NCBI RefSeq assembly: GCF_013778305.1
Contig: NZ_JACEIC010000002.1
Coordinates: 3,001,669 to 3,065,668 of the forward strand
Length of the DNA: 64,000 nucleotides
Source: Nocardioides agri
Lineage (GTDB): Bacteria > Actinomycetota > Actinomycetes > Propionibacteriales > Nocardioidaceae
Direction: 5' to 3'
Position 1 is the stretch's first letter. The number at the start of each line of letters is the position of its first letter. The translations under genes and the position numbers were made by a program. Shown here piece after piece: positions 1-64,000 of the stretch. The notes under the pieces were generated by a model that was not told where the DNA came from, made no database searches, and saw only the letters and a list, made by a program, of their open reading frames with translations.

Positions 1-670
1 CGATCCAGATCGAGCGGCCGACGGTGGTCAGTCCCGGCGCGAGCACGTAGAAGCCGAGGCTGGTGTCCTTGAGCGCCACGATGCACTGGCTGATGATCGC
101 CGGGATCATGACCTTCACCGCCTGCGGCAGCTGGATGGCCAGCATCACCTGGGTCTTGCGCATGCCGAGGGCGTACGCCGCCTCGACCTGGCCCCGGGGC
201 ACCGCGAGCACCCCGGCGCGGGTGATCTCCGCGAGCACGGCGCCGTTGTAGAGCATCAGGCCGACCACGACCGACCAGTAGGGGCTCAGGGACAGCGGGC
301 CGAACCGCAGGAAGATGATGAGCAGCAGCAGCGGCACGGCGCGGAAGAACTCCACGACCAGCCACGACGGCCAGCGCAGCAGCCGGTGCTCGGAGAGCTT
401 GCCGACGCCGAGCAGGAAGCCGGCGACGACGGCGAAGAGGATCGCGAGCACCGCCATCGCGAGCGTGTCGAGCAGGCCCTGCCACAGCGCCTCGACGTAC
501 TCCGGGGTGACGAAGGGCTCCCAGAGCTCGTAGGCGAACTCGCCGTGCTCGTAGAGGTACCAGACGAACCAGGCGAGCAGCGCCACCAGCCCCACGCCCG
601 TGAGGATCGTGTACAGCCGGTGCCGGGCGCGGGTGCGCGGCCCGGGGGTGTCGAAGAGGACGGTGCTCAT
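1..670 (-). CDS. gluD: Glutamate-type amino acid ABC transporter permease (GluD-like), 3' end outside window
   Basis: Inner-membrane permease of a polar amino acid importer, probably pairing with the permease encoded just upstream to form the channel. The visible 223 residues start at ATG 670 and contain several hydrophobic segments and the EAA-type cytoplasmic loop that contacts the ATPase (G-Q-A-E-A-A-Y-A-L-G-M, roughly residues 160-170). It is the last visible gene of a four-gene minus-strand operon, 7 bp after the stop of the previous permease. The gene is cut by the window edge. Family assignment is firm; glutamate as substrate rests on the order and resemblance to corynebacterial gluABCD. 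Confidence 0.88.
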   Translation of the reverse strand, partial: MSTVLFDTPGPRTRARHRLYTILTGVGLVALLAWFVWYLYEHGEFAYELWEPFVTPEYVEALWQGLLDTLAMAVLAILFAVVAGFLLGVGKLSEHRLLRWPSWLVVEFFRAVPLLLLIIFLRFGPLSLSPYWSVVVGLMLYNGAVLAEITRAGVLAVPRGQVEAAYALGMRKTQVMLAIQLPQAVKVMIPAIISQCIVALKDTSLGFYVLAPGLTTVGRSIWI

Positions 671-677
671 CGGGCGC

Positions 678-1328
678 TCACCTCGCCGCCCGCCAGCGCC
701 GCTCGAGGCCGATCGCGCCGGCCGAGATCAGCTCGACCAGGACGATGTAGAGGACCGCGAAGGTGAGGAAGATCGCCGTGTCGTCCGCGCTGTTGTTGGT
801 GAAGTAGCGCATCCGGCCGGTCAGCTCCATCAGGCCGAAGACCGCGGCGATCGAGGTGTTCTTGGTCATCGCGATCAGCACGCTGGCCACGGGTGGCACG
901 ACCGCCCGGAAGGCCTGGGGGAGCACGATGCTGGTCATCGTCTGGCCGAAGGTCAGGCCGATGGCTCGGGCTGCCTCGGCCTGACCGAGCGGGACGGCGT
1001 TCACGCCCGAGCGGACCGCCTCGCAGATGAAGGCCGAGGTGTAGACGCTGACCGCGATCACGCCCTTGAGGAGGAACGGCGTGCCGACGAACCAGCCGAT
1101 GTTGGGGGCGGCGACGAAGACGAACACGAACATCAGCAGCAGCGGCGTGTTGCGCACCAGCGTCACGTACGTCGTCGCCGCGCCACGCAGCACGGAGATC
1201 GGCCCGACCCGCATCGCGGCGAGGACGGTGCCGAACGCGAGCGAGCAGACGCCGGAGAGAACCGCGAGCTGGATGGTCAGCCAGAACGCCTGGAGCACCA
1301 GGTCGCGCTGGTCGAGCAGGTCGTCCAA
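678..1328 (-). CDS. gluC: Glutamate-type amino acid ABC transporter permease (GluC-like)
   Basis: A 216-residue inner-membrane permease of the HisMQ/GluCD family. Hydrophobic helices alternate with short loops, and the EAA loop (G-Q-A-E-A-A-R-A-I-G-L) lies near residue 137, where the ATPase docks. Length is normal for the family. It sits between the binding-protein gene and the second permease, matching corynebacterial gluABCD order. I see no defect. Substrate specificity is inferred from the neighbouring binding protein and ATPase, not proven by this chain. Confidence 0.9.
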   Translation of the reverse strand: MDDLLDQRDLVLQAFWLTIQLAVLSGVCSLAFGTVLAAMRVGPISVLRGAATTYVTLVRNTPLLLMFVFVFVAAPNIGWFVGTPFLLKGVIAVSVYTSAFICEAVRSGVNAVPLGQAEAARAIGLTFGQTMTSIVLPQAFRAVVPPVASVLIAMTKNTSIAAVFGLMELTGRMRYFTNNSADDTAIFLTFAVLYIVLVELISAGAIGLERRWRAAR

Positions 1329-1375
1329 CTCTCGGTCCTCTCCGTCGGTCCCGCCGGCCTGCGGTCAGCCCGCCG

Positions 1376-2284
1376 TCAGGCGGCGGGGCACTCGTCCAGG
1401 GCCGGCGGCTCGGGGGTCTCGACGCCGGACTTGCCGAGCGTGGCCGCGAACCCGTCCTCCCACGAGCCGTCCTCGAACGCCCCCTCGAGGGTGTCCGAGA
1501 TCCACTCGCACATCTCGGGGTGGTCGAGCGAGTAGCCGACGCCGTAGCGCTCCTCCGAGAACGGCTCGACCACGACCTTGAGCTGGTCGGGGTTCTGGGC
1601 GGCGTAGCCGAGCAGGATCGCCCCGTCCGTGGTCATCGCGTCGACCGTGCCGTTGAGCACCTGGTCGACGCACTCGGAGTAGGTGTCGAACCCGCGGGGC
1701 TTGGCGCCCTCGGCCTCGATGTTCTCCAGCGACGTCGAGCCGGTCACCGAGCAGACCTCGGTGCCCTTGACGTCGTCGAGGCTGTCGATGTCGCTGTCGG
1801 CACCGACCAGCAGCTGCTGGCCCGTGACGTAGTAGGGGCCGGCCTGGCCGACGACCTCGCGACGCTCGTCGGTGATGGAGTACGACGCGACCACGAGGTC
1901 GACCTCGCCCGAGGTGAGGAACGGCTCGCGGTTGTCGGAGATCGTCTCCTTCCAGGTGATGTCCTCGGGCGCGATGCCGAGGTCGGCGGCGAGGATCTTG
2001 CCGATCTCCGGGTCGAACCCCACCGGCATGTCGTCGGTGGCGCCCTTGAAGCCGATGCCGGGCTGGTCGTACTTCACGCCGATCGTGATGCCGCCGCTGT
2101 CGGCCAGCTCCTTCATCCGGGTGCCGTCGTCGAACTCGTCGGCGGCGTTCTCCTCGACCTCGACCTCGGTGCCGCTCTCGTCGTCGTCGTTGCCTGCGTC
2201 GCCGCAGGCGGCGAGGGCGCCGGCCAGGGCGAGGGCGACCGCAGCCACCCCTGCCCTCCGGGTCGTCTTCTTGATGAGTCGCAT
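1376..2284 (-). CDS. gluB: Glutamate/amino acid ABC transporter substrate-binding lipoprotein (GluB-like)
   Basis: A 302-residue extracytoplasmic solute-binding protein anchored as a lipoprotein. The N-terminus has a basic stretch, a hydrophobic core and a lipobox ending L-A-A-C near residue 27, followed by a very acidic Asp/Glu linker (residues 28-50) before the type-2 periplasmic-binding fold. Residues such as I-T-I-G-V-K-Y-D-Q-P-G-I-G and D-L-V-V-A-S-Y-S-I-T-D-E-R match amino-acid-binding members. It precedes both permeases and follows the ATPase gene, as in gluABCD. Confidence 0.9.
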   Translation of the reverse strand: MRLIKKTTRRAGVAAVALALAGALAACGDAGNDDDESGTEVEVEENAADEFDDGTRMKELADSGGITIGVKYDQPGIGFKGATDDMPVGFDPEIGKILAADLGIAPEDITWKETISDNREPFLTSGEVDLVVASYSITDERREVVGQAGPYYVTGQQLLVGADSDIDSLDDVKGTEVCSVTGSTSLENIEAEGAKPRGFDTYSECVDQVLNGTVDAMTTDGAILLGYAAQNPDQLKVVVEPFSEERYGVGYSLDHPEMCEWISDTLEGAFEDGSWEDGFAATLGKSGVETPEPPALDECPAA

Positions 2285-2336
2285 CTCTTCTCCTCTTTCC
2301 GAGTTAGGGCGAAGGGCTGGGGTCGGTTCCGGAAGG

Positions 2337-3110
2337 TCAGTGCTTGAGGATCTTGGCGAGGAAGTCCCGTGCGCGTTCGGAGCGCGGGTTGGTGAAGAAC
2401 TCGTCGGGCGTGTTCTCCTCGACGATCGCGCCGTCGGACATGAAGACGACCCGGTCGGCGGCGGTGCGGGCGAAGCCCATCTCGTGGGTCACCACGATCA
2501 TCGTCATGCCGCCTCGTGCGAGGTCGACCATGACGTCGAGCACCTCCTTGATCATCTCGGGGTCGAGCGCGGACGTGGGCTCGTCGAAGAGCATCAGCTG
2601 GGGGTCCATCGCCAGCGCCCGCGCGATCGCGACGCGCTGCTGCTGACCACCCGAGAGCTGGGCGGGGTACTTCTCCGCCTGGTGGCCGACGCCGACCCGG
2701 TCGAGCAGCCGGCGCGCCTTCTCCTCGGCCTCCGCGCGCTTGGCGCCGCGGACCTTGATCGGGCCGAGGGTGACGTTCTCGAGCACGGTCTTGTGGGCGA
2801 AGAGGTTGAAGCTCTGGAAGACCATGCCGACGTCCGAGCGCATCCTCGCGAGCGCCTTCCCCTCCTCGGGGAGCGGCTCCCCGGCGAGGGTGATCGAGCC
2901 GCCGTCGATGGTCTCGAGCCGGTTGATGGCGCGGCACAGCGTCGACTTGCCCGACCCCGACGGCCCGATGACCACGACCACCTCGCCGCGCTCGACGCTG
3001 AGGTCGATGTCCTTCAGCACGTGCAGGTCGCCGAACCACTTGTTCACGCCCGCGAGGTCGACCGCGGCCCCCTCGCCCGTGCGCGGTGCGGAGGTCGACG
3101 ACGCTGTCAT
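2337..3110 (-). CDS. gluA: Glutamate-type amino acid ABC transporter ATPase (GluA-like)
   Basis: ATP-hydrolysing subunit that powers the importer. It shows Walker [10 protein letters not shown], a Q-loop (V-F-Q-S-F-N-L-F), signature L-S-G-G-Q-Q-Q-R-V, Walker B L-M-L-F-D-E-P and the switch His in V-T-H-E-M-G-F. I chose the ATG at 3110 (257 aa), not 3131, because a TAGTGT -10 hexamer (3118-3123, minus) ends seven bases before it, implying leaderless transcription, whereas neither start has a Shine-Dalgarno sequence. It is the first gene of the operon and diverges from miaB. Confidence 0.92.
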
Positions 3111-3117
3111 GCCGAGG

Positions 3118-3123
3118 ACACTA
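3118..3123 (-). promoter_or_regulatory. Putative -10 of the glu operon (leaderless)
   Basis: TAGTGT on the minus strand, followed by seven bases and the ATG at 3110. The spacing equals that seen at many other genes here, so transcription should begin at or beside the start codon. No experimental support. Confidence 0.5.
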
Positions 3124-3206
3124 GTCAGCATGGCCCGTTCGGGCTACCGCCTTCCTGGGGTGTCGGCGCCCGACGCCGGAGTTTCGGGCGGCGGCGCAGT
3201 CCGCCG

Positions 3207-3212
3207 TACCCT
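3207..3212 (+). promoter_or_regulatory. Putative -10 of miaB
   Basis: TACCCT lies 11 bases before the ATG at 3224. It would give a very short leader, with no ribosome-binding site visible. Confidence 0.4.
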
Positions 3213-3223
3213 TGACGACTGTC

Positions 3224-4693
3224 ATGAGCGCGCGCACGTACGAGGTCCGCACCTACGGGTGCCAGATGAACGTCCACGACTCCGAGCGGCTGTCCGGGCT
3301 GCTGGAGGACGCGGGCTATCTCGCGGCGCCCGAGGGTGCGCAGGCCGACGTCGTCGTGTTCAACACGTGCGCGGTGCGCGAGAACGCCGACAACAAGCTC
3401 TACGGCAACCTCGGCCACCTGGCGCCGATCAAGGCCGCGACGCCGGGCATGCAGATCGCCGTCGGCGGCTGCCTGGCGCAGAAGGACCGCAGCACGATCA
3501 CCGCCAAGGCGCCGTGGGTCGACGTGGTGTTCGGCACCCACAACATCGGCTCGCTGCCGGTGCTGCTGGAGCGGGCGCGCGTGCAGGAGGAGGCGCAGGT
3601 CGAGATCCTGGAGTCGCTCGAGGTCTTCCCGTCGACGCTGCCGACCCGCCGCGAGTCGGCGTACGCCGCCTGGGTGTCGGTGTCGGTCGGCTGCAACAAC
3701 ACCTGCACGTTCTGCATCGTCCCGAGCCTGCGCGGCAAGGAGAAGGACCGCCGCCCGGGGGAGATCCTGGCCGAGATCGAGGCGCTGGTCGCCGAGGGCG
3801 TCTCCGAGGTCACCCTGCTGGGCCAGAACGTGAACGCCTACGGCGTCGAGTTCGGCGACCGGCAGGCGTTCTCCAAGCTGCTGCGCGCCTGCGGCGAGAT
3901 CGAGGGGCTGGAGCGGGTCCGCTTCACCTCGCCCCACCCGGCGGAGTTCACCGACGACGTCATCGAGGCGATGGCCGAGACGCCGAACGTGATGCCGCAG
4001 CTGCACATGCCCCTGCAGTCCGGCTCCGACAAGGTCCTCAAGGACATGCGCCGCTCCTACCGGCAGGCGAGGTTCCTCGGCATCATCGAGCGGGTCCGCG
4101 CCGCGATGCCCGACGCCGCGATCACCACCGACATCATCGTCGGCTTCCCCGGCGAGACCGAGGAGGACTTCCAGGCGACCCTGGACGTCGTGCGCGCGGC
4201 GCGCTTCTCCAGCGCGTTCACGTTCCAGTACTCCAAGCGTCCCGGCACCCCCGCGGCCACGCTGCCCGACCAGATCTCGCCCGAGGTGGTCAAGGACCGC
4301 TACGAGCGGCTGGCCGCGCTGGTCAGCGAGGTCGCGTGGGAGGAGAACAAGCGGCTCGTCGGCCGCCGGGTCGAGCTGATGGTCGCCGAGGGGCAGGGCC
4401 GCAAGGACACCGCCACGCACCGGCTCTCCGGCCGCGGCCCCGACAACCGGCTGGTGCACTTCACCCCGCCCGCCGGCGTCGAGGTGCGCCCCGGCGACAT
4501 GGTGACCGTCGAGATCACGTACGCCGCACCGCACCACCTCGTCGCGGACGGCGACGTGATCGACGTACGCCGCACCCGCTCCGGCGACGCGTGGGAGGCG
4601 CGCCACGCCACGCCGACACCGGCGGGGGTGGTGCTCGGCATGCCGAGCGTGGGCGTACCCTCGCCGCTGCCGGACGCACCGGTCTGCCGCTGA
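3224..4693 (+). CDS. miaB: tRNA-2-methylthio-N6-dimethylallyladenosine synthase MiaB
   Basis: Radical-SAM methylthiotransferase that adds the methylthio group to i6A37 in tRNAs reading U-starting codons. Residues show the three N-terminal cluster cysteines ([21 protein letters not shown]) and the radical SAM motif G-C-N-N-T-C-T-F-C with R-G-K-E near residues 155-175, then a C-terminal TRAM-like domain. An upstream TTG at 3212 is also in frame, but the ATG at 3224 gives the usual N-terminus M-S-A-R-T-Y-E-V. 489 aa. Its substrate is made by miaA 2 kb downstream. The last ~40 residues are proline/serine-rich and variable. Confidence 0.95.
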
Positions 4694-4721
4694 GGCAGCC
4701 CTTCTCGGACCAGGAGCACCC

Positions 4722-5453
4722 GTGCCAGCTGACGCCCCCACCATCCTCGCCACCTCAGGCGGCGCTGGCCGGCACGACCGGCTGCGTTGGGGCGTCGCGC
4801 CCCTGACCGACCACGCCGTCGAGCTGTCCGGGGTCACCGGACGCGCCCCCCGCGTGACGTTCCTCGGCACCGCCTGCGGGGACGACGCCGGCCTCTACCG
4901 CGACTTCTACGCCGCGGCGCAGGACCGCGGCTTCCAGGCCTCCCACCTGCAGCTCTTCACGATGCCCAACGTCGAGGACATCACCGCGCACCTGCTGGAG
5001 CAGGACGTGGTCTGGGTCTGGGGCGGCAGTGTCGCCGGCCTGCTCGCGATGTGGCGGCTGCACGGCGTCGACGAGGCCATGCGGACCGCCTGGGAGGCCG
5101 GCGTCGTCCTGACCGGCGTCTCCGCGGGCTCCCTCTGCTGGCACGTCGGCGGCACCACCGACTCCTTCGGCCCGCAGCTGCGCCCGATCACCAACGGGCT
5201 CGGCCTGCTGCCGTGGTCCAACGGCGTCCACTACGACAGCGAGCCGCAGCGGCGTCCGCTCTACCAGTCGCTCGTCGCCGACGGCACGCTTCCGCACGGC
5301 TACGCCACGGACGACGGGGCCGGCCTGCTCTACCGCGGGACCGAGATGGTCGGGGCGTACGCCGAGCTCGACGGCGCCGGCGCCTACTTCGTCGAGCGCG
5401 GGCCGGACGGCACCGCCGTCGAGACGCCGCTCGAGGTCACCCGCCTGCGCTAG
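4722..5453 (+). CDS. Peptidase S51 (dipeptidase E / cyanophycinase-like)
   Basis: A 243-residue cytoplasmic protein of the S51 family, with a nucleophile elbow G-V-S-A-G-S (Ser near residue 138) and the upstream W-V-W-G-G-S-V segment typical of peptidase E homologues. The family cleaves Asp-Xaa dipeptides or related aspartyl bonds; the exact substrate here is unknown. Start GTG 4722 is set by AGGAG six to ten bases upstream. It follows miaB by 28 bp and may be cotranscribed. Its 3' end overlaps the convergent small acidic gene by 4 bp. Confidence 0.85.
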   Translation: MPADAPTILATSGGAGRHDRLRWGVAPLTDHAVELSGVTGRAPRVTFLGTACGDDAGLYRDFYAAAQDRGFQASHLQLFTMPNVEDITAHLLEQDVVWVWGGSVAGLLAMWRLHGVDEAMRTAWEAGVVLTGVSAGSLCWHVGGTTDSFGPQLRPITNGLGLLPWSNGVHYDSEPQRRPLYQSLVADGTLPHGYATDDGAGLLYRGTEMVGAYAELDGAGAYFVERGPDGTAVETPLEVTRLR

Positions 5454-5665
5454 TCCGACCGCGGGTCCTTGCTGGAGTAGCCCGCCTTCGGCGGGATGCC
5501 GACGGGGTTCTGCTCCGGGTTGCCGGGCGACTGCTCGGGCGGGGTGTCCTCGTCGGGGTCGCGCTCGCGCTCCGAGGAGTCGCGGACGCCGTCGTCGCCG
5601 TGCTGGTTGGAGTTGGAGGCGCGCAGCTCCTCGTCCGGGTTCCGTGCGGGGTTGAGGTCGCTCAT
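5450..5665 (-). CDS. Small hydrophilic acidic protein, unknown function (71 aa)
   Basis: A 71-residue protein rich in Asp, Glu, Asn, Pro and Ser, with no hydrophobic core, so probably disordered. I do not recognise it. Start ATG 5665 has a strong AAGGAGT seven bases upstream, and it overlaps the stop of the previous gene as ATGA, indicating translational coupling. It is the last of five tightly packed minus-strand genes that include a NUDIX hydrolase. The 4-bp convergent overlap with the S51 peptidase gene leaves no room for a terminator between them. Confidence 0.65.
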   Translation of the reverse strand: MSDLNPARNPDEELRASNSNQHGDDGVRDSSERERDPDEDTPPEQSPGNPEQNPVGIPPKAGYSSKDPRSD

Positions 5666-5913
5666 GCCGGTGACTCCTTCTCGGGATCCTCGTCGGCACC
5701 GTCGGGGGACTCGGTCGCCTCGGTGGAGGTGTCCTCGGGCTCCTCGACCTCCTGCCTGAGGGCGTCCGGCACCTTCTCGGCGATCGAGGGGTTGTCGCTC
5801 ACCGGCGGGTCGGGCGTGGTGCCGTTGGTGTCCTCCGGCACGGCGTCCACCCCGCCGGGGTTGGGCTCGCCGGGCTCGATCTCCGGCTCGGGCTTGGGTC
5901 CGAGGTCCGTCAT
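5662..5913 (-). CDS. Small acidic Pro/Glu-rich protein, unknown function (83 aa)
   Basis: An 83-residue, strongly acidic protein with proline-acidic runs (P-K-P-E-P-E-I-E-P-G-E-P) and only one short amphipathic stretch (I-A-E-K-V-P-D-A-L-R-Q-E-V). ATG 5913 was chosen because GGAAGGGGG lies just upstream and the composition changes abruptly before it. It starts 16 bp after the NUDIX gene and is coupled by ATGA overlap to the next small gene. Function unknown; intrinsic disorder is inferred from composition. Confidence 0.6.
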   Translation of the reverse strand: MTDLGPKPEPEIEPGEPNPGGVDAVPEDTNGTTPDPPVSDNPSIAEKVPDALRQEVEEPEDTSTEATESPDGADEDPEKESPA

Positions 5914-5929
5914 GGTCCCCCTTCCGGGG

Positions 5930-6427
5930 TCAGAAGCCGAACGTGCAGTACGCCTGCGTCGTACCCGCCCGGAGCGACTCCAACACGGCCCGCTCGTGCG
6001 GCACCACCGGGTCCGGCAGCGCGTCGAGCGGGCACCAGCGCAGCTCGACGGCCTTCTCGGTCTCGACGATCCGCGGCTCGCCGGACCAGGCACGGGCGGT
6101 GAAGAAGAAGTCGATCCGCTCGTCGATCGCCTGGTCGTGGCGGGTCCGCTGCATCGAGGTGACGAAGGTCAGGTCGACGTCGGTGACGCCGAGCTCCTCG
6201 AGCGCCTCGCGGCGCGCCGCGTCGCACGCCGTCTCGCCGCGCTCGACGTGCCCGGCAGCGGCCGCCGCCCAGTGGTCGTCCATGTAGCCGGTGTTCTGAC
6301 GCAGCTGGAGCAGCACCTCGTCCCCCGTGGCGCCCTCGCGCAGCAGGAAGACGTAGGAGGCCGGCACGACCACGAAGCGGCCGTGCGCCGCGGCGTACCT
6401 CTCCGTGTAGCCCTCGGTCGACGTCAC
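5930..6427 (-). CDS. NUDIX hydrolase
   Basis: A 165-residue Mg-dependent hydrolase of nucleoside diphosphate-X compounds. The full Nudix box is visible at about residues 60-82: G-H-V-E-R-G-E-T, then R-R-E-A-L-E-E-L-G-V, with the REXXEE metal ligands intact. The substrate cannot be read from sequence; subgroups with this length act on nucleotides or nucleotide sugars. GTG 6427 overlaps the stop of the preceding 47-residue gene as GTGA. It lies in the middle of an operon of tiny acidic proteins, an unusual setting. Confidence 0.88.
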   Translation of the reverse strand: MTSTEGYTERYAAAHGRFVVVPASYVFLLREGATGDEVLLQLRQNTGYMDDHWAAAAAGHVERGETACDAARREALEELGVTDVDLTFVTSMQRTRHDQAIDERIDFFFTARAWSGEPRIVETEKAVELRWCPLDALPDPVVPHERAVLESLRAGTTQAYCTFGF

Positions 6428-6567
6428 CCCTCGTCCTCGAGGTCCTCGAGGTCGTGCGGCGTCTGCTCGGCCTCGCCGGCGGTGCCGTAGACCGTGCCGG
6501 TGTCCTCGGAGACCGGCAGCTCCTCCTCCTCGGGCAGCGGGTCCTCGTGGAAGTCGAACTCGCTCAT
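6424..6567 (-). CDS. Tiny acidic protein with no Lys or Arg (47 aa)
   Basis: A 47-residue peptide with 18 Asp/Glu and no Lys or Arg, so extremely acidic. It begins M-S-E-F-D-F-H-E-D-P. ATG 6567 has GGGAGGTGAG upstream. It is separated by one base from the preceding 46-residue gene and overlaps the NUDIX start by 4 bp. No recognised domain. Position and ribosome-binding site support real translation; function unknown. Confidence 0.6.
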   Translation of the reverse strand: MSEFDFHEDPLPEEEELPVSEDTGTVYGTAGEAEQTPHDLEDLEDEG

Positions 6568-6568
6568 C

Positions 6569-6709
6569 TCACTCACCTCCCGTGCCGTCCGACGGTTCGT
6601 CGAGCGACGTCTCCGCATTCTCCTCCTGCTCGGCGCCTCCGCCGACGGCATCGCGCTCGCTCGGGAGCTCGCTGTCGTGCTCACCCGGGGGCCGCTGCGT
6701 CTCGCTCAT
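6569..6709 (-). CDS. Tiny acidic protein heading the NUDIX operon (46 aa)
   Basis: A 46-residue acidic, Glu/Ser/Gly-rich peptide beginning M-S-E-T-Q-R-P-P-G-E. It is the first gene of the five-gene minus-strand operon. TAGTGT ends seven bases before ATG 6709, so it is predicted leaderless. The -10 overlaps the oppositely directed -10 of miaA. No domain recognised. Confidence rests on promoter placement and the packed operon, not on homology. Confidence 0.55.
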   Translation of the reverse strand: MSETQRPPGEHDSELPSERDAVGGGAEQEENAETSLDEPSDGTGGE

Positions 6710-6715
6710 GTTTGC

Positions 6716-6722
6716 CACACTA
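6716..6722. promoter_or_regulatory. Overlapping divergent -10 elements (miaA and acidic-protein operon)
   Basis: On plus, CACACT (6716-6721) is followed by six bases and the miaA GTG. On minus, TAGTGT (complement of 6717-6722) is followed by seven bases and the ATG at 6709. The two hexamers share five base pairs, so RNA polymerase should not be able to open both at once. Confidence 0.5.
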
Positions 6723-6727
6723 ACGAC

Positions 6728-7648
6728 GTGCCACCAACCCCCTCGACCCCCATCGTCGCGGTCGTCGGGGCCACCGCCTCGGGCAAGACGGGCCTCTCGC
6801 TCGACCTCGCCGAGCGGCTGGGCGGCGAGGTCGTCAACACCGACGCGATGCAGGTCTACCGCGGCATGGACGTCGGCACCGCGAAGCTCCCCGAGGCGGA
6901 GCGGCGCGGCATCCCGCACCACCTGCTCGACACGCTGTCGGTGCGCGACCCGGCGACGGTCGCGGAGTTCCAGGGGTGGGCGCGGGCCGTCATCACGGAC
7001 CTGCGTGCGGGCGGCCGCACGCCGGTGCTCGTGGGCGGGTCGGCGCTCTACACGCGGGCGATCCTGGACCGCTTCGAGTTCCCCGGCACCGACGACGCCG
7101 TGCGACGCCGGCTCGAGGCGGAGCTCGACGAGGTCGGCCCCGCGGTGCTGCACGAGCGGCTGCGGACGGTCGATCCGGAGGCGGCCGAGCGGATCCTGGT
7201 CGAGAACGGCCGGCGGATCGTGCGGGCCCTCGAGGTCGTCGAGATCACCGGGCGGCCCTTCACGGCGTCGCTGCCGACGCTGGAGTACGCCGACCCGCAC
7301 AGCGCGCAGATCGGCGTCGACATCGACCGGCCGACCCTCGACGCGCGGATCGTGCAGCGGGTCGACCTGATGTTCGCCCAGGGGCTGGTCGCCGAGGTCG
7401 AGCGGCTGCTGGCCGAGGGGCTGGCCGAGGGCCGCACGGCGTCCACCGCGATCGGCTACCGCGAGGTCGCGGCCCACCTGCGCGGCGAGCTGTCGCTCGA
7501 GGAGGCCCGCGAGCGCACCGTGGTCGCCACCCGTCGCTTCGCCCGCCGCCAGGACTCGTGGTTCCGCAAGGACCCGCGGGTGACCTGGATCCGCTTCGAC
7601 GACGCGGACCTGGTCGACAAGGCGGTCGCGGCGATCCCGACGACCTGA
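6728..7648 (+). CDS. miaA: tRNA dimethylallyltransferase MiaA
   Basis: Transfers a dimethylallyl group to A37 of tRNAs, producing the i6A that MiaB then thiomethylates. The P-loop G-A-T-A-S-G-K-T is at residues 13-20, followed by D-A-M-Q-V-Y and the family's G-G-S-A-L-Y-T-R-A. 306 aa, normal length. GTG 6728 is chosen because an in-frame upstream extension runs through a divergent gene and because a -10 hexamer ends six bases before this GTG. Start of the plus-strand run toward dapF. Confidence 0.95.
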   Translation: MPPTPSTPIVAVVGATASGKTGLSLDLAERLGGEVVNTDAMQVYRGMDVGTAKLPEAERRGIPHHLLDTLSVRDPATVAEFQGWARAVITDLRAGGRTPVLVGGSALYTRAILDRFEFPGTDDAVRRRLEAELDEVGPAVLHERLRTVDPEAAERILVENGRRIVRALEVVEITGRPFTASLPTLEYADPHSAQIGVDIDRPTLDARIVQRVDLMFAQGLVAEVERLLAEGLAEGRTASTAIGYREVAAHLRGELSLEEARERTVVATRRFARRQDSWFRKDPRVTWIRFDDADLVDKAVAAIPTT

Positions 7649-7696
7649 GCAAGATCGGTCGGGCGGGAGGGGCCGCGTCGAGGTCAGACTGGACCC

Positions 7697-8602
7697 ATGA
7701 CGGGGAAGGACCGGCTCCGCGAGCTGCTCGACGCGGTGCTGGACGAGCAGCACCGCAGCCTCGACGAGATGGCGAGCGGCGCGCACTCCTCGCCGTACCA
7801 CTTCACCCGCCAGCTCTCGGCGGGCGCGGGCGAGCCACCCGTCGCGATGCGCCGCCGCGTGATGCTCGAGCGCGCCGCCTGGCAGCTGAGCCGCGGCGCG
7901 ACCGTGACCGACGCGGCGTTCGCCGCCGGCTACGAGTCGGCGGAGGGGTTCGGGCGTGCGTTCGCGCGCGCCTACGGCCACCCGCCGAGCGAGCGGGCGG
8001 ACGGCGACCACTGGCTGCCCGCGCCCAACGGGATCCACTTCCACCCACCCATGTCGCTGTGGGTGCACACCGGGGAGCACACGATGACCCAGCCGCTGGA
8101 CCTGCTGGTCCACCACGACCTCGACGACACCCGCGACCTCATCGACCTGGCCAAGCAGCTGACGGACGGCGACTACCGCCGCGAGCTGTCGCCGGGCGCC
8201 CGGGTGCACAGCTGGGAGGGCGAGGAGGCGTCGGTCGCGGCGGTGCTCACCAGCCTGGTCTTCACCAAGGAGGTCTGGTTGGCCGCGATCCTCGGCGAGG
8301 ACTTCCCCGCCGACCGGCCCGACCACGTCGGCGCCCTGCGGCGCCGCCACGACGACGTCGCGCCGCGCTGGCTGGAGATGCTGCGCGACATGGAGCGGCG
8401 TGCCGCCTGGGACGACCGGATCGTCGACGCGCTCTGCGAGCCCCCGGAGAGCTTCGTGCTCGGCAGCATCGTCGCGCACGTGCTGACCTACGACGCGCAC
8501 CGCCGGCTGGGCGTCCGGGCGATGCTGCGCGAGCTCGGGGTCGACGCCGACGAGGGCGACCCGATCAACTGGCTGCGACGACGCACGGAGGCGACCGCGT
8601 GA
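7697..8602 (+). CDS. AraC-type HTH protein fused to a DinB-like domain
   Basis: A 301-residue protein. Residues ~1-105 form a two-HTH AraC domain (R-R-R-V-M-L-E-R-A-A-W-Q-L; A-A-G-Y-E-S-A-E-G-F-G-R-A-F). Residues ~130-300 resemble the DinB/YfiT four-helix fold (L-L-V-H-H-D-L-D-D-T-R). The usual order is sensor then HTH, so HTH first is notable. ATG 7697 is predicted leaderless (CAGACT at 7685-7690). It overlaps the downstream reductase start as GTGA, so the pair is one unit. Ligand and target unknown. Confidence 0.82.
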   Translation: MTGKDRLRELLDAVLDEQHRSLDEMASGAHSSPYHFTRQLSAGAGEPPVAMRRRVMLERAAWQLSRGATVTDAAFAAGYESAEGFGRAFARAYGHPPSERADGDHWLPAPNGIHFHPPMSLWVHTGEHTMTQPLDLLVHHDLDDTRDLIDLAKQLTDGDYRRELSPGARVHSWEGEEASVAAVLTSLVFTKEVWLAAILGEDFPADRPDHVGALRRRHDDVAPRWLEMLRDMERRAAWDDRIVDALCEPPESFVLGSIVAHVLTYDAHRRLGVRAMLRELGVDADEGDPINWLRRRTEATA

Positions 8603-9135
8603 CGACGATCTTCTACACCGCGACCACCCTGGACGGGTTCCTCGCCGACGAGCAGGACTCCCTCGAGTGGCTGTTCGTGCAGCCGCAGGACGAGGGCGGC
8701 CCGATGAACTACGAGGACTTCATCAAGGACGTCGGGGCGATGGTCATGGGCGCGACGACGTACCAGTGGCTGGTCGACCACCTCGCCAGGACCGGCGAGA
8801 GGTGGACCTACGAGATCCCGTGCTGGGTCTTCACGCACCGCGACTTCGAGGCGATCGGCGAGGGCCTGACCTTCACGCAGGCGCCGGTGCCGGAGGTGCA
8901 CGCCGAGGCGGTCGCCGCGGCCGGCGGCAGGAACGTCTGGATGGTCGGCGGCGGGGACCTGGCCGCCCAGTTCGCCGAGCACGGACTGCTGGACGAGATC
9001 GTCCTCTCGATCGCGCCGGTGACGCTCGGCGCGGGTCGACCGCTCTTCCCGCGGCGGTGGAACCTCGAGCTGAAGGAGCTCGACCGCAACGGCGCCTTCC
9101 TCTGTGCGCGCTACGCCGTTTCGGGTCCGCTCTGA
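8599..9135 (+). CDS. Dihydrofolate reductase-family protein (RibD C-terminal fold)
   Basis: A 178-residue protein of the RibD_C/DHFR-like reductase superfamily (COG0262). It begins T-T-I-F-Y-T-A-T-T-L-D-G-F, has M-V-M-G-A-T-T-Y and V-W-M-V-G-G-G-D-L, and ends with S-I-A-P-V-T-L-G-A-G-R-P-L-F, all typical. It probably uses NADPH, but the substrate is unknown; it is not the essential folA by similarity. GTG 8599 overlaps the AraC-DinB stop by 4 bp, indicating coupled translation and a shared physiological cue. Confidence 0.85.
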   Translation: MTTIFYTATTLDGFLADEQDSLEWLFVQPQDEGGPMNYEDFIKDVGAMVMGATTYQWLVDHLARTGERWTYEIPCWVFTHRDFEAIGEGLTFTQAPVPEVHAEAVAAAGGRNVWMVGGGDLAAQFAEHGLLDEIVLSIAPVTLGAGRPLFPRRWNLELKELDRNGAFLCARYAVSGPL

Positions 9136-9152
9136 GCGGATACCGGCGCCGT

Positions 9153-10946
9153 ATGCGCCGTCTCGGGATCGTCGTACCTGCCCTGCTCGTCCCCGCCCTG
9201 CTGGTCGTCGCGCCGGCCCAGGCCGACCCGGTCAAGCGCCCGACGGCGCGCGGGTACGGCGGCGCCGTGTCGTCCGTCGATCCATACGCCACGGCCGTCG
9301 GGCTGCGGGTCCTCCGCGCCGGCGGCAACGCCACCGACGCCGCGGTCGCGACCGCGGCCGCGCTGGGGGTCACCGAGCCCTTCAGCGCCGGCATCGGTGG
9401 CGGCGGCTACTTCGTGCACTACTCGGCGAAGACCGGCAAGGTGCGCACCATCGACGGCCGGGAGACCGCTCCTAAGGCGATGCCGCGCAACGCGTTCATC
9501 GACCCGGAGACCGGCAAGCCCTACAACTTCTCGCCGGAGCTGGTGACCAGCGGCGTCTCCGTCGGCGTGCCCGGCACGCTCGCGACCTGGCAGCGCGCCC
9601 TCGACCGGTGGGGCACCCGCGACCTGGGCGACGTGCTGCGGCCGGCCGCCCGGCTCGCCGCCGACGGCTTCGTCGTCGACAACACCTTCCGCAGCCAGGT
9701 GCAGCAGAACCTGGAGCGGTTCCGGGCCTTCACCTCCACGCGCCCGCTCTACGGCCACCTGCCGCGCGTGGGCTCGACCTTCCGCAACCCCGACCTCGCC
9801 GCCACCTACGACCTCATCGCCGACCGCGGCACCGCGCCGTTCTACCGCGGCGCGATCGCCCGGGAGATCGTGCGGGCGGTGCGGAAGCCGCCGACCACCG
9901 CGCGCACCGCGCTGCCGGTGCCGAAGGGGCACCTGGTCGTCCGCGACCTGCGCCGCTACCGGGCCCTCGACCAGAAGCCGACCCACGTCGGCTACCGCGG
10001 ACTCCACGTCTACGGCATGGCGCCGTCGTCATCGGGCGGCACCACCGTCGGCGAGGCCCTCAACATCCTCGAGCGCCACCCGCTCGGCACGCTGCCGCGC
10101 GCGCAGGCGCTGCACCTCTACCTCGAGGCCAGCGCGCTGGCCTTCGCCGACCGCGGCAAGTACGTCGGCGACCCCGCCAAGGTGCTGGTGCCGCGCCAGC
10201 AGCTGCTCTCCGACGAGTACGCCGCGGAGCGCAACTGCGCGATCAGCCCCACCTCGACGCTGCCCAAGCCCGTCGCCGGCGGCGACGTCACGTCGTACGA
10301 CGGGGTGTGCGGGAGCCCGGCCGGCCGCGGACCGGCGGCCGCAGACACGGAGAACACCGAGACGACGCACCTGACCGTCGTCGACCGCTGGGGCGACGTG
10401 GTCTCCTACACGCTGACGATCGAGCAGACCGGCGGCTCGGGGATCGTGGTGCCCGGCCGCGGCTTCCTGCTCAACAACGAGCTCACCGACTTCTCGGCGG
10501 AGTACGACCCGGCCGACCCCAACCGCATCCAGCCGCTCAAGCGGCCGCGCTCGTCGATGTCGCCGACGATCGTGCTCCGCCACCGCAAGCCGGTGCTGGC
10601 GCTCGGCTCTCCCGGCGGCTCGACGATCATCACCACCGTGCTCCAGACGCTCGTCAACCGGATCGACCTCGGCATGACGCTGCCGCAGGCGATCGCGGCT
10701 CCGCGGGTCACCCAGCGCAACGGGGCGACCGACCAGGCCGAGCCCGCGTTCGCGGCGGCGTACGGGCCCGCGCTCGAGGCGCTCGGCCACGACGTGGTCA
10801 CCTACGAGGACATCTTCACCGGCACCCACGAGATCGGCGCCGCGACCGGCATCGAGATCGGTCGGGGCGGGCGGCTGACGGCCGCGGCCGAGCCGGATCG
10901 CCGCGGCGGTGGCTCGGCAGGTGTCGTCAGCCGGAAACGGAGATGA
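9153..10946 (+). CDS. ggt: Gamma-glutamyltransferase, secreted
   Basis: A 597-residue exported Ntn-hydrolase that moves or hydrolyses the gamma-glutamyl group of glutathione-like peptides. A Sec signal peptide (M-R-R-L-G then a hydrophobic run to A-Q-A, ~24 residues) precedes the large subunit. The autoprocessing site T-T-H-L-T-V-V-D lies near residue 404, its first Thr becoming the N-terminal nucleophile of the small subunit. G-S-P-G-G-S near residue 489 matches the family. In an actinomycete its natural target could be gamma-glutamyl peptides from the medium. ATG 9153 begins right at the signal peptide. Confidence 0.93.
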   Translation: MRRLGIVVPALLVPALLVVAPAQADPVKRPTARGYGGAVSSVDPYATAVGLRVLRAGGNATDAAVATAAALGVTEPFSAGIGGGGYFVHYSAKTGKVRTIDGRETAPKAMPRNAFIDPETGKPYNFSPELVTSGVSVGVPGTLATWQRALDRWGTRDLGDVLRPAARLAADGFVVDNTFRSQVQQNLERFRAFTSTRPLYGHLPRVGSTFRNPDLAATYDLIADRGTAPFYRGAIAREIVRAVRKPPTTARTALPVPKGHLVVRDLRRYRALDQKPTHVGYRGLHVYGMAPSSSGGTTVGEALNILERHPLGTLPRAQALHLYLEASALAFADRGKYVGDPAKVLVPRQQLLSDEYAAERNCAISPTSTLPKPVAGGDVTSYDGVCGSPAGRGPAAADTENTETTHLTVVDRWGDVVSYTLTIEQTGGSGIVVPGRGFLLNNELTDFSAEYDPADPNRIQPLKRPRSSMSPTIVLRHRKPVLALGSPGGSTIITTVLQTLVNRIDLGMTLPQAIAAPRVTQRNGATDQAEPAFAAAYGPALEALGHDVVTYEDIFTGTHEIGAATGIEIGRGGRLTAAAEPDRRGGGSAGVVSRKRR

Positions 10947-10967
10947 CGGCGCCGGTACCGTTGAGGG

Positions 10968-11609
10968 GTGACGACCGCCCCCACCTGGACCGAGATCACC
11001 TCCGTCGACGCGCTGGTCGGCCTGCTCGGTGAGCCTGGCCAGCGCGCCCGCGACAAGGGCCGCACCGCGCTCCTCGACGTCGACCGCGACTGGCTCGCCG
11101 CGTCACCGTTCTGCGTGCTCGCGACCTCGTCGTCCGACGGTCGCTGCGACGCCTCGCCCAAGGGCGACCCGGCGGGCCGGCTCGTGCACGTCATCGACGA
11201 CACGACGATCGCGCTCGCCGAGCGCCCCGGCAACAGGCGCGCGGACGGCTACCGCAACATCCTCGACAACCCGCACGTCGGCCTGAACTTCCTCATCCCC
11301 GGCCGCGGCGACACGCTGCGCATCAACGGTCGGGCGCGGCTGGTCAGCGACGCGCCGTTCTTCGACGAGATGGTCGTCAAGGGTCACCGGCCGGTCCTCG
11401 CTGTCGTCGTCGAGATCGAGGAGATCTTCTTCCACTGCGCCAAGGCGTTCCTGCGATCGGGGCTGTGGAAGCCGGAGACCTGGGACCCCACCGGCGTGGT
11501 GCCGCGGCGCGCGGTCATCGCCCACGACGTCGAGCCGAGCGGCATGACGCTCGAGCAGCTCGACGAGTACTACAAGCCCGAGAACTACGAGAAGGGCATG
11601 TATGCCTGA
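10968..11609 (+). CDS. MSMEG_1061-family FMN-dependent PPOX-type flavoprotein
   Basis: A 213-residue member of the pyridoxamine 5'-phosphate oxidase-like split-barrel family. Recognisable stretches are A-S-P-K-G-D-P-A-G, E-R-P-G-N-R-R-A-D-G and the C-terminal C-A-K-A-F-L-R-S-G-L-W. Likely a cytoplasmic flavin-binding oxidoreductase of unknown substrate. GTG 10968 is predicted leaderless (TACCGT at 10956-10961, six-base gap). Its 3' end overlaps dapF by 8 bp, so the two are cotranscribed. Confidence 0.85.
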   Translation: MTTAPTWTEITSVDALVGLLGEPGQRARDKGRTALLDVDRDWLAASPFCVLATSSSDGRCDASPKGDPAGRLVHVIDDTTIALAERPGNRRADGYRNILDNPHVGLNFLIPGRGDTLRINGRARLVSDAPFFDEMVVKGHRPVLAVVVEIEEIFFHCAKAFLRSGLWKPETWDPTGVVPRRAVIAHDVEPSGMTLEQLDEYYKPENYEKGMYA

Positions 11610-12408
11610 CTACCCCTTCCTCAAGGGCCACGGCACCGAGAACGACTTCGTGCTGCTGCCCGACCACGACGGCAGCGTCCACGGCGACCTCTCGCCCGAC
11701 GAGATGGCCCAGCGGGTGCGCGCGCTCTGCGACCGCCGGGCCGGCATCGGCGGCGACGGCGTGCTGCGCGTCGTCCGCGAGGACGGCGGGTGGTTCATGG
11801 ACTACCGCAACTCCGACGGCTCGGTCTCGGAGATGTGCGGCAACGGCATCCGGGTCTTCGCGCGCCACCTCGTCGACGAGGGGCTGGTCGACGGGTCGGC
11901 GCCGATCCCGGTCGGCACCCGCGACGGCCTCAAGACGCTGACCGTCGACGGTGACCTGATCACCGCCGACATGGGCACCCCGCGGGTGCTCGGCGAGACC
12001 ACGGTCGCCGTCCCCGGGCACGCCTGGGTCGCGCGGCACGTCGACATGGGCAACCCGCACGCGGTCGCCTTCGTCGACTCGCTCGACGACGCCGGACACC
12101 TGCTGGACCCGCCGGAGCACGACCCGGCGACGTACCCCGAGGGCGTCAACGTCGAGTTCGTCGTACGCCGCGGCGACCGGCACGTCGCGATGCGGGTGCA
12201 CGAGCGTGGCTCGGGGGAGACCCGGTCCTGCGGCACGGGCGCGTGCGCGGCGATGGTCGCGGCGGCGGTGGCCGACGGCCTCGGCCCCGGCTCGGCCTAC
12301 CGCGTGGACGTCCCCGGCGGGACCCTCACCGTCACCTGGACCGAGGACGACCGGGTCCTGCTCACCGGCCCCGCCGTCATCGTCGCCCGGGGGACCACCT
12401 CGCTCTGA
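11602..12408 (+). CDS. dapF: Diaminopimelate epimerase DapF
   Basis: Converts LL- to meso-diaminopimelate, the last step before lysine decarboxylation and a source of DAP for peptidoglycan. 268 aa. The two catalytic cysteines lie in M-C-G-N-G-I-R (residue ~75) and R-S-C-G-T-G-A-C-A (residue ~211), and G-T-E-N-D-F near the N-terminus matches the conserved substrate loop. It follows the PPOX gene with an 8-bp overlap; dapF near miaA and hflX is common in actinobacteria. Confidence 0.96.
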   Translation: MPDYPFLKGHGTENDFVLLPDHDGSVHGDLSPDEMAQRVRALCDRRAGIGGDGVLRVVREDGGWFMDYRNSDGSVSEMCGNGIRVFARHLVDEGLVDGSAPIPVGTRDGLKTLTVDGDLITADMGTPRVLGETTVAVPGHAWVARHVDMGNPHAVAFVDSLDDAGHLLDPPEHDPATYPEGVNVEFVVRRGDRHVAMRVHERGSGETRSCGTGACAAMVAAAVADGLGPGSAYRVDVPGGTLTVTWTEDDRVLLTGPAVIVARGTTSL

Positions 12409-12428
12409 CGACCGCTATCGTCCGGCGC

Positions 12429-13205
12429 ATGGACATCAACGGAGCCAGTGCCATCGTCACGGGCGGCGCGTCGGGCATCGGTGCCGCGGCCGCCCGTCAG
12501 CTCGCCGCCAAGGGAGCGGTCGTCGTGGTCGCGGACCTGCAGGCCGACAAGGGCGAGGCGCTCGCCCAGGAGATCGGCGGCGTCTTCGCCCAGGTCGACG
12601 TCACCGACACCGACCAGATCAAGGCCGCGGTCACCGCCGCCGCCGAGATCGCGCCGCTGCGCGCGGTCGTCAACTCCGCCGGCATCGGGTGGGCGCAGCG
12701 CACGATCGGTCGCGACGGCGAGTTCGACTCCGCCCACGACCTCGAGGCGTTCACCCGCGTCATCAAGATCAACCTGATCGGCACGTTCGACATGACCCGC
12801 CTCGCCGCGACCGCGATGAGCCGCAACGAGCCCGACGCCGACGGCTGCCGCGGCGCGATCGTCAACCTGGCGAGCGTCGCGGCCTTCGACGGCCAGATCG
12901 GGCAGGCGTCGTACTCCGCCTCCAAGGGCGGCGTCGTCGGCATGACCCTGCCGGTCGCCCGCGACCTCTCCGCCTCCGGCATCCGCCTCAACACCATCGC
13001 CCCCGGCCTGATCGACACCCCGATCTACGGCGAGGGCGAGGCATCCGAGGCGTTCAAGGCCAAGCTCGGTGAGAGCGTGCTCTTCCCCAAGCGCCTCGGC
13101 GTCCCGGACGAGCTGGCCAGCATGGTCGTCGAGTGCATCACCAACAGCTACATGAACGCCGAGGTGATCCGCGTCGACGGCGGCATCCGGATGCCTCCTA
13201 AGTAG
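12429..13205 (+). CDS. SDR-family oxidoreductase (3-hydroxyacyl-CoA dehydrogenase-like)
   Basis: A 258-residue short-chain dehydrogenase/reductase. NAD(P) motif T-G-G-A-S-G-I-G at residues ~11-18 and catalytic Y-S-A-S-K near residue 162. An Asp after the second strand (V-V-A-D-L) suggests NAD(H) preference. The overall pattern resembles type-2 3-hydroxyacyl-CoA dehydrogenases, but the substrate is uncertain. ATG 12429 has a TATCGT -10 seven bases upstream, so it is predicted to be transcribed separately from dapF. The end overlaps a convergent gene by 8 bp. Confidence 0.87.
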   Translation: MDINGASAIVTGGASGIGAAAARQLAAKGAVVVVADLQADKGEALAQEIGGVFAQVDVTDTDQIKAAVTAAAEIAPLRAVVNSAGIGWAQRTIGRDGEFDSAHDLEAFTRVIKINLIGTFDMTRLAATAMSRNEPDADGCRGAIVNLASVAAFDGQIGQASYSASKGGVVGMTLPVARDLSASGIRLNTIAPGLIDTPIYGEGEASEAFKAKLGESVLFPKRLGVPDELASMVVECITNSYMNAEVIRVDGGIRMPPK

Positions 13206-13722
13206 CGCGTCGGCCCATCCGGGCCAGGATCTTCGTCTGCCGGTCGGCGTCCTCCGGGACGTCGACCGGCTGCTTGAAGACGCCCTCGTCGTAGGCGTGC
13301 TCGCCGAAGCCGACGAACGCCTGCTCCAGCGCGTCCAGGTCGGCCTCGGTGAAGGTCGTCGGCCGACCCGCCGCCGAGCCCAGGTCCCAGCCGTGGACGA
13401 CGAGGTCGAAGCCGTAGAAGTCGTCCCACGTCGCACCCATGGTGGTGCGGCCGAAGAAGCCGTCGTACTCCCGCGCCCGCACGTCGTCGTCGACCGCACG
13501 GCGTACGGCGGCCAGGTGCTCGGCCCACACCGCGTCGGGTGATCCCGACGGTCGCGGTCCCAGCTCGATCCCGTGGCCCTCGAGGAACGAGCGCTCAGTG
13601 TCGACCACGTGGTCGACGACGTCGGCGGCGGTCCAGCCCTCGCAGGGGCTGGTCGCCGACCAGTCGTCGGTCGCGGAGACGGTGGCGGAGAAGCGGTCGG
13701 CTGCGTCGTCGTAGAAGCTCAT
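13198..13722 (-). CDS. TIGR03086-family protein (maleylpyruvate isomerase N-terminal/DinB-like)
   Basis: A 174-residue actinobacterial protein with a mycothiol-dependent maleylpyruvate-isomerase-like N-terminal domain: P-C-E-G-W-T-A-A-D-V-V-D-H-V-V near residue 27 and F-D-L-V-V-H-G-W-D-L near residue 104. The histidines fit the DinB-fold metal site. Some relatives are mycothiol-dependent enzymes, but no specific reaction can be assigned. Start ATG 13722. It converges with the SDR gene (8-bp overlap) and diverges from an AraC-type regulator. Confidence 0.8.
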   Translation of the reverse strand: MSFYDDAADRFSATVSATDDWSATSPCEGWTAADVVDHVVDTERSFLEGHGIELGPRPSGSPDAVWAEHLAAVRRAVDDDVRAREYDGFFGRTTMGATWDDFYGFDLVVHGWDLGSAAGRPTTFTEADLDALEQAFVGFGEHAYDEGVFKQPVDVPEDADRQTKILARMGRRAT

Positions 13723-13773
13723 GACCCCAGCATCGGCCGGGCACTGTCGGCGGCGCTTGCAAGAATCCGACAC

Positions 13774-14580
13774 ATGACCCGGCGGATCGACCCGACGGAG
13801 CGGGCACACCTCCTCGATGCGAGCGGCTACGCGCCGCCGATCCATCGGTTCGCGCCGAGCCCGGAGCTCGCCGACGTCGTGCGCCGCTACTGGATGCCCG
13901 TCTGGTCGCTGCCCGACGGACAGGTGTCGTTGCAGCGGGTGCTGCAGTACCCCGTCTGCCTGGTCGTGGTCTCCGCCGACTACGCGCTGCTCGTCGGACC
14001 GACCACCGGCCTGTCCACGCAGGAGCTCAGCGGCAGCGGCTGGGCGCTCGGCACGATGCTGCACCCCGCCGCCGGGCAGGTGCTGGCGGGCGGCCCGATC
14101 ACCCGGCTGACCGACGTCACCGTGCCGCTCGACGACGACGCGCTGGCGGGTCGGATCCGGTCCGCCGTCGGCGACCACCCCGACGACCCCGACCGCCAGC
14201 AGGCGGCCGTGGCGGAGGTCGAGTCGTGGCTGCGCACGCTGCTCCCGGTCGACGACGAGGGCCTGCTCGTCAACGCGATCGTCGAGCACGTCGAGGGCGA
14301 CCCGTCCGTGCAGCGGGTCGGCCAGGTCTGCGAGAAGTTCGCGATCACCGAGCGCACGCTGCAACGGCTCACCGCGCGCCGGATCGGGCTGACGCCGAAG
14401 TGGCTGATCCAGCGCCGCCGCCTGCACGAGGCCGCCGAGCGCCTCGCCGACGCGGAGCGCCCCGACCTGGCCCGGGTCGCCGCCGACCTGGGCTACTCCG
14501 ACCAGTCCCACTTCGCCCGCGACTGGCGCGCGGTCACCGGGCTCACGCCGGGGGAGTACGCCGCAGAGCCCAGGCGCTGA
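13774..14580 (+). CDS. AraC-family transcriptional regulator
   Basis: A 268-residue regulator. The N-terminal ~150 residues form a DUF6597-like sensor domain, and residues ~160-265 an AraC HTH with the second-helix signature A-A-D-L-G-Y-S-D-Q-S-H-F-A-R. ATG 13774 is predicted leaderless (AAGAAT, seven-base gap). It diverges from the TIGR03086 gene across 51 bp, so that gene is the natural candidate target. The end overlaps the convergent kinase gene by 38 bp. Confidence 0.85.
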   Translation: MTRRIDPTERAHLLDASGYAPPIHRFAPSPELADVVRRYWMPVWSLPDGQVSLQRVLQYPVCLVVVSADYALLVGPTTGLSTQELSGSGWALGTMLHPAAGQVLAGGPITRLTDVTVPLDDDALAGRIRSAVGDHPDDPDRQQAAVAEVESWLRTLLPVDDEGLLVNAIVEHVEGDPSVQRVGQVCEKFAITERTLQRLTARRIGLTPKWLIQRRRLHEAAERLADAERPDLARVAADLGYSDQSHFARDWRAVTGLTPGEYAAEPRR

Positions 14581-15133
14581 CGTCGACGACGAGGTCGGCC
14601 CGGGAGCGGGCGGCCTCGACCAGGCGGGCGTTGGCCTCGTCGACCCGCGCCACCCACTCACGGGCGGCGGCGAGCGACTTGCCGAACGCGACGTGCCGGG
14701 CCACCAGCCGCTCCACGCGCACGTCGTCGTCGACCTCGAGGTGCCAGACCACGTCGATCTCGGCGCGCACGGCGTGCCAGCGCGGCTCGTCGAGCAGAAG
14801 GTAGTTGCCCTCGGTGACCACGGTCCCGGCGGCGGGCACCGGGATGGCGGCGGCGATCGGCTGCTCCAGGTCCCGCTCGAACATGGGCGCCACCACGTCG
14901 GGCTCGCGGGTCCGCACCCGCCGCAGCAGCGCGGCGTACCCCTCCGCGTCGAAGGTCTCCGGTGCTCCCTTGCGGTCCAGCAGCCCGCGGCGCTCGAGCT
15001 CGACGTCGGCGTAGTGGAAGCCGTCCATCGGGACGACCGGCAGTCCCAGCGCGGCCGCGAGCGTGGACTTCCCGACGCCCGGAGCGCCGGCCAGCCCGAG
15101 CAGCCGGATGCCGGGCGGGACGTCGGGAATCAC
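14543..15133 (-). CDS. Small P-loop nucleoside/nucleotide kinase-like protein
   Basis: A 196-residue cytoplasmic kinase of the uridine kinase/PanK-like P-loop group. Walker A G-A-P-G-V-G-K-S-T is at residues ~16-24; D-G-F-H-Y-A and V-V-T-E-G-N-Y-L-L-L match the phosphoribulokinase/uridine kinase family used by YggC/FrcK-like proteins. The phosphoryl acceptor is unknown and could be a sugar or nucleoside. GTG 15133 is predicted leaderless (TAACCT, complement of 15141-15146). It diverges from hflX by 30 bp and overlaps the AraC gene by 38 bp at its 3' end. Confidence 0.82.
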   Translation of the reverse strand: MIPDVPPGIRLLGLAGAPGVGKSTLAAALGLPVVPMDGFHYADVELERRGLLDRKGAPETFDAEGYAALLRRVRTREPDVVAPMFERDLEQPIAAAIPVPAAGTVVTEGNYLLLDEPRWHAVRAEIDVVWHLEVDDDVRVERLVARHVAFGKSLAAAREWVARVDEANARLVEAARSRADLVVDVSAWALRRTPPA

Positions 15134-15163
15134 GAGGGGAAGGTTAAGCGTTGGGAGGAACAG

Positions 15164-16663
15164 ATGACTGAAACGTACGCTGTGCCCCATATGACGAACG
15201 CTGAGCCGAACTTCTACCTCGACGAGGAGCTCGAGGCCACCGAGGACTGGGACGACGACTTCCAGACCGGGTACGCCGACGAGCCCGATCCCGAGGACCT
15301 CACCACTGGCGAGATGGACCTCGCGGAGCGCCACCAGCTCCGCCGGGTCGCGAGCCTGCGCACCGAGCTCGAGGACATCACCGAGGTCGAGTACCGCCAG
15401 CTCCGCCTGGAGCGGGTGGTGCTGGTCGGTGTCTGGACCGACGGCACGGTCGAGGACGCCGAGAACTCCATGGCCGAGCTCGCGCTGCTCGCCGAGACCG
15501 CCGGCTCCGAGGTGCTCGACGCGATCTACCAGCGCCGGCAGTCGCCCGACCCGGCGACGTACGTCGGCCGCGGCAAGGTCGAGGGCCTCGCCGAGATCGT
15601 GAAGGCCACCGGCGCCGACACCGTGATCTGCGACGGCGAGCTCGCGCCCAGCCAGCTGCGCAACCTCGAGGACCGGCTCAAGGTCAAGGTCGTCGACCGC
15701 ACCGCTCTGATCCTCGACATCTTCGCCCAGCACGCGAAGTCCAAGGAGGGCCAGGCGCAGGTCGAGCTGGCCCAGCTGAGCTACATGAAGCAGCGGCTGC
15801 GCGGCTGGGGTGGCAACCTCTCCCGCCAGGTCGGTGGCCGGGTCGCCGGCGGTGCGGGCATCGGTGGCCGTGGCCCCGGTGAGACCAAGATCGAGACCGA
15901 CCGCCGCCGGATCAACACCAAGATCGCCAAGCTCCGCCGCGAGCTGAAGGAGATGAAGGGGACCCGCGACACCAAGCGCCAGGAGCGCCGTCGCAACCAC
16001 ATCCCCAGCGTCTCGATCGCCGGCTACACCAACGCCGGCAAGTCCTCGCTGCTCAACCGGCTCACCGACGCGGGCGTACTCGTCGAGGACGCGCTGTTCG
16101 CGACGCTCGACCCGACGACCCGTCGTACCACGACCGCCGACGGCCGCGTCTACACGATGAGCGACACCGTCGGCTTCGTGCGCCACCTGCCGCACCAGCT
16201 GGTCGAGGCTTTCCGCAGCACGCTCGAGGAGGTCGCCGACTCCGACCTGGTCCTGCACGTCGTCGACGGGTCGCACCCCGACCCCGAGGGCCAGATCGCC
16301 GCGGTGCGCGAGGTGTTCGCCGAGATCGGCGCGACCGACGTGCCCGAGCTGGTCGTGATCAACAAGGCCGACCAGGCCGACCCGATGGTCATCGCCCGGC
16401 TCCGCCAGCGCGAGCCGCACTCGGTCGTCGTCTCGGCCAAGACCGGCGAGGGCATCGCCGAGGCGCTGCGCATCGTCGAGGGCGAGCTGCCCCGACCGGG
16501 CGTGGAGTTCAAGGCGCTGCTGCCCTACGGCCGCGGCGACCTGATCAACCGCCTCCACCAGCAGGGCGAGATCACCTCGATGGAGCACACCGGCGACGGC
16601 ACGATCGTCGTCGGTCGGGCCAACCCCGACCTGGCCGGCGAGCTCGAGGCGTACGCGCTCTAG
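15164..16663 (+). CDS. hflX: GTPase HflX
   Basis: Ribosome-associated GTPase that rescues or splits stalled 70S ribosomes. 499 aa. The N-terminal HflX domain (Y-V-G-R-G-K-V near residue 128), a glycine-rich linker (G-G-R-V-A-G-G-A-G-I-G-G-R-G-P-G-E) and the G domain with P-loop G-Y-T-N-A-G-K-S-S (~residue 286), D-T-V-G-F-V and N-K-A-D are intact. The acidic N-terminal extension is typical of actinobacteria. ATG 15164 has GGGAGGAA upstream. Its last ~35 bases are partly duplicated twice downstream, beside palindromic repeats. Confidence 0.95.
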   Translation: MTETYAVPHMTNAEPNFYLDEELEATEDWDDDFQTGYADEPDPEDLTTGEMDLAERHQLRRVASLRTELEDITEVEYRQLRLERVVLVGVWTDGTVEDAENSMAELALLAETAGSEVLDAIYQRRQSPDPATYVGRGKVEGLAEIVKATGADTVICDGELAPSQLRNLEDRLKVKVVDRTALILDIFAQHAKSKEGQAQVELAQLSYMKQRLRGWGGNLSRQVGGRVAGGAGIGGRGPGETKIETDRRRINTKIAKLRRELKEMKGTRDTKRQERRRNHIPSVSIAGYTNAGKSSLLNRLTDAGVLVEDALFATLDPTTRRTTTADGRVYTMSDTVGFVRHLPHQLVEAFRSTLEEVADSDLVLHVVDGSHPDPEGQIAAVREVFAEIGATDVPELVVINKADQADPMVIARLRQREPHSVVVSAKTGEGIAEALRIVEGELPRPGVEFKALLPYGRGDLINRLHQQGEITSMEHTGDGTIVVGRANPDLAGELEAYAL

Positions 16664-16688
16664 CCCAGGTTGAGGCTGCGCGGGTCGC

Positions 16689-16778
16689 AGTTTCATCAAG
16701 GGATGCAGGCCAACCGGCGCTTCCCAGGGCGAGTTCGCCCGGGTGAGCGCGGCTTCACCGTCATCCCTTGATGAAACT
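16689..16778. repeat. 90-bp palindromic element, copy 1
   Basis: Begins AGTTTCATCAAGGGATG and ends with its exact 17-base reverse complement. The interior also folds (GGGCGA / TCGCCC around a short loop), so almost the whole element can form one hairpin or cruciform. Not protein coding. Resembles a REP- or MITE-type repeat; it may also act as a terminator behind hflX. Confidence 0.85.
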
Positions 16779-16786
16779 CCCGCCCC

Positions 16787-16828
16787 CCCGACCTGGCCGG
16801 CGAGCTCGAGGCGTCCGCCCTTCAGCCC
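16787..16828 (+). repeat. Duplicated hflX 3'-end segment, copy A
   Basis: Matches the end of hflX (from about 16625 through the stop) over CCCGACCTGGCCGGCGAGCT and on through GAGGCGT, then diverges where the stop codon lay (ttcag in place of ctctag). A non-functional gene tail carried between palindromes 1 and 2. Confidence 0.8.
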
Positions 16829-16844
16829 GGGCTGCGCGGGTCGC

Positions 16845-16934
16845 AGTTTCATCAAGGGATGCAGGCCGACCGGCGCTTCCCAGGGCGAGTTCGCCCGGGT
16901 AAGCGCGGCTTCACCGTCATCCCTTGATGAAACT
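16845..16934. repeat. 90-bp palindromic element, copy 2
   Basis: Same length and ends as copy 1, starting 156 bp after it, with only two internal differences (caggccgacc for caggccaacc, gggtaagcg for gggtgagcg). Confidence 0.85.
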
Positions 16935-16941
16935 CCCCTCC

Positions 16942-16979
16942 GGCCTGGCCCGCGAGCTCGAGGCGTCCACCTCTAGCCC
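16942..16979 (+). repeat. Duplicated hflX 3'-end segment, copy B
   Basis: A second, more diverged copy of the hflX tail: GGCCTGGCCCGCGAGCTCGA then ggcgtccacctctagccc, which keeps the stop-like ctctagccc. It lies just before palindrome 3. Confidence 0.75.
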
Positions 16980-17001
16980 GGGCCCAGGCTGCGCGGGTCG
17001 C

Positions 17002-17091
17002 AGTTTCATCAGGGGATGCAGGCCGACCGGCGCTTCCCAGGGCGAGTTCGCCCGGGTGAGCGCGGCTCCACCGTCATCCCTTGATGAAACT
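17002..17091. repeat. 90-bp palindromic element, copy 3
   Basis: Third copy, 157 bp after copy 2. One base in the left arm has changed (atcaggggat for atcaagggat), while the right arm is unchanged, so the copies are drifting independently. Confidence 0.85.
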
Positions 17092-17192
17092 CCCGCCGCC
17101 CGCCCGGCCACAATTCGAGCGATTTCTGCGTCATTCCGCGGACACGAGGCCGTCCTGTCGCTGACGATTTCGTGGTGACTCGGGGGCAAGAC

Positions 17193-17876
17193 ATGGGCGC
17201 ATGGGTACGCCGGCCGGTGCTGGTCGGCGCCGTCGTCGTGGCAGTGCTCGCCTCGACCCTGACGGTCCTGCTCGCCGTCGGCGCGATCGGCTCGCGTCCC
17301 ACGCGGTGCGAGCGGTTCGCCGGCGACTCCCGGGACCGGGCGGCCGCGGTCAGCGGCTCGGGGACCCGGATCCTCGTCATCGGCGACTCCTGGTCCGCCG
17401 GCCTCGGCCTGGACCGGCCCGCCGAGTCGTGGCCGTCGAGGCTCCCCGGCCGGGTGCGCGTCGCCGGCTTCTCCGGCTCCGGGTTCGCCGAGCACGCCAG
17501 TGACTGCGCCCAGGTCTCCTTCGCCGACCGCGCGCCGCGCGCCCTGCGTCGGTCGGCCGACCTGGTCGTCGTCCAGGGCGGACTCAACGACTACGACCAG
17601 CCCGACGCCGACGTGCGCGCGGGCTTCGCGCGGCTGATGACGTCGCTGCGCGGCGAGCGCGTCGTGGTCGTCGGGCCGGCGGCCGCACCCGCGCGCGCCC
17701 GCCGGGCCGCGCACGTCGACCTCCTCCTGACCGGTCTGGCCGCTCGCTACCGCGTCCCGTACGTGCCGACCTCGGGCCTCGAGCTCACCTATCTGCCCGA
17801 CCGGCTGCACCTGACCCCCGCGGGCCACCGGGCCTTCGGCGACTACGTCGCCGACCGGCTGGCCGAGCTCCCGTAG
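17193..17876 (+). CDS. Membrane-anchored or secreted SGNH/GDSL hydrolase
   Basis: A 227-residue protein with an N-terminal hydrophobic segment (residues ~8-32, uncleaved anchor or signal peptide) and an SGNH esterase domain: G-D-S-W-S-A-G (Ser), G-F-S-G-S-G, Q-G-G-L-N-D (Asn) and D-R-L-H-L-T-P-A-G-H (Asp/His). It should hydrolyse an ester or acyl group outside the membrane; substrate unknown. ATG 17193 is preferred over GTG codons at 17172/17175 because GGGGG lies six bases before it and the basic-hydrophobic leader begins there. Confidence 0.84.
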   Translation: MGAWVRRPVLVGAVVVAVLASTLTVLLAVGAIGSRPTRCERFAGDSRDRAAAVSGSGTRILVIGDSWSAGLGLDRPAESWPSRLPGRVRVAGFSGSGFAEHASDCAQVSFADRAPRALRRSADLVVVQGGLNDYDQPDADVRAGFARLMTSLRGERVVVVGPAAAPARARRAAHVDLLLTGLAARYRVPYVPTSGLELTYLPDRLHLTPAGHRAFGDYVADRLAELP

Positions 17877-17916
17877 TCGGCCACCGCGCTGGGAGCTGCG
17901 TGGGAGACTCCCTCCC

Positions 17917-19107
17917 GTGCGTCATTCCCTAGCGGGCCGCGCCGAGAACGCGATGCAGGCCCGGATCCTCGCCCAGCTCCTCGACGCGGGGCCGCTGTCG
18001 AAGGCCCAGCTCGCCGACCGGCTCCAGGTCTCCCGGACCACGGTGGCCGCCGAGGTGGCCCGTCTCGTCGAGCTCGGCCTCGCCCAGGACGCCGGGCCGG
18101 CGGCGTCCCGCGGCGGCCGCCGGTCGACGCTGGTCGACCTCTCCGAGGACGTCCACTTCGTCGGCATCTCGATCGGCGCGACCGGCATGTCGGTCGGCGT
18201 GACCGACGGGCGGCTGGCCGTGCTCGCGACCCGGCACCAGTCCTGCGACATCCGCCAGGGACCCGAGGTCGTCCTCGCGGCGGCCATCGAGCTGGTGCGC
18301 GAGGTGATCGACGAGGTCGGCGTCACCAGCCTGATGGGCGCCGGCGTCGGCGTCCCCGGTCCGGTCGACTTCGGCCGGGGCGTCTCGGTCTCGCCGCCGA
18401 TCATGCCGGGCTGGGACGGCTACCCGGTCCGCGACGCGGTGTCGCGCGAGCTCGGCTGCCCGGTCGTGCTCGACAACGACGTCAACGTGCTCGCCGTGGG
18501 GGAGCAGCACGCCGGGGTCGCGAGGGGCGCGCAGGACTTCCTGTTCGTGAAGATCGGCACCGGCATCGGCTGCGGCATCGTGATCGACGGCGAGCTCTAC
18601 CGCGGGGTCAACGGCTGCGCCGGCGACATCGGGCACATCCGCGTCGAGGACTTCGGCCCGACCTGCGCCTGCGGCAACACCGGCTGCCTCGAGGCCTTCT
18701 CCGGCGGGGCCGCCCTCGCCCGCGACGCGACGGCCGCGGCCCGCAGCGGCCGGTCGCCGGCGCTCGCCGCGATCCTGGAGGAGAAGGGCGAGCTCACCGC
18801 GGCCGACGTCGGGCACGCGGTCGCGCAAGGCGACGCCCAGGCCGTCCAGCTGATCCGCGACAGCGGCCGGCACATCGGCCAGGTGCTGGCCGGCCTGGTG
18901 TCGTTCTTCAACCCCGGCCTCATCGTGATCGGCGGCCGGGTCACCGGACTCGGTCACGCGCTGCTCGCCGAGGTCCGCGGCGTCACCTACCGCCGCTCCC
19001 TGCCGTTGGCGACCGGGAACCTGCCGATCGTGCTCAGCGAGCTCGGTGACGAGGGCGGGGTGATCGGGGCGGCGCGGCTGATCAGCGCGTCCGTGTATGC
19101 CCCCTAG
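17917..19107 (+). CDS. ROK-family transcriptional regulator (first)
   Basis: A 396-residue repressor-type protein: winged HTH at residues ~18-65 (L-S-K-A-Q-L-A-D-R-L-Q-V-S-R-T-T-V), then a ROK sugar-binding fold with G-V-G-V-P-G-P-V and D-N-D-V-N. The zinc-binding C-x-C-G-x-x-G-C-L-E motif appears as C-A-C-G-N-T-G-C-L-E. Likely senses the sugar imported by the neighbouring transporter. GTG 17917 is predicted leaderless (GAGACT at 17904-17909). It is followed by a 192-bp regulatory gap and a second ROK regulator. Confidence 0.88.
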   Translation: MRHSLAGRAENAMQARILAQLLDAGPLSKAQLADRLQVSRTTVAAEVARLVELGLAQDAGPAASRGGRRSTLVDLSEDVHFVGISIGATGMSVGVTDGRLAVLATRHQSCDIRQGPEVVLAAAIELVREVIDEVGVTSLMGAGVGVPGPVDFGRGVSVSPPIMPGWDGYPVRDAVSRELGCPVVLDNDVNVLAVGEQHAGVARGAQDFLFVKIGTGIGCGIVIDGELYRGVNGCAGDIGHIRVEDFGPTCACGNTGCLEAFSGGAALARDATAAARSGRSPALAAILEEKGELTAADVGHAVAQGDAQAVQLIRDSGRHIGQVLAGLVSFFNPGLIVIGGRVTGLGHALLAEVRGVTYRRSLPLATGNLPIVLSELGDEGGVIGAARLISASVYAP

Positions 19108-19299
19108 ATGCCACCCGAGTCTCAGAAATCGGCCTACTTCTGCAGATCACTTTGCAAAGTTTGACGCTCAGCGCGGATTCTTTCGCCTGAATCGCTTGCC
19201 AGCGGCCCGGTTCACTGCCTAGTTTGTGCGTCGTCACGACAAACGGGTGATGGCAGTCACAAAGCCTGCCTCGCCCCCGGTGTGCAGGGAGGGTCGCGG
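19108..19299 (+). promoter_or_regulatory. Promoter/operator region of the sugar operon
   Basis: This 192-bp gap is AT-richer than its surroundings. It contains the perfect 12-bp palindrome ACTTTGCAAAGT (19149-19160) and a second inverted repeat, GTTTGT-N11-ACAAAC (19222-19244). Either could be a ROK operator controlling the second ROK gene and the transporter behind it. Inference from symmetry and position only. Confidence 0.5.
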
Positions 19300-20505
19300 G
19301 TGCGCAGTCCCAACCTCTCCCTCGTCCTGCGCCAGCTGCGCGACCAGGGCCCGCGCTCGCGGGCCCGCCTGGCCACCGACCTCGGCCTGACCCGGTCCGC
19401 GGCGAGCACGCTCGTCGCCGAGCTCGAGGAGCTCGGTCTGGTCCGCACCGCAGGCGTGGAGCGCGGCGGCGTCGGCCGGCCCGGCTCGCTGGTCGAGATC
19501 GACGGTCGCGCCGTGTGCGGCATCGGTGCCGAGATCAACGTCAACCACGTCTCGACGATCGCCCTCGACCTCAGCGGTCAGGTCGTCGCGGAGCACCGGC
19601 TGGCGCTCGACGCGCACCGGCTCACCGCCGACGAGGTGCTCGACAAGCTCGCCGAGCTGGTACGCCGCACCGACGCCGACGTGCGCACCGTCGGCGCGAC
19701 GCCGGTCGGGCTGACCGTCGGCGTCGCCGGCCTGCTGGACAGCGCCCGGGAGGTGCTCGCAGTGGGCCCGAACCTGGGATGGCGCGACGTCCCGGTGGGC
19801 GCCGGTCTGCGGGCCCGGCTCGGTGCGGCGTACCCGCTCGGCGTCGAGAACGAGGGCAACCTCGCCGCCATCGCCGAGGCGGTCCCCGGGGACGCGACTC
19901 GTCAGGACATCCTCGTGATCTTCGGCGAGGTCGGTGTCGGCGGCGGCATCGTCGCGGGCGGCCGGCTGCTGCGCGGCCACCAGGGGTACGCCGGCGAGTT
20001 CGGCCACATGATCGTCGAGCCGGGCGGCCGTCGCTGCGGGTGCGGCCGGGTCGGCTGCTGGGAGACCGTCGCCGGACTCCGCGCGCTGCTCGACGCCGCC
20101 GCGGACCCCGACGACCCGGTGCGCGACCCGGCGCTGTCGCTCGACGACCGGATCGCCGAGATCAACCGGCGCGCCGACCTGGGCGACACCCGCACCCGCG
20201 CGGCGCTCGACCAGGTCGCCGGCTGGATCGGCGTGGGCGCCGCGCTGCTCACCAACGCGCTCAACCCCGCTGCCATCGTGCTCAGCGGCTACTTCGCCGG
20301 CCTCGGGCAGCAGCTCCGCCCGCTCATCGAGGAGCAGCTGCAGGCCGGCGTCCTCGCGCCGTACTCCGGTGGCACCCGGGTGGAGTTCTCGACCCTCGGC
20401 TTCACCGCCGCCGTCAGGGGCGGCGCCGCCGTCGCCCTCGAGGCCGTGTTCGACGACCCGACGCTCGTGGCGCCTCGCGCCGCCCTCGTGGGAGGAACCC
20501 GATGA
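19300..20505 (+). CDS. ROK-family transcriptional regulator (second, operon-leading)
   Basis: A 401-residue ROK repressor with N-terminal winged HTH (R-A-R-L-A-T-D-L-G-L-T-R-S-A-A-S) and sugar-binding domain (V-E-N-E-G-N; C-G-C-G-R-V-G-C-W-E zinc motif). GTG 19300 is chosen over GTG 19282 because AGGGAGGG ends six bases before it. Its stop overlaps the ABC ATPase start as ATGA, so it is the first gene of the transport operon and probably autoregulated. The ligand is probably the transported sugar. Confidence 0.88.
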   Translation: MRSPNLSLVLRQLRDQGPRSRARLATDLGLTRSAASTLVAELEELGLVRTAGVERGGVGRPGSLVEIDGRAVCGIGAEINVNHVSTIALDLSGQVVAEHRLALDAHRLTADEVLDKLAELVRRTDADVRTVGATPVGLTVGVAGLLDSAREVLAVGPNLGWRDVPVGAGLRARLGAAYPLGVENEGNLAAIAEAVPGDATRQDILVIFGEVGVGGGIVAGGRLLRGHQGYAGEFGHMIVEPGGRRCGCGRVGCWETVAGLRALLDAAADPDDPVRDPALSLDDRIAEINRRADLGDTRTRAALDQVAGWIGVGAALLTNALNPAAIVLSGYFAGLGQQLRPLIEEQLQAGVLAPYSGGTRVEFSTLGFTAAVRGGAAVALEAVFDDPTLVAPRAALVGGTR

Positions 20506-22016
20506 CCGACACACCGCTGCTCCAGATGACCGGGATCGTCAAGCAGTTCCCCGGCGTCCGCGCGCTCGACGGCGTCGACCTCGACGTCCGCGCCGGCGAG
20601 GTGCACTGCCTGCTCGGCCAGAACGGCGCCGGCAAGTCGACGCTGATCAAGGTGCTCTCCGGCTTCCACCAGCCCGACGAGGGCACGATCACCTGGGACG
20701 GCCAGGACGCCGCGTTCTCCACGCCGGCCAAGGCGATCGAGCACGGCGTCGCGACGATCTACCAGGAGCTCGACCTGGTGCCGCACCTCGACGTCACCGA
20801 GAACGTCTTCCTCGGGCACGAGGTCTCCCGGGCCGGGTTCAGCCAACGGAGCCGGGCCCGCGAGATGGCCAGGGCGCTGCTCGCCCGGCTGGGCCACGCG
20901 GAGATCCCGGTCACCCGCGTGGTCGGGGACCTCTCGCCCGCCAACCAGCAGATCGTCAGCATGGCGCGGGCGTTGTCCCACGACACCCGCCTCCTCGTGC
21001 TCGACGAGCCGTCCGCGGTGCTCGACCAGCAGGAGGTCGCGAACCTCTTCCGGGTCATCCGCAGCCTCACGGCCGAGGGCGTCGCGGTCGTCTACATCTC
21101 CCACCGGCTCGAGGAGATCCGCCAGATCGGCGACCGGATCACGGTCCTCAAGGACGGCCGCACCGTCGCCACGGGCCTCGCGGTCGCGGACACCCCGACC
21201 GCGGAGCTGATCAGGCTGATGACCGGTCGCTCGATCGAGTACGTCTTCCCGCCCCGCCCCGAGACTCCCCGCGACCAGGGTGAGCCGGTGCTGGAGGTGC
21301 GGGACCTCAGCCTCGCCGGCGTGTTCACGGGCGTCGACCTCACCGTGCACGCCGGCGAGATCGTCGGGCTGGCCGGCCTGGTCGGAGCCGGCCGGTCGGA
21401 GATCCTCGAGACGCTGTACGGCGCGAGGCGGGCCTCGACGGGGACGGTCGCCGTCGACGGCAAGCGGCTGCGCAGGGGCTCGGTGACCTCGTCGGTGCAG
21501 GCCGGCGTCGGCCTGGCCCCGGAGGAGCGCAAGAGCCAGGGCCTGCTGCTCGACGAGGCGGTCTACCGCAACATCACGATGTCGTCGATGGCGCGCTTCG
21601 CCCGGTTCGGGTTCCTCGACCGCGGCCAGGAGCGCAAGCGCGCCGAGGAGCTGACCACCAGCCTCGACGTCCGGCCCACGGGCGTGACCCGCGCCGTCCG
21701 CACGCTCTCGGGCGGCAACCAGCAGAAGGTCGTGCTCGCCCGGTGGCTGCTGCGCGACTGCCGGGTGCTGCTGCTCGACGAGCCCACCCGCGGCGTCGAC
21801 GTCGGCGCCCGGTCCGAGATCTACCAGCTCGTCCGGTCGCTCGCCGACCGCGGCGTCGCGGTCGTGGTCGTCTCCAGCGAGATCGAGGAGGTGCTCGGTC
21901 TCGCCGACCGGGTCCTCGTCGTCCGCGAGGGCGAGGTCGTCCACGAGTCCGCATCCACGGACATCGACGAGGCGAAGGTCCTCGACCTCGTCATGGAAGA
22001 AAGGGTTCCGGCATGA
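20502..22016 (+). CDS. Sugar ABC transporter ATPase, RbsA/MglA type (two ABC domains)
   Basis: A 504-residue duplicated ATPase. The first domain has Walker A G-Q-N-G-A-G-K-S-T, signature-like L-S-P-A-N-Q-Q-I-V and Walker B L-L-V-L-D-E-P-S. The second has the degenerate P-loop G-L-V-G-A-G-R-S-E normal for this family, L-S-G-G-N-Q-Q-K-V and L-L-L-D-E-P-T-R-G-V-D-V-G. It energises uptake of a monosaccharide. ATG 20502 has GGGAGGAA upstream and overlaps the ROK stop; its own stop overlaps the permease start. Confidence 0.93.
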   Translation: MTDTPLLQMTGIVKQFPGVRALDGVDLDVRAGEVHCLLGQNGAGKSTLIKVLSGFHQPDEGTITWDGQDAAFSTPAKAIEHGVATIYQELDLVPHLDVTENVFLGHEVSRAGFSQRSRAREMARALLARLGHAEIPVTRVVGDLSPANQQIVSMARALSHDTRLLVLDEPSAVLDQQEVANLFRVIRSLTAEGVAVVYISHRLEEIRQIGDRITVLKDGRTVATGLAVADTPTAELIRLMTGRSIEYVFPPRPETPRDQGEPVLEVRDLSLAGVFTGVDLTVHAGEIVGLAGLVGAGRSEILETLYGARRASTGTVAVDGKRLRRGSVTSSVQAGVGLAPEERKSQGLLLDEAVYRNITMSSMARFARFGFLDRGQERKRAEELTTSLDVRPTGVTRAVRTLSGGNQQKVVLARWLLRDCRVLLLDEPTRGVDVGARSEIYQLVRSLADRGVAVVVVSSEIEEVLGLADRVLVVREGEVVHESASTDIDEAKVLDLVMEERVPA

Positions 22017-23041
22017 GCCAGGACAGCGTGCGCGTCGAGAAGGAAGCGCTCGAGACCGAGCGGGAGCCGAACCCGGTCCTCGCCCTGCTGCGCACGAGCG
22101 TCGGCCGCAACGCGGGCCTCGTGGTCGCGCTGCTGCTGATCTGCCTCGTCGGCGCCATCACGGCGGGCAGCCGCTTCACCGACTGGGACAACGCGATGAC
22201 GATCCTGCGGCTCGCCGCCGTCGTCGGCGTGGTCAGCATCGGGATGACGTTCGTGATCATCGGTGGCGGCATCGACCTCTCGGTGGGCGCGATCGTCGCC
22301 CTCTCGTCGGTCTGGTGCACCACGGTCGCCACCCAGGAGTTGGCCCAGGACATCCACTGGCTCTGGATGGTCGCCGTCGCCCTGCTGGTCGGCTCCGCGT
22401 GCGGCCTGATCAACGGGCTGCTGATCGCCTACGGCAACATCGTGCCGTTCATCATGACCCTGGCGATGCTGGCCAGCGCCCGCGGCCTCGCCGAGATCAT
22501 CAGCGACAAGAAGACCCAGATCGTCAGCGTCGAGGGGTTCGACGACTTCTTCAACCGCGACATCCTGGGCATCGACGTCCAGGTCTGGCTGTTCGCCCTG
22601 GTCTCGGTGGCCGGCTGGATCCTGCTCAACCGCACCACGTTCGGCCGCCGTACCGTCGCCGTCGGAGGCAACCCCGAGGCGGCCCGCCTGGCCGGCATCA
22701 ACGTGAAGCGGCAGACCGTCTACCTCTACGTGCTGATCGGCTTCTGCTGCGGCATCGCCGCGCTGATGCTCGTGGCCAAGACCACGACCGGCAGCTCGAC
22801 GCACGGCAGCCTCCTCGAGCTCGACACGATCGCGGCAGTCGTCATCGGCGGCACGCTGCTCACCGGTGGCCGCGGCACGATCGTCGGCACCGTCCTCGGC
22901 GTCCTGATCTTCTCGAGCATCACCAACATCTTCATCCTCAACAACCGCTCCTTCTCCGAGCAGTCGCTCTTCAAGGGAGCCATCATCGTCGCCGCCGTGC
23001 TCCTGCAGCAGAGGTTGGCGTCTCGGAACAGCACCACCTAG
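22013..23041 (+). CDS. Sugar ABC transporter permease, RbsC type
   Basis: A 342-residue membrane protein of the ribose/xylose/galactose permease family with 8-10 predicted hydrophobic helices. Family marks are G-G-G-I-D-L-S-V-G-A near residue 82 and G-R-R-T-V-A-V-G-G-N-P-E-A-A-R-L-A-G-I near residue 215, the loop contacting the ATPase. ATG 22013 overlaps the ATPase stop by 4 bp. The first ~30 residues are hydrophilic and cytoplasmic. Confidence 0.92.
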   Translation: MSQDSVRVEKEALETEREPNPVLALLRTSVGRNAGLVVALLLICLVGAITAGSRFTDWDNAMTILRLAAVVGVVSIGMTFVIIGGGIDLSVGAIVALSSVWCTTVATQELAQDIHWLWMVAVALLVGSACGLINGLLIAYGNIVPFIMTLAMLASARGLAEIISDKKTQIVSVEGFDDFFNRDILGIDVQVWLFALVSVAGWILLNRTTFGRRTVAVGGNPEAARLAGINVKRQTVYLYVLIGFCCGIAALMLVAKTTTGSSTHGSLLELDTIAAVVIGGTLLTGGRGTIVGTVLGVLIFSSITNIFILNNRSFSEQSLFKGAIIVAAVLLQQRLASRNSTT

Positions 23042-23098
23042 CACCGCTCAACACCACCACCACCGCATCACTCTCCGCATCACACAAGGAGCACCACC

Positions 23099-24172
23099 AT
23101 GTCCCTGCGGTCCACCACCCTGAGGTCCAGGAAGCGTTTCGCCACCGGCCTGGTCGCCGGCATCGCGGTCCTGTCCCTCGCCGCCTGCACGAGCAACGAC
23201 TCCTCCGGCGACGACGACAACGACGAGACCAGCGGCGGCACCTCTGCGGCCGCAGCGGGCTCCAACGACGAGTCCGGCGACAAGGTCGTCATCGGCTTCT
23301 CCGCACCCGCCGCCGACCACGGCTGGATGGGCTCGATCACCGAGTCCGCCCAGAACGTGGCCGACGAGTACGACGACGTGGAGCTGCGCGTCGCCGAGGG
23401 CACCAACGACGTGAACGTCCAGATCAGCCAGATCGAGACCTTCATCAACGACGGCGTCGACGCGATCGTGCTGCTGCCGTTCGACGGCGCCGCGATGACG
23501 CCGATCGCGCTCGAGGCGATGTCCAAGGGCATCCCGGTGATCAACGTCGACCGTGAGTTCGACGACCCCAACGCCGCCCGCGTGACGGTCCTCGGCGACA
23601 ACTACGGCATGGGCGTCTCCGCCGGTGCCTGGGTCTGCGCGGAGGCCGACGGCAACAAGGACGCGGTCGTCGCCGAGATCGCCGGCATCGACTCGCTGCC
23701 GCTCACCCAGGACCGCAGCAAGGGCTTCAAGGACGCGCTCTCCGAGTGCGGCCTCGACGTCGACAACCGCGTCGCCGCCGACTTCACCGTCGAGGGTGGC
23801 GAGGAGGCCGCGACGAACCTGCTCCAGGCGGCCCCGAAGATCGACTTCCTGTGGAACCACGACGACGACCAGGGTGTCGGCGTCCTCGCGGCGATCGAGA
23901 ACGCCGGTCGTGACGAGTTCAAGATGATCGGCGGCGCCGGCTCGGCCAACGCGATGCGCTCGATCCAGGACGGCGACAGCGTGCTCAAGGCGACGGTCAT
24001 CTACCCGTCGACCCAGGCCGCCGACGGCATCAAGCTCGCCCGCCTGCTCGTCCAGGGCAAGTCGATGTCCGACCTCGTCGAGGTCGAGGTCCCGCGCAAG
24101 GTCCAGCTCTACGCCCCGGTCGTGACCGAGGAGAACGTCGACCAGTACATCGACACCGCGTTCGAGTCCTGA
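23099..24172 (+). CDS. Sugar ABC transporter substrate-binding lipoprotein
   Basis: A 357-residue type-1 periplasmic-binding (Peripla_BP_4) protein. Signal peptide with lipobox L-A-A-C near residue 30, then a Ser/Asp/Asn-rich linker to residue ~60 and a two-lobed sugar-binding fold (D-A-I-V-L-L-P-F-D; P-V-I-N-V-D-R-E-F). AAGGAG lies seven bases before ATG 23099. Third component of the importer. The ligand cannot be read from sequence; the xylose isomerase downstream makes a pentose plausible. Confidence 0.92.
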   Translation: MSLRSTTLRSRKRFATGLVAGIAVLSLAACTSNDSSGDDDNDETSGGTSAAAAGSNDESGDKVVIGFSAPAADHGWMGSITESAQNVADEYDDVELRVAEGTNDVNVQISQIETFINDGVDAIVLLPFDGAAMTPIALEAMSKGIPVINVDREFDDPNAARVTVLGDNYGMGVSAGAWVCAEADGNKDAVVAEIAGIDSLPLTQDRSKGFKDALSECGLDVDNRVAADFTVEGGEEAATNLLQAAPKIDFLWNHDDDQGVGVLAAIENAGRDEFKMIGGAGSANAMRSIQDGDSVLKATVIYPSTQAADGIKLARLLVQGKSMSDLVEVEVPRKVQLYAPVVTEENVDQYIDTAFES

Positions 24173-24179
24173 CCGACCC

Positions 24180-24231
24180 GTGCCCGCCCCCGCTCTCCGT
24201 CCCCCTCTCTGGGCGTCGCGGGGGCGGGCAC
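24180..24231 (+). terminator. Hairpin between binding-protein and catabolic genes
   Basis: Perfect 14-bp stem GTGCCCGCCCCCGC / GCGGGGGCGGGCAC around a 24-base loop, 7 bp after the binding-protein stop. No U-run. It may end most transcripts or protect the abundant binding-protein mRNA while letting some read-through reach the catabolic genes. Confidence 0.65.
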
Positions 24232-24257
24232 GCACCACTTTCCCCGGGAGTCTCCCC

Positions 24258-25439
24258 ATGACTGACCAGCGCACCCTGCGCGTCGCCATGATCGGCCACG
24301 CGTTCATGGGCAACGCCCACTCGCAGGCCTGGCGCACCGCGCCGTACTTCTTCTCGCTGCCGCTCCGCCCCGAGCTGGCCCTGCTCGTCGGTCGCGACGC
24401 CGGCCGGGCCGCCGAGGCCGCCACGCGGCTCGGTTGGACCGAGAGCTCCACCGACTGGCGCGAGGCCATCGCCCGCGACGACATCGACCTCGTCGACATC
24501 TGCACGCCGGGCGACACGCACGCCGAGATCGCGATCGCCGCACTCGAGGCCGGCAAGCACGTGCTCTGCGAGAAGCCGCTCGCCAACACCGTCGCCGAGG
24601 CCGCGGAGATGACCGCCGCCGCCGAGAAGGCCCGCGCGAACGGCGTCCTCACCATGGTCGGCTTCACCTACCGACGGGTCCCCGCGATCGGCCTGGCCCG
24701 CCAGCTCGTCGCCGAGGGCAAGATCGGCGACATCCGTCACGTCCGCGCGCAGTACCTCCAGGACTGGATCTCCGACCCCGAGGCACCGCTGTCGTGGCGG
24801 CTCGACAAGGAGAAGGCCGGCTCCGGCGCGCTCGGCGACATCGGCGCGCACATCGTCGACCTCACCCAGTTCATCACTGGCGACCGCATCGTCGAGCTCA
24901 CCGGTCGGCTGGAGACCTTCGTCAAGGAGCGGCCCTATCCCGCGGGAGACACCTCCGGCAGCCTGGGCGGCGGCGGCACCTCCGTCGAGCGCGGCCCGGT
25001 CACCGTCGACGACGCCGCGTCCTTCCTGGCGACCTTCTCCAGCGGAGCGATGGGCGTCTTCGAGGCGACCCGCTTCGCCAACGGCCGCAAGAACGCGATC
25101 CGCATCGAGATCAACGGCTCGCTGGGCAGCATCGCCTTCGACTTCGAGGACATGAACGTCCTCGAGTTCTTCGACGCCACCCAGCCCGCGGCGGTCGGCG
25201 GCTTCCGCCGGATCATCGTGACCGAGGCGGAGCACCCCTATGTCGCCGCGTGGTGGCCCCCCGGCCACGGGCTCGGCTACGAGCACGGCTTCACCCACCA
25301 GGTCGTCGACCTGGTGACCGCGATCGCCGAGGGGACCGACCCGTCCCCGACGTTCGCCGACGGCCTCCAGGTCCAGCGCGTCCTGGACGCCGTCGAGACC
25401 AGTTCCGAGACCCGCACCTGGCAGGAGATCCCCCAGTGA
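24258..25439 (+). CDS. Gfo/Idh/MocA-family oxidoreductase
   Basis: A 393-residue NAD(P)-dependent sugar oxidoreductase. Rossmann motif region [11 protein letters not shown] at residues ~10-20 and the catalytic C-E-K-P-L-A-N motif near residue 110, with Lys as expected, then the C-terminal sheet domain. Members oxidise or epimerise sugars, inositols and their derivatives. CGGGAG lies seven bases before ATG 24258. The stop overlaps the xylA GTG as GTGA, tying the two enzymes together. Confidence 0.9.
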
Positions 25440-26599
25440 CCGACCGCTTCGCCCCCCGCCCCGAGGACAAGTTCTCGTTCGGACTCTGGACGGTCGGGTG
25501 GCAGGGCACCGACGTTTTCGGGCCCGCGTCCCGCGACCTGCTCGACCCGGTCGAGGCGACCTACCAGCTCGCCGAGCTCGGCGCCGCCGCCGTCACCTTC
25601 CACGACGACGACCTGCTCCCCGACGAGGCGACCCGCGACGCCACGCTCGACCGCTTCAAGAAGGCACTCGCCGACACCGGCCTGGTCGTGGAGATGGTCA
25701 CCACGAACACCTTCTCCGACCCGGTCTTCAAGGAGGGCGCGATCACGGCCAACAACCGTGAGGTGCGCCGCTACGCCCTGGCGAAGGTGCTGCGCAACAT
25801 CGACCTGGCCGCCGAGCTCGGCGCGCAGACGTTCGTGATGTGGGGCGGCCGCGAGGGTGCGGAGCACGGCGCCAGCAAGAACGTGCCGGCCGCCATGGAC
25901 CGCTTCCGCGACGCGCTCAACATCGCCACCGGCTACGTCAAGGACAAGGGCTACGACCTCCGCTTCGCCCTCGAGCCCAAGCCCAACGAGCCGCGCGGCG
26001 ACATCCTGCTGCCGACGATCGGTCACGCGATCGCCCTGATCTCCGAGCTCGACCACCCGGAGATGGTGGGCCTCAACCCCGAGGTCGGGCACGAGGAGAT
26101 GGCGGGCCTCAACTTCGCGCACGGCATCAGCCAGGCGCTGTGGCACGACAAGCTCTTCCACATCGACCTCAACGGCCAGCACGGCCCGCGCTTCGACCAG
26201 GACCTGCGCTTCGGCGCCGGCAACCTCCGCGGCGCGTTCTGGACCGTCGACGCGATGCTGGGCGCCGGCACCTCCAAGCGCTACGACGGCTACGTGCACT
26301 TCGACTACAAGCCGCCGCGCGCCGAGGCGATCGACGGCGTCTGGGAGTCGGCCCGCGCCTGCATGCGCAACTACCTGATCCTGCGCGAGAAGGTCCAGGC
26401 GTTCCGGGCCGACCCCGAGGTCCAGGCGGCCCTCGAGGCGGCCGGCGTGGCCGAGCTCGAGCAGCCGACGGTGGCGGCGGGGGAGTCGCTCGACGACGTC
26501 CGCAACGCGACGTACGACCTCGACGCCCTGCGCTCGCGCAGCGTGGCGATGGAAGCCCTCGACCAGCTCGCGATGGAGCACCTGCTCGGCGTCCGCTGA
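25436..26599 (+). CDS. xylA: Xylose isomerase
   Basis: Interconverts D-xylose and D-xylulose (also glucose/fructose) using two divalent metals. 387 aa, the compact actinobacterial type. Motifs include V-T-F-H-D-D-D (catalytic His), [23 protein letters not shown] and H-I-D-L-N-G-Q, covering the metal ligands. It aligns well by eye with Streptomyces XylA. GTG 25436 overlaps the oxidoreductase stop. Odd: no xylulokinase nearby, so the isomer product must be handled elsewhere or the true substrate differs. Confidence 0.94.
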
Positions 26600-26621
26600 C
26601 CCTCGTTAGGAAGGAACTGAC

Positions 26622-27626
26622 ATGCCTCGACCGATCACGCTCTTCACCGGACAGTGGGCCGACCTGCCCTTCGAGGAGGTCGCGAAGCTCGCCTCGGAGT
26701 GGGGCTACGACGGGCTCGAGATCGCCTGCTGGGGCGACCACCTCGACCCGTGGCAGGCCGACGACGACGGCTACGTGCAGGGCAAGCTGGACCTGCTGGA
26801 GAAGTACGGGCTGCAGGTCTTCGCGATCTCCAACCACCTCAAGGGCCAGGCCGTCTGCGACGACCCGATCGACGCCCGCCACGAGGCGATCCTGTCGTCG
26901 AAGGTGTGGGGCGACGGCGACCCCGAGGGCGTCCGGCAGCGGGCGGCCGACGAGATGAAGATGACGGCCCGGATGGCGCAGAAGCTCGGCGTCAAGACGG
27001 TCGTCGGGTTCACCGGCTCGTCGATCTGGAAGTACGTCGCGATGTTCCCGCCGGCCACGGAGGAGATGGTGGCTGCCGGCTACCGCGACTTCGCCGACCG
27101 CTGGAACCCGATCCTCGACGTCTTCGACGAGTGCGGGGTGCGGTTCGCCCACGAGGTGCACCCCTCCGAGATCGCCTACGACTACTGGACGACCGTCGCC
27201 ACGATGGAGGCGATCGGGCACCGCGAGGCGTTCGGCCTCAACTGGGACCCGTCCCACTTCGTGTGGCAGGACCTCGACCCGGTCGGGTTCCTCTGGGACT
27301 TCAAGGACCGGATCTACCACGTCGACTGCAAGGACGCGAAGAAGCAGGTCGGCAACGGCCGCAACGGCCGGATGGGCTCGCACCTGCCCTGGGCGGACCC
27401 GCGGCGCGGCTGGGACTTCGTGTCCACCGGCCACGGCGACGTCCCGTGGGAGCAGTGCTTCCGGATGCTCAACACAATCGGGTACGACGGCCCGATCTCG
27501 GTCGAGTGGGAGGACGCCGGCATGGACCGCCTCGTCGGCGCCCCCGAGGCCCTCGAGTTCGTGCGTCGGCTCGCGTTCGACGCACCCGCAGCCGCCTTCG
27601 ACGCGGCGTTCGCGACGAAGGAGTAG
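26622..27626 (+). CDS. Sugar phosphate isomerase/epimerase (xylose isomerase-like TIM barrel)
   Basis: A 334-residue cytoplasmic AP-endonuclease-2/IolE-like TIM barrel. Metal-binding residues appear in E-V-H-P-S-E, N-W-D-P-S-H, H-V-D-C-K-D and V-E-W-E-D, in the right order. Members isomerise or dehydrate sugars and inositols. ATG 26622 has AGGAAGGAA upstream, 22 bp after xylA, so it is in the same operon. It probably acts on the product of the Gfo/Idh/MocA enzyme; the exact reaction is unknown. Confidence 0.86.
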
Positions 27627-27675
27627 GTAACACCGCACCACCTGCACGTGTCCATCTCGGGAAAGGACCACTGTC

Positions 27676-28644
27676 ATGTGTTTCGGATTTGACGGCGAGC
27701 GCGCCCTGCGCGACTCGCTGGACCAGAAGGGCGCCAGCCGCCGCTCCGTCTTCCGCGGGGCGGCGGCGATCGGCGCCGCAGGAGCGGTCGGGGCCGCCGC
27801 CCTCGGGGCGGCGTCCCCCGCGGTCGCCCACGGCCACCGCGGGAAGGGCGGACGCGGGCACGGCAGCCGCGTGCCCCACGAGCTGATCTCGATCCAGATG
27901 TACACGCTTCGAGACGTCACCGACGGCACCACGCTGCCCACGATCCTGGAGCGGCTGGCGCAGTACGGCTACGAGCGGGTCGAGCTCGCCGGCTACTACA
28001 AGCTGACGGCCGCCCAGATGAAGGCCGCCCTCGATGCGCAGGGCATCCGTGCGACCTCCAGCCACGACGGGCTCAGCAACCGCAACTCCGCCGCCATCCG
28101 CACCAAGATGGAGAACGCCAAGACGCTGGGGCAGAAGTACGTCGTCGTGCCGTACCTGGTCTCCGACCAGCTGTCGTACTGGCAGGACGCCGCGGACCAG
28201 ATGAACGCCGAGGCCGCGATCGCCCGCCGCTACGGGCTGCGCTACGGCTACCACAACCACGCCCACGAGTTCACGACCGACCTCGGCGGGGGAGTGACCC
28301 CCTGGGAGGTGCTCACCGAGCGGCTCGACCCGCGCCTGGTGCACCTCGAGGTCGACCTCTACTGGGCCTACACCGGTGGGGTGAACTCCGGTGCCGCCGA
28401 CCCGCTCGAGTTCGCCATCGACGTCGTGCGGTCCGCGCCCCAGGAGGTGCGGCAGTACCACGTGAAGGACCGGGCGGCCTCCAACGGCGACATGGCCGAC
28501 CTGGGCACGGGCGTCATCGACTTCGCCGAGATCTTCCGCAAGCACCGCGTGGAGGAGTACATCGTCGAGAACGACACCCCCGATGTCACGCCCCTCACCA
28601 CGGCCGCCGTCGGCCACGGCTACCTCGAGCACCTGAAGTTCTAG
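27676..28644 (+). CDS. Tat-exported sugar phosphate isomerase/epimerase-like protein
   Basis: A 322-residue relative of the preceding TIM-barrel enzyme, with an N-terminal twin-arginine signal: S-R-R-S-V-F-R-G near residue 21, an Ala/Gly hydrophobic run and A-V-A-H near residue 51. The mature domain has Y-H-N-H-A-H-E-F, L-E-V-D-L-Y-W, Y-H-V-K-D-R and V-E-N-D-T-P, suggesting an intact metal site. Tat export implies folding with its metal before secretion. Last gene of the locus, followed by a strong hairpin. Extracellular substrate unknown. Confidence 0.85.
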   Translation: MCFGFDGERALRDSLDQKGASRRSVFRGAAAIGAAGAVGAAALGAASPAVAHGHRGKGGRGHGSRVPHELISIQMYTLRDVTDGTTLPTILERLAQYGYERVELAGYYKLTAAQMKAALDAQGIRATSSHDGLSNRNSAAIRTKMENAKTLGQKYVVVPYLVSDQLSYWQDAADQMNAEAAIARRYGLRYGYHNHAHEFTTDLGGGVTPWEVLTERLDPRLVHLEVDLYWAYTGGVNSGAADPLEFAIDVVRSAPQEVRQYHVKDRAASNGDMADLGTGVIDFAEIFRKHRVEEYIVENDTPDVTPLTTAAVGHGYLEHLKF

Positions 28645-28663
28645 TCACACCGCGACCCTGGGG

Positions 28664-28694
28664 ACGGCGGCGACGGAGTGTCCGTCGCCGCCGT
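28664..28694 (+). terminator. Strong terminator hairpin after the sugar operon
   Basis: ACGGCGGCGACGGA - gtg - TCCGTCGCCGCCGT: a perfect 14-bp GC stem with a 3-base loop, immediately followed by the -10 of the next gene. Confidence 0.8.
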
Positions 28695-28700
28695 TAGGGT
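28695..28700 (+). promoter_or_regulatory. -10 of the DinG-type helicase gene
   Basis: TAGGGT, six bases before GTG 28707; predicted leaderless. It abuts the terminator stem, so the upstream hairpin overlaps the -35 region. Confidence 0.55.
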
Positions 28701-28706
28701 TCTCGG

Positions 28707-30647
28707 GTGCCAGAGAACCCCACCGTCACCGACCTGCTGACCACGGCGGTGGCGGCGCTGGGCGGGCACGAGCGCGCCGGCCAGGTGCAGATGGCCGAGG
28801 CCGTCGCGACGGCGATGGAGAGCGGTCAGCACCTGCTCGTGCAGGCGGGCACCGGCACCGGCAAGTCGCTGGCCTACCTCGTGCCCAGCCTGCTCCACCA
28901 GGACCGGGTGGTGGTCGCGACCGCGACGCTCGCGCTCCAGCACCAGCTGGTCGAGCGAGACCTGCCGCGGCTGGTCGAGGCCCTCGCGGCCGATCCGGCG
29001 GCGGGCGCGGTCGACACGTCGTACGCCGTGCTCAAGGGGCGCTCCAACTACGCGTGCCTGCACCGCATCCGCGAGGGCGTCCCCGACGACCAGGGCACGC
29101 TCGAGGTCGAGCTGCCGACCGGGTCCCTCGGCAAGAAGGTGCTGGAGCTGCGCGACTGGGCGGAGGAGCAGGCCGAGCAGGGTGGCAGCGGCGAGCGCGA
29201 CAACGCGCCGCGGCACACCGACCGCGAGTGGCGCCAGGTCAGCGTCAACCACCGCGAATGCCTGGGCGCCGCCAAGTGCCCCTTCGGCCAGGAGTGCTTC
29301 GCCGAGCGGGCCAAGGAGAAGGCGCACCGGTCGCACCTGATCGTCACCAACCACAGCCTGCTCGCGATCGATGCGATCGAGGGCGTGCCGATGATCCCCG
29401 ACTACGACGTGGTCGTGATCGACGAGGCGCACGAGCTCACCGCCCGGGTCACCCAGGCCGCGACCGACGAGCTGTGGGCGGCCGAGGTCGAGCGCGCCGC
29501 GCGGCGCAGCCAGCGCCATGTCGAGGGCGACCAGGCCGACGACCTCGCCGACGCCGCCGATGCGCTGCGCGAGGCGATCAACGAGGCGCGGCCGGGCCGG
29601 TTCGACACGATCCCGCAGGACCTCGGCGATGCGCTGCTGCTGGTGCGCGACGCGGCGCGGGCGTGCGTCTCGGCGTACCCCAAGACGACCGAGGACGCCG
29701 ACGCCGCGATGCAGCAGGCGAAGGGCGCCGTGCAGGAGGTGTTCGCGACCGCCGAGCGGATGGCGGCCGACCTCGACTCCGACGTGCTCTGGCTCAGCGA
29801 GGGCACCGAGCGGATGCCGCCCCGGCTCTGCGTCGCGCCGCTCCAGGTCTGGGGCCCGATGCGCGACAAGCTGCTCACCGACAAGACCGTCGTCTTCACC
29901 TCGGCGACGCTCAAGCTCGGCGGCGACTTCAGGACGGTCGCGACGAGCCTGGGCCTCAAGCCCGAGGACGAGGAGATGCCCTGGCTGGGCCTCGACGTGG
30001 GCAGCCCGTTCGACTACGGCAGGCAGGGCATCCTCTACGTCGCCCGCCACCTCCCGCCGCCCGGTCGTGACGGGCTCGGGCCGGCGGTGCTCGACGAGAT
30101 CGTCGAGCTCGTCGACGCGTCGGAGGGCCGCACGCTCGGCCTCTTCTCGAGCCGCCGCGCGGCCGAGGCGGCCGCCGAGACGGTGCGCGAGCGGCTGCCC
30201 CACCTGACGACCCTCGCCCAGGGCGACGCGCAGCTGCCGGAGCTCGCGGCCCAGTTCGTCAGCGACCCGCACACGTGTCTCTTCGGCACCCTGAGCCTGT
30301 GGCAGGGCCTCGACGTGCCCGGCGACACCTGCCAGCTGGTGCTCATCGACCGGATCCCGTTCCCGCGGCCCGACGACCCGCTGCTCAGCGCACGCCAGCA
30401 GGCCGCCGACCGTGCCGGCGGCAACGGCTTCATGCAGGTCGCGGCCACCCACGCGGCGCTGCTGCTCGCGCAGGGCGCGGGCCGGCTGATCCGCACCGGC
30501 ACCGACCGGGGCGTCGTCGCGGTGCTCGACCCGCGGCTGGCGACGGCCAGGTACGGCGGGTTCCTCAAGGCGAGCCTGCCGCCCATGTGGACCACGACCG
30601 ACCCGGCCGTGGTGCGCCAGGCGCTCACCCGGCTGGCGGCTACCTGA
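28707..30647 (+). CDS. DinG-family ATP-dependent DNA helicase
   Basis: A 646-residue superfamily-2 XPD/DinG-like helicase, probably unwinding R-loops or damaged DNA. Walker A is A-G-T-G-T-G-K-S-L-A-Y near residue 48 and Walker B is D-E-A-H-E-L (DEAH) near residue 239. Cysteines at N-Y-A-C-L, E-C-L-G-A-A-K-C-P and E-C-F match the four ligands of the Fe-S cluster. The C-terminus has S-L-W-Q-G-L-D-V-P-G and Q-G-A-G-R-L-I-R. GTG start is set by the -10 hexamer. It converges with the next gene (8-bp overlap). Confidence 0.92.
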   Translation: MPENPTVTDLLTTAVAALGGHERAGQVQMAEAVATAMESGQHLLVQAGTGTGKSLAYLVPSLLHQDRVVVATATLALQHQLVERDLPRLVEALAADPAAGAVDTSYAVLKGRSNYACLHRIREGVPDDQGTLEVELPTGSLGKKVLELRDWAEEQAEQGGSGERDNAPRHTDREWRQVSVNHRECLGAAKCPFGQECFAERAKEKAHRSHLIVTNHSLLAIDAIEGVPMIPDYDVVVIDEAHELTARVTQAATDELWAAEVERAARRSQRHVEGDQADDLADAADALREAINEARPGRFDTIPQDLGDALLLVRDAARACVSAYPKTTEDADAAMQQAKGAVQEVFATAERMAADLDSDVLWLSEGTERMPPRLCVAPLQVWGPMRDKLLTDKTVVFTSATLKLGGDFRTVATSLGLKPEDEEMPWLGLDVGSPFDYGRQGILYVARHLPPPGRDGLGPAVLDEIVELVDASEGRTLGLFSSRRAAEAAAETVRERLPHLTTLAQGDAQLPELAAQFVSDPHTCLFGTLSLWQGLDVPGDTCQLVLIDRIPFPRPDDPLLSARQQAADRAGGNGFMQVAATHAALLLAQGAGRLIRTGTDRGVVAVLDPRLATARYGGFLKASLPPMWTTTDPAVVRQALTRLAAT

Positions 30648-32184
30648 TCGCGCGAGCCCGGATCAGCATCGGCTGGCGCTGGTCGCGCGGCTTGCCGCGG
30701 CAGCTGTAGAGCACCCGGGCGTCCGGCTGGGCGCGCCAGCACCGGTAGCGGGCGCTGGTGTTGACCAGGGTGACCTCGACGTACCTCACCGTGCGGCCGT
30801 CGAAGCGCACCACGGCGGTGCCGCGGCCGTGGCGGTCCAGGCGCACCGGCCTGGTCTTGACGACCCCGTCCGTGCGGTAGCTGCTGATGACCGCGGCCGC
30901 ATGCTGACTGGGGAGGTCGAGCTTGACCCGGAGCCGCCACTTGTCGCCGGCCACCTTGGCGCCAGGGACGAGGCGGGCGGTGGCCGAGGCGAGGTGGTTG
31001 ACCGTGGTCCGGCGGACCCGCGTGTCGGGGTGCCGCTTCGACAGCTTCCACGTCGCGCTCGGCGCCGCGGCCTGGTAGGAGGCGCCCTCCTCGTAGGTGA
31101 CCTGCGGCCGACGGTTGGCGTCGGAGAAGTCGGCGTACACCTTGGCCAGGGAGGTCCCCCGGGCCTTCAGCTCGCGCTCGATGGCGCGCATCGAGTAGGT
31201 GTCGGGTCCACCGGCGGCGCCGTCGACCCGATCCATCAGCCGGCGCATGATCACGGGCAGCGCGCCCTGGCGCGTGGGCCACCGCTCGGAGAGGTAGCGG
31301 AAGAAGATCCACTCGCCGTACTGGCGAAGACCGGTCTCGGTCCACTGGTCGAGCGACTGCCGCGGCTGGCGCAGCGGGCTCGCGGCGAGGTACTGCCAGT
31401 TGTCGTTGACGTCGTCGTAGAGCTCGTCCTCGACCCAGGTCGCGGTCGCCTCGAGGAACCAGCGGTCCTCCTCGTAGTCGTAGGCGAACTGCACGGCGTG
31501 GAAGAGCTCGTGGGCCGCGGTGACGTTGAGGGTGTTGTCGGGGGTGCCCGGGTACTCGGCGTAGTCGTTGTCGAAGGCGCAGTACGCCGACACGTCGTAG
31601 GGGCCGTTGTTCGGGGGCGGGGCGTCGCTGTCGCAGTAGCCGTAGAGACCGAACTCGCCCTTGGCGGCGAAGTCGACGAGGTAGATGTCGAGCAGCCCCG
31701 CAGCGACGCCGCCGTTCGTGCCGTCCGACTTGGGCGCCCGGTAGCCGGAGCCGGTGTAGGTCGCGAGGACGTTGTTGACGACCGTGCCGACCTGGGACAC
31801 GTACGCCGGCGTGACCGTCCCGGCGTCCCAGTGCACGAGCACGCCACCGAACTGCTGCACCTGCTCGGAGGCCCACTGGTACTTCGTCGGCGGCCGGTTC
31901 AGCAGCCTCCGGGCCGCGGTGCGGTCGGTCGGGGAGAGCTCGTCCTGGTGCAGCCGCAGCTCGCGCAGCGCCATCGTCAGGTCGCGGCCCGTCTCGGTGC
32001 GGCCGTCGGCGAGCTCACGGACCTCGGTCAGCGCGTCGGTCGCGGCGTCGGTCGACTCGACCTCGGGCGCGGGGAGCGTGGTGTCGGACGCCGAGGCGGC
32101 GGGGAGGCCGAGCGTGCCGACGAGCAGGCCGAGCGTGAGCAGACCGACTGCGGGCACGAGGCGTCGACCGAGAGAGGGATGCAC
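30640..32184 (-). CDS. Secreted putative metalloprotease, MXAN_6640-like (HExxH)
   Basis: A 514-residue exported protein. Signal peptide (basic start, hydrophobic core, A-S-A-S near residue 32), a helical propeptide-like region (~35-110), then a zincin-like domain with H-E-L-F-H near residue 225 and a downstream Glu-rich W-F-L-E-A-T-A-T-W-V-E-D-E that could supply the third zinc ligand, as in gluzincins. The C-terminal ~120 residues are a basic beta-rich domain with two Cys. Target unknown. GTG 32184 starts the signal peptide; no clear ribosome-binding site. Confidence 0.78.
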   Translation of the reverse strand: MHPSLGRRLVPAVGLLTLGLLVGTLGLPAASASDTTLPAPEVESTDAATDALTEVRELADGRTETGRDLTMALRELRLHQDELSPTDRTAARRLLNRPPTKYQWASEQVQQFGGVLVHWDAGTVTPAYVSQVGTVVNNVLATYTGSGYRAPKSDGTNGGVAAGLLDIYLVDFAAKGEFGLYGYCDSDAPPPNNGPYDVSAYCAFDNDYAEYPGTPDNTLNVTAAHELFHAVQFAYDYEEDRWFLEATATWVEDELYDDVNDNWQYLAASPLRQPRQSLDQWTETGLRQYGEWIFFRYLSERWPTRQGALPVIMRRLMDRVDGAAGGPDTYSMRAIERELKARGTSLAKVYADFSDANRRPQVTYEEGASYQAAAPSATWKLSKRHPDTRVRRTTVNHLASATARLVPGAKVAGDKWRLRVKLDLPSQHAAAVISSYRTDGVVKTRPVRLDRHGRGTAVVRFDGRTVRYVEVTLVNTSARYRCWRAQPDARVLYSCRGKPRDQRQPMLIRARAIR

Positions 32185-32296
32185 CCGCTAACTCAACCGC
32201 ACGAACCTGTGAAAATCCCAACCGCCGCACGGTAGCCGACAGATCTCGTCCGTCGACTGCGTCACGTCGGTCGCCGGGACCGTGCGGCGGGGAGCC

Positions 32297-33124
32297 TCAC
32301 TCCACGACCGCGGTGCCCGCACGCACTGGTTTGGCGCTCGATCTGCGCTTGGCCCAGGGCACCGGTATCGGGATCCGGCCGATCGCGGTGGCCGCGACCC
32401 AACCGAGGAGCACGACCAGCCAGCCGACGAGCGCGTCGATGACCCAGTGGTTGCCGGTGCCGATGATGACGACCGCCGTACCGATGGCATAGACCCAGCC
32501 GACCACGCGCACCCACTTGCGGGTCGCGTAGAGCTGGATGGCGAGGGCCACCCACAGCGCCCACCCCGCGTGCAGCGAGGGGAACGCCGCCAGCTCGTTG
32601 GTCAGCCCGCCGAGCCCGCGCGGGGCGGACGCGTCGGCGCCCCACCAGCCGTCGGCGGCGTGCAGGCTGAGCACGTCGACGTACCCGGTGATGAAGCGCG
32701 GCGGGGCGGTCGGCATGGAGATGTACATGAGCAGGCCGAGCAGGGTCGAGATGACCAGGGCCCGGCGGGCGGGGCCGTAGCGGTCGGCGCCGAGGCGCCA
32801 CAGCCAGGCCAGCACCCCGATGGTGACGACGTAGTGGAGACTGGCGTACCAGTAGCTGCCGATCAGGCCCACCACCCGGTGGTCGGTGAACAGCTGGTTG
32901 ATCGGGGTCTCCCAGTGGATGCCGATCAGGCGCTCCACGTGCAGCAGCTCGTTGGCCCGGTCGAGGGCGGGGCCCATGCTGGTGTCGGCGAGCAGCCGGG
33001 CCAGGCTGTAGAGCACCCACAGGCCGAGGATCAGCACCAGCTCGAGGATGGCCCGGACCCAGCGCGGGAACCCGTCCTCGCGCACGCTGGCTGGTGCTGT
33101 CGTCACCGCACCAGCGTCACCCAT
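32297..33124 (-). CDS. PAP2-superfamily membrane phosphatase/transferase
   Basis: A 275-residue membrane protein with about six helices and the PAP2 C2/C3 motifs P-S-L-H-A-G-W near residue 187 and G-N-H-W-V-I-D-A near residue 229. Actinobacterial relatives act on lipid phosphates or transfer inositol phosphate to lipids; the R-F acceptor motif typical of AUR1-like members is not diagnostic here. ATG 33124 has AAGGGAGGG upstream. Independent of lexA, which ends 86 bp upstream on the same strand. Confidence 0.85.
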   Translation of the reverse strand: MGDAGAVTTAPASVREDGFPRWVRAILELVLILGLWVLYSLARLLADTSMGPALDRANELLHVERLIGIHWETPINQLFTDHRVVGLIGSYWYASLHYVVTIGVLAWLWRLGADRYGPARRALVISTLLGLLMYISMPTAPPRFITGYVDVLSLHAADGWWGADASAPRGLGGLTNELAAFPSLHAGWALWVALAIQLYATRKWVRVVGWVYAIGTAVVIIGTGNHWVIDALVGWLVVLLGWVAATAIGRIPIPVPWAKRRSSAKPVRAGTAVVE

Positions 33125-33210
33125 CGGCCCTCCCTTGGCATCGGGTGTCTCCCCTAGTCAACCCGGGGGTCGACCAGGCAATTCCCCGATAGCCCTGTCC
33201 GCCTCGGGGT

Positions 33211-33969
33211 TCAGACCCGTCGCAGCACCGCGGTCACCTTGCCCAGCAGGGTGGCGTTCGTGCCGTCGATGGGATCGTAGTTGGGGTTGTGGGGGAGGAG
33301 CCACACCTTTCCGTCCTTGCGCTGCAACGTCTTGACCGTGGCCTCGCCGTCGATCAGCGCGGCGACGATGTCGCCGTTGTCGGCGGTCTGCTCCTTCTTG
33401 ATCACCACGTAGTCGCCGTGGCAGATCGCGGCCTCGATCATCGAGTCGCCGGAGACCTCCAGCAGGAAGAGCTCGCCCTCACCCACGAGCTGCTTCGGCA
33501 GCGGGAAGACGTCGTCGTAGCGCTCCTCGGCCAGGATCGGGCCGCCGGCGGCGATCCGCCCCAGCAGCGGCACGTAGCTCGCGGCCGGCACCTGGTCGCC
33601 CAGCCCGGTCTCGTCGTACGACGACTCCTCGCCGGCGCCCAGCGACCGGCGGGCCGCCATCACCTCCGGCAGGAACACCTCGAGGGCGCGCGGACGGTTG
33701 GGGTCGCGCTTGAGGAACCCCTTCTCCTCCAGCACCCGCAGCTGGTGGGCGACGCTGGAGGAGCTGGTCAGCCCCACGGCCTCGCCGATCTCGCGCATGC
33801 TGGGCGGGTAGCCGCGCTTCTCGATCGAGTCCTTGATCGTCGAGAGGACCCGCTGCTGGCGCGGCGTCAGTCCCGTCGCGTCGGCCGGGCCGTCGGGGAG
33901 CTCGCGCACCGTCATCTTCTTGGCCGTGCTCTTGGACGCGGTGTTCTTGGACGCCGGGGTCTTGGGCAT
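33211..33969 (-). CDS. lexA: SOS repressor LexA
   Basis: A 252-residue repressor that RecA filaments induce to self-cleave. The winged HTH ([14 protein letters not shown]) spans ~55-95. The Ala-Gly cleavage site sits in R-I-A-A-G-G-P, and the Ser-Lys dyad is S-G-D-S-M (Ser) and D-G-E-A-T-V-K (Lys). The Lys/Ser/Thr-rich N-terminal extension is common in actinobacteria. ATG 33969 lies six bases after TAGCGT (33976-33981, minus), so it is predicted leaderless. LexA boxes upstream imply autoregulation. Confidence 0.96.
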
Positions 33970-33975
33970 GGGCTC

Positions 33976-34106
33976 ACGCTAGCCACGCCGTCCCGATTGT
34001 TCAAACATCTGTTCGAACGGGCGTGTCGCGACAGGCTCTCGAACAAATGTTCGTCTGACCCTTGATTTCGTTCGAACAGGTGCTCTACCTTCGTACATGT
34101 GTTCGA
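33976..34106. promoter_or_regulatory. Divergent SOS control region: lexA promoter and LexA boxes
   Basis: LexA-type boxes related to TCGAAC-N4-GTTCGA: 34001-34016 (TCAAACATCTGTTCGA), 34039-34054 (TCGAACAAATGTTCGT), 34091-34106 (TCGTACATGTGTTCGA), and a weaker one at 34072-34087 (TCGAACAGGTGCTCTA). The first covers the -35 position of the lexA -10 (33976-33981). The last two flank a plus-strand TACCTT (34086-34091). Damage control of both genes is inferred from these boxes and from Rv2719c/DivS knowledge. Confidence 0.85.
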
Positions 34107-34240
34107 TCGAACGTCTGATCGAGCGGGCGGTCCAGACAGGTCCCCGGGCTCTGTCGGTGGCGGCCTCTAGAACTGGTCTCGACACGAACACAGACCCAAG
34201 GCCCGCAACGACGGCGAGCCACTTCCCCAGGAGGTCACCC

Positions 34241-34606
34241 ATGAGCACGATGACGATCGACCAGATGCTGAGCCCCTCCCTTGGGCACGGCAAGCCCGCG
34301 GTGCGCCCGCGGAGCACGGTCCGGCTCACCCGACGCGGCCGCGCGGTCGTCGTCCTGGTGGCCCTGCTGGCGGTGCTCGCCGTCGGCCTGGTCGTCGCCT
34401 CGAGCTCGGTCGCCACCGGCGAGGGCGGGACCGCGGAGCCGACCCGTGTCGTCCAGGTCAGCCCGGGTGACACCCTGTGGGACATCGCGGCCGCGATCGC
34501 CGGCGACGGCGACGTGCGCGCCATGGTCGCCCAGATCTCGAAGCTCAACGCGCTGGACTCCGGCATGGTGGCCGCGGGTCAGCGGCTGCTGGTGCCCGTC
34601 GACTGA
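34241..34606 (+). CDS. SOS-linked LysM membrane protein (Rv2719c/ChiZ-position)
   Basis: A 121-residue single-pass membrane protein: basic cytoplasmic tail, one helix at ~37-57, then an extracytoplasmic LysM domain (V-S-P-G-D-T-L-W-D-I-A near 75, ending Q-R-L-L-V-P-V). LysM binds peptidoglycan. The mycobacterial (Rv2719c) and corynebacterial (DivS) genes in this lexA-divergent position restrain division during SOS. ATG 34241 has AGGAGG upstream. An in-frame ATG at 34097, five bases after TACCTT, would give 169 aa, but those 48 codons have poor GC3, favouring 34241. Confidence 0.85.
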   Translation: MSTMTIDQMLSPSLGHGKPAVRPRSTVRLTRRGRAVVVLVALLAVLAVGLVVASSSVATGEGGTAEPTRVVQVSPGDTLWDIAAAIAGDGDVRAMVAQISKLNALDSGMVAAGQRLLVPVD

Positions 34607-34622
34607 CGGCACCTCCACGAAC

Positions 34623-34653
34623 TTCGCCGGCCGCCTCGACCCCGGCCGGCGAA
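34623..34653. terminator. Hairpin after the LysM gene
   Basis: TTCGCCGGCCG / CGGCCGGCGAA, an 11-bp stem with a 9-base loop, 17 bp after the stop. Confidence 0.65.
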
Positions 34654-34659
34654 ACCGGG

Positions 34660-34704
34660 GAAGACGAGGGGCGGAGCCAGGTGGCTCCGCCCCTCGCGGT
34701 CTTC
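34660..34704. terminator. Bidirectional terminator hairpin
   Basis: GAAGAC ... GAGGGGCGGAGCCA / TGGCTCCGCCCCTC ... GTCTTC: a 14-bp perfect inner stem with matching outer arms, between convergent genes, so it likely serves both. Confidence 0.75.
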
Positions 34705-34734
34705 CGGGATGCAGTGCGGCCCGTCCCGCCACCG

Positions 34735-35112
34735 TCAGCGCTTGGCCCGGCGCCCGCCGACGGGTCGCGGGGTCGGCGGCGCGTCCGACGGTTCCGGCTC
34801 GGTCTTCCGGGCCGGGCCCGAGGTGATGCCGAGGCGGCGCAGGACCTGGGCGATCAGCATCAGTCCCACGAAGAGACAGGCCACGGCGCCGACCGACGCG
34901 AGCGCCAGGAACCACCAGGCGGCACCCTCGCCGCCGCGTGCGCTGGTGCCGAAGTCGATGGCCGCGACGACCAGGTAGCCCCAGGCCACGATGCAGGCCG
35001 TGATCCCGAGGGCGAGCACGAGCAGCCCCGGCCGGAACCTGCGCTGGGGACGGGGGCCGCGGCGGCTGCCGGCCCGCTTCCCCGGCGTCGTCCCACCCGT
35101 CGCACCCGTCAC
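34735..35112 (-). CDS. Small two-helix membrane protein, unknown function
   Basis: A 125-residue protein with basic ends and two hydrophobic segments, residues ~29-51 and ~66-88, joined by a short loop (F-G-T-S-A-R-G-G-E-G). N- and C-termini (rich in Arg, Lys, Pro) should both face the cytoplasm. No recognised domain. It lies 33 bp downstream of the sigma factor gene on the same strand and could be cotranscribed. Not an obvious anti-sigma factor: no zinc motif or kinase fold. Confidence 0.6.
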   Translation of the reverse strand: MTGATGGTTPGKRAGSRRGPRPQRRFRPGLLVLALGITACIVAWGYLVVAAIDFGTSARGGEGAAWWFLALASVGAVACLFVGLMLIAQVLRRLGITSGPARKTEPEPSDAPPTPRPVGGRRAKR

Positions 35113-35145
35113 CGCGCCATTGTGGCGGATCGGACGCGATCGCGG

Positions 35146-35919
35146 TCAGGCGGCGCGCGCGACCACCAGCTCGTCGCGCATCCGCGTCATCAGCTTGGCG
35201 AGGAGGCGGGAGACCTGCATCTGGGTGACCCCGATCGCCTGCCCGATCTCGGCCTGGGTGCAGCCGCGCACGAAGCGCAGCTCGACGATCGTCCGCTCCC
35301 GCTGGCTGAGCCCGGCGAGCACCGGACCGAGCATCGCGCGCGCCTCGGCCACGTCGTACCCGCCCTCGTCGGCGCCGAGCCGCAGCGTGAGCGGCTCGTC
35401 GTCCTCGGTGACCGCGGCGTCGAGGGAGACGGGGGAGAAGCAGCCGCTGGCGCCGAGCGCCTCGACGACCAGGCCCACCTCGACGCCGATCCGCTCGGCG
35501 ATCTCGGACGGTCGCGGGGAGCGCCCCAGCTCCTGGATGAGCTCGCCTTCTGCCCCGAGGATCTTGCCCTGGGTCTCCTGGATCGAGCGCGGCGGCCGGA
35601 TCGCCCAGCCGAGGTCGCGGAAGTGACGGCGCACCTCGCCGCGGATCGTGGGGATCGCGTAGCTGAGGAAGTCGTGGCCGCGGTCGGGGTCGAAGCCCTG
35701 GACGGCCTTGACGAGGCCGACGTACGCGACCTGCTCGAGGTCCTCGTTGGCGATGCCCCGGTTGCGGAAGCGCCGGCAGGCGTCGGCGGCGACCCGCATG
35801 TTGGTTCGGACCAGGTCCTCCTCCAGGCGGCGGCGGGCCTGGGAGTCGGCGGTACGGCGGGCGGCGAAGAGCCGGGCGGTTGCCTCGGTGCGACTCTCCT
35901 GGGCGGGAGGTGCCTGCAT
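35146..35919 (-). CDS. SigB/SigF/SigG-type alternative sigma factor
   Basis: A 257-residue group 3 sigma factor with region 2 (N-E-D-L-E-Q-V-A-Y-V-G-L-V-K-A; I-P-T-I-R-G-E-V-R-R-H-F-R-D near residues 90-105), region 3 (I-A-E-R-I-G) and region 4 HTH (C-T-Q-A-E-I-G-Q-A-I-G-V-T-Q-M-Q-V-S-R). Such factors drive stress or envelope regulons and are usually held by an RsbW-type anti-sigma, which I do not see here. ATG 35919 was chosen; the 87 upstream in-frame codons look non-coding. Confidence 0.88.
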   Translation of the reverse strand: MQAPPAQESRTEATARLFAARRTADSQARRRLEEDLVRTNMRVAADACRRFRNRGIANEDLEQVAYVGLVKAVQGFDPDRGHDFLSYAIPTIRGEVRRHFRDLGWAIRPPRSIQETQGKILGAEGELIQELGRSPRPSEIAERIGVEVGLVVEALGASGCFSPVSLDAAVTEDDEPLTLRLGADEGGYDVAEARAMLGPVLAGLSQRERTIVELRFVRGCTQAEIGQAIGVTQMQVSRLLAKLMTRMRDELVVARAA

Positions 35920-36109
35920 GCAGGACACCTGCCCTGGGGGTGGGTCCGGAAACCACCCGTGCGGGTGGGGACGGTCTCGACGCGCCGGTCGTTGCCCCGA
36001 ATTTCGGGTGTCGGAGGCGCGCTGACCTGCGGCGATGCCGAGCCGCCCGGGGCGGCCGGAAGATCTTGTCCGCGCTACTTGCGCCCCTCGCGGCCCGGGC
36101 CTACTGTTA

Positions 36110-36237
36110 CCACTACATCTTGTGTTACACGGTTGTAGTTCATCAACATGTTGGGGATGCGGGGATCCACAGCCCGGCACGCGGAAGCACCACAGTCCGG
36201 CGTTGGTTCTACACAGTGTGACCCGGTTTTATCCACA
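36110..36237 (+). promoter_or_regulatory. nrdR-nrdJ promoter: putative NrdR box and DnaA box
   Basis: CCACTACATCTTGTGT (36110-36125) closely matches actinobacterial NrdR boxes. The next ACACGGTTGTAGTTC may be a degenerate second box in reverse orientation. TTATCCACA (36229-36237) is a perfect DnaA box, 18 bp before the nrdR start. The 335-bp gap is AT-richer than the genes around it. Predicted: NrdR repression when dATP is high, plus a possible link to replication initiation. Confidence 0.65.
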
Positions 36238-36254
36238 GGGAGGAGGGGCCCGCG

Positions 36255-36740
36255 ATGCACTGTCCGTACTGCCGCAACACCGACACCCGGGTCCTCGACT
36301 CCCGGGTGGCTGACGACGGCGGCTCGATCCGCCGGCGTCGTACCTGCTCGGCGTGCGAGCGCCGGTTCACCACCGTGGAGATGATGCAGCTGACGGTGCT
36401 CAAGCGCTCCGGCGCGAGCGAGCCCTTCACGCGCGACAAGGCGATCGCCGGCGTCCGGAAGGCCTGCAAGGGCCGGCCGGTCACCGAGGACCAGCTCGCC
36501 TGCCTCGGCCAGGCCGTCGAGGACGCGCTGCGGCTCGAGGGCACCGCCGAGATCGAGGCCCACGAGGTGGGCCTCGCGATCCTCGGCCCGCTCCGCGAGC
36601 TCGACGAGGTCGCCTACCTGCGGTTCGCGAGCGTCTACCGGGCCTTCGAGTCCGCCGACGACTTCGAGGACGAGATCGCGGCCCTGCGCGCGGAGCGCGC
36701 GGGAGCTCCGCAGCAAGCTCAGCCCGTCCCCACGGGCTGA
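36255..36740 (+). CDS. nrdR: Ribonucleotide reductase repressor NrdR
   Basis: A 161-residue repressor that represses RNR genes when its ATP-cone binds dATP. The N-terminal zinc ribbon C-P-Y-C ... C-S-A-C is at residues 3-34, followed by the ATP-cone ([14 protein letters not shown]). Starts M-H-C-P-Y-C like essentially all NrdR proteins, fixing ATG 36255. GGGAGGAGGGG precedes it. First gene of the nrdR-nrdJ unit; the putative NrdR box upstream implies autoregulation. Confidence 0.96.
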
Positions 36741-36894
36741 CCCCAGACGGCCCGGCGTGCATCGTGGGGAAGCGATGTGCGCCGGGCCCACCAACGTCGC
36801 CACCGGGGCCCCGGGACCGAGTCCGGGGACTGTCGGTGGCACCAGCAAGTATCCAAACCAGACACACCAACCTCGACAGACGGGACCAAGAGGG

Positions 36895-39795
36895 ATGACC
36901 GAGACGGTGAGTGGCGGAGCCCCCCAGAAGGCGGCGGGCAAGGCCAAGGCGGGCGCAGGACTGAAGATCGCACGGGTCTTCAGCACCCCTGGCGTGCACC
37001 CCTACGACGAGATCACGTGGGAGCGCCGCGACGTCGTGCAGACCAACTGGAAGACCGGTGAGACGGTCTTCGAGCAGCGCGGCGTGGAGTACCCCGACTT
37101 CTGGTCGGTCAACGCCTCGACCATCGTCACCACCAAGTACTTCCGCGGCGCGGTCGGCACCGACCAGCGCGAGTGGAGCCTCAAGCACATCGTCGACCGG
37201 GTCGTGAAGACCTACACCAAGGCCGGAGTCGACTTCGGCTACTTCGCCACCGACGCGGACGCCGAGGTGTTCGAGCACGAGCTCACCTGGCTCCTCGTCC
37301 ACCAGTACTTCTCGTTCAACAGCCCCGTCTGGTTCAACGTCGGCACCCCGTCGCCGCAGCAGGTCTCGGCCTGCTTCATCCTCTCCGTCGACGACTCGAT
37401 GGACTCGATCCTCAACTGGTACAAGGAGGAGGGCTTCATCTTCAAGGGCGGCTCCGGTGCCGGCCTGAACCTCTCCCGGATCCGCTCCTCCAAGGAGCTG
37501 CTCTCCTCCGGCGGCACCGCCTCCGGCCCGGTCTCCTTCATGCGCGGCGCGGACGCGTCGGCCGGCACCATCAAGTCGGGCGGCGCCACGCGCCGGGCGG
37601 CGAAGATGGTCGTGCTCGACGTCGACCACCCCGACATCGAGGAGTTCGTGATGACCAAGGCGCGCGAGGAGGACAAGATCCGCGCGCTGCGCGACGCCGG
37701 GTTCGACATGGACCTCGGCGGCGCCGACATCACCTCGGTCCAGTACCAGAACGCCAACAACTCGGTCCGCGTCTCCGACGAGTTCATGCGCGCCGTCGAG
37801 GACGGCACCGAGTTCGGCCTGCGGGCTCGCAAGACCGGTGAGGTGATCGAGCGCGTCGACGCCCGCGACCTGTTCCGCAAGATCGCCACCGCGGCGTGGG
37901 AGTGCGCCGACCCGGGCCTCCAGTACGACGACACGATCAACGACTGGCACACCAACCCCGAGACCGGCCGGATCACCGCGTCCAACCCGTGCTCGGAGTA
38001 CATGTCGCTCGACAACTCCTCGTGCAACCTGGCGTCGCTCAACCTGCTGAAGTTCCTCAAGGACGACGACACCTTCGACGGCGAGCTGTTCGCGAAGGCC
38101 GTCGAGCTGATCATCACCGCGATGGACATCTCGATCTGCTTCGCCGACTTCCCGACCGAGGCGATCGGCAAGACCACCGTCGACTACCGCCAGCTCGGCA
38201 TCGGCTACGCCAACCTCGGCGCACTGCTGATGGCGATGGGTCTGGGCTACGACTCCGACGGTGGCCGGGCGATGGCCGCGACGATCACCTCGCTGATGAC
38301 CGGCACGTCCTACAAGCGCTCGGCCGAGCTGGCCGGCGTCGTCGGCCCCTACGCCGGGTACGCCCGCAACGCCGAGGCCCACAAGAGGGTCATGCGCAAG
38401 CACCAGGCGGCCAACGACACCGTCCGCACCCTCTCGATCGCCGACAGCCAGGTCCACAAGCTGGCCACCAAGGCGTGGGCCGACGTGCTGAAGATCGGTG
38501 ACAAGCACGGCTTCCGCAACGCCCAGGCCTCGGTGCTCGCGCCGACCGGCACCATCGGCTTCATGATGGACTGCGACACGACCGGCATCGAGCCGGACTT
38601 CTCTCTGGTCAAGTTCAAGAAGCTGGTCGGCGGCGGCTCGATGCAGATCGTCAACCAGACGATCCCGCGGGCCCTCAGGAAGATGGGCTACGTCGACGAG
38701 CAGGTCGAGGCGATCGTCGCCTACATCGCCGAGCACGGCCACGTGATCGACGCCCCCGGCCTTCGCACCGAGCACTACGAGGTGTTCGACACCGCGATGG
38801 GTGCCCGTGCCCTCAAGCCGATGGGCCACGTCCGGATGATGGCGGCCGCCCAGCCGTTCCTGTCCGGCGCGATCTCCAAGACGGTCAACCTGCCGGAGTC
38901 GGCGACCGTCGAGGAGATCGAGGAGGTCTACCTCCAGTCCTGGAAGCTCGGTCTCAAGGCCACCGCGATCTACCGCGACAACTGCAAGGTGGGCCAGCCG
39001 CTCGCCGACGGTGGCGGCAAGGCCAAGAAGGATGCCGCCGACGCCGCCGCGAAGGTCGAGTCGGACCTCGAGCCGAAGGTGATCGAGAAGGTCGTCTACG
39101 CCCCGACCCGCAAGCGCCTCCCGAAGTCCCGGGTCTCGCGCACCACCTCCTTCACGGTGGGTGGCGCCGAGGGCTACATGACCTCGGGTGCCCACGAGGA
39201 CGGCTCGCTCGGCGAGATCTTCCTCAAGCTCGGCAAGCAGGGCTCGACCCTGGCCGGAGTCATGGACGCGTTCTCGATCGCGATCTCGATCGGCCTGCAG
39301 TACGGCGTGCCGCTGGAGACCTTCGTCTCGAAGTACACCAACCAGCGCTTCGAGCCCGCCGGCCTCACCGACGACGCGGACATCCGGATGGCGCAGTCCG
39401 TCATGGACTACGTCTTCCGTCGCCTCGCTCTCGACTACCTGCCCTTCGAGACCCGCCAGGGCCTGGGCATCTACTCGGCCGAGGAGCGCCAGCGCTACCT
39501 GGAGACCGGCTCCTACGAGCCCCTCCAGGAGACCGGCTCCACCGCCGCCGAGCTGATCGAGGCCCCGGCCATCGAGCTCCTCGAGGACGACGCCGAGGCC
39601 ACCCCGGCCGCCGACGTCGTGGAGGCGGCCGCCAAGCCCGCCCCCGCCACTGCCCACACCAGCGCCGAGCTCCTCGAGCAGATCACCGGCACCGCCGTCG
39701 ACAGCCCGCTCTGCTTCACCTGCGGCACCAAGATGCGCCCCGCCGGCTCCTGCTACGTCTGCGAGGGCTGCGGCAGCACCAGCGGCTGCAGCTGA
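36895..39795 (+). CDS. nrdJ: Adenosylcobalamin-dependent (class II) ribonucleotide reductase NrdJ
   Basis: Reduces ribonucleotides to deoxyribonucleotides using a B12-derived radical, independent of oxygen. 966 aa from ATG 36895 (AAGAGGG just upstream); an upstream in-frame ATG at 36757 would add a sequence of poor coding character. Active-site features include N-P-C-S-E-Y-M-S (catalytic Cys/Glu loop), S-C-N-L-A-S-L-N and A-P-T-G-T-I-G. A long insert and a C-terminal C-F-T-C-G ... C-Y-V-C-E-G-C-G carry zinc/redox cysteines. Preceded by nrdR, as in streptomycetes. Confidence 0.95.
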   Translation: MTETVSGGAPQKAAGKAKAGAGLKIARVFSTPGVHPYDEITWERRDVVQTNWKTGETVFEQRGVEYPDFWSVNASTIVTTKYFRGAVGTDQREWSLKHIVDRVVKTYTKAGVDFGYFATDADAEVFEHELTWLLVHQYFSFNSPVWFNVGTPSPQQVSACFILSVDDSMDSILNWYKEEGFIFKGGSGAGLNLSRIRSSKELLSSGGTASGPVSFMRGADASAGTIKSGGATRRAAKMVVLDVDHPDIEEFVMTKAREEDKIRALRDAGFDMDLGGADITSVQYQNANNSVRVSDEFMRAVEDGTEFGLRARKTGEVIERVDARDLFRKIATAAWECADPGLQYDDTINDWHTNPETGRITASNPCSEYMSLDNSSCNLASLNLLKFLKDDDTFDGELFAKAVELIITAMDISICFADFPTEAIGKTTVDYRQLGIGYANLGALLMAMGLGYDSDGGRAMAATITSLMTGTSYKRSAELAGVVGPYAGYARNAEAHKRVMRKHQAANDTVRTLSIADSQVHKLATKAWADVLKIGDKHGFRNAQASVLAPTGTIGFMMDCDTTGIEPDFSLVKFKKLVGGGSMQIVNQTIPRALRKMGYVDEQVEAIVAYIAEHGHVIDAPGLRTEHYEVFDTAMGARALKPMGHVRMMAAAQPFLSGAISKTVNLPESATVEEIEEVYLQSWKLGLKATAIYRDNCKVGQPLADGGGKAKKDAADAAAKVESDLEPKVIEKVVYAPTRKRLPKSRVSRTTSFTVGGAEGYMTSGAHEDGSLGEIFLKLGKQGSTLAGVMDAFSIAISIGLQYGVPLETFVSKYTNQRFEPAGLTDDADIRMAQSVMDYVFRRLALDYLPFETRQGLGIYSAEERQRYLETGSYEPLQETGSTAAELIEAPAIELLEDDAEATPAADVVEAAAKPAPATAHTSAELLEQITGTAVDSPLCFTCGTKMRPAGSCYVCEGCGSTSGCS

Positions 39796-39840
39796 TGTGA
39801 ACGGACAGGAAATGTCCCGGCTCGGTCGGGCAGCAATGTC
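39793..39840 (+). repeat. 48-bp direct repeat, left copy
   Basis: Starts at the nrdJ stop codon. Ungapped alignment with 43997-44044 gives 36 of 48 identical bases, including ATGTCCC and a shared 10-base end, cagcaatgtc. The repeated ...atgtc... content recalls the ends of IS481-type elements, but no transposase is present. Confidence 0.65.
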
Positions 39841-39905
39841 CTGATCTCGGCCGCGAATGGCCGGGTTTCGGCCAACCAGACATTCCGTCCGCCAGAGGTA
39901 CATTC

Positions 39906-39946
39906 CAGGAGACCCGGCACCGCTTCGGCGGATGTCGGGTCTCCTG
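39906..39946. terminator. Hairpin terminator between nrdJ and the TPR gene
   Basis: CAGGAGACCCG / CGGGTCTCCTG, an 11-bp perfect stem enclosing 19 bases with their own small fold. It lies between the convergent nrdJ and TPR genes; 110 bp after the nrdJ stop. The rest of the 39796-40122 gap shows no gene. Confidence 0.6.
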
Positions 39947-40122
39947 CTTCGCCCGTCAGCTCGTCGAGTCGCCGACCAAGCCGGCGTCGAAGTGCTTCGG
40001 GTGATGAGTGCTCGAGCGTGACCCGCGGCCTTTGCGGTGGAGGGACACACCGGCCGTCTGTGTCAGGTCGCCGCCGGTGATGCTCCGCCTCCATCTCCGT
40101 CCGGCCGTCGCTCGGCTGCGAC

Positions 40123-43100
40123 TCAGCCGAGGCCGAGGACGGCGAGCGCAAGGGCGAACGCCGCGCCGGCGCCGGCGACCAGTTGGCCCTTGCGCAGCCG
40201 GGCGCCGTCCAGCGGACCGATGGGCAGCAGCGTGGACGCGGCCATGATCAGGGCCGCGACAGCCATCGCGCGGGTGAGTGGGACGCGGAGCCAGGCTGCC
40301 TCGACCAGCAGGATCGTGGCGATGGCGAGAAGAACCAGCGGGGCGGCGACGTGCACCCGTGTTGATGGGCGGTCGGTGTCGTCCAGGACGGGGAGCGGCG
40401 CCCATGGTGCGCCGGCCACGGTTGCCGCCACTCCGACGACCATGCCCGGGGGCCAGCTCCGTTGAGCTGTCGACCGAGTCGGCCGTGCGACGGCGGTGCG
40501 GGCCCGGAGTGCGGCACCCGCGATGACGGCGAGGGCAACGGCGGCCGCGAGGAGGACCCACGCCTGCGACCAGCCCTGGCGGAGGACCGAGGACCACAGG
40601 AGCAGGACGGTGAGGCCGAGGCCCCATGCCGGTGCTCGCAGGTGGCGGACCAGGGGGACCTTCTGCATGTGGTGGTCGACGGACTCGGCCCAGCGGCTGG
40701 CGAAGTCCTGTCCGGAGGTCCCGACTGAGCGAGCGACGGCGAGGGCGAGCGCGAGGACGGCGATGAGACCGACGGAGACGGCGGGCGCCGCTGGCCGCAG
40801 GCCTCCGAAGCTCCACCCCGGTGGCAGCGGCTTGGACAGGTCGAGGCCGGTTCGGTAGATGGTCGCGTCGATGGTGAGGTCTGGTCGCCGGTCCGCCAGG
40901 TCCGGATCGAGGCGCGCCGCGCGAGCGAAGCTGCCCTGTGATGCGGGGAGGTGGGCCGGTCCCATCCGGCCGTGGACGACGCCGAGATTGAACCAGCCGA
41001 GGGCATAGTCCGGATTCGCGGTCACTGCTTGCTGGAGTGCGTCCACCGCCGCGTCGTTGTTCCCGTCACGCGCCAACTGGACGCCGAGGTCGTTCGCCGC
41101 CGGGTAGGCGCCGGGGTCGCTCTCGAGTGCCCGCCGGTTGTAGTCGATCGCCTTCTCCCGGTCGCCGCGACGGTCAGCGACGAAACCGGCTGTCATGAGG
41201 AACGCCGGGTTCATGGGGTCGACGTCGAGCGCGCGCTCGACCGCGTCAGCGGCGTCGGTCTCCTGTCCGGCCGCAAGACGAGCAAGGGCGAGGTTGTTGT
41301 AGAGCCGTTCGGGGCGGTAGCCGACAACGGGGGAGTACTGGTCGTCGAGGGTCGCGAGCTGCTCTTCGGCTGCTCGGTAGCTCTCGAGCGCGGCGTCCAC
41401 CTCGCTGTCCTCGAGCTGGGCATCGGCGAGGATCGTTCGAGCGTGGTAGGCGACGCCGGCGAACTCCACGTCGTACTGCGTCCCGTTCTGGAGGTGGTAC
41501 GCCGCGGAGAACTCAGCGTCGGGCGCGAGAGTGCCGAGGAGGTCCAGCGCCTCGGCACGCCGGTCCGCGTGCAGTAGCGCGGACGCCCGGGCCAACTCAG
41601 CGCGCTGGTGTCCGAGCTCGTCGTCCCAGTGCGCCCGGCGGATCGCGCGAGAGGCCGCGCCGAACTCCGACGCCGCCTCGGCGTACCTGCCCTGGAGGTA
41701 GCGGATCTCGGCCAGCCGCTGGGCCGGCAGTGACTCCCAGCGCGACCCGTCCGCATCCTTGGTCCAGTCCTCGGCGACGTCGGCGGCGCGGTCGAGGTCG
41801 CCTGCCCACCGCCACATGTTCTGGCGGCGGTCGTAGAGCTTCTCGAGGATGCCGGGACGGACGTCGACCGTTTCGCCGAGCTCCAACCTGATCAGGTTCC
41901 GCGGGGGATGCGGGAAGAACGGGCAGGCGTAGGCGTCGTAGGGGCGGACCTCGCGCAGCTCCCCGCGGGCCATGCCGTCGAGAGCGTCGTCGGCATTGCC
42001 CGCCAGGACGGCGTCGCGGATCCATCCCCAGTCCGGGCAACGGGTGTTCGGCCCGGTCCAAGGGGCGTCGGGCCGGTAGCGCGGCACGAACGAGACGTCG
42101 TCGACGCTGGCGCCGCCCCCGCCTTCGTAGTACTCGAGTGGCACCTCCAGTGGAGCGAACCGGTCGATGCCCCAGGAGACCACCGGAATGGTGAGCTCGT
42201 CGCCGTCGAAGCTGGCGCCGGACTGGGGTGTCGCGAAGAGTGCGTTTCCCTGGGGGTAGCCGCTCGGCCCCAGCTGTGCGTGCTCCTGGCCGGTCTCCTG
42301 GGCCCCGGTGAAGTCGTGCGCCCACTCCTGCGCTGCAGTGAGGAGCTCCATCCTGAACCCGGGGGTCGTGGCGGCCGCAGCGTCCTGGAGGACCTCGACC
42401 GCCTTCCCCGGCTCGCCGAGGCCGACGAGAGCCCGAGCCAGCCCGGCACTGATCTCCGCCGTGGGCGAGAGCTCGAGCGCGTCGCGGTAGTAGGCGGCGG
42501 CCGCCTGGAACTCCTCGCGCGCGGTGAAGGGCCGCTCGCCGGCTATCCGCTCTCCCTCCCGGACGCGGGCATCCCCAGCACCGGAGAGCACGGTGGCCGA
42601 GCGCGGGAACCGCTCGACCAGCTCGTCGAACGTCGCCTTCGCGGCCGCCGCGGTGCCCTCAGGGACCGAGACCGGCAGTCCCAGCGCGTCGGTCTGGACG
42701 GCGCGGAGCGACTGGAACTGCCCGAGCAGCCACCCGGGCGTCGGGTCGTTCGGGCAGGCGTCCTCCGCGCGTTGTGCCTCCGTCGCCACGTCGGCGTCCC
42801 GAGGCAGATCGGCCGCCGAGATCAGCTGGAGCAGGTCCAGGTGGGCCGCGCAGTCACCGGTCGTCGTCGCGGCTCGCTCCAGCACGGCGAACGCGGCTGG
42901 CGGCGCGTTGTTGTAGAGGTTGTATCCGTCGGCATCGCGCACAGACGACAGCACCGCCAGGGCGGCGCCGAGGCCCACTCCGTGTTCTCGGAAGTCGGCC
43001 GCCGGTGCCTGGTCCAACAGGTCGGTGAGCTCTGGGTATCGGTACGGGTACGTCGATCTTTCGCTCGTACTTGCACTTGTGAAGACCACGGAGGTATCGG

Positions 43101-43461
43101 ACCCGAGCAGGGTCATCAGGCGGACCGCCCCAGCCGGCCCCAGAGCCGAGACCGCGGGCACGACCAGATCCAAGGGATCCTTCACGGTCAGCCCGGGTGG
43201 AAGGCCCACAGGTAGGACCTCGACCTCGGGCGCCACATCTTCGGCGTTCGCCACGGGGGCCGCACGGGTGACCGCATCAGAAGATCCGCCCGTCTGCTGA
43301 CGGTCCGCAGCGATGGACGCCACGGGCGCGAACCCGAGGACCAGGAGCACGGCGAGACCGAGGACCAGGTCGACCGGCGACAGCGCCCGAGGCAGACCGG
43401 ACAGCGCGAACCGACGACGCGTCCGCTCCGGGCCCTGCCCGGGCCCAGCGACCTCAGTCAT
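40123..43461 (-). CDS. Large TPR membrane protein with M50-like C-terminus lacking HExxH
   Basis: A 1112-residue protein. A helix at ~30-50 anchors it; residues ~250-880 carry helical TPR-like repeats (A-F-L-M-T-A-G-F-V-A-D-R-R-G-D; A-L-G-W-F-N-L-G-V-V-H-G). The C-terminal ~230 residues hold about six hydrophobic helices and end L-L-P-I-G-P-L-D-G-A-R-L, like the third conserved motif of M50 site-2 proteases. No HExxH is visible, so I infer a non-catalytic relative. ATG 43461 is preferred over an upstream start near 43581. Codon use is less GC3-rich than neighbours, hinting at transfer. Role unknown. Confidence 0.7.
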   Translation of the reverse strand: MTEVAGPGQGPERTRRRFALSGLPRALSPVDLVLGLAVLLVLGFAPVASIAADRQQTGGSSDAVTRAAPVANAEDVAPEVEVLPVGLPPGLTVKDPLDLVVPAVSALGPAGAVRLMTLLGSDTSVVFTSASTSERSTYPYRYPELTDLLDQAPAADFREHGVGLGAALAVLSSVRDADGYNLYNNAPPAAFAVLERAATTTGDCAAHLDLLQLISAADLPRDADVATEAQRAEDACPNDPTPGWLLGQFQSLRAVQTDALGLPVSVPEGTAAAAKATFDELVERFPRSATVLSGAGDARVREGERIAGERPFTAREEFQAAAAYYRDALELSPTAEISAGLARALVGLGEPGKAVEVLQDAAAATTPGFRMELLTAAQEWAHDFTGAQETGQEHAQLGPSGYPQGNALFATPQSGASFDGDELTIPVVSWGIDRFAPLEVPLEYYEGGGGASVDDVSFVPRYRPDAPWTGPNTRCPDWGWIRDAVLAGNADDALDGMARGELREVRPYDAYACPFFPHPPRNLIRLELGETVDVRPGILEKLYDRRQNMWRWAGDLDRAADVAEDWTKDADGSRWESLPAQRLAEIRYLQGRYAEAASEFGAASRAIRRAHWDDELGHQRAELARASALLHADRRAEALDLLGTLAPDAEFSAAYHLQNGTQYDVEFAGVAYHARTILADAQLEDSEVDAALESYRAAEEQLATLDDQYSPVVGYRPERLYNNLALARLAAGQETDAADAVERALDVDPMNPAFLMTAGFVADRRGDREKAIDYNRRALESDPGAYPAANDLGVQLARDGNNDAAVDALQQAVTANPDYALGWFNLGVVHGRMGPAHLPASQGSFARAARLDPDLADRRPDLTIDATIYRTGLDLSKPLPPGWSFGGLRPAAPAVSVGLIAVLALALAVARSVGTSGQDFASRWAESVDHHMQKVPLVRHLRAPAWGLGLTVLLLWSSVLRQGWSQAWVLLAAAVALAVIAGAALRARTAVARPTRSTAQRSWPPGMVVGVAATVAGAPWAPLPVLDDTDRPSTRVHVAAPLVLLAIATILLVEAAWLRVPLTRAMAVAALIMAASTLLPIGPLDGARLRKGQLVAGAGAAFALALAVLGLG

Positions 43462-43996
43462 CTGTCGTGCACCCCCACGAGCACGCGGCCGGCGGCGCCC
43501 GAGCCTCGCGGCCGCCCGCCCGCCACCTGCAGGCGGTGGCCGCGACCGAGGATTCCCGAGCTGGTGAACATGGCGTGACACTCCGCACTTTCACGATGCG
43601 GCGGCCAGCTGACATCCGGAATAGCCCGATGAGGCCACATCGCGAGCCCGCCTGGATCGGTGACGGAGATGGCGTGCGATCCGATGAGGGGTTCGTCCAA
43701 CGTGCCGTTCAGGCTGGCTGTGGGCAGGCCGCCGAACACAGCTTGCGTCCCGAAGAGCTCGGCTGGCCCTCGTCCTCACCTGTGACGTGAGCCTGGCCGT
43801 GCGCATGGGCGGGGTCGCACACTCCTTGCCGCCGCACTGGATCGCGCTAGTGCGTGATCACCCACGACGACCGCGCCATCTCTGCGGGCGGGCAGCGATT
43901 AGGGCCTACCGGCAGTCTCGGCGATCCTGCTCGGTGGCCAGGCTCGGACATTCCGTGACCGTTGGATGGACATCGGATGACCGTTGACAGCTGGTG

Positions 43997-44044
43997 TGAT
44001 GTAAACATCCAAGGGATGTCCCCGCTGGCTAGGTCAGCAATGTC
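43997..44044 (+). repeat. 48-bp direct repeat, right copy
   Basis: Partner of 39793-39840 (36/48 identity, no gaps, same orientation). Together they bracket 4.15 kb containing only the TPR gene and its flanks. Confidence 0.65.
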
Positions 44045-44170
44045 TCTTGGTTCCTCGCCTGGGGCTCGTGGCACGGCCGACAGTGCGGGCCCGCGCCGCG
44101 TTCAACGCTTTCGTGTTCTGTTAGCGGCGGGTGTAGATCGTGATCTCCGGACGCCGATCCCGCGGCGCTC

Positions 44171-44203
44171 CCTACCCCCGGATGTGGCGCAACCGGGGGT
44201 AGG
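44171..44203 (-). terminator. Terminator of the PKD dehydrogenase gene
   Basis: CCTACCCCCGG / CCGGGGGTAGG, a perfect 11-bp stem with an 11-base loop, just beyond the stop at 44210. Confidence 0.75.
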
Positions 44204-44209
44204 CGGACC

Positions 44210-46549
44210 TCACTTGTACCGGGCCGTGTAGGTCGCAGGTGCGGCCGGCGCGGTGATCGTGTGGGTCTGAGCGCCGCCGTCGGACCACGACGCGAAGAGG
44301 TACTGCTTGCTTCCCTTCGCTTGCGGTGAGACCGCGCTCACGGTGTTGCTGGATCCCACGATGACGTTGCGGGTGAAGGTCGCCTTCGTCGCCGTGCCGC
44401 CCACACTCACCGTCAGTCCGCCTGGCACGGTCTGGAAGGTCAGCGTCACCATGCGTGGATCGAGCCTTCTGGTCACCGTGCTGGTCAGTCCTCCGGAGTC
44501 CGTCGCCGTCAGCCGCAGCTCCAGGTAGGCCGGCGCCTCGTGGTCTGGCGCGACGAACGACCCGCCGCTGACTCCGGCGAAGCTCTGCACGGAGTGCGAG
44601 TGGCAGTTGCTCGGACAGTGCTGGAGGACCAGGTCCCACGAGAGCGCGGACGCCGGAAGCGCACCCTGCTGAGGATCGTCCGCATGGCCGGAGAACCTGA
44701 TGACGTCCCCGACCTTCCACGTGGTGCCGGCCGTCGGGGCGTCGATGACGGCCGACGGCGCGGTGTTGCCGACCGACACTGTCACTGCGGCCGTGGCGGT
44801 CGCTCCGCCGGCGTCAGTGACGCGCAGGGTGGCGGTGTAGACGCCCGAGCTGGTGTAGGTGTACGACGGTCGCGACTCCGTCGAGTCGTCGAAGGCCTGG
44901 TCACCGTCGAGGTCCCACGCGAAGCTGAGCGTGTCTCCTGAGTCGGGGTCGCTCGAGGCAGAGCCGTCGAAGGCCACCGTGAGCGGGGCGGATCCCGTGG
45001 TGGGCGTGGCGGTGGCGACGGCGACCGGCGGCTGGTTGCTGCTGGTGTAGCGGATCCGTCGCACGGTGCCGCCGTCGAAGTCGACGTAGAAGAGCTCTCC
45101 ACCCGGGCCGATCTGCAGGTTCACCGGATTCGCAGCGCCTGCGACGAAGGTGCGCACCAGCCCGGGGGCGGGGTTGCCGTCAGCGCCCTTGGACATCACC
45201 CAGATGCAGTCTCGGGAGTAGTCCGCGAAGAACAGCGCGCCGTCGTACTCCGCAGGGTAGGGACTCTGCCCCGCACCGAAGGCGAACTGGACCCCGGCCA
45301 TCGACGAGCTTCCCGTGGGACACGTCTCGTTGGGCACCACTCTGGCGGTGTGGTGGTAGGCGAAGTACGGCGCCGTGACGCCCCCGGCCGTGTACAGGTT
45401 CTCGCACACGGACAGGTTCGCGCCGTCGTACCCGGCCTGCCGCCCCACGCCCTCGTAGCAGGGCCACCCGAAGTTGTAGACCTGGGTGGGCGAGGGGACG
45501 AGGCGGTTGATCTCCTCCCAATCGTTCCACCCGACGTCACCGATCCAGAGCTCCTCGGTGCCGGGCCGCTCGGTGATCCGGAAGGGGTTTCGCAGACCGT
45601 GGGCGACGATGCGACGGGCGTTGGCATCGGCGGAGGAGGCGAGCGGGTTGGTGGCCAGGCCAGCGCCGGTCGTCGGGTCGACGCGGATGACCGAGCCGTC
45701 CAGACTCACAGGATCTCCGGAGGTGCGGAGGTCCTGGCTGCGCAGCGCGCCGCCCTCCGCGGTCGGCGGAGAAAGGGTGGCACCCACGCCGCCTGGCGGG
45801 TCACCGCAGGGGTTGAGCGGGCTGCCGTCCTGACCCCAGTCAGCGAAGTTGAAGCTCGCGCCGTCGCCGGCGCTGGCGTAGAGGGCCCCCGAGCGCCCGA
45901 ACTCGACGGAGCCGATGGAGTGGCTGGGGTACTGCTGACACCAGTCCTCGACCAGCACCTGCTCGTTCCCCGTCATCGAGTTGCCGCTCGCAGTGAGCCG
46001 GGACAACCGCCCGCTGACCACGCAGCCATCGGCCGTTGCGCCGGGCGGAGTCGGACAGGGGTCGGAGTACACCCCCGCAGTGCCCCATCTGGGGGCGGGC
46101 GAGCTCGAGCCGAGCTCGTGGTCGTAGGTGTACAGGACGTACACATACGGGTTGGCTGGGAACCCGGGGTCCAGCGTCATCCCCAGCAGTCCGCGGTCCC
46201 AGAAGTTGTGGACGTTCGCGTTCAGGTCGGCGAAGACGTCAGGCGACGGGTCGGTGAGCGAATCGAAGACCTTGATGACGCCGCGCTTCTCTGCCACGAA
46301 GATCCGGCCGTCGGGCGAGAATCGGAGTGCGGTCGGGTTCGTCAGGTTGCTGAAGACGATGGTCTCGGAGAACCCTGGCGGAGTAACCGCTCCCTGAGCC
46401 TCTGATGTCACCGACACCATGGCGAGGCCACCGGCCGCCAGGGAGAGGGCCGACGCGACGGCCAGCCGCCGCCGGCCGCGCTGACGCCGCGGATGCCCCG
46501 CACTGGATCGCTTGGCCGAACTGTCCGACACCGTCGCCAACCAGTTCAT
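44210..46549 (-). CDS. Secreted PQQ-type glucose/sorbosone dehydrogenase with PKD domain
   Basis: A 779-residue exported protein. A long basic leader (R-G-R-R-R-L-A-V near residue 25) and hydrophobic core form the signal (cleavage ~53). Residues ~60-480 are a six-bladed GSDH propeller (F-S-P-D-G-R-I-F-V-A-E; G-L-L-G-M-T-L-D-P; H-G-L-R-N-P-F-R). Residues ~485-575 are a PKD domain, followed by an Ig-like tail of ~200 residues. It may oxidise aldoses or bind polysaccharide; PQQ dependence is inferred from the fold. Base composition is lower in GC than the core genes nearby. Start ATG 46549 lacks a clear ribosome-binding site. Confidence 0.84.
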   Translation of the reverse strand: MNWLATVSDSSAKRSSAGHPRRQRGRRRLAVASALSLAAGGLAMVSVTSEAQGAVTPPGFSETIVFSNLTNPTALRFSPDGRIFVAEKRGVIKVFDSLTDPSPDVFADLNANVHNFWDRGLLGMTLDPGFPANPYVYVLYTYDHELGSSSPAPRWGTAGVYSDPCPTPPGATADGCVVSGRLSRLTASGNSMTGNEQVLVEDWCQQYPSHSIGSVEFGRSGALYASAGDGASFNFADWGQDGSPLNPCGDPPGGVGATLSPPTAEGGALRSQDLRTSGDPVSLDGSVIRVDPTTGAGLATNPLASSADANARRIVAHGLRNPFRITERPGTEELWIGDVGWNDWEEINRLVPSPTQVYNFGWPCYEGVGRQAGYDGANLSVCENLYTAGGVTAPYFAYHHTARVVPNETCPTGSSSMAGVQFAFGAGQSPYPAEYDGALFFADYSRDCIWVMSKGADGNPAPGLVRTFVAGAANPVNLQIGPGGELFYVDFDGGTVRRIRYTSSNQPPVAVATATPTTGSAPLTVAFDGSASSDPDSGDTLSFAWDLDGDQAFDDSTESRPSYTYTSSGVYTATLRVTDAGGATATAAVTVSVGNTAPSAVIDAPTAGTTWKVGDVIRFSGHADDPQQGALPASALSWDLVLQHCPSNCHSHSVQSFAGVSGGSFVAPDHEAPAYLELRLTATDSGGLTSTVTRRLDPRMVTLTFQTVPGGLTVSVGGTATKATFTRNVIVGSSNTVSAVSPQAKGSKQYLFASWSDGGAQTHTITAPAAPATYTARYK

Positions 46550-46804
46550 GGTGAGACCCCGTCCTGCGGTGGGCTGGGACGTCTGCTCTCTCGCGGCCGC
46601 CCTTCTCCGCAGGATCGTCGGGGCGGCCCACAGCGTTCAACCCCCAAATGCGGGACCGGCCGCCTCGGATCTCCGCACCCGGTGTCGTTCGGGTCGACCG
46701 ATCGGTCACGATCGACCGACGTGCGGCAGCGGGTGGCTTGTCGGGACCAGTCGCCCCTGCTCAGGCCGACGCGCAACTCCCGACCCTGGCCCGATCGGCC
46801 GCGG
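46550..46804. other. 255-bp non-coding junction
   Basis: No supported gene. It separates the start of the PKD dehydrogenase from the ABC-2 permease remnant and may hold the breakpoint of an insertion. Confidence 0.5.
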
Positions 46805-47086
46805 GTGACCGACTCACTCCCGCCCGGCACCGCAGCCGGGTCGCTCGTCGGCTCGATCGTGGGAGTCGACCCGACCGGCGACACCACGCCGGGCGTGCTC
46901 GACACGCTCGTGCCCGAGCGGGCGGTGGCGACGCTGCTGGCCTACATCGTGGTGGTCGCCGGCGCCTCGCTCCTGCTGGTGCGCCGGCGCGACGTCACCA
47001 GAGTGTCCGCACCCGCTCGAGCGGCACCGGACCTTCCTCAACCGCTGCGGGACCGCCGATGGCGGGGTGTCCGGGCCCTACAGTGA
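46805..47086 (+). pseudogene. Probable C-terminal remnant of an ABC-2-type permease
   Basis: From GTG 46805 the frame reads like the end of an ABC-2 exporter permease: D-T-L-V-P-E-R-A-V-A-T-L-L-A-Y-I-V-V-V, then a hydrophobic helix and R-R-R-D-V-T near residue 66. After that, third-position GC falls and the frame drifts to a stop at 47084. No ATPase partner or N-terminal part lies upstream; instead there is non-coding sequence and the PKD gene. I read it as a severed gene end. It could also be a tiny membrane protein. Confidence 0.45.
47079..47084 (+). promoter_or_regulatory. -10 of the LuxR-type response regulator gene
   Basis: TACAGT, six bases before ATG 47091; predicted leaderless. Confidence 0.5.
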
Positions 47087-47090
47087 GCCC

Positions 47091-47771
47091 ATGACGGTGC
47101 GCGTCGTCTTCGCTGACGACAACTACCTCGTGCGAGAGGGAGTCGCGGCGCTGCTCGCCGAGACGGCCGAAGTCGACCTGGTGGAGACCGCGGCCGACCC
47201 CGACGCGCTCATGAAGGCCGTGGCCGCGCACCGTCCGGACGCGGTGCTGACCGACATCCGGATGCCGCCGACGTTCACGACCGAGGGCATCGACGCGGCG
47301 AAGCGGATCCGGTCCGGGTTCCCCGGCACCGGCGTGGTCGTGCTGTCGCAGTACGTCGAGGAGGACTACGCGCTGGAGCTCCTGTCCGACGGGGTGGAGG
47401 GTCTCGGCTACCTGCTCAAGGAGCGCGTCAGCGAGGTCGACGAGCTGGTCCGGGCGCTCCACGACGTGGCGCGCGGCGGCTCGGCGCTCGACCCCAAGGT
47501 CGTGGAAGGCCTGCTGGCGCGGAAGAACCAGGACGCCGGCTCCGCGCTCCGCGGGCTCACCGACCGCGAGCTCGAGGTGCTGAGCGAGCTGGCCACGGGC
47601 CGCAGCAACGCGGCCACCGCGAAGGCGCTCTACATGAGCGAGCGGGCGGTCGAGAAGCACGTCGGCTCGGTCTTCCAGAAGCTCGGTCTCGTCACCGAGG
47701 CCGACACCAACCGCCGGGTGATGGCGGTGCTCGCGTACCTCGAGGCGACCGGCGGCACTGGGGCGCGGTGA
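47091..47771 (+). CDS. NarL/LuxR-family response regulator
   Basis: A 226-residue regulator with receiver domain (F-A-D-D-N; phosphoacceptor Asp in L-T-D-I-R near residue 59; Lys in L-L-K-E) and a LuxR HTH at ~155-215 (L-T-D-R-E-L-E-V-L; S-N-A-A-T-A-K-A-L-Y-M-S-E). The conserved Asp-Asp, Asp and Lys are present. Probably phosphorylated by the intact kinase at 50244-51554 and controlling the ABC pair beyond it. ATG 47091 is set by the -10 hexamer. Confidence 0.92.
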   Translation: MTVRVVFADDNYLVREGVAALLAETAEVDLVETAADPDALMKAVAAHRPDAVLTDIRMPPTFTTEGIDAAKRIRSGFPGTGVVVLSQYVEEDYALELLSDGVEGLGYLLKERVSEVDELVRALHDVARGGSALDPKVVEGLLARKNQDAGSALRGLTDRELEVLSELATGRSNAATAKALYMSERAVEKHVGSVFQKLGLVTEADTNRRVMAVLAYLEATGGTGAR

Positions 47772-47866
47772 CGCACCGTGAGCGCCCAACCTCCGGCCGA
47801 TGTGCGGCCAACCCCCCTGACGGCGGCGGTCGCCGGAGCGCACGATGGCGACGAGGAGGTGGCCGC

Positions 47867-48250
47867 GTGCACGAGGTCCGGGTGCTGATCGTCGACGACC
47901 AGGAGCCCTACCGCAGGGCGATGGCCGCCGTGGTCGCCGCGACCGACGGGTTCGCGGTCGTCGGCGCGGTCACGACCGGTGAGGAGTCGCTGGAGGCGGC
48001 GGCCGAGCTCCGACCCGACCTCGTGCTGATGGACGTCAACCTTCCGGGCATCGACGGCATCGAGGCCACCCGCCGGCTGGTCGCGGATCGGGCCGGCCCG
48101 GTCGTGCTGCTCCTCTCCACGTACGACGTCGACCAGGTCGACCTCGAGGGCAGCGGCGCGGCGGCGTACCTCGCCAAGGCAGAGCTCGGGCCCGATCGGC
48201 TCTCAACGGCCTGGCGAGACGCCGGCGCCGGTCTCCGCGAGCGCGGGTGA
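47867..48250 (+). CDS. Single-domain response regulator (receiver only)
   Basis: A 127-residue receiver with L-I-V-D-D-Q-E, phosphoacceptor in L-M-D-V-N-L-P and Lys in Y-L-A-K-A. No output domain, so it must act by protein contact or as a phosphate sink. GTG 47867 has GAGGAGGT seven bases upstream; an upstream in-frame start at 47768 would add an Arg/Gly-rich stretch unlike a receiver. The last 48 bp are antisense to the end of the degenerate kinase gene. Confidence 0.82.
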   Translation: MHEVRVLIVDDQEPYRRAMAAVVAATDGFAVVGAVTTGEESLEAAAELRPDLVLMDVNLPGIDGIEATRRLVADRAGPVVLLLSTYDVDQVDLEGSGAAAYLAKAELGPDRLSTAWRDAGAGLRERG

Positions 48251-50242
48251 CGCCGGGACGGAGACGAGCAGGTCGTCGCCGTCGACGGTGACGGTCCCAC
48301 CCGCGGCGCCGAGCCGGTCGGTGATCGCCTGGAGGTCGAGGCCGCGCGGGTCGACCCGCTCGATGCGCAGGTGCACGTCCGCGTCCTCCAGCCACAGCTG
48401 CAACGAGGACACGTCCCCGCCCGCCCGCGTCGCCTCGACGCAGCAGAAGTACAGCGCCGCCTCGACGCGCGGGGAGAACCGGCTGCCCGCGACGCCGTCG
48501 ACGGTCAACCGGGGGGCGCCCGCGGTCCGCGCCAGCATCGATCGCAGGGCCGGCTCCAGGCCCGACCTGGCCAGCTGGGTGGGGAACACGCCCCGGCTGA
48601 GGTCGCGCAGCGACTCCAGGGCGGTGTTCGCGTCGGCGACCAGCGCCCCGATGCCGGCCGCGGGGTCGCCGGCCCCCACCGCCGCGCGAACCCGGCCGAT
48701 CCGGGCGGGCAGGTCGGCGATGGGCGGCAGCACGTCCCGGGCGATCGCTGCCTCGAGGCCGCGGCGCGCCGCGTCGTCGGCCTCGATCAGGCGCAGCCGC
48801 GACTCCGTGAGCTGGCGGGTGGTGCGCTCGAGATCGTCGACGTGCGCCGCCAGCTGGCTTGCCAGCACGGTGTTGCGGAAGGCCACCGCCGCCTGCTTGG
48901 CGACCGCATCGAGGAGCCTGAGGTCCGCGGCGTCGAGACTGCGTCCACGCGGAAGTGTCACGCCGATCGTCCCCAGGACGCGGCCGTCGAGCCGGACCTG
49001 CAGGCTGTGGTCCCAGGGGCCCGAGGCGTCGCCCCAGGTGCCGCACAGCGGCTCGCCGCCGGGCACGTCGAGGGAGGCGACGGCGCCGCTCGCCGACACC
49101 GCCCGCGCGGCCGTCTCGGCGACCGCCGGCATGAGAGCGCCCGGCGGTGGCGCGTGGGCCAGGCGACGGCTGAAGTCGGAGAGCGCTTCGTACGGCTGCG
49201 CGCGCTGCCCGTAGGCGAGCCGGTTCGCCAACCGGACCACGCTGCGGCGCAACGGCTGGAACGCGAGCGCGACGACCGCGGTGCCCAGGAGCGAGAGCCA
49301 GAACCCGCTCCCGGTGCCCTCCACGACCCGGCCCAGCGCCACGACGAGGACGGTGTAGCCGACGGCCGCGAACGCGACGCCGGCGATGACCACGACGGTG
49401 CGGTTGATGAACACGTCGAGCTCGTAGAGCCGGTGCCGCAGGACCGCGACGGCGAAGATGATCGGCAGCAGGAAGTACGAGACGAACAGGGGCAGCGACG
49501 ACGCCCACGTCTGGCGGTCGCCGTTCAGCGCCTGCACGACCACCATCCAGATCACCCCGAGCGTCGGTAGTGCCGCCGCGAGGGCGATCAGCCGGAGCTG
49601 CTGACGCTGCTCGCCGTCGCTGCGGCGCAGCCGGAGGAGCATCGAGACGACCGAGGCGATCAGCCCGCCGATGATCGTGAGGAAGCCGACGGTCAGCGCC
49701 AGCTGGCGCGGCACACCCATCTCGGTCTCATCGGTGTAGAGCCGGACGCTCGCCGGTGGTGTGGTGAGCACGGCGAGCAGGCACAGCAGCGCGCCGAACC
49801 CGGTGAGCCATGCGGCCCAGCGCCAGCGTCGGGAGAGCAGGTGGCCGTCGGGGGCGAGCAGGAACATCAACGCCAGGCCGGCGATGATCACCTGGCCTCC
49901 GCACAGGGTCGAGATCCAGGCGAACACCCCGCCCACGGCTGCCGACCCCGGCCCGTCGTCCTCCTGGATCCAGTACGCGTAGGCCTCGGTCGCGAGCGAG
50001 ACCGCACCGATCGCCCCGACCACGCTCAGCAGCCAACCGATCGGGTGGCGCGGGTAGCGGGAGACGATCAGCGAGCCCATGACGGCCGAGCCGGCGACGG
50101 CGCCATCGATGAACGGGAAGCCGTGCACGGCCACTGCCGTCTGCGACGTGAGCCGGATCGCCTGGGCGCCGATGATCACGTCGACAGCCACTACGGCGAT
50201 CGTGAACCAGGCGAGGGCGCGGGCGGCTCGGGCGGCGTCCAT
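48203..50242 (-). CDS. Degenerate membrane sensor histidine kinase (pseudokinase)
   Basis: A 679-residue protein with 8-9 N-terminal hydrophobic helices (~10-310), a GAF-like region (~355-450), a coiled linker and a DHp/HATPase-like end. Where NarL-type kinases have R-D-x-H-D-G, this reads A-A-I-A-R-D-V-L-P-P-I-A, with no His. The N-box reads V-E-A-T-R-A-G-G, and no D-x-G-x-G is seen. It is probably unable to bind ATP or autophosphorylate, and may act as sensor or modulator for the intact kinase encoded 1 bp upstream. Length is otherwise normal, without frameshift, which argues for a kept function. Confidence 0.83.
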   Translation of the reverse strand: MDAARAARALAWFTIAVVAVDVIIGAQAIRLTSQTAVAVHGFPFIDGAVAGSAVMGSLIVSRYPRHPIGWLLSVVGAIGAVSLATEAYAYWIQEDDGPGSAAVGGVFAWISTLCGGQVIIAGLALMFLLAPDGHLLSRRWRWAAWLTGFGALLCLLAVLTTPPASVRLYTDETEMGVPRQLALTVGFLTIIGGLIASVVSMLLRLRRSDGEQRQQLRLIALAAALPTLGVIWMVVVQALNGDRQTWASSLPLFVSYFLLPIIFAVAVLRHRLYELDVFINRTVVVIAGVAFAAVGYTVLVVALGRVVEGTGSGFWLSLLGTAVVALAFQPLRRSVVRLANRLAYGQRAQPYEALSDFSRRLAHAPPPGALMPAVAETAARAVSASGAVASLDVPGGEPLCGTWGDASGPWDHSLQVRLDGRVLGTIGVTLPRGRSLDAADLRLLDAVAKQAAVAFRNTVLASQLAAHVDDLERTTRQLTESRLRLIEADDAARRGLEAAIARDVLPPIADLPARIGRVRAAVGAGDPAAGIGALVADANTALESLRDLSRGVFPTQLARSGLEPALRSMLARTAGAPRLTVDGVAGSRFSPRVEAALYFCCVEATRAGGDVSSLQLWLEDADVHLRIERVDPRGLDLQAITDRLGAAGGTVTVDGDDLLVSVPASPALAETGAGVSPGR

Positions 50243-50243
50243 G

Positions 50244-51554
50244 TCAGGCCGTCGATCCGGCCGGGACCGACGCGGGCAGCACGGCGCGGATGCACGTGCC
50301 GCGGCCCGGCGCGGACGTGACCGTGAGCTGGCCCCCGACGGACTCCACCCGTTCGCGGAGGTTGGTCAGCCCGGTGCCGCCGGCGCTGGCGCGGGGGTCG
50401 AAGCCGCGGCCGTCGTCCTCCACGGTGAGCTCGAGCGCGTCCGGCGTTCCCACCAGCTCGACCCGGGTGGTCGAGGCCTGTGCGTGCTTGGCGGCGTTCT
50501 GGAGTGCCTCGAGGCAGCAGAAGTACGCCGTCGCCTCGATCGGCGCCGGGTAGCGCCCGACGCCGGCGGCGTGCACCTCGATCGCCGCCCCCGCGGAGGC
50601 GAGGGCGGAGCGGAGTGCCCCGGCCACGCCGGCGGCCTCGAGTCCCGGTGGGTAGATGCCACGGGCCAGCCGGACGAGCGTCGCGATCGCGTCCTCGGCG
50701 GCGCGTTCCTGCTCGGCCAGCAGCGCGACGGCACGGTCGGGCGAGCGACCCGCGAGCGTGTCGGCGAGCCGGAGGTTCACCGCCAGTGCCACCAGGTGCT
50801 GCTGCGCACCGTCGTGGATGTCGCGTTCGAGTCGCCGGCGCTCGGCATCGTGGGCGTCGACGAGCCGCTCGCGGGAGACCCGCAGCTCCTCGGCGCGCGC
50901 GGAGAGCGTCGCGAGCCGCTGCTCGAGCTCGGCGCGGAGCCGGGCGCCCCGGAGGACGAGCCCGGCCTGGTCGGCAAGACCGGCGAAGAGCCGCTCCTCC
51001 ACCGGGCCGAGCGGGACCCCGGGACGCTCGAGCACGACGAGCGCGCCGAGGTTCTCACCGCCGTGCAGCACGGGCATCCGCCGGGCGACCGACCCGGGCC
51101 TCGGGACGTGCGCGGGCGGCCAGGTGGCCGCCAGGACGCCGCGGTCCACCATGTCCACCCAGACCTGCACGGACTCGGCCCCGGTGCCGTCCGCGAGCAC
51201 CCGAGCCATCCGCTCGGGCATCTCCCGGTCGGGGTACTGCCCGGCCAGGGTCGTCGTGAACCGCCGGAGCACGTCGTACGGCGTCGCGGTGCCGCCGAGC
51301 ACCGCGCGGCGCGCCCAGCGCTCGAGCCGGGTCTGCACGGGGTCGAAGGCGACCGCGACCCCCGCGGTGGCGAGCACCGAGAGGCCGAGGCTCGGGGACG
51401 ACGTCTGGCCGAGCAGGACTCCGCCGCCGAGGACGACCACCGCGTAGACGAGCACGACGAAGGCCGTCAGCCCCGCCCAGACGAGGGCGCTGGCCAGCAG
51501 CTCGCGCGGGGCGCGCCGACGCCACGTCCGCGGCGGGCGCAGGAGCGGGGTCAT
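50244..51554 (-). CDS. NarL-type sensor histidine kinase (intact)
   Basis: A 436-residue kinase with two N-terminal helices (~20-70), a GAF-like domain (~95-205), HisKA_3 with phosphoacceptor R-D-I-H-D-G-A-Q-Q-H near residue 228, and HATPase_c (E-A-L-Q-N-A-A-K-H-A; D-D-G-R-G-F-D; G-T-G-L). All catalytic motifs are intact. Sole intact kinase beside the two regulators, so the likely donor for both. ATG 51554. Stop and the next gene's start are adjacent, so the pair is translated from one mRNA. Confidence 0.9.
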   Translation of the reverse strand: MTPLLRPPRTWRRRAPRELLASALVWAGLTAFVVLVYAVVVLGGGVLLGQTSSPSLGLSVLATAGVAVAFDPVQTRLERWARRAVLGGTATPYDVLRRFTTTLAGQYPDREMPERMARVLADGTGAESVQVWVDMVDRGVLAATWPPAHVPRPGSVARRMPVLHGGENLGALVVLERPGVPLGPVEERLFAGLADQAGLVLRGARLRAELEQRLATLSARAEELRVSRERLVDAHDAERRRLERDIHDGAQQHLVALAVNLRLADTLAGRSPDRAVALLAEQERAAEDAIATLVRLARGIYPPGLEAAGVAGALRSALASAGAAIEVHAAGVGRYPAPIEATAYFCCLEALQNAAKHAQASTTRVELVGTPDALELTVEDDGRGFDPRASAGGTGLTNLRERVESVGGQLTVTSAPGRGTCIRAVLPASVPAGSTA

Positions 51555-51684
51555 GCTCAGCAGTCTGCGCGCTCGACCGCCCGCCCGGGAGGGGACGAGC
51601 CGAACGGCGGGGGTGGGGACAGCCGCACGGGCAGCCCTCCGCGGAGCGCGGCCAGCGCCCGCCTCGCTGCGCTCAGCCCGCTCC

Positions 51685-51744
51685 CGGAGGGCCACCCGAT
51701 CGCGGTCTGCTCGTCGTACGCCCTCCGACCGGAGGGTCACCCGA
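51685..51744 (+). promoter_or_regulatory. Paired 15-bp direct repeats before the ABC operon
   Basis: CGGAGGGCCACCCGA (51685-51699) and CGGAGGGTCACCCGA (51730-51744) differ at one base and are 45 bp apart. The second overlaps an inverted repeat CCCTCCGACCGGAGGG (51721-51736). Possible response-regulator binding sites; unverified. Confidence 0.4.
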
Positions 51745-51758
51745 CAAGGAGACAACCG

Positions 51759-52538
51759 ATGACCTCCACCATCACCACCACCGTTCCCGGTCACCCCGGC
51801 ACGGCCACTGGTGCCCAGCCCGCCGCCCGCGCCGACCACCTCACGAAGGTGTACGGCGCGGGCGAGGCGGCCGTCGCCGCCCTCGACGACGTCACCGTCG
51901 GGATCGACCGTGGTCGCTTCACCGCGATCATGGGTCCGTCCGGCTCCGGCAAGTCGACGCTCCTGCACCTGCTGGCCGGTCTGGACCGGCCGAGCTCGGG
52001 CACCGTGCACCTCGGCGACACCGAGATCACCTCGCTCGGCGACAAGGCGCTCACCATCCTGCGCCGCGACCGGATCGGCTTCATCTTCCAGTCGTTCAAC
52101 CTGCTGCCGACGATGACCGCAGCCGAGAACATCGTGCTGCCGATGCGGATCGCCGGGCGCCGGCCCGACCCGCACTGGGTCGCGTCGGTCGTCGACACCG
52201 TCGGTCTGACCGACCGGCTGGGGCACCGGCCGGCGCAGCTGTCCGGCGGCCAGCAGCAGCGGGTCGCCGCGGCGCGTGCGCTCGCCTCGCGTCCCGAGAT
52301 CGTCTTCGCCGACGAGCCGACCGGCGCGCTGGACTCACGCTCCGGCGCCGAGCTCCTCCGCTTCCTCCGCACGGCCGTCGACGACCTCGGACAGACCGTC
52401 GTCATGGTCACCCACGACCCGGCGGCGGCCTGCTACGCCGACCGCGTCCTCTTCCTGGCCGACGGCCACGTCGTCGACGAGATGCACTCGCCGTCCGCCG
52501 ACGCCGTCCTCGACTACATGAAGCATCTGGGGGACTGA
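51759..52538 (+). CDS. MacB/LolD-type ABC exporter ATPase
   Basis: A 259-residue ATPase: Walker [11 protein letters not shown]-loop I-F-Q-S-F-N-L-L-P, signature L-S-G-G-Q-Q-Q-R-V, Walker B I-V-F-A-D-E-P-T-G-A-L-D and V-T-H-D. ATG 51759 has AAGGAG upstream. Three bases separate it from the FtsX-type permease. Such pairs work with two-component systems in antimicrobial-peptide defence or lipoprotein export; the HK/RR genes next door fit that, but the substrate is unknown. Confidence 0.92.
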   Translation: MTSTITTTVPGHPGTATGAQPAARADHLTKVYGAGEAAVAALDDVTVGIDRGRFTAIMGPSGSGKSTLLHLLAGLDRPSSGTVHLGDTEITSLGDKALTILRRDRIGFIFQSFNLLPTMTAAENIVLPMRIAGRRPDPHWVASVVDTVGLTDRLGHRPAQLSGGQQQRVAAARALASRPEIVFADEPTGALDSRSGAELLRFLRTAVDDLGQTVVMVTHDPAAACYADRVLFLADGHVVDEMHSPSADAVLDYMKHLGD

Positions 52539-52541
52539 CCC

Positions 52542-55088
52542 ATGTTGACCGCAACCTTCCGCAGCATGGTGGCGCACAAGGTGCGCCTCCTCCTCACGAC
52601 CGCCTCGATCGCGCTGGGCGTCGCGCTGCTCGCCGGCACCCTGATCCTCACCAACACGATGGGGATCGCGTTCGACATGCTGTTCGGCAAGATCTCCTCG
52701 GGCACCGACGCGGTGGTCCGCACCGAGGCGCCGTACACCTCGACCGAGGGCGTCGGCACCGACCGTGGGCCGATCGCCGCTTCCGTGCTCGACAAGGTCC
52801 GCCACGTCGACGGTGTCCGCGCGGCAGAGGGCTCGGTGCGCGGCTACGCCCTGCTGACCGACACCGACGGCCGGGCGATCACCACCAACGGCGGGGCGCC
52901 GACCAACGGCTACTCGATGCCCGCCGACGACGAGCTGCGCGGCGAGGTCGAGCTGCTGTCGGGCCACGCGCCGCAGGGACCGCACGAGGTCGCCATCGAC
53001 GCCACCAGCGCCGAGGACCACGACATCGCGCTCGGCTCGACCATCAGCGTGCTGTTCCAGGGCCCGACGCAGGAGTTCACCGTGGTGGGCACCGTCGGGT
53101 ACGGCGACGGCATCAAGGACCTCGGCGGCACCACGTCGGCGTACTTCGACACCGCCACCGCGCAGCAGGTGCTCGGCTCGCCCGGCGAGTTCGACGGCAT
53201 CGACGTCAGCGCCGAGCCCGGCGTCTCCCAGGCCGAGCTGGCCGACCGGCTGTCCGCGGTGATCCCGCGGGGCACCGAGGCCGTGACCGGTGCCGCAGTC
53301 GCACAGGAGAACGCCGACGCGACCAAGGAGAACTTCAAGATCGTCGGCATCGTCTTCGGGGTCTTCGCCGCCATCGCGCTGTTCGTGGGCTCGTTCATCA
53401 TCTGGAACACCTTCACGATGACCGTCACCCAGCGCTCGCGGGAGATCGCGCTGCTCCGCGCGATCGGCGCCCGCCGGCGTCAGGTCCTGGGCAGCCTGCT
53501 GCTCGAGGCCGTCGTCCTCGGACTGGTCGCGTCCGCGGCCGGGATCGGGCTCGGTGTGCTGGTGGCGAAGGGACTGAAGGCGCTCATGGACGCCGTCGGG
53601 CTCGCCCTGCCCTTCACCGCGCTGCAGATCCCCGGCACGGCGATCTGGGCCTCGCTGGTCGTCGGGACCGGCGTCACGGTGGTCGCCGCCCTGGTGCCCG
53701 CTCGCCGCGCGACGAAGGTGCTGCCGATCGAGGCACTGCGCGAGTCGACCCCGGGCGCGGAGAAGCCGTCCGTCGTCCGAGGCGTGATCGGCCTGTCCGT
53801 CCTCGGTGCAGGCACCGCGGGCATGCTCTGGTCGCTGTACGGCGGCGCGCCGTTCAAGGTGTTCGGCCTGGGCCTGCTCGCAGCCATGGTGGGCGTCCTG
53901 GTCGCCCTGCCGCTCGCGGTGCGACCGCTGGCCGCGCTCGTCGCGGCCCCGCTCAAGCTGCGCGGCCTGCCCGGGGAGCTGGCCCGGCAGAACGCGACGC
54001 GCAACCCGCGGCGTACCTCTGCCACGGCGGCCGCCCTGATGATCGGCCTGACCCTGGTCGTCAGCATGGGCGTGTTCGCCTCCTCGCTGAAGTCATCCTT
54101 CGGCGAGGTGCTCGCGGACCGGACCGACGCGGACCTGTACGTCGCCACCTCCAGCGCCCAGGCGCCCGGGTTCAGCCCGGCCGCCGTGGACGCGGTCAAG
54201 GCGGTGGACGGCGTGGCCGAGGTCTCGGCCAGCGGCTGGGGACAGGCCCACTTCGACGGCGAGCCGTCGGGCTACTCCTCCGTCGACCCGAGCAGCGCCG
54301 ACGAGGTCATGAACCTCGACGTCTCCCAGGGGTCGCTCGCGGACCTGGGCGAGGACGGCGTGGTGGTGTCGAAGTCGGCCGCGACCTCGCACGGTTGGAA
54401 GCTGGGCGACACCGTCTCGGCTCAGTTCGCGCAGAGCGGCGACCACACGCTGCGGATCGTGGGCGTCTACGACGCCAAGGGCTGGATCGGCGACGACTTC
54501 GTGATCAGCATCGCCGAGCAGAACGCGTTCGCCGGCCCGCAGCTGGTGTCGACCGCGTTGGTGACGCTCGACCGGGGTGCCGACGCCGGCCGGGTCCAGG
54601 ACGCGATCGATGCGGCGCTCGCCGACCACCCGGACGCCCAGGTGCTCGACAAGGACGGCTTCCAGAAGGTCGCCACCGGGTTCATCGACAGCCTGCTGGC
54701 CTTCGTCACGGTGATGCTCGCCCTGGCCGTGCTGATCGCGCTGCTCGGCATCGTGAACACCCTGGCGCTGTCGGTCTTCGAGCGTACCCGTGAGCTGGGC
54801 CTGCTCCGCGCGGTCGGCATGACGCGTGGTCAGGTGCGGGCGATGGTCCGCTGGGAGTCCGCCGTCATCTCCCTGATCGGCGCCGTCGGTGGGACCGCCC
54901 TCGGCGTCGGCATCGGGCTGGCGCTCTCGCAGGTGCTGAAGGACGAGGGCATCAAGTCGGTGTCCGTCCCCATCGGTCAGATCGTCGTCTACCTCGTCCT
55001 GGCTGCGGCCGCGGGCGTCCTGGCTGCGGTCGGCCCGGCCCGATCCGCCGCGAAGGTCGACGTGCTCAGGGCGGTGGTCGCCGACTGA
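52542..55088 (+). CDS. FtsX-like ABC permease, duplicated MacB-type
   Basis: An 848-residue permease made of two FtsX-like halves: helix ~18-40, extracytoplasmic domain ~45-260, helices ~265-385, a middle pair (~410-470), a second extracytoplasmic domain (~515-715) and three C-terminal helices. Motifs T-V-T-Q-R-S-R-E-I-A-L-L-R-A-I-G and E-R-T-R-E-L-G-L-L-R-A-V-G are the coupling helices contacting the ATPase. It probably exports or extracts a hydrophobic peptide or lipid. Ends at a strong terminator. Confidence 0.91.
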   Translation: MLTATFRSMVAHKVRLLLTTASIALGVALLAGTLILTNTMGIAFDMLFGKISSGTDAVVRTEAPYTSTEGVGTDRGPIAASVLDKVRHVDGVRAAEGSVRGYALLTDTDGRAITTNGGAPTNGYSMPADDELRGEVELLSGHAPQGPHEVAIDATSAEDHDIALGSTISVLFQGPTQEFTVVGTVGYGDGIKDLGGTTSAYFDTATAQQVLGSPGEFDGIDVSAEPGVSQAELADRLSAVIPRGTEAVTGAAVAQENADATKENFKIVGIVFGVFAAIALFVGSFIIWNTFTMTVTQRSREIALLRAIGARRRQVLGSLLLEAVVLGLVASAAGIGLGVLVAKGLKALMDAVGLALPFTALQIPGTAIWASLVVGTGVTVVAALVPARRATKVLPIEALRESTPGAEKPSVVRGVIGLSVLGAGTAGMLWSLYGGAPFKVFGLGLLAAMVGVLVALPLAVRPLAALVAAPLKLRGLPGELARQNATRNPRRTSATAAALMIGLTLVVSMGVFASSLKSSFGEVLADRTDADLYVATSSAQAPGFSPAAVDAVKAVDGVAEVSASGWGQAHFDGEPSGYSSVDPSSADEVMNLDVSQGSLADLGEDGVVVSKSAATSHGWKLGDTVSAQFAQSGDHTLRIVGVYDAKGWIGDDFVISIAEQNAFAGPQLVSTALVTLDRGADAGRVQDAIDAALADHPDAQVLDKDGFQKVATGFIDSLLAFVTVMLALAVLIALLGIVNTLALSVFERTRELGLLRAVGMTRGQVRAMVRWESAVISLIGAVGGTALGVGIGLALSQVLKDEGIKSVSVPIGQIVVYLVLAAAAGVLAAVGPARSAAKVDVLRAVVAD

Positions 55089-55113
55089 CGAGGGACATCA
55101 CGGCTGCACCATC

Positions 55114-55149
55114 GAGACCCGGTTCCCGCTTCGGCGGGAGCCGGGTCTC
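55114..55149 (+). terminator. Strong terminator of the ABC exporter operon
   Basis: GAGACCCGG-tt-CCCGC / GCGGG-ag-CCGGGTCTC around TTCG: a near-perfect 16-bp hairpin with a stable tetraloop, 25 bp after the stop. Confidence 0.85.
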
Positions 55150-55250
55150 TCCGTCCCTCAGCCCGGGTCGTGGCACCTCGACCTGCGAACGTGCGGGCAC
55201 GACGCGCGGGAGCTGGTCCAGACGCTGCGGAACCAGCTGTCCAGGACCCG

Positions 55251-56075
55251 TCACGACCGCAGCCGGGACGGGTTGACCGCGCTCGTGACGGCGGCGGTGT
55301 ACGTCTCGTAGCCGTCGGCGTTCGGGTGGAACGCGCCGGGGTCGGACAGACCGAGGATCCACGGGTCCGGCGCGTTCACCCCGTGGTCGAGGAAGCGCTT
55401 GGTCACGTCGACGAACTGGAAGCCGTGGGCGGCCGCCGCGCGCGCGATGGTGGCGTTGAGCAGGTCGGCACCCTCGTTGAGCGTCTGCTGCTCGGCCGGC
55501 GAGGCGCCCAGGTAGGCGCCGTACTCGGGCGAGAAGAGCCGCGCGTAGCCGGTGACGACCACGTGCGCGTTCGGCGCGGCCGCCGCCACCTGGGCGTACA
55601 GCCGATCCAGGCGCGCTGGCAGCAGCGTGGTGATCCGGGCGGTGACGGCGTCGGACGCCTGCGTGCAGGTCTCGTCGCCGCCGAGAAGGCACGCGACGAC
55701 CGCCGTCGACCACCCGGTGTCGTTGCCGCCGGCACTGAGCGTCAGCAGGTCGGTCTGGGCGTCGAGTGCCGCGAGCTGTCCACCGGACACCACCGTCAGC
55801 GTCGTCGCCCCGCCGCACGCGACGAAGTCGTCGAGTGCGATGTGCTTGCGCCCGTCGAGCTGCACCGGATAGGCAGCGTCCGACCTCCCGCAGGTCGGCG
55901 TGTACGGCGGCACGCCGAACCCCGACGCGTAGGAGTCCCCGAGCGCGTCGTAGACGATCGGATCGGGCGGACCTGCCGCGGCAGTGGTCGACCCGGCAAC
56001 CGACGCAGCAACGGTGACGACGGCGGTCAGGACGACGGAGGCGGTGCGCGTGGCCCGCGCCAGGGAACTGGTCAT
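55251..56075 (-). CDS. Secreted SGNH/GDSL hydrolase (lipase/esterase type)
   Basis: A 274-residue exported esterase with signal peptide ending A-A-A-G near residue 35. Catalytic features: G-D-S-Y-A-S-G (Ser), G-G-N-D (Asn) and D-P-G-A-F-H-P-N-A-D-G (Asp/His). Four or more Cys in the mature part suggest disulfides, as in streptomycete SGNH lipases. Substrate unknown; acyl esters or polar lipids are plausible. ATG 56075 has GAGGG a few bases upstream. Confidence 0.87.
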   Translation of the reverse strand: MTSSLARATRTASVVLTAVVTVAASVAGSTTAAAGPPDPIVYDALGDSYASGFGVPPYTPTCGRSDAAYPVQLDGRKHIALDDFVACGGATTLTVVSGGQLAALDAQTDLLTLSAGGNDTGWSTAVVACLLGGDETCTQASDAVTARITTLLPARLDRLYAQVAAAAPNAHVVVTGYARLFSPEYGAYLGASPAEQQTLNEGADLLNATIARAAAAHGFQFVDVTKRFLDHGVNAPDPWILGLSDPGAFHPNADGYETYTAAVTSAVNPSRLRS

Positions 56076-56181
56076 AGGACCCTCGTACTCTTCCGGCCGA
56101 GCTCCCGTCAATGCTCGCTGCTCCACCCCCTGACGATCCGGCCCGTGTTCCACATGCGATCCGGTAGGCGGGGCACGACGC

Positions 56182-56215
56182 ATGGTGGCTCGGATCCGAG
56201 GACCCGAGCCACCAT
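56182..56215 (-). terminator. Terminator after the 70-residue secreted protein
   Basis: ATGGTGGCTCGG / CCGAGCCACCAT with a short loop, just beyond the stop at 56237 on minus. Confidence 0.7.
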
Positions 56216-56236
56216 CGCTGTCGCAGGGGCGTCGTC

Positions 56237-56449
56237 CTAGCAGAGGTCCCGTGCGGCCGCGTTCTTCCCCTGGCCGCCGAGGGCCTGGACGAGCTCGCCG
56301 ACATTGGCGAACCCGGGGAGTCCGCCGCTGTTGACGGTCTTGTGGACCTGGCCGAAGCAAGCGGCGTCGGCGGGCGCGGCGTGGGTCGGGGCAGCGAGCC
56401 CGAGAGCTGCCAGGGCAGCGATGGATCCTGCGGCGAGAATGCGCTTCAT
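56237..56449 (-). CDS. Tiny secreted protein with two cysteines (70 aa)
   Basis: A 70-residue precursor: signal peptide to A-H-A near residue 24, mature part ~46 aa with one Cys near each end (A-C-F-G-Q and R-D-L-C), which could form a disulfide-closed domain. Gly/Ala/Val rich, neutral to slightly basic. AGGAGGGAA lies before ATG 56449. No known family recognised. Independent gene, bounded by a terminator and a palindromic repeat. Confidence 0.72.
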   Translation of the reverse strand: MKRILAAGSIAALAALGLAAPTHAAPADAACFGQVHKTVNSGGLPGFANVGELVQALGGQGKNAAARDLC

Positions 56450-56520
56450 GTGAGTTCCCTCCTGATGAGTGCTGTCCCCTTGCCGGTGGTTCGGCACGGG
56501 CAGCCGATCGGATGGGTCGG

Positions 56521-56572
56521 CGGGACGTCATACGGATGGTGCAAGCGGACGCACCGTCCGTATGACGTCCCG
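56521..56572. repeat. Palindromic repeat element (52 bp), different family from that at 16689
   Basis: CGGGACGTCATACGGA / TCCGTATGACGTCCCG, a perfect 16-bp stem; the interior TGGTGC / GCACC also pairs. The element is non-coding, between divergent genes. Probably another REP/MITE-type repeat of this genome; it may also influence both divergent promoters. Confidence 0.75.
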
Positions 56573-56661
56573 CGGCTCGCATGCGCGTCTCGGTGCCCCG
56601 CGGGATGACCGCCGCGGCCCCGTCGGGGATATCGGCCGCGGTGCCTGGGTAGAGCACGAAG

Positions 56662-58137
56662 GTGGCACCGGAGATCATCGCGGGACGGTACGTCGTGCTC
56701 CGCGCCGTCGGGCGCGGCGGCATGGGCACGGTGTGGCTGTGCCGCGACGAGCGGCTCGGGCGCGAGGTGGCCGTCAAGCAGGTGGGCGTGCTGCCGGGTG
56801 AGTCGGTCCCCGACCCGGCGCGCGCGCTCCGCGAGGCACGCTCGCTGGCCTCCCTCCACCACCCCTACGTGGTGGGTGTCTTCGACGCGATCGAGGCCGA
56901 CGACCACATCTGGCTGGTGATGGAGTACGTCGCGGGGGAGACGCTCTCCGAGCTCGTCGCCCGGGAGGGTCGGCTCGACCCCGCGCGGGTGGCCGCGATC
57001 GGCGCCCAGGTCGCCGACGGACTGGCCGCCGCACATGCCCGCGGGATCGTGCACCGCGACGTCAAGCCGGGGAACGTGCTGATGGCGGGGGACGTGGCGA
57101 AGATCAGTGACTTCGGCATCGCCCGCACCGCGGGCGACGCCCAGCTCACCCGGTCCGGTCTCGTCATGGGGACGCCGCTCTACTTCTCCCCGGAGCTGGC
57201 CCGCGGTGCGGAACCGACACCGGCGGCGGACGTCTGGGCCCTGGGTGTCACGTTGTACACCGCGGTGGAGGGGGCGCCGCCGTTCGCCGACCGGGGCAAC
57301 GCCCTCGCCACGCTGGGCGCGATCGCGGAGGCGCGGCCGCCCCACCCCGACCACGCCGGGTTCCTCGCTCCGGCGATCGGGCGGATGCTGGACCCGGACC
57401 CGACGTCTCGCTGGTCCATGGCGGACGCGGCGCACGCCCTCGGCCGACTCCAGGACCAGGACCGGGGGCCGTCGACCCTCGCCACCACCGCCCCAGTCGC
57501 GGTCGGGACGCCCGTGAGCCCGCGGACCGACGACCTGCCGGCGCCGCCCGGCACCGAGGGTCGTTCCCGGTGGCCGCTGCTCGTCGGCGCGCTGGTCCTG
57601 CTGCTGCTCGCCGGGATCGGTGGCGTGCTCCTCATGAACTCCCGTGGACCGGATCCGTCGGCGGACGAGTCCTCCGACAGCGGTACGCCGTCCGCGGACG
57701 CGTCGAGCACACCCGGCAGCGCGACGCCCAGCGCGAGCTCGCGCAGCACCGCCGCGTCCGCGGCGACGCCGACACCGTCGGCATCGCCGACGCCGACACC
57801 GTCGACGACGCCGGCCCCGCCGGTGCCGGCCGGTGGGGGCGCGGCGCGGACCGTGTCCACCTACTACGGGCTGCTGCCCGCTGACACGGAGCGCGCCTGG
57901 TCGATGCTGGGGGAGGACGCCCAGGCCCAGGCCGGCGGCTACGACCGCTACGCCGGGTTCTGGCGCACCATCGACGACGTCACCGTGAACGCGGTCTCCG
58001 CCGACGGGGACGTCGTCACCGCCGAGCTGACCTACGCGACCGACCGGGGCCAGGAGGGCGAGACCCGGCAGCTCCAGGTCGAGCGCAGCGGCGGCGGGTG
58101 GGTCATCACCGAGGACCTCGGTCCGGTCGGCTCCTGA
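56662..58137 (+). CDS. PknB-type transmembrane serine/threonine protein kinase
   Basis: A 491-residue kinase. Gly loop G-R-G-G-M-G-T-V, ATP Lys in V-A-V-K-Q, H-R-D-V-K-P-G-N catalytic loop, D-F-G and an activation segment near 160-185 make the N-terminal ~260 residues a complete kinase domain. Next are a Pro/Ala linker, one helix (~298-320), a Ser/Thr/Pro-rich spacer and a ~100-residue extracytoplasmic domain lacking PASTA repeats. GTG 56662 begins the kinase fold. Signal and targets unknown; the secreted 70-aa protein is divergent to it. Confidence 0.9.
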   Translation: MAPEIIAGRYVVLRAVGRGGMGTVWLCRDERLGREVAVKQVGVLPGESVPDPARALREARSLASLHHPYVVGVFDAIEADDHIWLVMEYVAGETLSELVAREGRLDPARVAAIGAQVADGLAAAHARGIVHRDVKPGNVLMAGDVAKISDFGIARTAGDAQLTRSGLVMGTPLYFSPELARGAEPTPAADVWALGVTLYTAVEGAPPFADRGNALATLGAIAEARPPHPDHAGFLAPAIGRMLDPDPTSRWSMADAAHALGRLQDQDRGPSTLATTAPVAVGTPVSPRTDDLPAPPGTEGRSRWPLLVGALVLLLLAGIGGVLLMNSRGPDPSADESSDSGTPSADASSTPGSATPSASSRSTAASAATPTPSASPTPTPSTTPAPPVPAGGGAARTVSTYYGLLPADTERAWSMLGEDAQAQAGGYDRYAGFWRTIDDVTVNAVSADGDVVTAELTYATDRGQEGETRQLQVERSGGGWVITEDLGPVGS

Positions 58138-58159
58138 CCGAGGGGGCGCGGGTCACGCC

Positions 58160-58636
58160 TCAATCCGCGTGGACCGCGGTCTCCACCAGGAACCGCCAGA
58201 CGAGCGCGTGCCCGAGAGCGACCAGGAGGACCAGGAGCAGTGCCTCGGCCTGCAGGGGCCGGAGGTCGACGGCGCCCGCGATCTCCGGGAACACCCCGAG
58301 CAGCGCGACGACGGCGTAGATCGCGACGGCGCCGACCCGCAGGACGATGACGCCGCGGTCGGCGCCCTGCGACAGCAGCCGTGCCGTCGCCACGCAGCCC
58401 ACCACCGCGACGACCACGAAGCTGATCCGCCACATCCCCGGGCTCTCCGTGCCGCCCACTTGCGCGAACAGCCCCATCAGCGCAGGCAGCAGGAAGGACA
58501 GGTAGACGCCGGCGACGGCGTGGCGGCGGACGGGATCGGCGGCCCACCCGAGGTCGCGCTGAACCACTCCCCACCACAGCCCGACCAGCGTGAAGCACGA
58601 CGCCGAGAAGAGCGCGTAGAAAGTGCCGACGTCCAT
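58160..58636 (-). CDS. Small multi-helix membrane protein, unknown function
   Basis: A 158-residue protein with five likely helices (~5-27, ~40-60, ~70-88, ~98-115, ~130-150), nearly all hydrophobic. GGGAGGGG lies before ATG 58636; GTG 58639 is alternative. No family recognised. It lies 13 bp after the SGNH hydrolase gene on the same strand, suggesting cotranscription. Convergent with the kinase gene, 22 bp apart. Confidence 0.65.
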   Translation of the reverse strand: MDVGTFYALFSASCFTLVGLWWGVVQRDLGWAADPVRRHAVAGVYLSFLLPALMGLFAQVGGTESPGMWRISFVVVAVVGCVATARLLSQGADRGVIVLRVGAVAIYAVVALLGVFPEIAGAVDLRPLQAEALLLVLLVALGHALVWRFLVETAVHAD

Positions 58637-58649
58637 CACCCCTCCCGGG

Positions 58650-60248
58650 TCAGAGCGGGGAGTGCACGAACGGCAGGAACGTCGTCACCCAGTCGAGATG
58701 GTCGTCGAGCCAGCCGAGCAGCCCCAGGGAGCCGGTGATCGAGATCGGCGGATCCGAGAGCAGGGTGTCGGCGCGCAGGAGGCGGTCGAAGTCCACCTGG
58801 ACCGGGCCCGACCGGGGGTTGCCCTGCCGATCGAGGAACTCGACACCGGCGAGCTGGAGGATCTTGATGACCTCCTGGGCCAGGATCCCGTAGGCGACCG
58901 TCGTCGGGTGCACGCCGTCGAGCGAGAAGAGCCCACCGTCCGTGCGACCTCCGGGACCGGCGCGGAAGAAGCGGGTGTTGGGCACCGGGTCCAGCCGTTG
59001 CAGCGCCGCCGGCAGCGGGTAGGGCTGCCACCAGGCGGGTCGCGCCCAGGGGCTGTTGATGTAGCGACGGGTGGCGAGCCGGTCGAGCAGCCCGCCCATG
59101 TCGAAGAGGTACCAGTCCTGCCCCGCCGTCCGGGCGGCCCGGACGGAGGCGATGATCGTCTCGTTGTAGGCGTCGATCGCCGAGTCGATGGCCCGGACCT
59201 CGTCCTCGGTCAGGTGGGGGTCGTGCTCGGGGTCGAAGTCCTCGTCGGTGATCCACGGGCGTGTGTAGTACGGGAAGTAGCGCGAGTCGGGTCTGACCTT
59301 GTTGTCCGTCCCGCGGGCGATCGGCGCGATCGTCACCGACGGCACGGTCGCGATCACCACGTGCTGCGCCTTGATCGCTTGCAGCTGCGCCACCAGGTCG
59401 GCCCAGTCGGCCTTGAAGGCGCTCGGGCGCCACAGGTTGCACCCCGCGCGGGCGTCGAGACGCTCCGCCGGGGAGAGCTTCGCGTAGCCGGCAGGGGTCC
59501 AGGACGGCTCGAGGGTCAGGATCGAGCCGAGGGCGTTGTTGGCGCCGATGACCACGACGAGCGTCTCGACGCCTTCGTCGTCGGCCATGGCGGCCACGGA
59601 GTCGAGCACGGTTCGTTTGGGGTCGCCCTGGGCGGCGCGGTGCAGCACCGGCCGGGCGGCGCGGGCCGCGTGGTTCTCGACGAGCTGCTTGAGGAAGTCG
59701 TCGTGCGGCTTCCCGGCCAGCCGCTTCTCGACGCGGGCCTCGGTGGCGAGCTGCACGTCGAGGACGTCCCAGCCGTAGATCGCCGTGTTGTGGAACGGTG
59801 GCCCGTCGGCCGGGGGCTCGGCACCCTTGCCGCGCTCCCAGTAGTCCTCGATGGCGTCCATGTGGTCGCGCAGCCACGGCCCCGCCCGGAAGGTCTCGAG
59901 GAGGTCGAGCTTGTTGCCGAACCGGCGGGCGAACTCGCGGGCCAGCCGCTCGAGGTCGAGCGGGAGGCCGCCCGGCCCGCTCGGCCACTCGTACGTCGGG
60001 AACCTGAACTGCTCGGCCGTGAGCCCGAGCTCGAAGGCGGTGATCGCCGGCCACGACAGGTCTGTCCGGTGGATGGCGCCGCTCATGAACCCGTGCGTGA
60101 GGGAGTCGCCGACCGTGACGAGCCGGTGGGTGGGGGGTGCGGCGGGCACCTGGACCGCCACGGGGATGCCGAGCGTGGGGTCGACCTCGGGTCGACGCGG
60201 CTCGGTCCGGATCTTGACCTCGCGCGGAACCGGCTGCCGTGCGGCCAT
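58650..60248 (-). CDS. Large SGNH/GDSL-type hydrolase (532 aa)
   Basis: A 532-residue protein with V-G-D-S-L-T-H-G (Ser near residue 48), G-A-N-N-A-L-G (Asn, where most have G-x-N-D) and D-G-V-H-P-T (Asp/His) near the C-terminus, so the triad is spread over ~400 residues by long insertions. No signal peptide or membrane helix is evident, so probably cytoplasmic. Function unknown. ATG 60248 has GGGAGGTGGG upstream. The preceding 192-bp gap separates it from a divergent PLP enzyme. Confidence 0.8.
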   Translation of the reverse strand: MAARQPVPREVKIRTEPRRPEVDPTLGIPVAVQVPAAPPTHRLVTVGDSLTHGFMSGAIHRTDLSWPAITAFELGLTAEQFRFPTYEWPSGPGGLPLDLERLAREFARRFGNKLDLLETFRAGPWLRDHMDAIEDYWERGKGAEPPADGPPFHNTAIYGWDVLDVQLATEARVEKRLAGKPHDDFLKQLVENHAARAARPVLHRAAQGDPKRTVLDSVAAMADDEGVETLVVVIGANNALGSILTLEPSWTPAGYAKLSPAERLDARAGCNLWRPSAFKADWADLVAQLQAIKAQHVVIATVPSVTIAPIARGTDNKVRPDSRYFPYYTRPWITDEDFDPEHDPHLTEDEVRAIDSAIDAYNETIIASVRAARTAGQDWYLFDMGGLLDRLATRRYINSPWARPAWWQPYPLPAALQRLDPVPNTRFFRAGPGGRTDGGLFSLDGVHPTTVAYGILAQEVIKILQLAGVEFLDRQGNPRSGPVQVDFDRLLRADTLLSDPPISITGSLGLLGWLDDHLDWVTTFLPFVHSPL

Positions 60249-60440
60249 GGCGGCCCACCTCCCAGTGATGCCTCCTGTGCCCGCGCCGCGCCACCACCTG
60301 GACGTCTCCGAGCCTCGAGCAGCTCCTCTCACCATGCCCCAGCAAGACGCCCGGCACATGACCCGAACGGATCAACCCCGCAGCCCAGCCCCTCCTGAGG
60401 CAGTCGGGCGCGGGTGACCACGTGCCGCCATGATGGGCAC

Positions 60441-61637
60441 GTGATCTTCGACGTCGACCGCATCCGCAAGGACTTCCCGGCCCTCGACCAGGGCGTCGCG
60501 TACTTCGACGGTCCGGGTGGGACGCAGGTGCCGCGGCGGGTGGGGGAGGCGATCGCGACCACGATCACCGGCGGCATCTCCAACCGCGGATCGGTGACCG
60601 CCGCCGAGCGGCGTGCCGACGAGGTCGTCCTCGGCGCGCGGCAGGCGGTGGCGGACCTGCTGGGCTGCGACGCGGGCGGGGTGGTGTTCGCGCGGTCGAT
60701 GACGCAGGCGACGTACGACGTGGCGCGCGCCCTGGCGAAGGAGTGGGGGCCGGGGGACGAGGTCGTGGTGACGCGGCTCGACCACGACGGCAACGTCCGG
60801 CCGTGGGTGCAGGCGGCGCAGGCCGCGGGGGCGACCGTCCGGTGGGTCGGGTTCGACCGGGAGACCGCGGAGCTGACCGTCGACGACGTGCGGGCGGAGC
60901 TCTCGGAGCGCACGAGGCTGGTGGCCGTGACGGGGGCGTCGAACGTGCTCGGCACCCGGCCGGACCTCCCGGCGATCGCGGCGGCGGTTCACGAGGTGGG
61001 CGGGCTGCTGTACGTCGACGGGGTGCACCTGACGCCGCACACGACGGTCGACGTGAGGGAGCTGGGCGCCGACTTCTACGCGTGCTCGCCGTACAAGTTC
61101 TTCGGGCCGCACCACGGACTGGTCGTGGCCGGGCCGGAGCTGTGGGAGCGCCTGGACAACGACAAGCTGCTCCCGTCGAGCAACGCGGTGCCGGAGCGGT
61201 TCGAGCTCGGCACCCTACCCTACGAGCTGCTCGCCGGCACGACGGCGGCGATCGACTACATCGCGAGCCTCGCCTCGGACGCGGCCGACCGGCGCACCCG
61301 GGTGCTGGAGTCGATGCGGGCGGTCGAGGAGCACGAGGAAGCGCTGCTGGCCCGGCTGCTCGACGGGCTGCGCGGCATCGGCGGCGTCACCCTGCACGGC
61401 CACCCGGCACGTCGTACGCCGACGGTGTTCTTCTCGGTCGCCGGGCTCGCGGGTCGGGCGGTCTACGAGCACCTGGGGAGGCTGGGAGTCAACGCGCCGG
61501 CGAGCAACTTCTACGCGATCGAGGCGTCGCGGTGGCTCGGCCTGGGCGACGCCGGCGCGGTGCGCGCGGGCCTGGCGCCGTACACCAGCGCCGAGGACGT
61601 CGACCGGCTCGTCGCGGGCGTCGCCGAGGTCGCCTAG
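60441..61637 (+). CDS. Cysteine desulfurase-like PLP enzyme (TIGR01976-type)
   Basis: A 398-residue class V aminotransferase-fold protein. The PLP Lys is in S-P-Y-K-F-F-G-P-H near residue 222, with D-H-D-G-N in place of the usual D-H-x-x-N and Y-V-D-G-V-H for the cofactor Asp. Members of TIGR01976 are cysteine-desulfurase-like with unproven reaction. GTG 60441 is chosen over an in-frame start at 60414 because CATGAT ends six bases before it (leaderless) and the upstream codons look non-coding. Monocistronic with divergent SGNH gene. Confidence 0.85.
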   Translation: MIFDVDRIRKDFPALDQGVAYFDGPGGTQVPRRVGEAIATTITGGISNRGSVTAAERRADEVVLGARQAVADLLGCDAGGVVFARSMTQATYDVARALAKEWGPGDEVVVTRLDHDGNVRPWVQAAQAAGATVRWVGFDRETAELTVDDVRAELSERTRLVAVTGASNVLGTRPDLPAIAAAVHEVGGLLYVDGVHLTPHTTVDVRELGADFYACSPYKFFGPHHGLVVAGPELWERLDNDKLLPSSNAVPERFELGTLPYELLAGTTAAIDYIASLASDAADRRTRVLESMRAVEEHEEALLARLLDGLRGIGGVTLHGHPARRTPTVFFSVAGLAGRAVYEHLGRLGVNAPASNFYAIEASRWLGLGDAGAVRAGLAPYTSAEDVDRLVAGVAEVA

Positions 61638-61702
61638 GCCGCTGCGCCGGCTCAAGTGAGGTCTCGCGCGTTCCGACAACACGGTGTCGGATCGGAGGGG
61701 AG

Positions 61703-62062
61703 ATGGCTGGGCACCTTGCGGACGAGATCGCATGGCGGCAACGGGAGCGCGGAGCGCGGACGATCGCCCGCTTCCTCGCCGTGGTCGTGGCAGCGATCGT
61801 GACCGTGGCCTGCCTCCCGCTGGTCGCGTCGACGATCGGTGCCGCGGTGAGCCGCGGACTGGTCGACGACGTCGCCCCCGTGACGTCGTTCGACGGCTGC
61901 GCCGCCCTGAACAGTCGGTTCGCGCGCGGCGTCGGCACGGTCGCGGCCGTGGACGGGATGGGGTGGGACCGCCAGCTGCCGACCGTCGACGACCGGACCT
62001 ACGAGGCCAACGCCCGCCTCGACACCGACAGGGACGGCATCGCCTGCGAGCGCGGTCAGTGA
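61703..62062 (+). CDS. Membrane-anchored excalibur calcium-binding protein
   Basis: A 119-residue protein with an N-terminal cytoplasmic tail, one helix (~22-45) and an extracytoplasmic excalibur domain (F-D-G-C-A-A-L-N ... D-T-D-R-D-G-I-A-C-E). The D-x-D-x-D-G loop should bind Ca2+, and the two Cys probably pair. GGAGGGG lies before ATG 61703. Function of these surface proteins is largely unknown; some are cell-envelope linked. The next gene starts 53 bp on. Confidence 0.85.
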   Translation: MAGHLADEIAWRQRERGARTIARFLAVVVAAIVTVACLPLVASTIGAAVSRGLVDDVAPVTSFDGCAALNSRFARGVGTVAAVDGMGWDRQLPTVDDRTYEANARLDTDRDGIACERGQ

Positions 62063-62115
62063 AGAGGTAGCGCCGCCGAAGCATGGAATACCCGCTGACG
62101 GAGCACACTGAAGAG

Positions 62116-63291
62116 ATGACCGTCATGATCGAGCCCACCCGTACCGCACCCGCCGGGCTGAGCCCGGAGGACGTGGAGCTCCTCGGCAAGGAGCTCGACG
62201 CGATCCGCCAGGAGGTGCTCGACTCGCGCGGCGCGCGCGACGCGGCGTACATCCGGCGTCTGGTGCGCGCGCAACGGCTGATCGAGCTGGGCAGCCGCGC
62301 CGTGCTGATGCGCAGCCGGAAGCCCTCGGCGTGGTTGCTCGGGACCGCCGGGCTCACGCTGGCGAAGATCCTCGACAACATGGAGATCGGGCACAACGTC
62401 CTGCACGGCCAGTGGGACTGGATGCGCGACCCCAAGATCCACTCCAGCACCTGGGAGTGGGACTACGTCACGCCGGCGGCGCAGTGGAAGCGGGCGCACA
62501 ACGACACCCACCACCGCTTCACCAACATCCTCGGCAAGGACAACGACCTCGGCTACGGGATCATGCGGGTCGACGAGGCGCAGGAGTGGAAGCCGCGCCA
62601 CCTGGCGCAGCCGGCCTGGAACTTCGTGACCGCGTGCATCTTCGAGTACGGCATCGCGATGTTCGACCTCGACCTCGGCGAGCACATCCGCGACAAGCGC
62701 AGCATGACGCCGGAGAAGAAGGCCGAGGTGAAGGTGGCCCTGCGCAAGGCGAGCCGGCAGCTCACCAAGGACTTCGTCATCTACCCGGCGATGTCCGGCC
62801 GCAACTGGCGCACGACGCTCGCCGCCAACGCGACCGCCAACCTGGTGCGCAACCTGTGGAGCCACTCGGTGATCATGTGCGGCCACTTCCCCGAGGGCGT
62901 GGCGACCTTCGAGCAGGACCAGCTCGACGAGCACGAGACCCGCGGCCAGTGGTACGTGCGCCAGATGCTCGGCTCGGCCAACATCACCGGCCCGCGCACC
63001 CTGCACCTGCTGACCGGCAACCTCTCCCACCAGATCGAGCACCACATCTTCCCCGACCTGCCGAGCAACCGCTACATCGAGATCGCGCCCCGGGTGCGGG
63101 AGGTGTTCGCGACCTTCGAGCTGCCCTACAACGCGCGCTCGATGGTCAAGCAGGTCGGCAGCGCCTGGCACAAGGTGCTGCGGCTCTCGCTGCCCAACGA
63201 CTGGCTGGCCGAGACCAACCGGCGCAACCTCGTGCCGCAGCTGCGAGCCCTCGCGAGCAGCACGCTGCGGCCTGCGGTCGCCACCGCGTAG
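62116..63291 (+). CDS. Fatty-acyl desaturase, DesA3-like
   Basis: A 391-residue membrane di-iron desaturase. Three His boxes: G-H-N-V-L-H-G (near 90), H-N-D-T-H-H (near 130) and H-Q-I-E-H-H (near 310), all complete. It resembles mycobacterial DesA3, which introduces a 9,10 double bond into stearoyl-CoA. Would adjust membrane fluidity. ATG 62116 is chosen over ATG 62083 because CACACT (62104-62109) ends six bases before it (leaderless); the electron partner gene is not visible in this window. Confidence 0.9.
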   Translation: MTVMIEPTRTAPAGLSPEDVELLGKELDAIRQEVLDSRGARDAAYIRRLVRAQRLIELGSRAVLMRSRKPSAWLLGTAGLTLAKILDNMEIGHNVLHGQWDWMRDPKIHSSTWEWDYVTPAAQWKRAHNDTHHRFTNILGKDNDLGYGIMRVDEAQEWKPRHLAQPAWNFVTACIFEYGIAMFDLDLGEHIRDKRSMTPEKKAEVKVALRKASRQLTKDFVIYPAMSGRNWRTTLAANATANLVRNLWSHSVIMCGHFPEGVATFEQDQLDEHETRGQWYVRQMLGSANITGPRTLHLLTGNLSHQIEHHIFPDLPSNRYIEIAPRVREVFATFELPYNARSMVKQVGSAWHKVLRLSLPNDWLAETNRRNLVPQLRALASSTLRPAVATA

Positions 63292-63304
63292 GTCGGCGAC
63301 CGTC

Positions 63305-64000
63305 GTGTGCCGCTGGCTGGCCTACTCCGGCACCCCGGTGCTGCTCGAGGACCTGCTCTTCAAGCCGCAGAACTCGCTGGTGATCCAGAGCAAGCACTCC
63401 CGCCTCGGCGCGACGACGGTCAACGGCGACGGCTTCGGCGTCGGGTGGTACGCCGAGGGCGCTCGGCCGGGCGTCTACCGCAGCACCGAGCCGGCCTGGA
63501 ACGACAGCAACCTCCGCGAGCTGTCCGCGATGGCGCGCTCGCGCCGGGTCTTCGCCCACATCCGGGCCTCGACGGGCACCGCGGTCCAGCAGTCCAACTG
63601 CCACCCCTTCCGTCAGGGCGACTGGCTGTGGATGCACAACGGGGCCATCGCCGATTTCTCGGTCATCAAGCGCGATCTCGCGCTCGCGGTCGACCCCGCG
63701 CTCTACGCCGACATCGCAGGGTCGACGGACTCCGAGATGCTGTTCTTCCTGGCGCTGACCCTCGGCCTGCACGACGACCCGACGGGGGCGGTCGCCCGGG
63801 CCGTCGGTCTCGTCGAGGAGGTCGCCGGCCGCCACGGCATCGCCGACCCGGTGCAGATGACCGTCGCGACCACCGACGGCGAGACCACCTGGGCCTTCCG
63901 GTACGCCACCGCCGGCAGCGCGAGGTCGCTCTTCCACAGCACGGACGTCGCGACGCTGCGGGCGCAGTACCCCGACAACCCGCAGCTGCACGACCTGTCC
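63305..64000 (+). CDS. Class II glutamine amidotransferase, 3' end outside window
   Basis: The visible 232 residues start GTG-TGC, placing Cys at position 2; after Met removal it becomes the N-terminal nucleophile of the Ntn-type glutaminase domain. N-G-D-G-F-G-V-G-W-Y, F-A-H-I-R-A-S-T-G and N-C-H-P-F ... W-M-H-N-G-A-I are the expected active-site blocks. EgtC-like proteins share this domain, so ergothioneine-type chemistry is possible but not shown by neighbours. Cut by the window edge 14 bp downstream of the desaturase in start, no stop seen. Confidence 0.86.
   Translation, partial: MCRWLAYSGTPVLLEDLLFKPQNSLVIQSKHSRLGATTVNGDGFGVGWYAEGARPGVYRSTEPAWNDSNLRELSAMARSRRVFAHIRASTGTAVQQSNCHPFRQGDWLWMHNGAIADFSVIKRDLALAVDPALYADIAGSTDSEMLFFLALTLGLHDDPTGAVARAVGLVEEVAGRHGIADPVQMTVATTDGETTWAFRYATAGSARSLFHSTDVATLRAQYPDNPQLHDLS

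Follow-up and report, generated by a model that had tools for sequence, protein, structure and literature searches.

An array of palindromes behind hflX

The window analysed here, a stretch of 64,000 nucleotides from Nocardioides agri, carries hflX, three 90-bp palindromes in tandem behind it and a downstream gene (Table 1). Positions, lengths, terminal arms and period of the array, as given in a preliminary description of this DNA, were all confirmed: the arms are 17 bp long, without mismatch in copies 1 and 2 and with one in copy 3, and the period is 156 and 157 bp. The copies are only 2–3 substitutions apart. In each palindrome, 34–35 of 45 positions pair across the dyad (23 or fewer in 5000 shuffles), and folding as single-stranded DNA gave z-scores of −8.2, −8.3 and −5.6.

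The spacers between the palindromes are duplicates of the hflX tail, with 55–58 identities in pairwise alignments and scores that none of 2000 shuffles reached. Hence, the unit that multiplied locally was gene tail plus palindrome, as had been proposed. The earlier estimate of an hflX piece of about 40 bp holds for the coding tail (~35–40 bp), but not for the full duplicate, which spans about 65 bp because it includes ~25 bp 3' of the stop codon. Likewise, the decoy stop ctctag, previously assigned to the second copy, actually lies in the spacer preceding copy 3, and the spacer preceding copy 2 reads CTTCAG at this point. The spacers are clearly more diverged than the elements, which differ by 2–3%; this reflects either free drift of the spacers or maintenance of similarity among the elements.

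Table 1. Features of the hflX locus, in window positions.
Feature	Positions	Strand	Basis
hflX coding sequence, source of the duplicated tails	15164..16663	+	open frame to TAG at 16661-16663; ATG at 15164, GGAGGA upstream
Original hflX tail and 3' flank, the stretch duplicated	16619..16688	+	aligns to spacers 2 and 3; repeat families D1, D2
Palindrome copy 1 (88-bp family-A core 16690-16777)	16689..16778	.	pairing, folding, dispersed copies
Duplicated hflX tail, copy 2 (stop now CTTCAG)	16782..16844	+	58 identities in 70 alignment columns versus original
Palindrome copy 2	16845..16934	.	2 differences versus copy 1
Duplicated hflX tail, copy 3 (decoy stop ctctag kept)	16938..17001	+	55 identities in 65 columns versus original
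Palindrome copy 3, terminal arm with one mismatch	17002..17091	.	3 differences versus copies 1 and 2
Downstream gene, SGNH-hydrolase-like by sequence	17172..17876	+	beside hflX in several palindrome-free relatives

HflX is present in 206 of 211 genomes of the genus, and hflX adjoins the SGNH-hydrolase-like gene without palindromes in relatives L197, L200, L203–L205, L208 and L209. A comparison of the locus across strains, which the preliminary description had suggested, showed that the palindrome family found here, termed family A, is missing behind hflX in all 29 other genomes examined; its presence at this locus is lineage-specific. The same gap holds a family-B-like palindrome in genome G212 (L198) and one of another family in G084 (L207); this one intergenic site has been used independently by palindromes of several families. 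No intrinsic terminator with a T-tract was found by consensus in the window. A known RNA family was rejected, as Rfam returned sub-threshold matches only (MIR918 scored 44.9 bits where the gathering score is 268, a hairpin artefact).

The array is best read as a single repeat insertion in this lineage, after which tail and repeat were duplicated in tandem twice. More local palindrome doublings occur at L062, L061, L083 and L091, some of which (L062, L083) include duplicated flanking DNA as at hflX.

A dispersed repeat family

A whole-genome search located full or partial family-A copies at about 27 unlinked clusters, and other Nocardioides species carry the element as well. Thus, the REP- or MITE-like character suggested earlier stands, while amplification solely in place does not. 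The 17-bp arm occurs 70 times in the N. agri genome with up to two mismatches (reversed control, 0), and with up to one mismatch it is found in 11 of 147 genomes of the genus. A GTDB scan with the arms CATCAAGGGATG, in which the gap between them could take any value from 34 to 62, picked up 45 stretches. Each of them comes from Nocardioides (N. soli, YIM 152315, TF02-7, N. immobilis, N. mangrovi, N. ferulae and MAGs) and has the length of the 88-bp element.

The 71 distinct family-A copies align without gaps. The arms hardly vary among them, and several inner positions are fixed as well; at other inner positions one half differs from the other, indicating that sequence and symmetry are both constrained. 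In 130 of 140 flanks, a C is kept three bases beyond the core, which makes the element slightly longer than 88 bp; the conserved outward flank comprises just nGC(G). Among 70 elements we saw no excess of equal flanks of 2–11 bp that would signal target duplication, nor did we find a precise empty site with its junction. When genes were called with a simple codon model, 41 of 80 elements lay between convergent, 30 between tandem and 4 between divergent genes, with 3 marginal gene overlaps. Some dispersed sites are common to other species (L004/L095, L006/L066, L016/L092 and L013/L104); none of the remaining ones was seen shared among the loci compared. At one site (L053, G000:C2:2157653-2157992), six arms in the same orientation recur with a 62-bp period, the unit being arm plus inner hairpin.

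A gene bracketed by the repeat

At a single place in the N. agri genome, family-A arms (++ and --) enclose a gene: 1.1 kb of DNA with one open frame for a 313-aa protein (G000:C1:548097-549035). It is the only gene so enclosed, the other arm clusters lying far apart. In the clade of the family-A gene, the brackets are tandem half-elements (++ gene --), unlike the 88-bp dyad of the dispersed sites, and clusters ordered +-- and ++- resemble gene-less derivatives of this unit.

Homologues of the gene are common: 180 of 216 Nocardioides genomes have one, as do 90 of 346 genomes of the class, which represent 43 of the 126 genera sampled. Inverted, palindrome-rich ends bracket 54 of 61 homologue loci versus 0 of 540 control windows (control maximum 34.6 bits). 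In the genus search, 27 of 31 loci had inverted repeats scoring 45 bits or more on the two sides of the gene, no more than 300 bp away from it, and in the class-wide search 27 of 30 had them within 400 bp; the two sets (31 + 30) have three genes in common. The brackets are 75–115 bp long and hairpin-rich, with sequences that vary from lineage to lineage.

Pairing of gene and repeat predicts that the brackets of other lineages are dispersed too, and this was the case for both brackets tested. N. agri itself carries a second homologue (G000:C2:2254795-2255682), 39% identical, with a different palindromic bracket that is dispersed at about 21 places; since these copies are mostly 87–98% identical although the gene is broken by an in-frame TAG, it may have died recently. 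In G309, from another actinobacterial family, the bracket of the single homologue occurs in more than 40 dispersed copies, and 5 of 8 additional genomes from that family carry related ones. Among the genomes recovered by the repeat scan, N. soli, YIM 152315, TF02-7, N. mangrovi and two MAGs each hold a homologue with the expected bracket; N. ferulae has the repeats and no gene. At least four arms are present in 4 of 4 genomes with the family-A gene versus 1 of 143 others (147 genomes; Fisher 2.7e-7, kinship ignored).

Two further repeat arrangements were noticed. Family-B repeats (L140–L149) consist of two adjacent hairpins and a third half-copy of the second hairpin's arm (GCCTGAGGAGT); present three times per repeat, this arm is a possible binding motif. 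Among the family-B copies there are young ones, 92–98% identical. Behind the right-hand palindrome at L123 (locus 2579-2723, on the downstream side of the gene) lies a compact array of five minus-oriented arms with a 32-bp period.

An AbiEi-like region joined to a predicted nuclease fold

The 313-aa protein matches Pfam only at its N-terminus, with AbiEi_4 (PF13338), and PADLOC AbiEi models span approximately residues 11–178; for the C-terminal domain there was no NCBIfam, Pfam or PDB sequence match. An AlphaFold2 model reached pLDDT 93.3 and pTM 0.88. In the predicted structure, residues 1–196 match the AbiEi antitoxin 6y8q (Z 8.5). The nuclease match rests on a second comparison (VIA): residues ~199–313 best match the homing endonuclease I-Bth0305I (3r3p; Z 12.0, 96 residues, 2.4 Å) and also match Vsr (1cw0; Z 10.3), while Foldseek ranked AbiEi first and Vsr weakly (E 0.3). 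Residues E204, D237, E248, D250 and K254 are invariant across 51 sequences. Altogether, the model predicts an AbiEi-like region, composed of a winged helix and the AbiEi C-domain, fused to a Vsr/EDxHD-type nuclease fold. No AbiEii gene lies beside the family-A gene, whose neighbours encode an SDR and a thiolase.

Binding to inverted repeats is established for AbiEi (PMC3985639). I-Bth0305I reportedly dimerises on a target that spans nearly 60 bp (PMC3943268), which makes a long symmetric site plausible for the present protein as well.

Repeat type follows the gene lineage

Protein and repeat distances are correlated (Mantel r 0.58, p 1e-4), partly through common descent and vertical co-inheritance. 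Several arm positions show 2–4 Watson-Crick types across lineages with 91–100% pairing, and own arms match at 0.78 versus 0.61 for mixed arms; the two sides of the arms have thus changed together between lineages. At L161, the gap between the SDR and thiolase genes is the same as that of the family-A gene, but the protein belongs to another lineage and the bracket is of a two-hairpin type. Hence, the repeat type follows the gene and not the place. This convergent gap has accommodated two distant nuclease-gene lineages with different repeats (L161 versus L064/L111–L118), by being either a hot spot or a site of replacement.

In nine species, closely related genes lie in the SDR–thiolase gap with homologous flanks, for two of these on just one visible side. 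The genus as a whole uses more than 20 different gene loci, several of which are common to 2–8 species, and the gene had no match in plasmid or phage collections. The residence in one gap in nine species and the lack of matches in these collections indicate that the gene has long been inherited vertically and rarely relocates. The homologous flanks show long vertical residence instead of a gene unit that moves by itself as a transposon. The repeats, by comparison, turn over while the gene stays put. dN/dS values of 0.10–0.26 over ten gene pairs (dS near 1) indicate purifying selection on the nuclease genes.

Proposed mechanism and alternative explanations

The repeat found behind hflX also brackets the nuclease gene, and homologues across actinobacteria are bracketed alike, which points to an undescribed repeat-and-nuclease system. 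We consider it likely that the hflX palindromes are members of a dispersed REP-like family whose partner, an AbiEi-Vsr/EDxHD nuclease, propagates the repeats. The AbiEi part would bind the inverted-repeat ends, probably as a dimer, and the nuclease may then cut or nick at or beside the repeat, in duplex form or as an extruded hairpin. The repeat would be excised or copied and pasted into intergenic DNA without target duplication. In this way, gene-less repeats could spread and persist while the gene remains for long at one chromosomal locus, as RAYTs do. Behind hflX, one such repeat would have inserted in this lineage before hflX tail and repeat were tandemly duplicated twice. Dispersal, bracketing, the match between repeat type and protein lineage, the domain architecture, purifying selection and the lineage-specific presence at hflX are what the data show; binding, cleavage and repeat movement by the nuclease are what we infer from them. 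Against the proposal stand the missing target duplication, the failure to find a precise empty site and the tandem half-elements that bracket the gene in the family-A clade; moreover, a gene that seldom relocates is not necessarily the one that mobilises the repeats. With somewhat less confidence, tilting slightly towards yes, we extend the proposal to a widespread actinobacterial class, in which a lone AbiEi-fused Vsr/EDxHD nuclease without transposase kin recognises and propagates its own lineage-specific palindromes, as a non-homologous counterpart of RAYT/REPIN. In the open-access literature we found no description of AbiEi, DUF559 or Vsr proteins with palindromes, nor of Nocardioides or other actinobacterial REPs; other papers could hold one.

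DDE MITEs are short, dispersed and gene-less with inverted ends, and the repeats might likewise be non-autonomous derivatives of a lost or unseen DDE insertion sequence, with the nuclease gene as a passenger. The inverted terminal arms, the dispersed gene-less copies and the variants that look like internal deletions (++-, +--) beside the gene-bearing ++/-- unit would all fit. Yet there is no target duplication, the family-A arms enclose no other gene in the N. agri genome, and unrelated brackets hold the same gene family instead of varied cargo (54 of 61 loci across families). As each of the three unrelated repeats tested is paired with a nuclease gene, we regard a passenger as unlikely. Alternatively, the palindromes could serve the host as bidirectional transcription ends or chromosome-organising sites, bound by the AbiEi-nuclease as a host protein, with no mobility involved. 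Strong hairpins, some sites that species have in common, such as L004/L095 and L016/L092, and the 41 of 80 family-A elements between convergent genes (30 tandem, 4 divergent) are in line with such a role. REPs show the same intergenic bias, however, so placement does not decide in its favour, and neither the lack of T-tract terminators by consensus in the window nor the patchy, lineage-specific occurrence of the families, with arms absent from most genus genomes searched, would be expected. Since, moreover, most sites were not seen shared in the loci of other species compared and the presence at hflX is lineage-specific, a pure host function seems quite improbable.

A role in defence or addiction, where the AbiEi-fused nuclease acts on invaders and the chromosomal palindromes hold or titrate the protein, could draw on the scores of the N-terminal half to PADLOC AbiEi models and on the Vsr-like nuclease domain. 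It would leave the dispersal and the symmetrical bracketing unexplained, and the SDR and thiolase neighbours in place of an AbiEii partner at the family-A locus, as well as the lack of matches in plasmid or phage collections, speak against it too; we give it very little credence. Finally, that the gene tail was duplicated along with the palindrome might have indicated a single duplication event confined to the DNA behind hflX, without any wider element. The presence of the element at about 27 sites of this genome, and in several other species besides, refutes this, leaving it a practically negligible probability.

If the proposed repeat–nuclease partnership is correct, it would represent a second, independently evolved origin of short-palindrome families in bacterial genomes. 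It would then offer a test of whether a given feature of REPs, such as a bracketed gene at one locus or gene-less copies dispersed between genes, is owed to the repeats or to the HUH enzyme. A common actinobacterial family now known only as AbiEi-domain proteins would gain a role, and a restriction-type nuclease fold would be seen to act alone in repeat spread. The gene–repeat pairs are directly testable, since every protein has a predicted site of its own, with a mismatched site to serve as control.

Comparison with known systems

With DDE MITEs, the present repeats share shortness, dispersal, lack of genes and inverted ends; they differ in lacking a target duplication, and in the N. agri genome the only gene that family-A arms enclose is that of the AbiEi-nuclease, not a DDE gene. 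The predicted nuclease fold resembles Vsr and the EDxHD homing endonuclease I-Bth0305I (PMC3943268; Z 10.3 and 12.0, respectively), but no intron, intein or homing target was seen here, and the gene is bracketed by repeats and occupies one gap in several species. To the AbiE type IV toxin-antitoxin system the protein is linked by its N-terminal winged helix and C-domain fold, and by the binding of inverted repeats by AbiEi (PMC3985639), whereas at the family-A locus no AbiEii toxin gene adjoins and an extra nuclease domain is present. TIRtrons likewise have long terminal inverted repeats round a gene and dispersed TIR families (PMC3733652), but TIRYTs are IS200-like tyrosine transposases. CGTC-tagged REPs, reported without a dedicated transposase (PMC3733652), are likened here by description.

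The closest resemblance is to REP/REPIN-RAYT (TnpA-REP) systems and REPtrons, in which a gene lies between inverted palindromic repeats that have many gene-less extragenic copies (PMC2817692, PMC3116915, PMC8266576). Here, too, inverted repeats bracket the gene (54 of 61 loci), albeit one that is not a RAYT, many gene-less copies are extragenic and the repeat type tracks the gene lineage; the gene is held at its locus while the repeats are dispersed, tandem and mixed-orientation arrays occur, and target duplication is absent. The differences concern both partners. The repeats are 80–100 bp long (family-A core 88 bp) versus hairpins of 20–40 bp, they number tens where REPs number hundreds, and in place of a GTAG/GTGG tag at the hairpin foot there is only the nGC(G) flank. 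The preliminary description had led us to expect a REP-associated tyrosine transposase, but the Y1 HUH domain of RAYTs (PF01797) was found in none of 20 genomes, those of N. agri and 19 relatives, by a search that was positive in E. coli and four others; the enzyme here combines AbiEi with a predicted Vsr/EDxHD fold. Since a search for the defining Y1 enzyme came back empty and there is no GTAG tag, the system is not a member of the REP/RAYT group, but it works like one.
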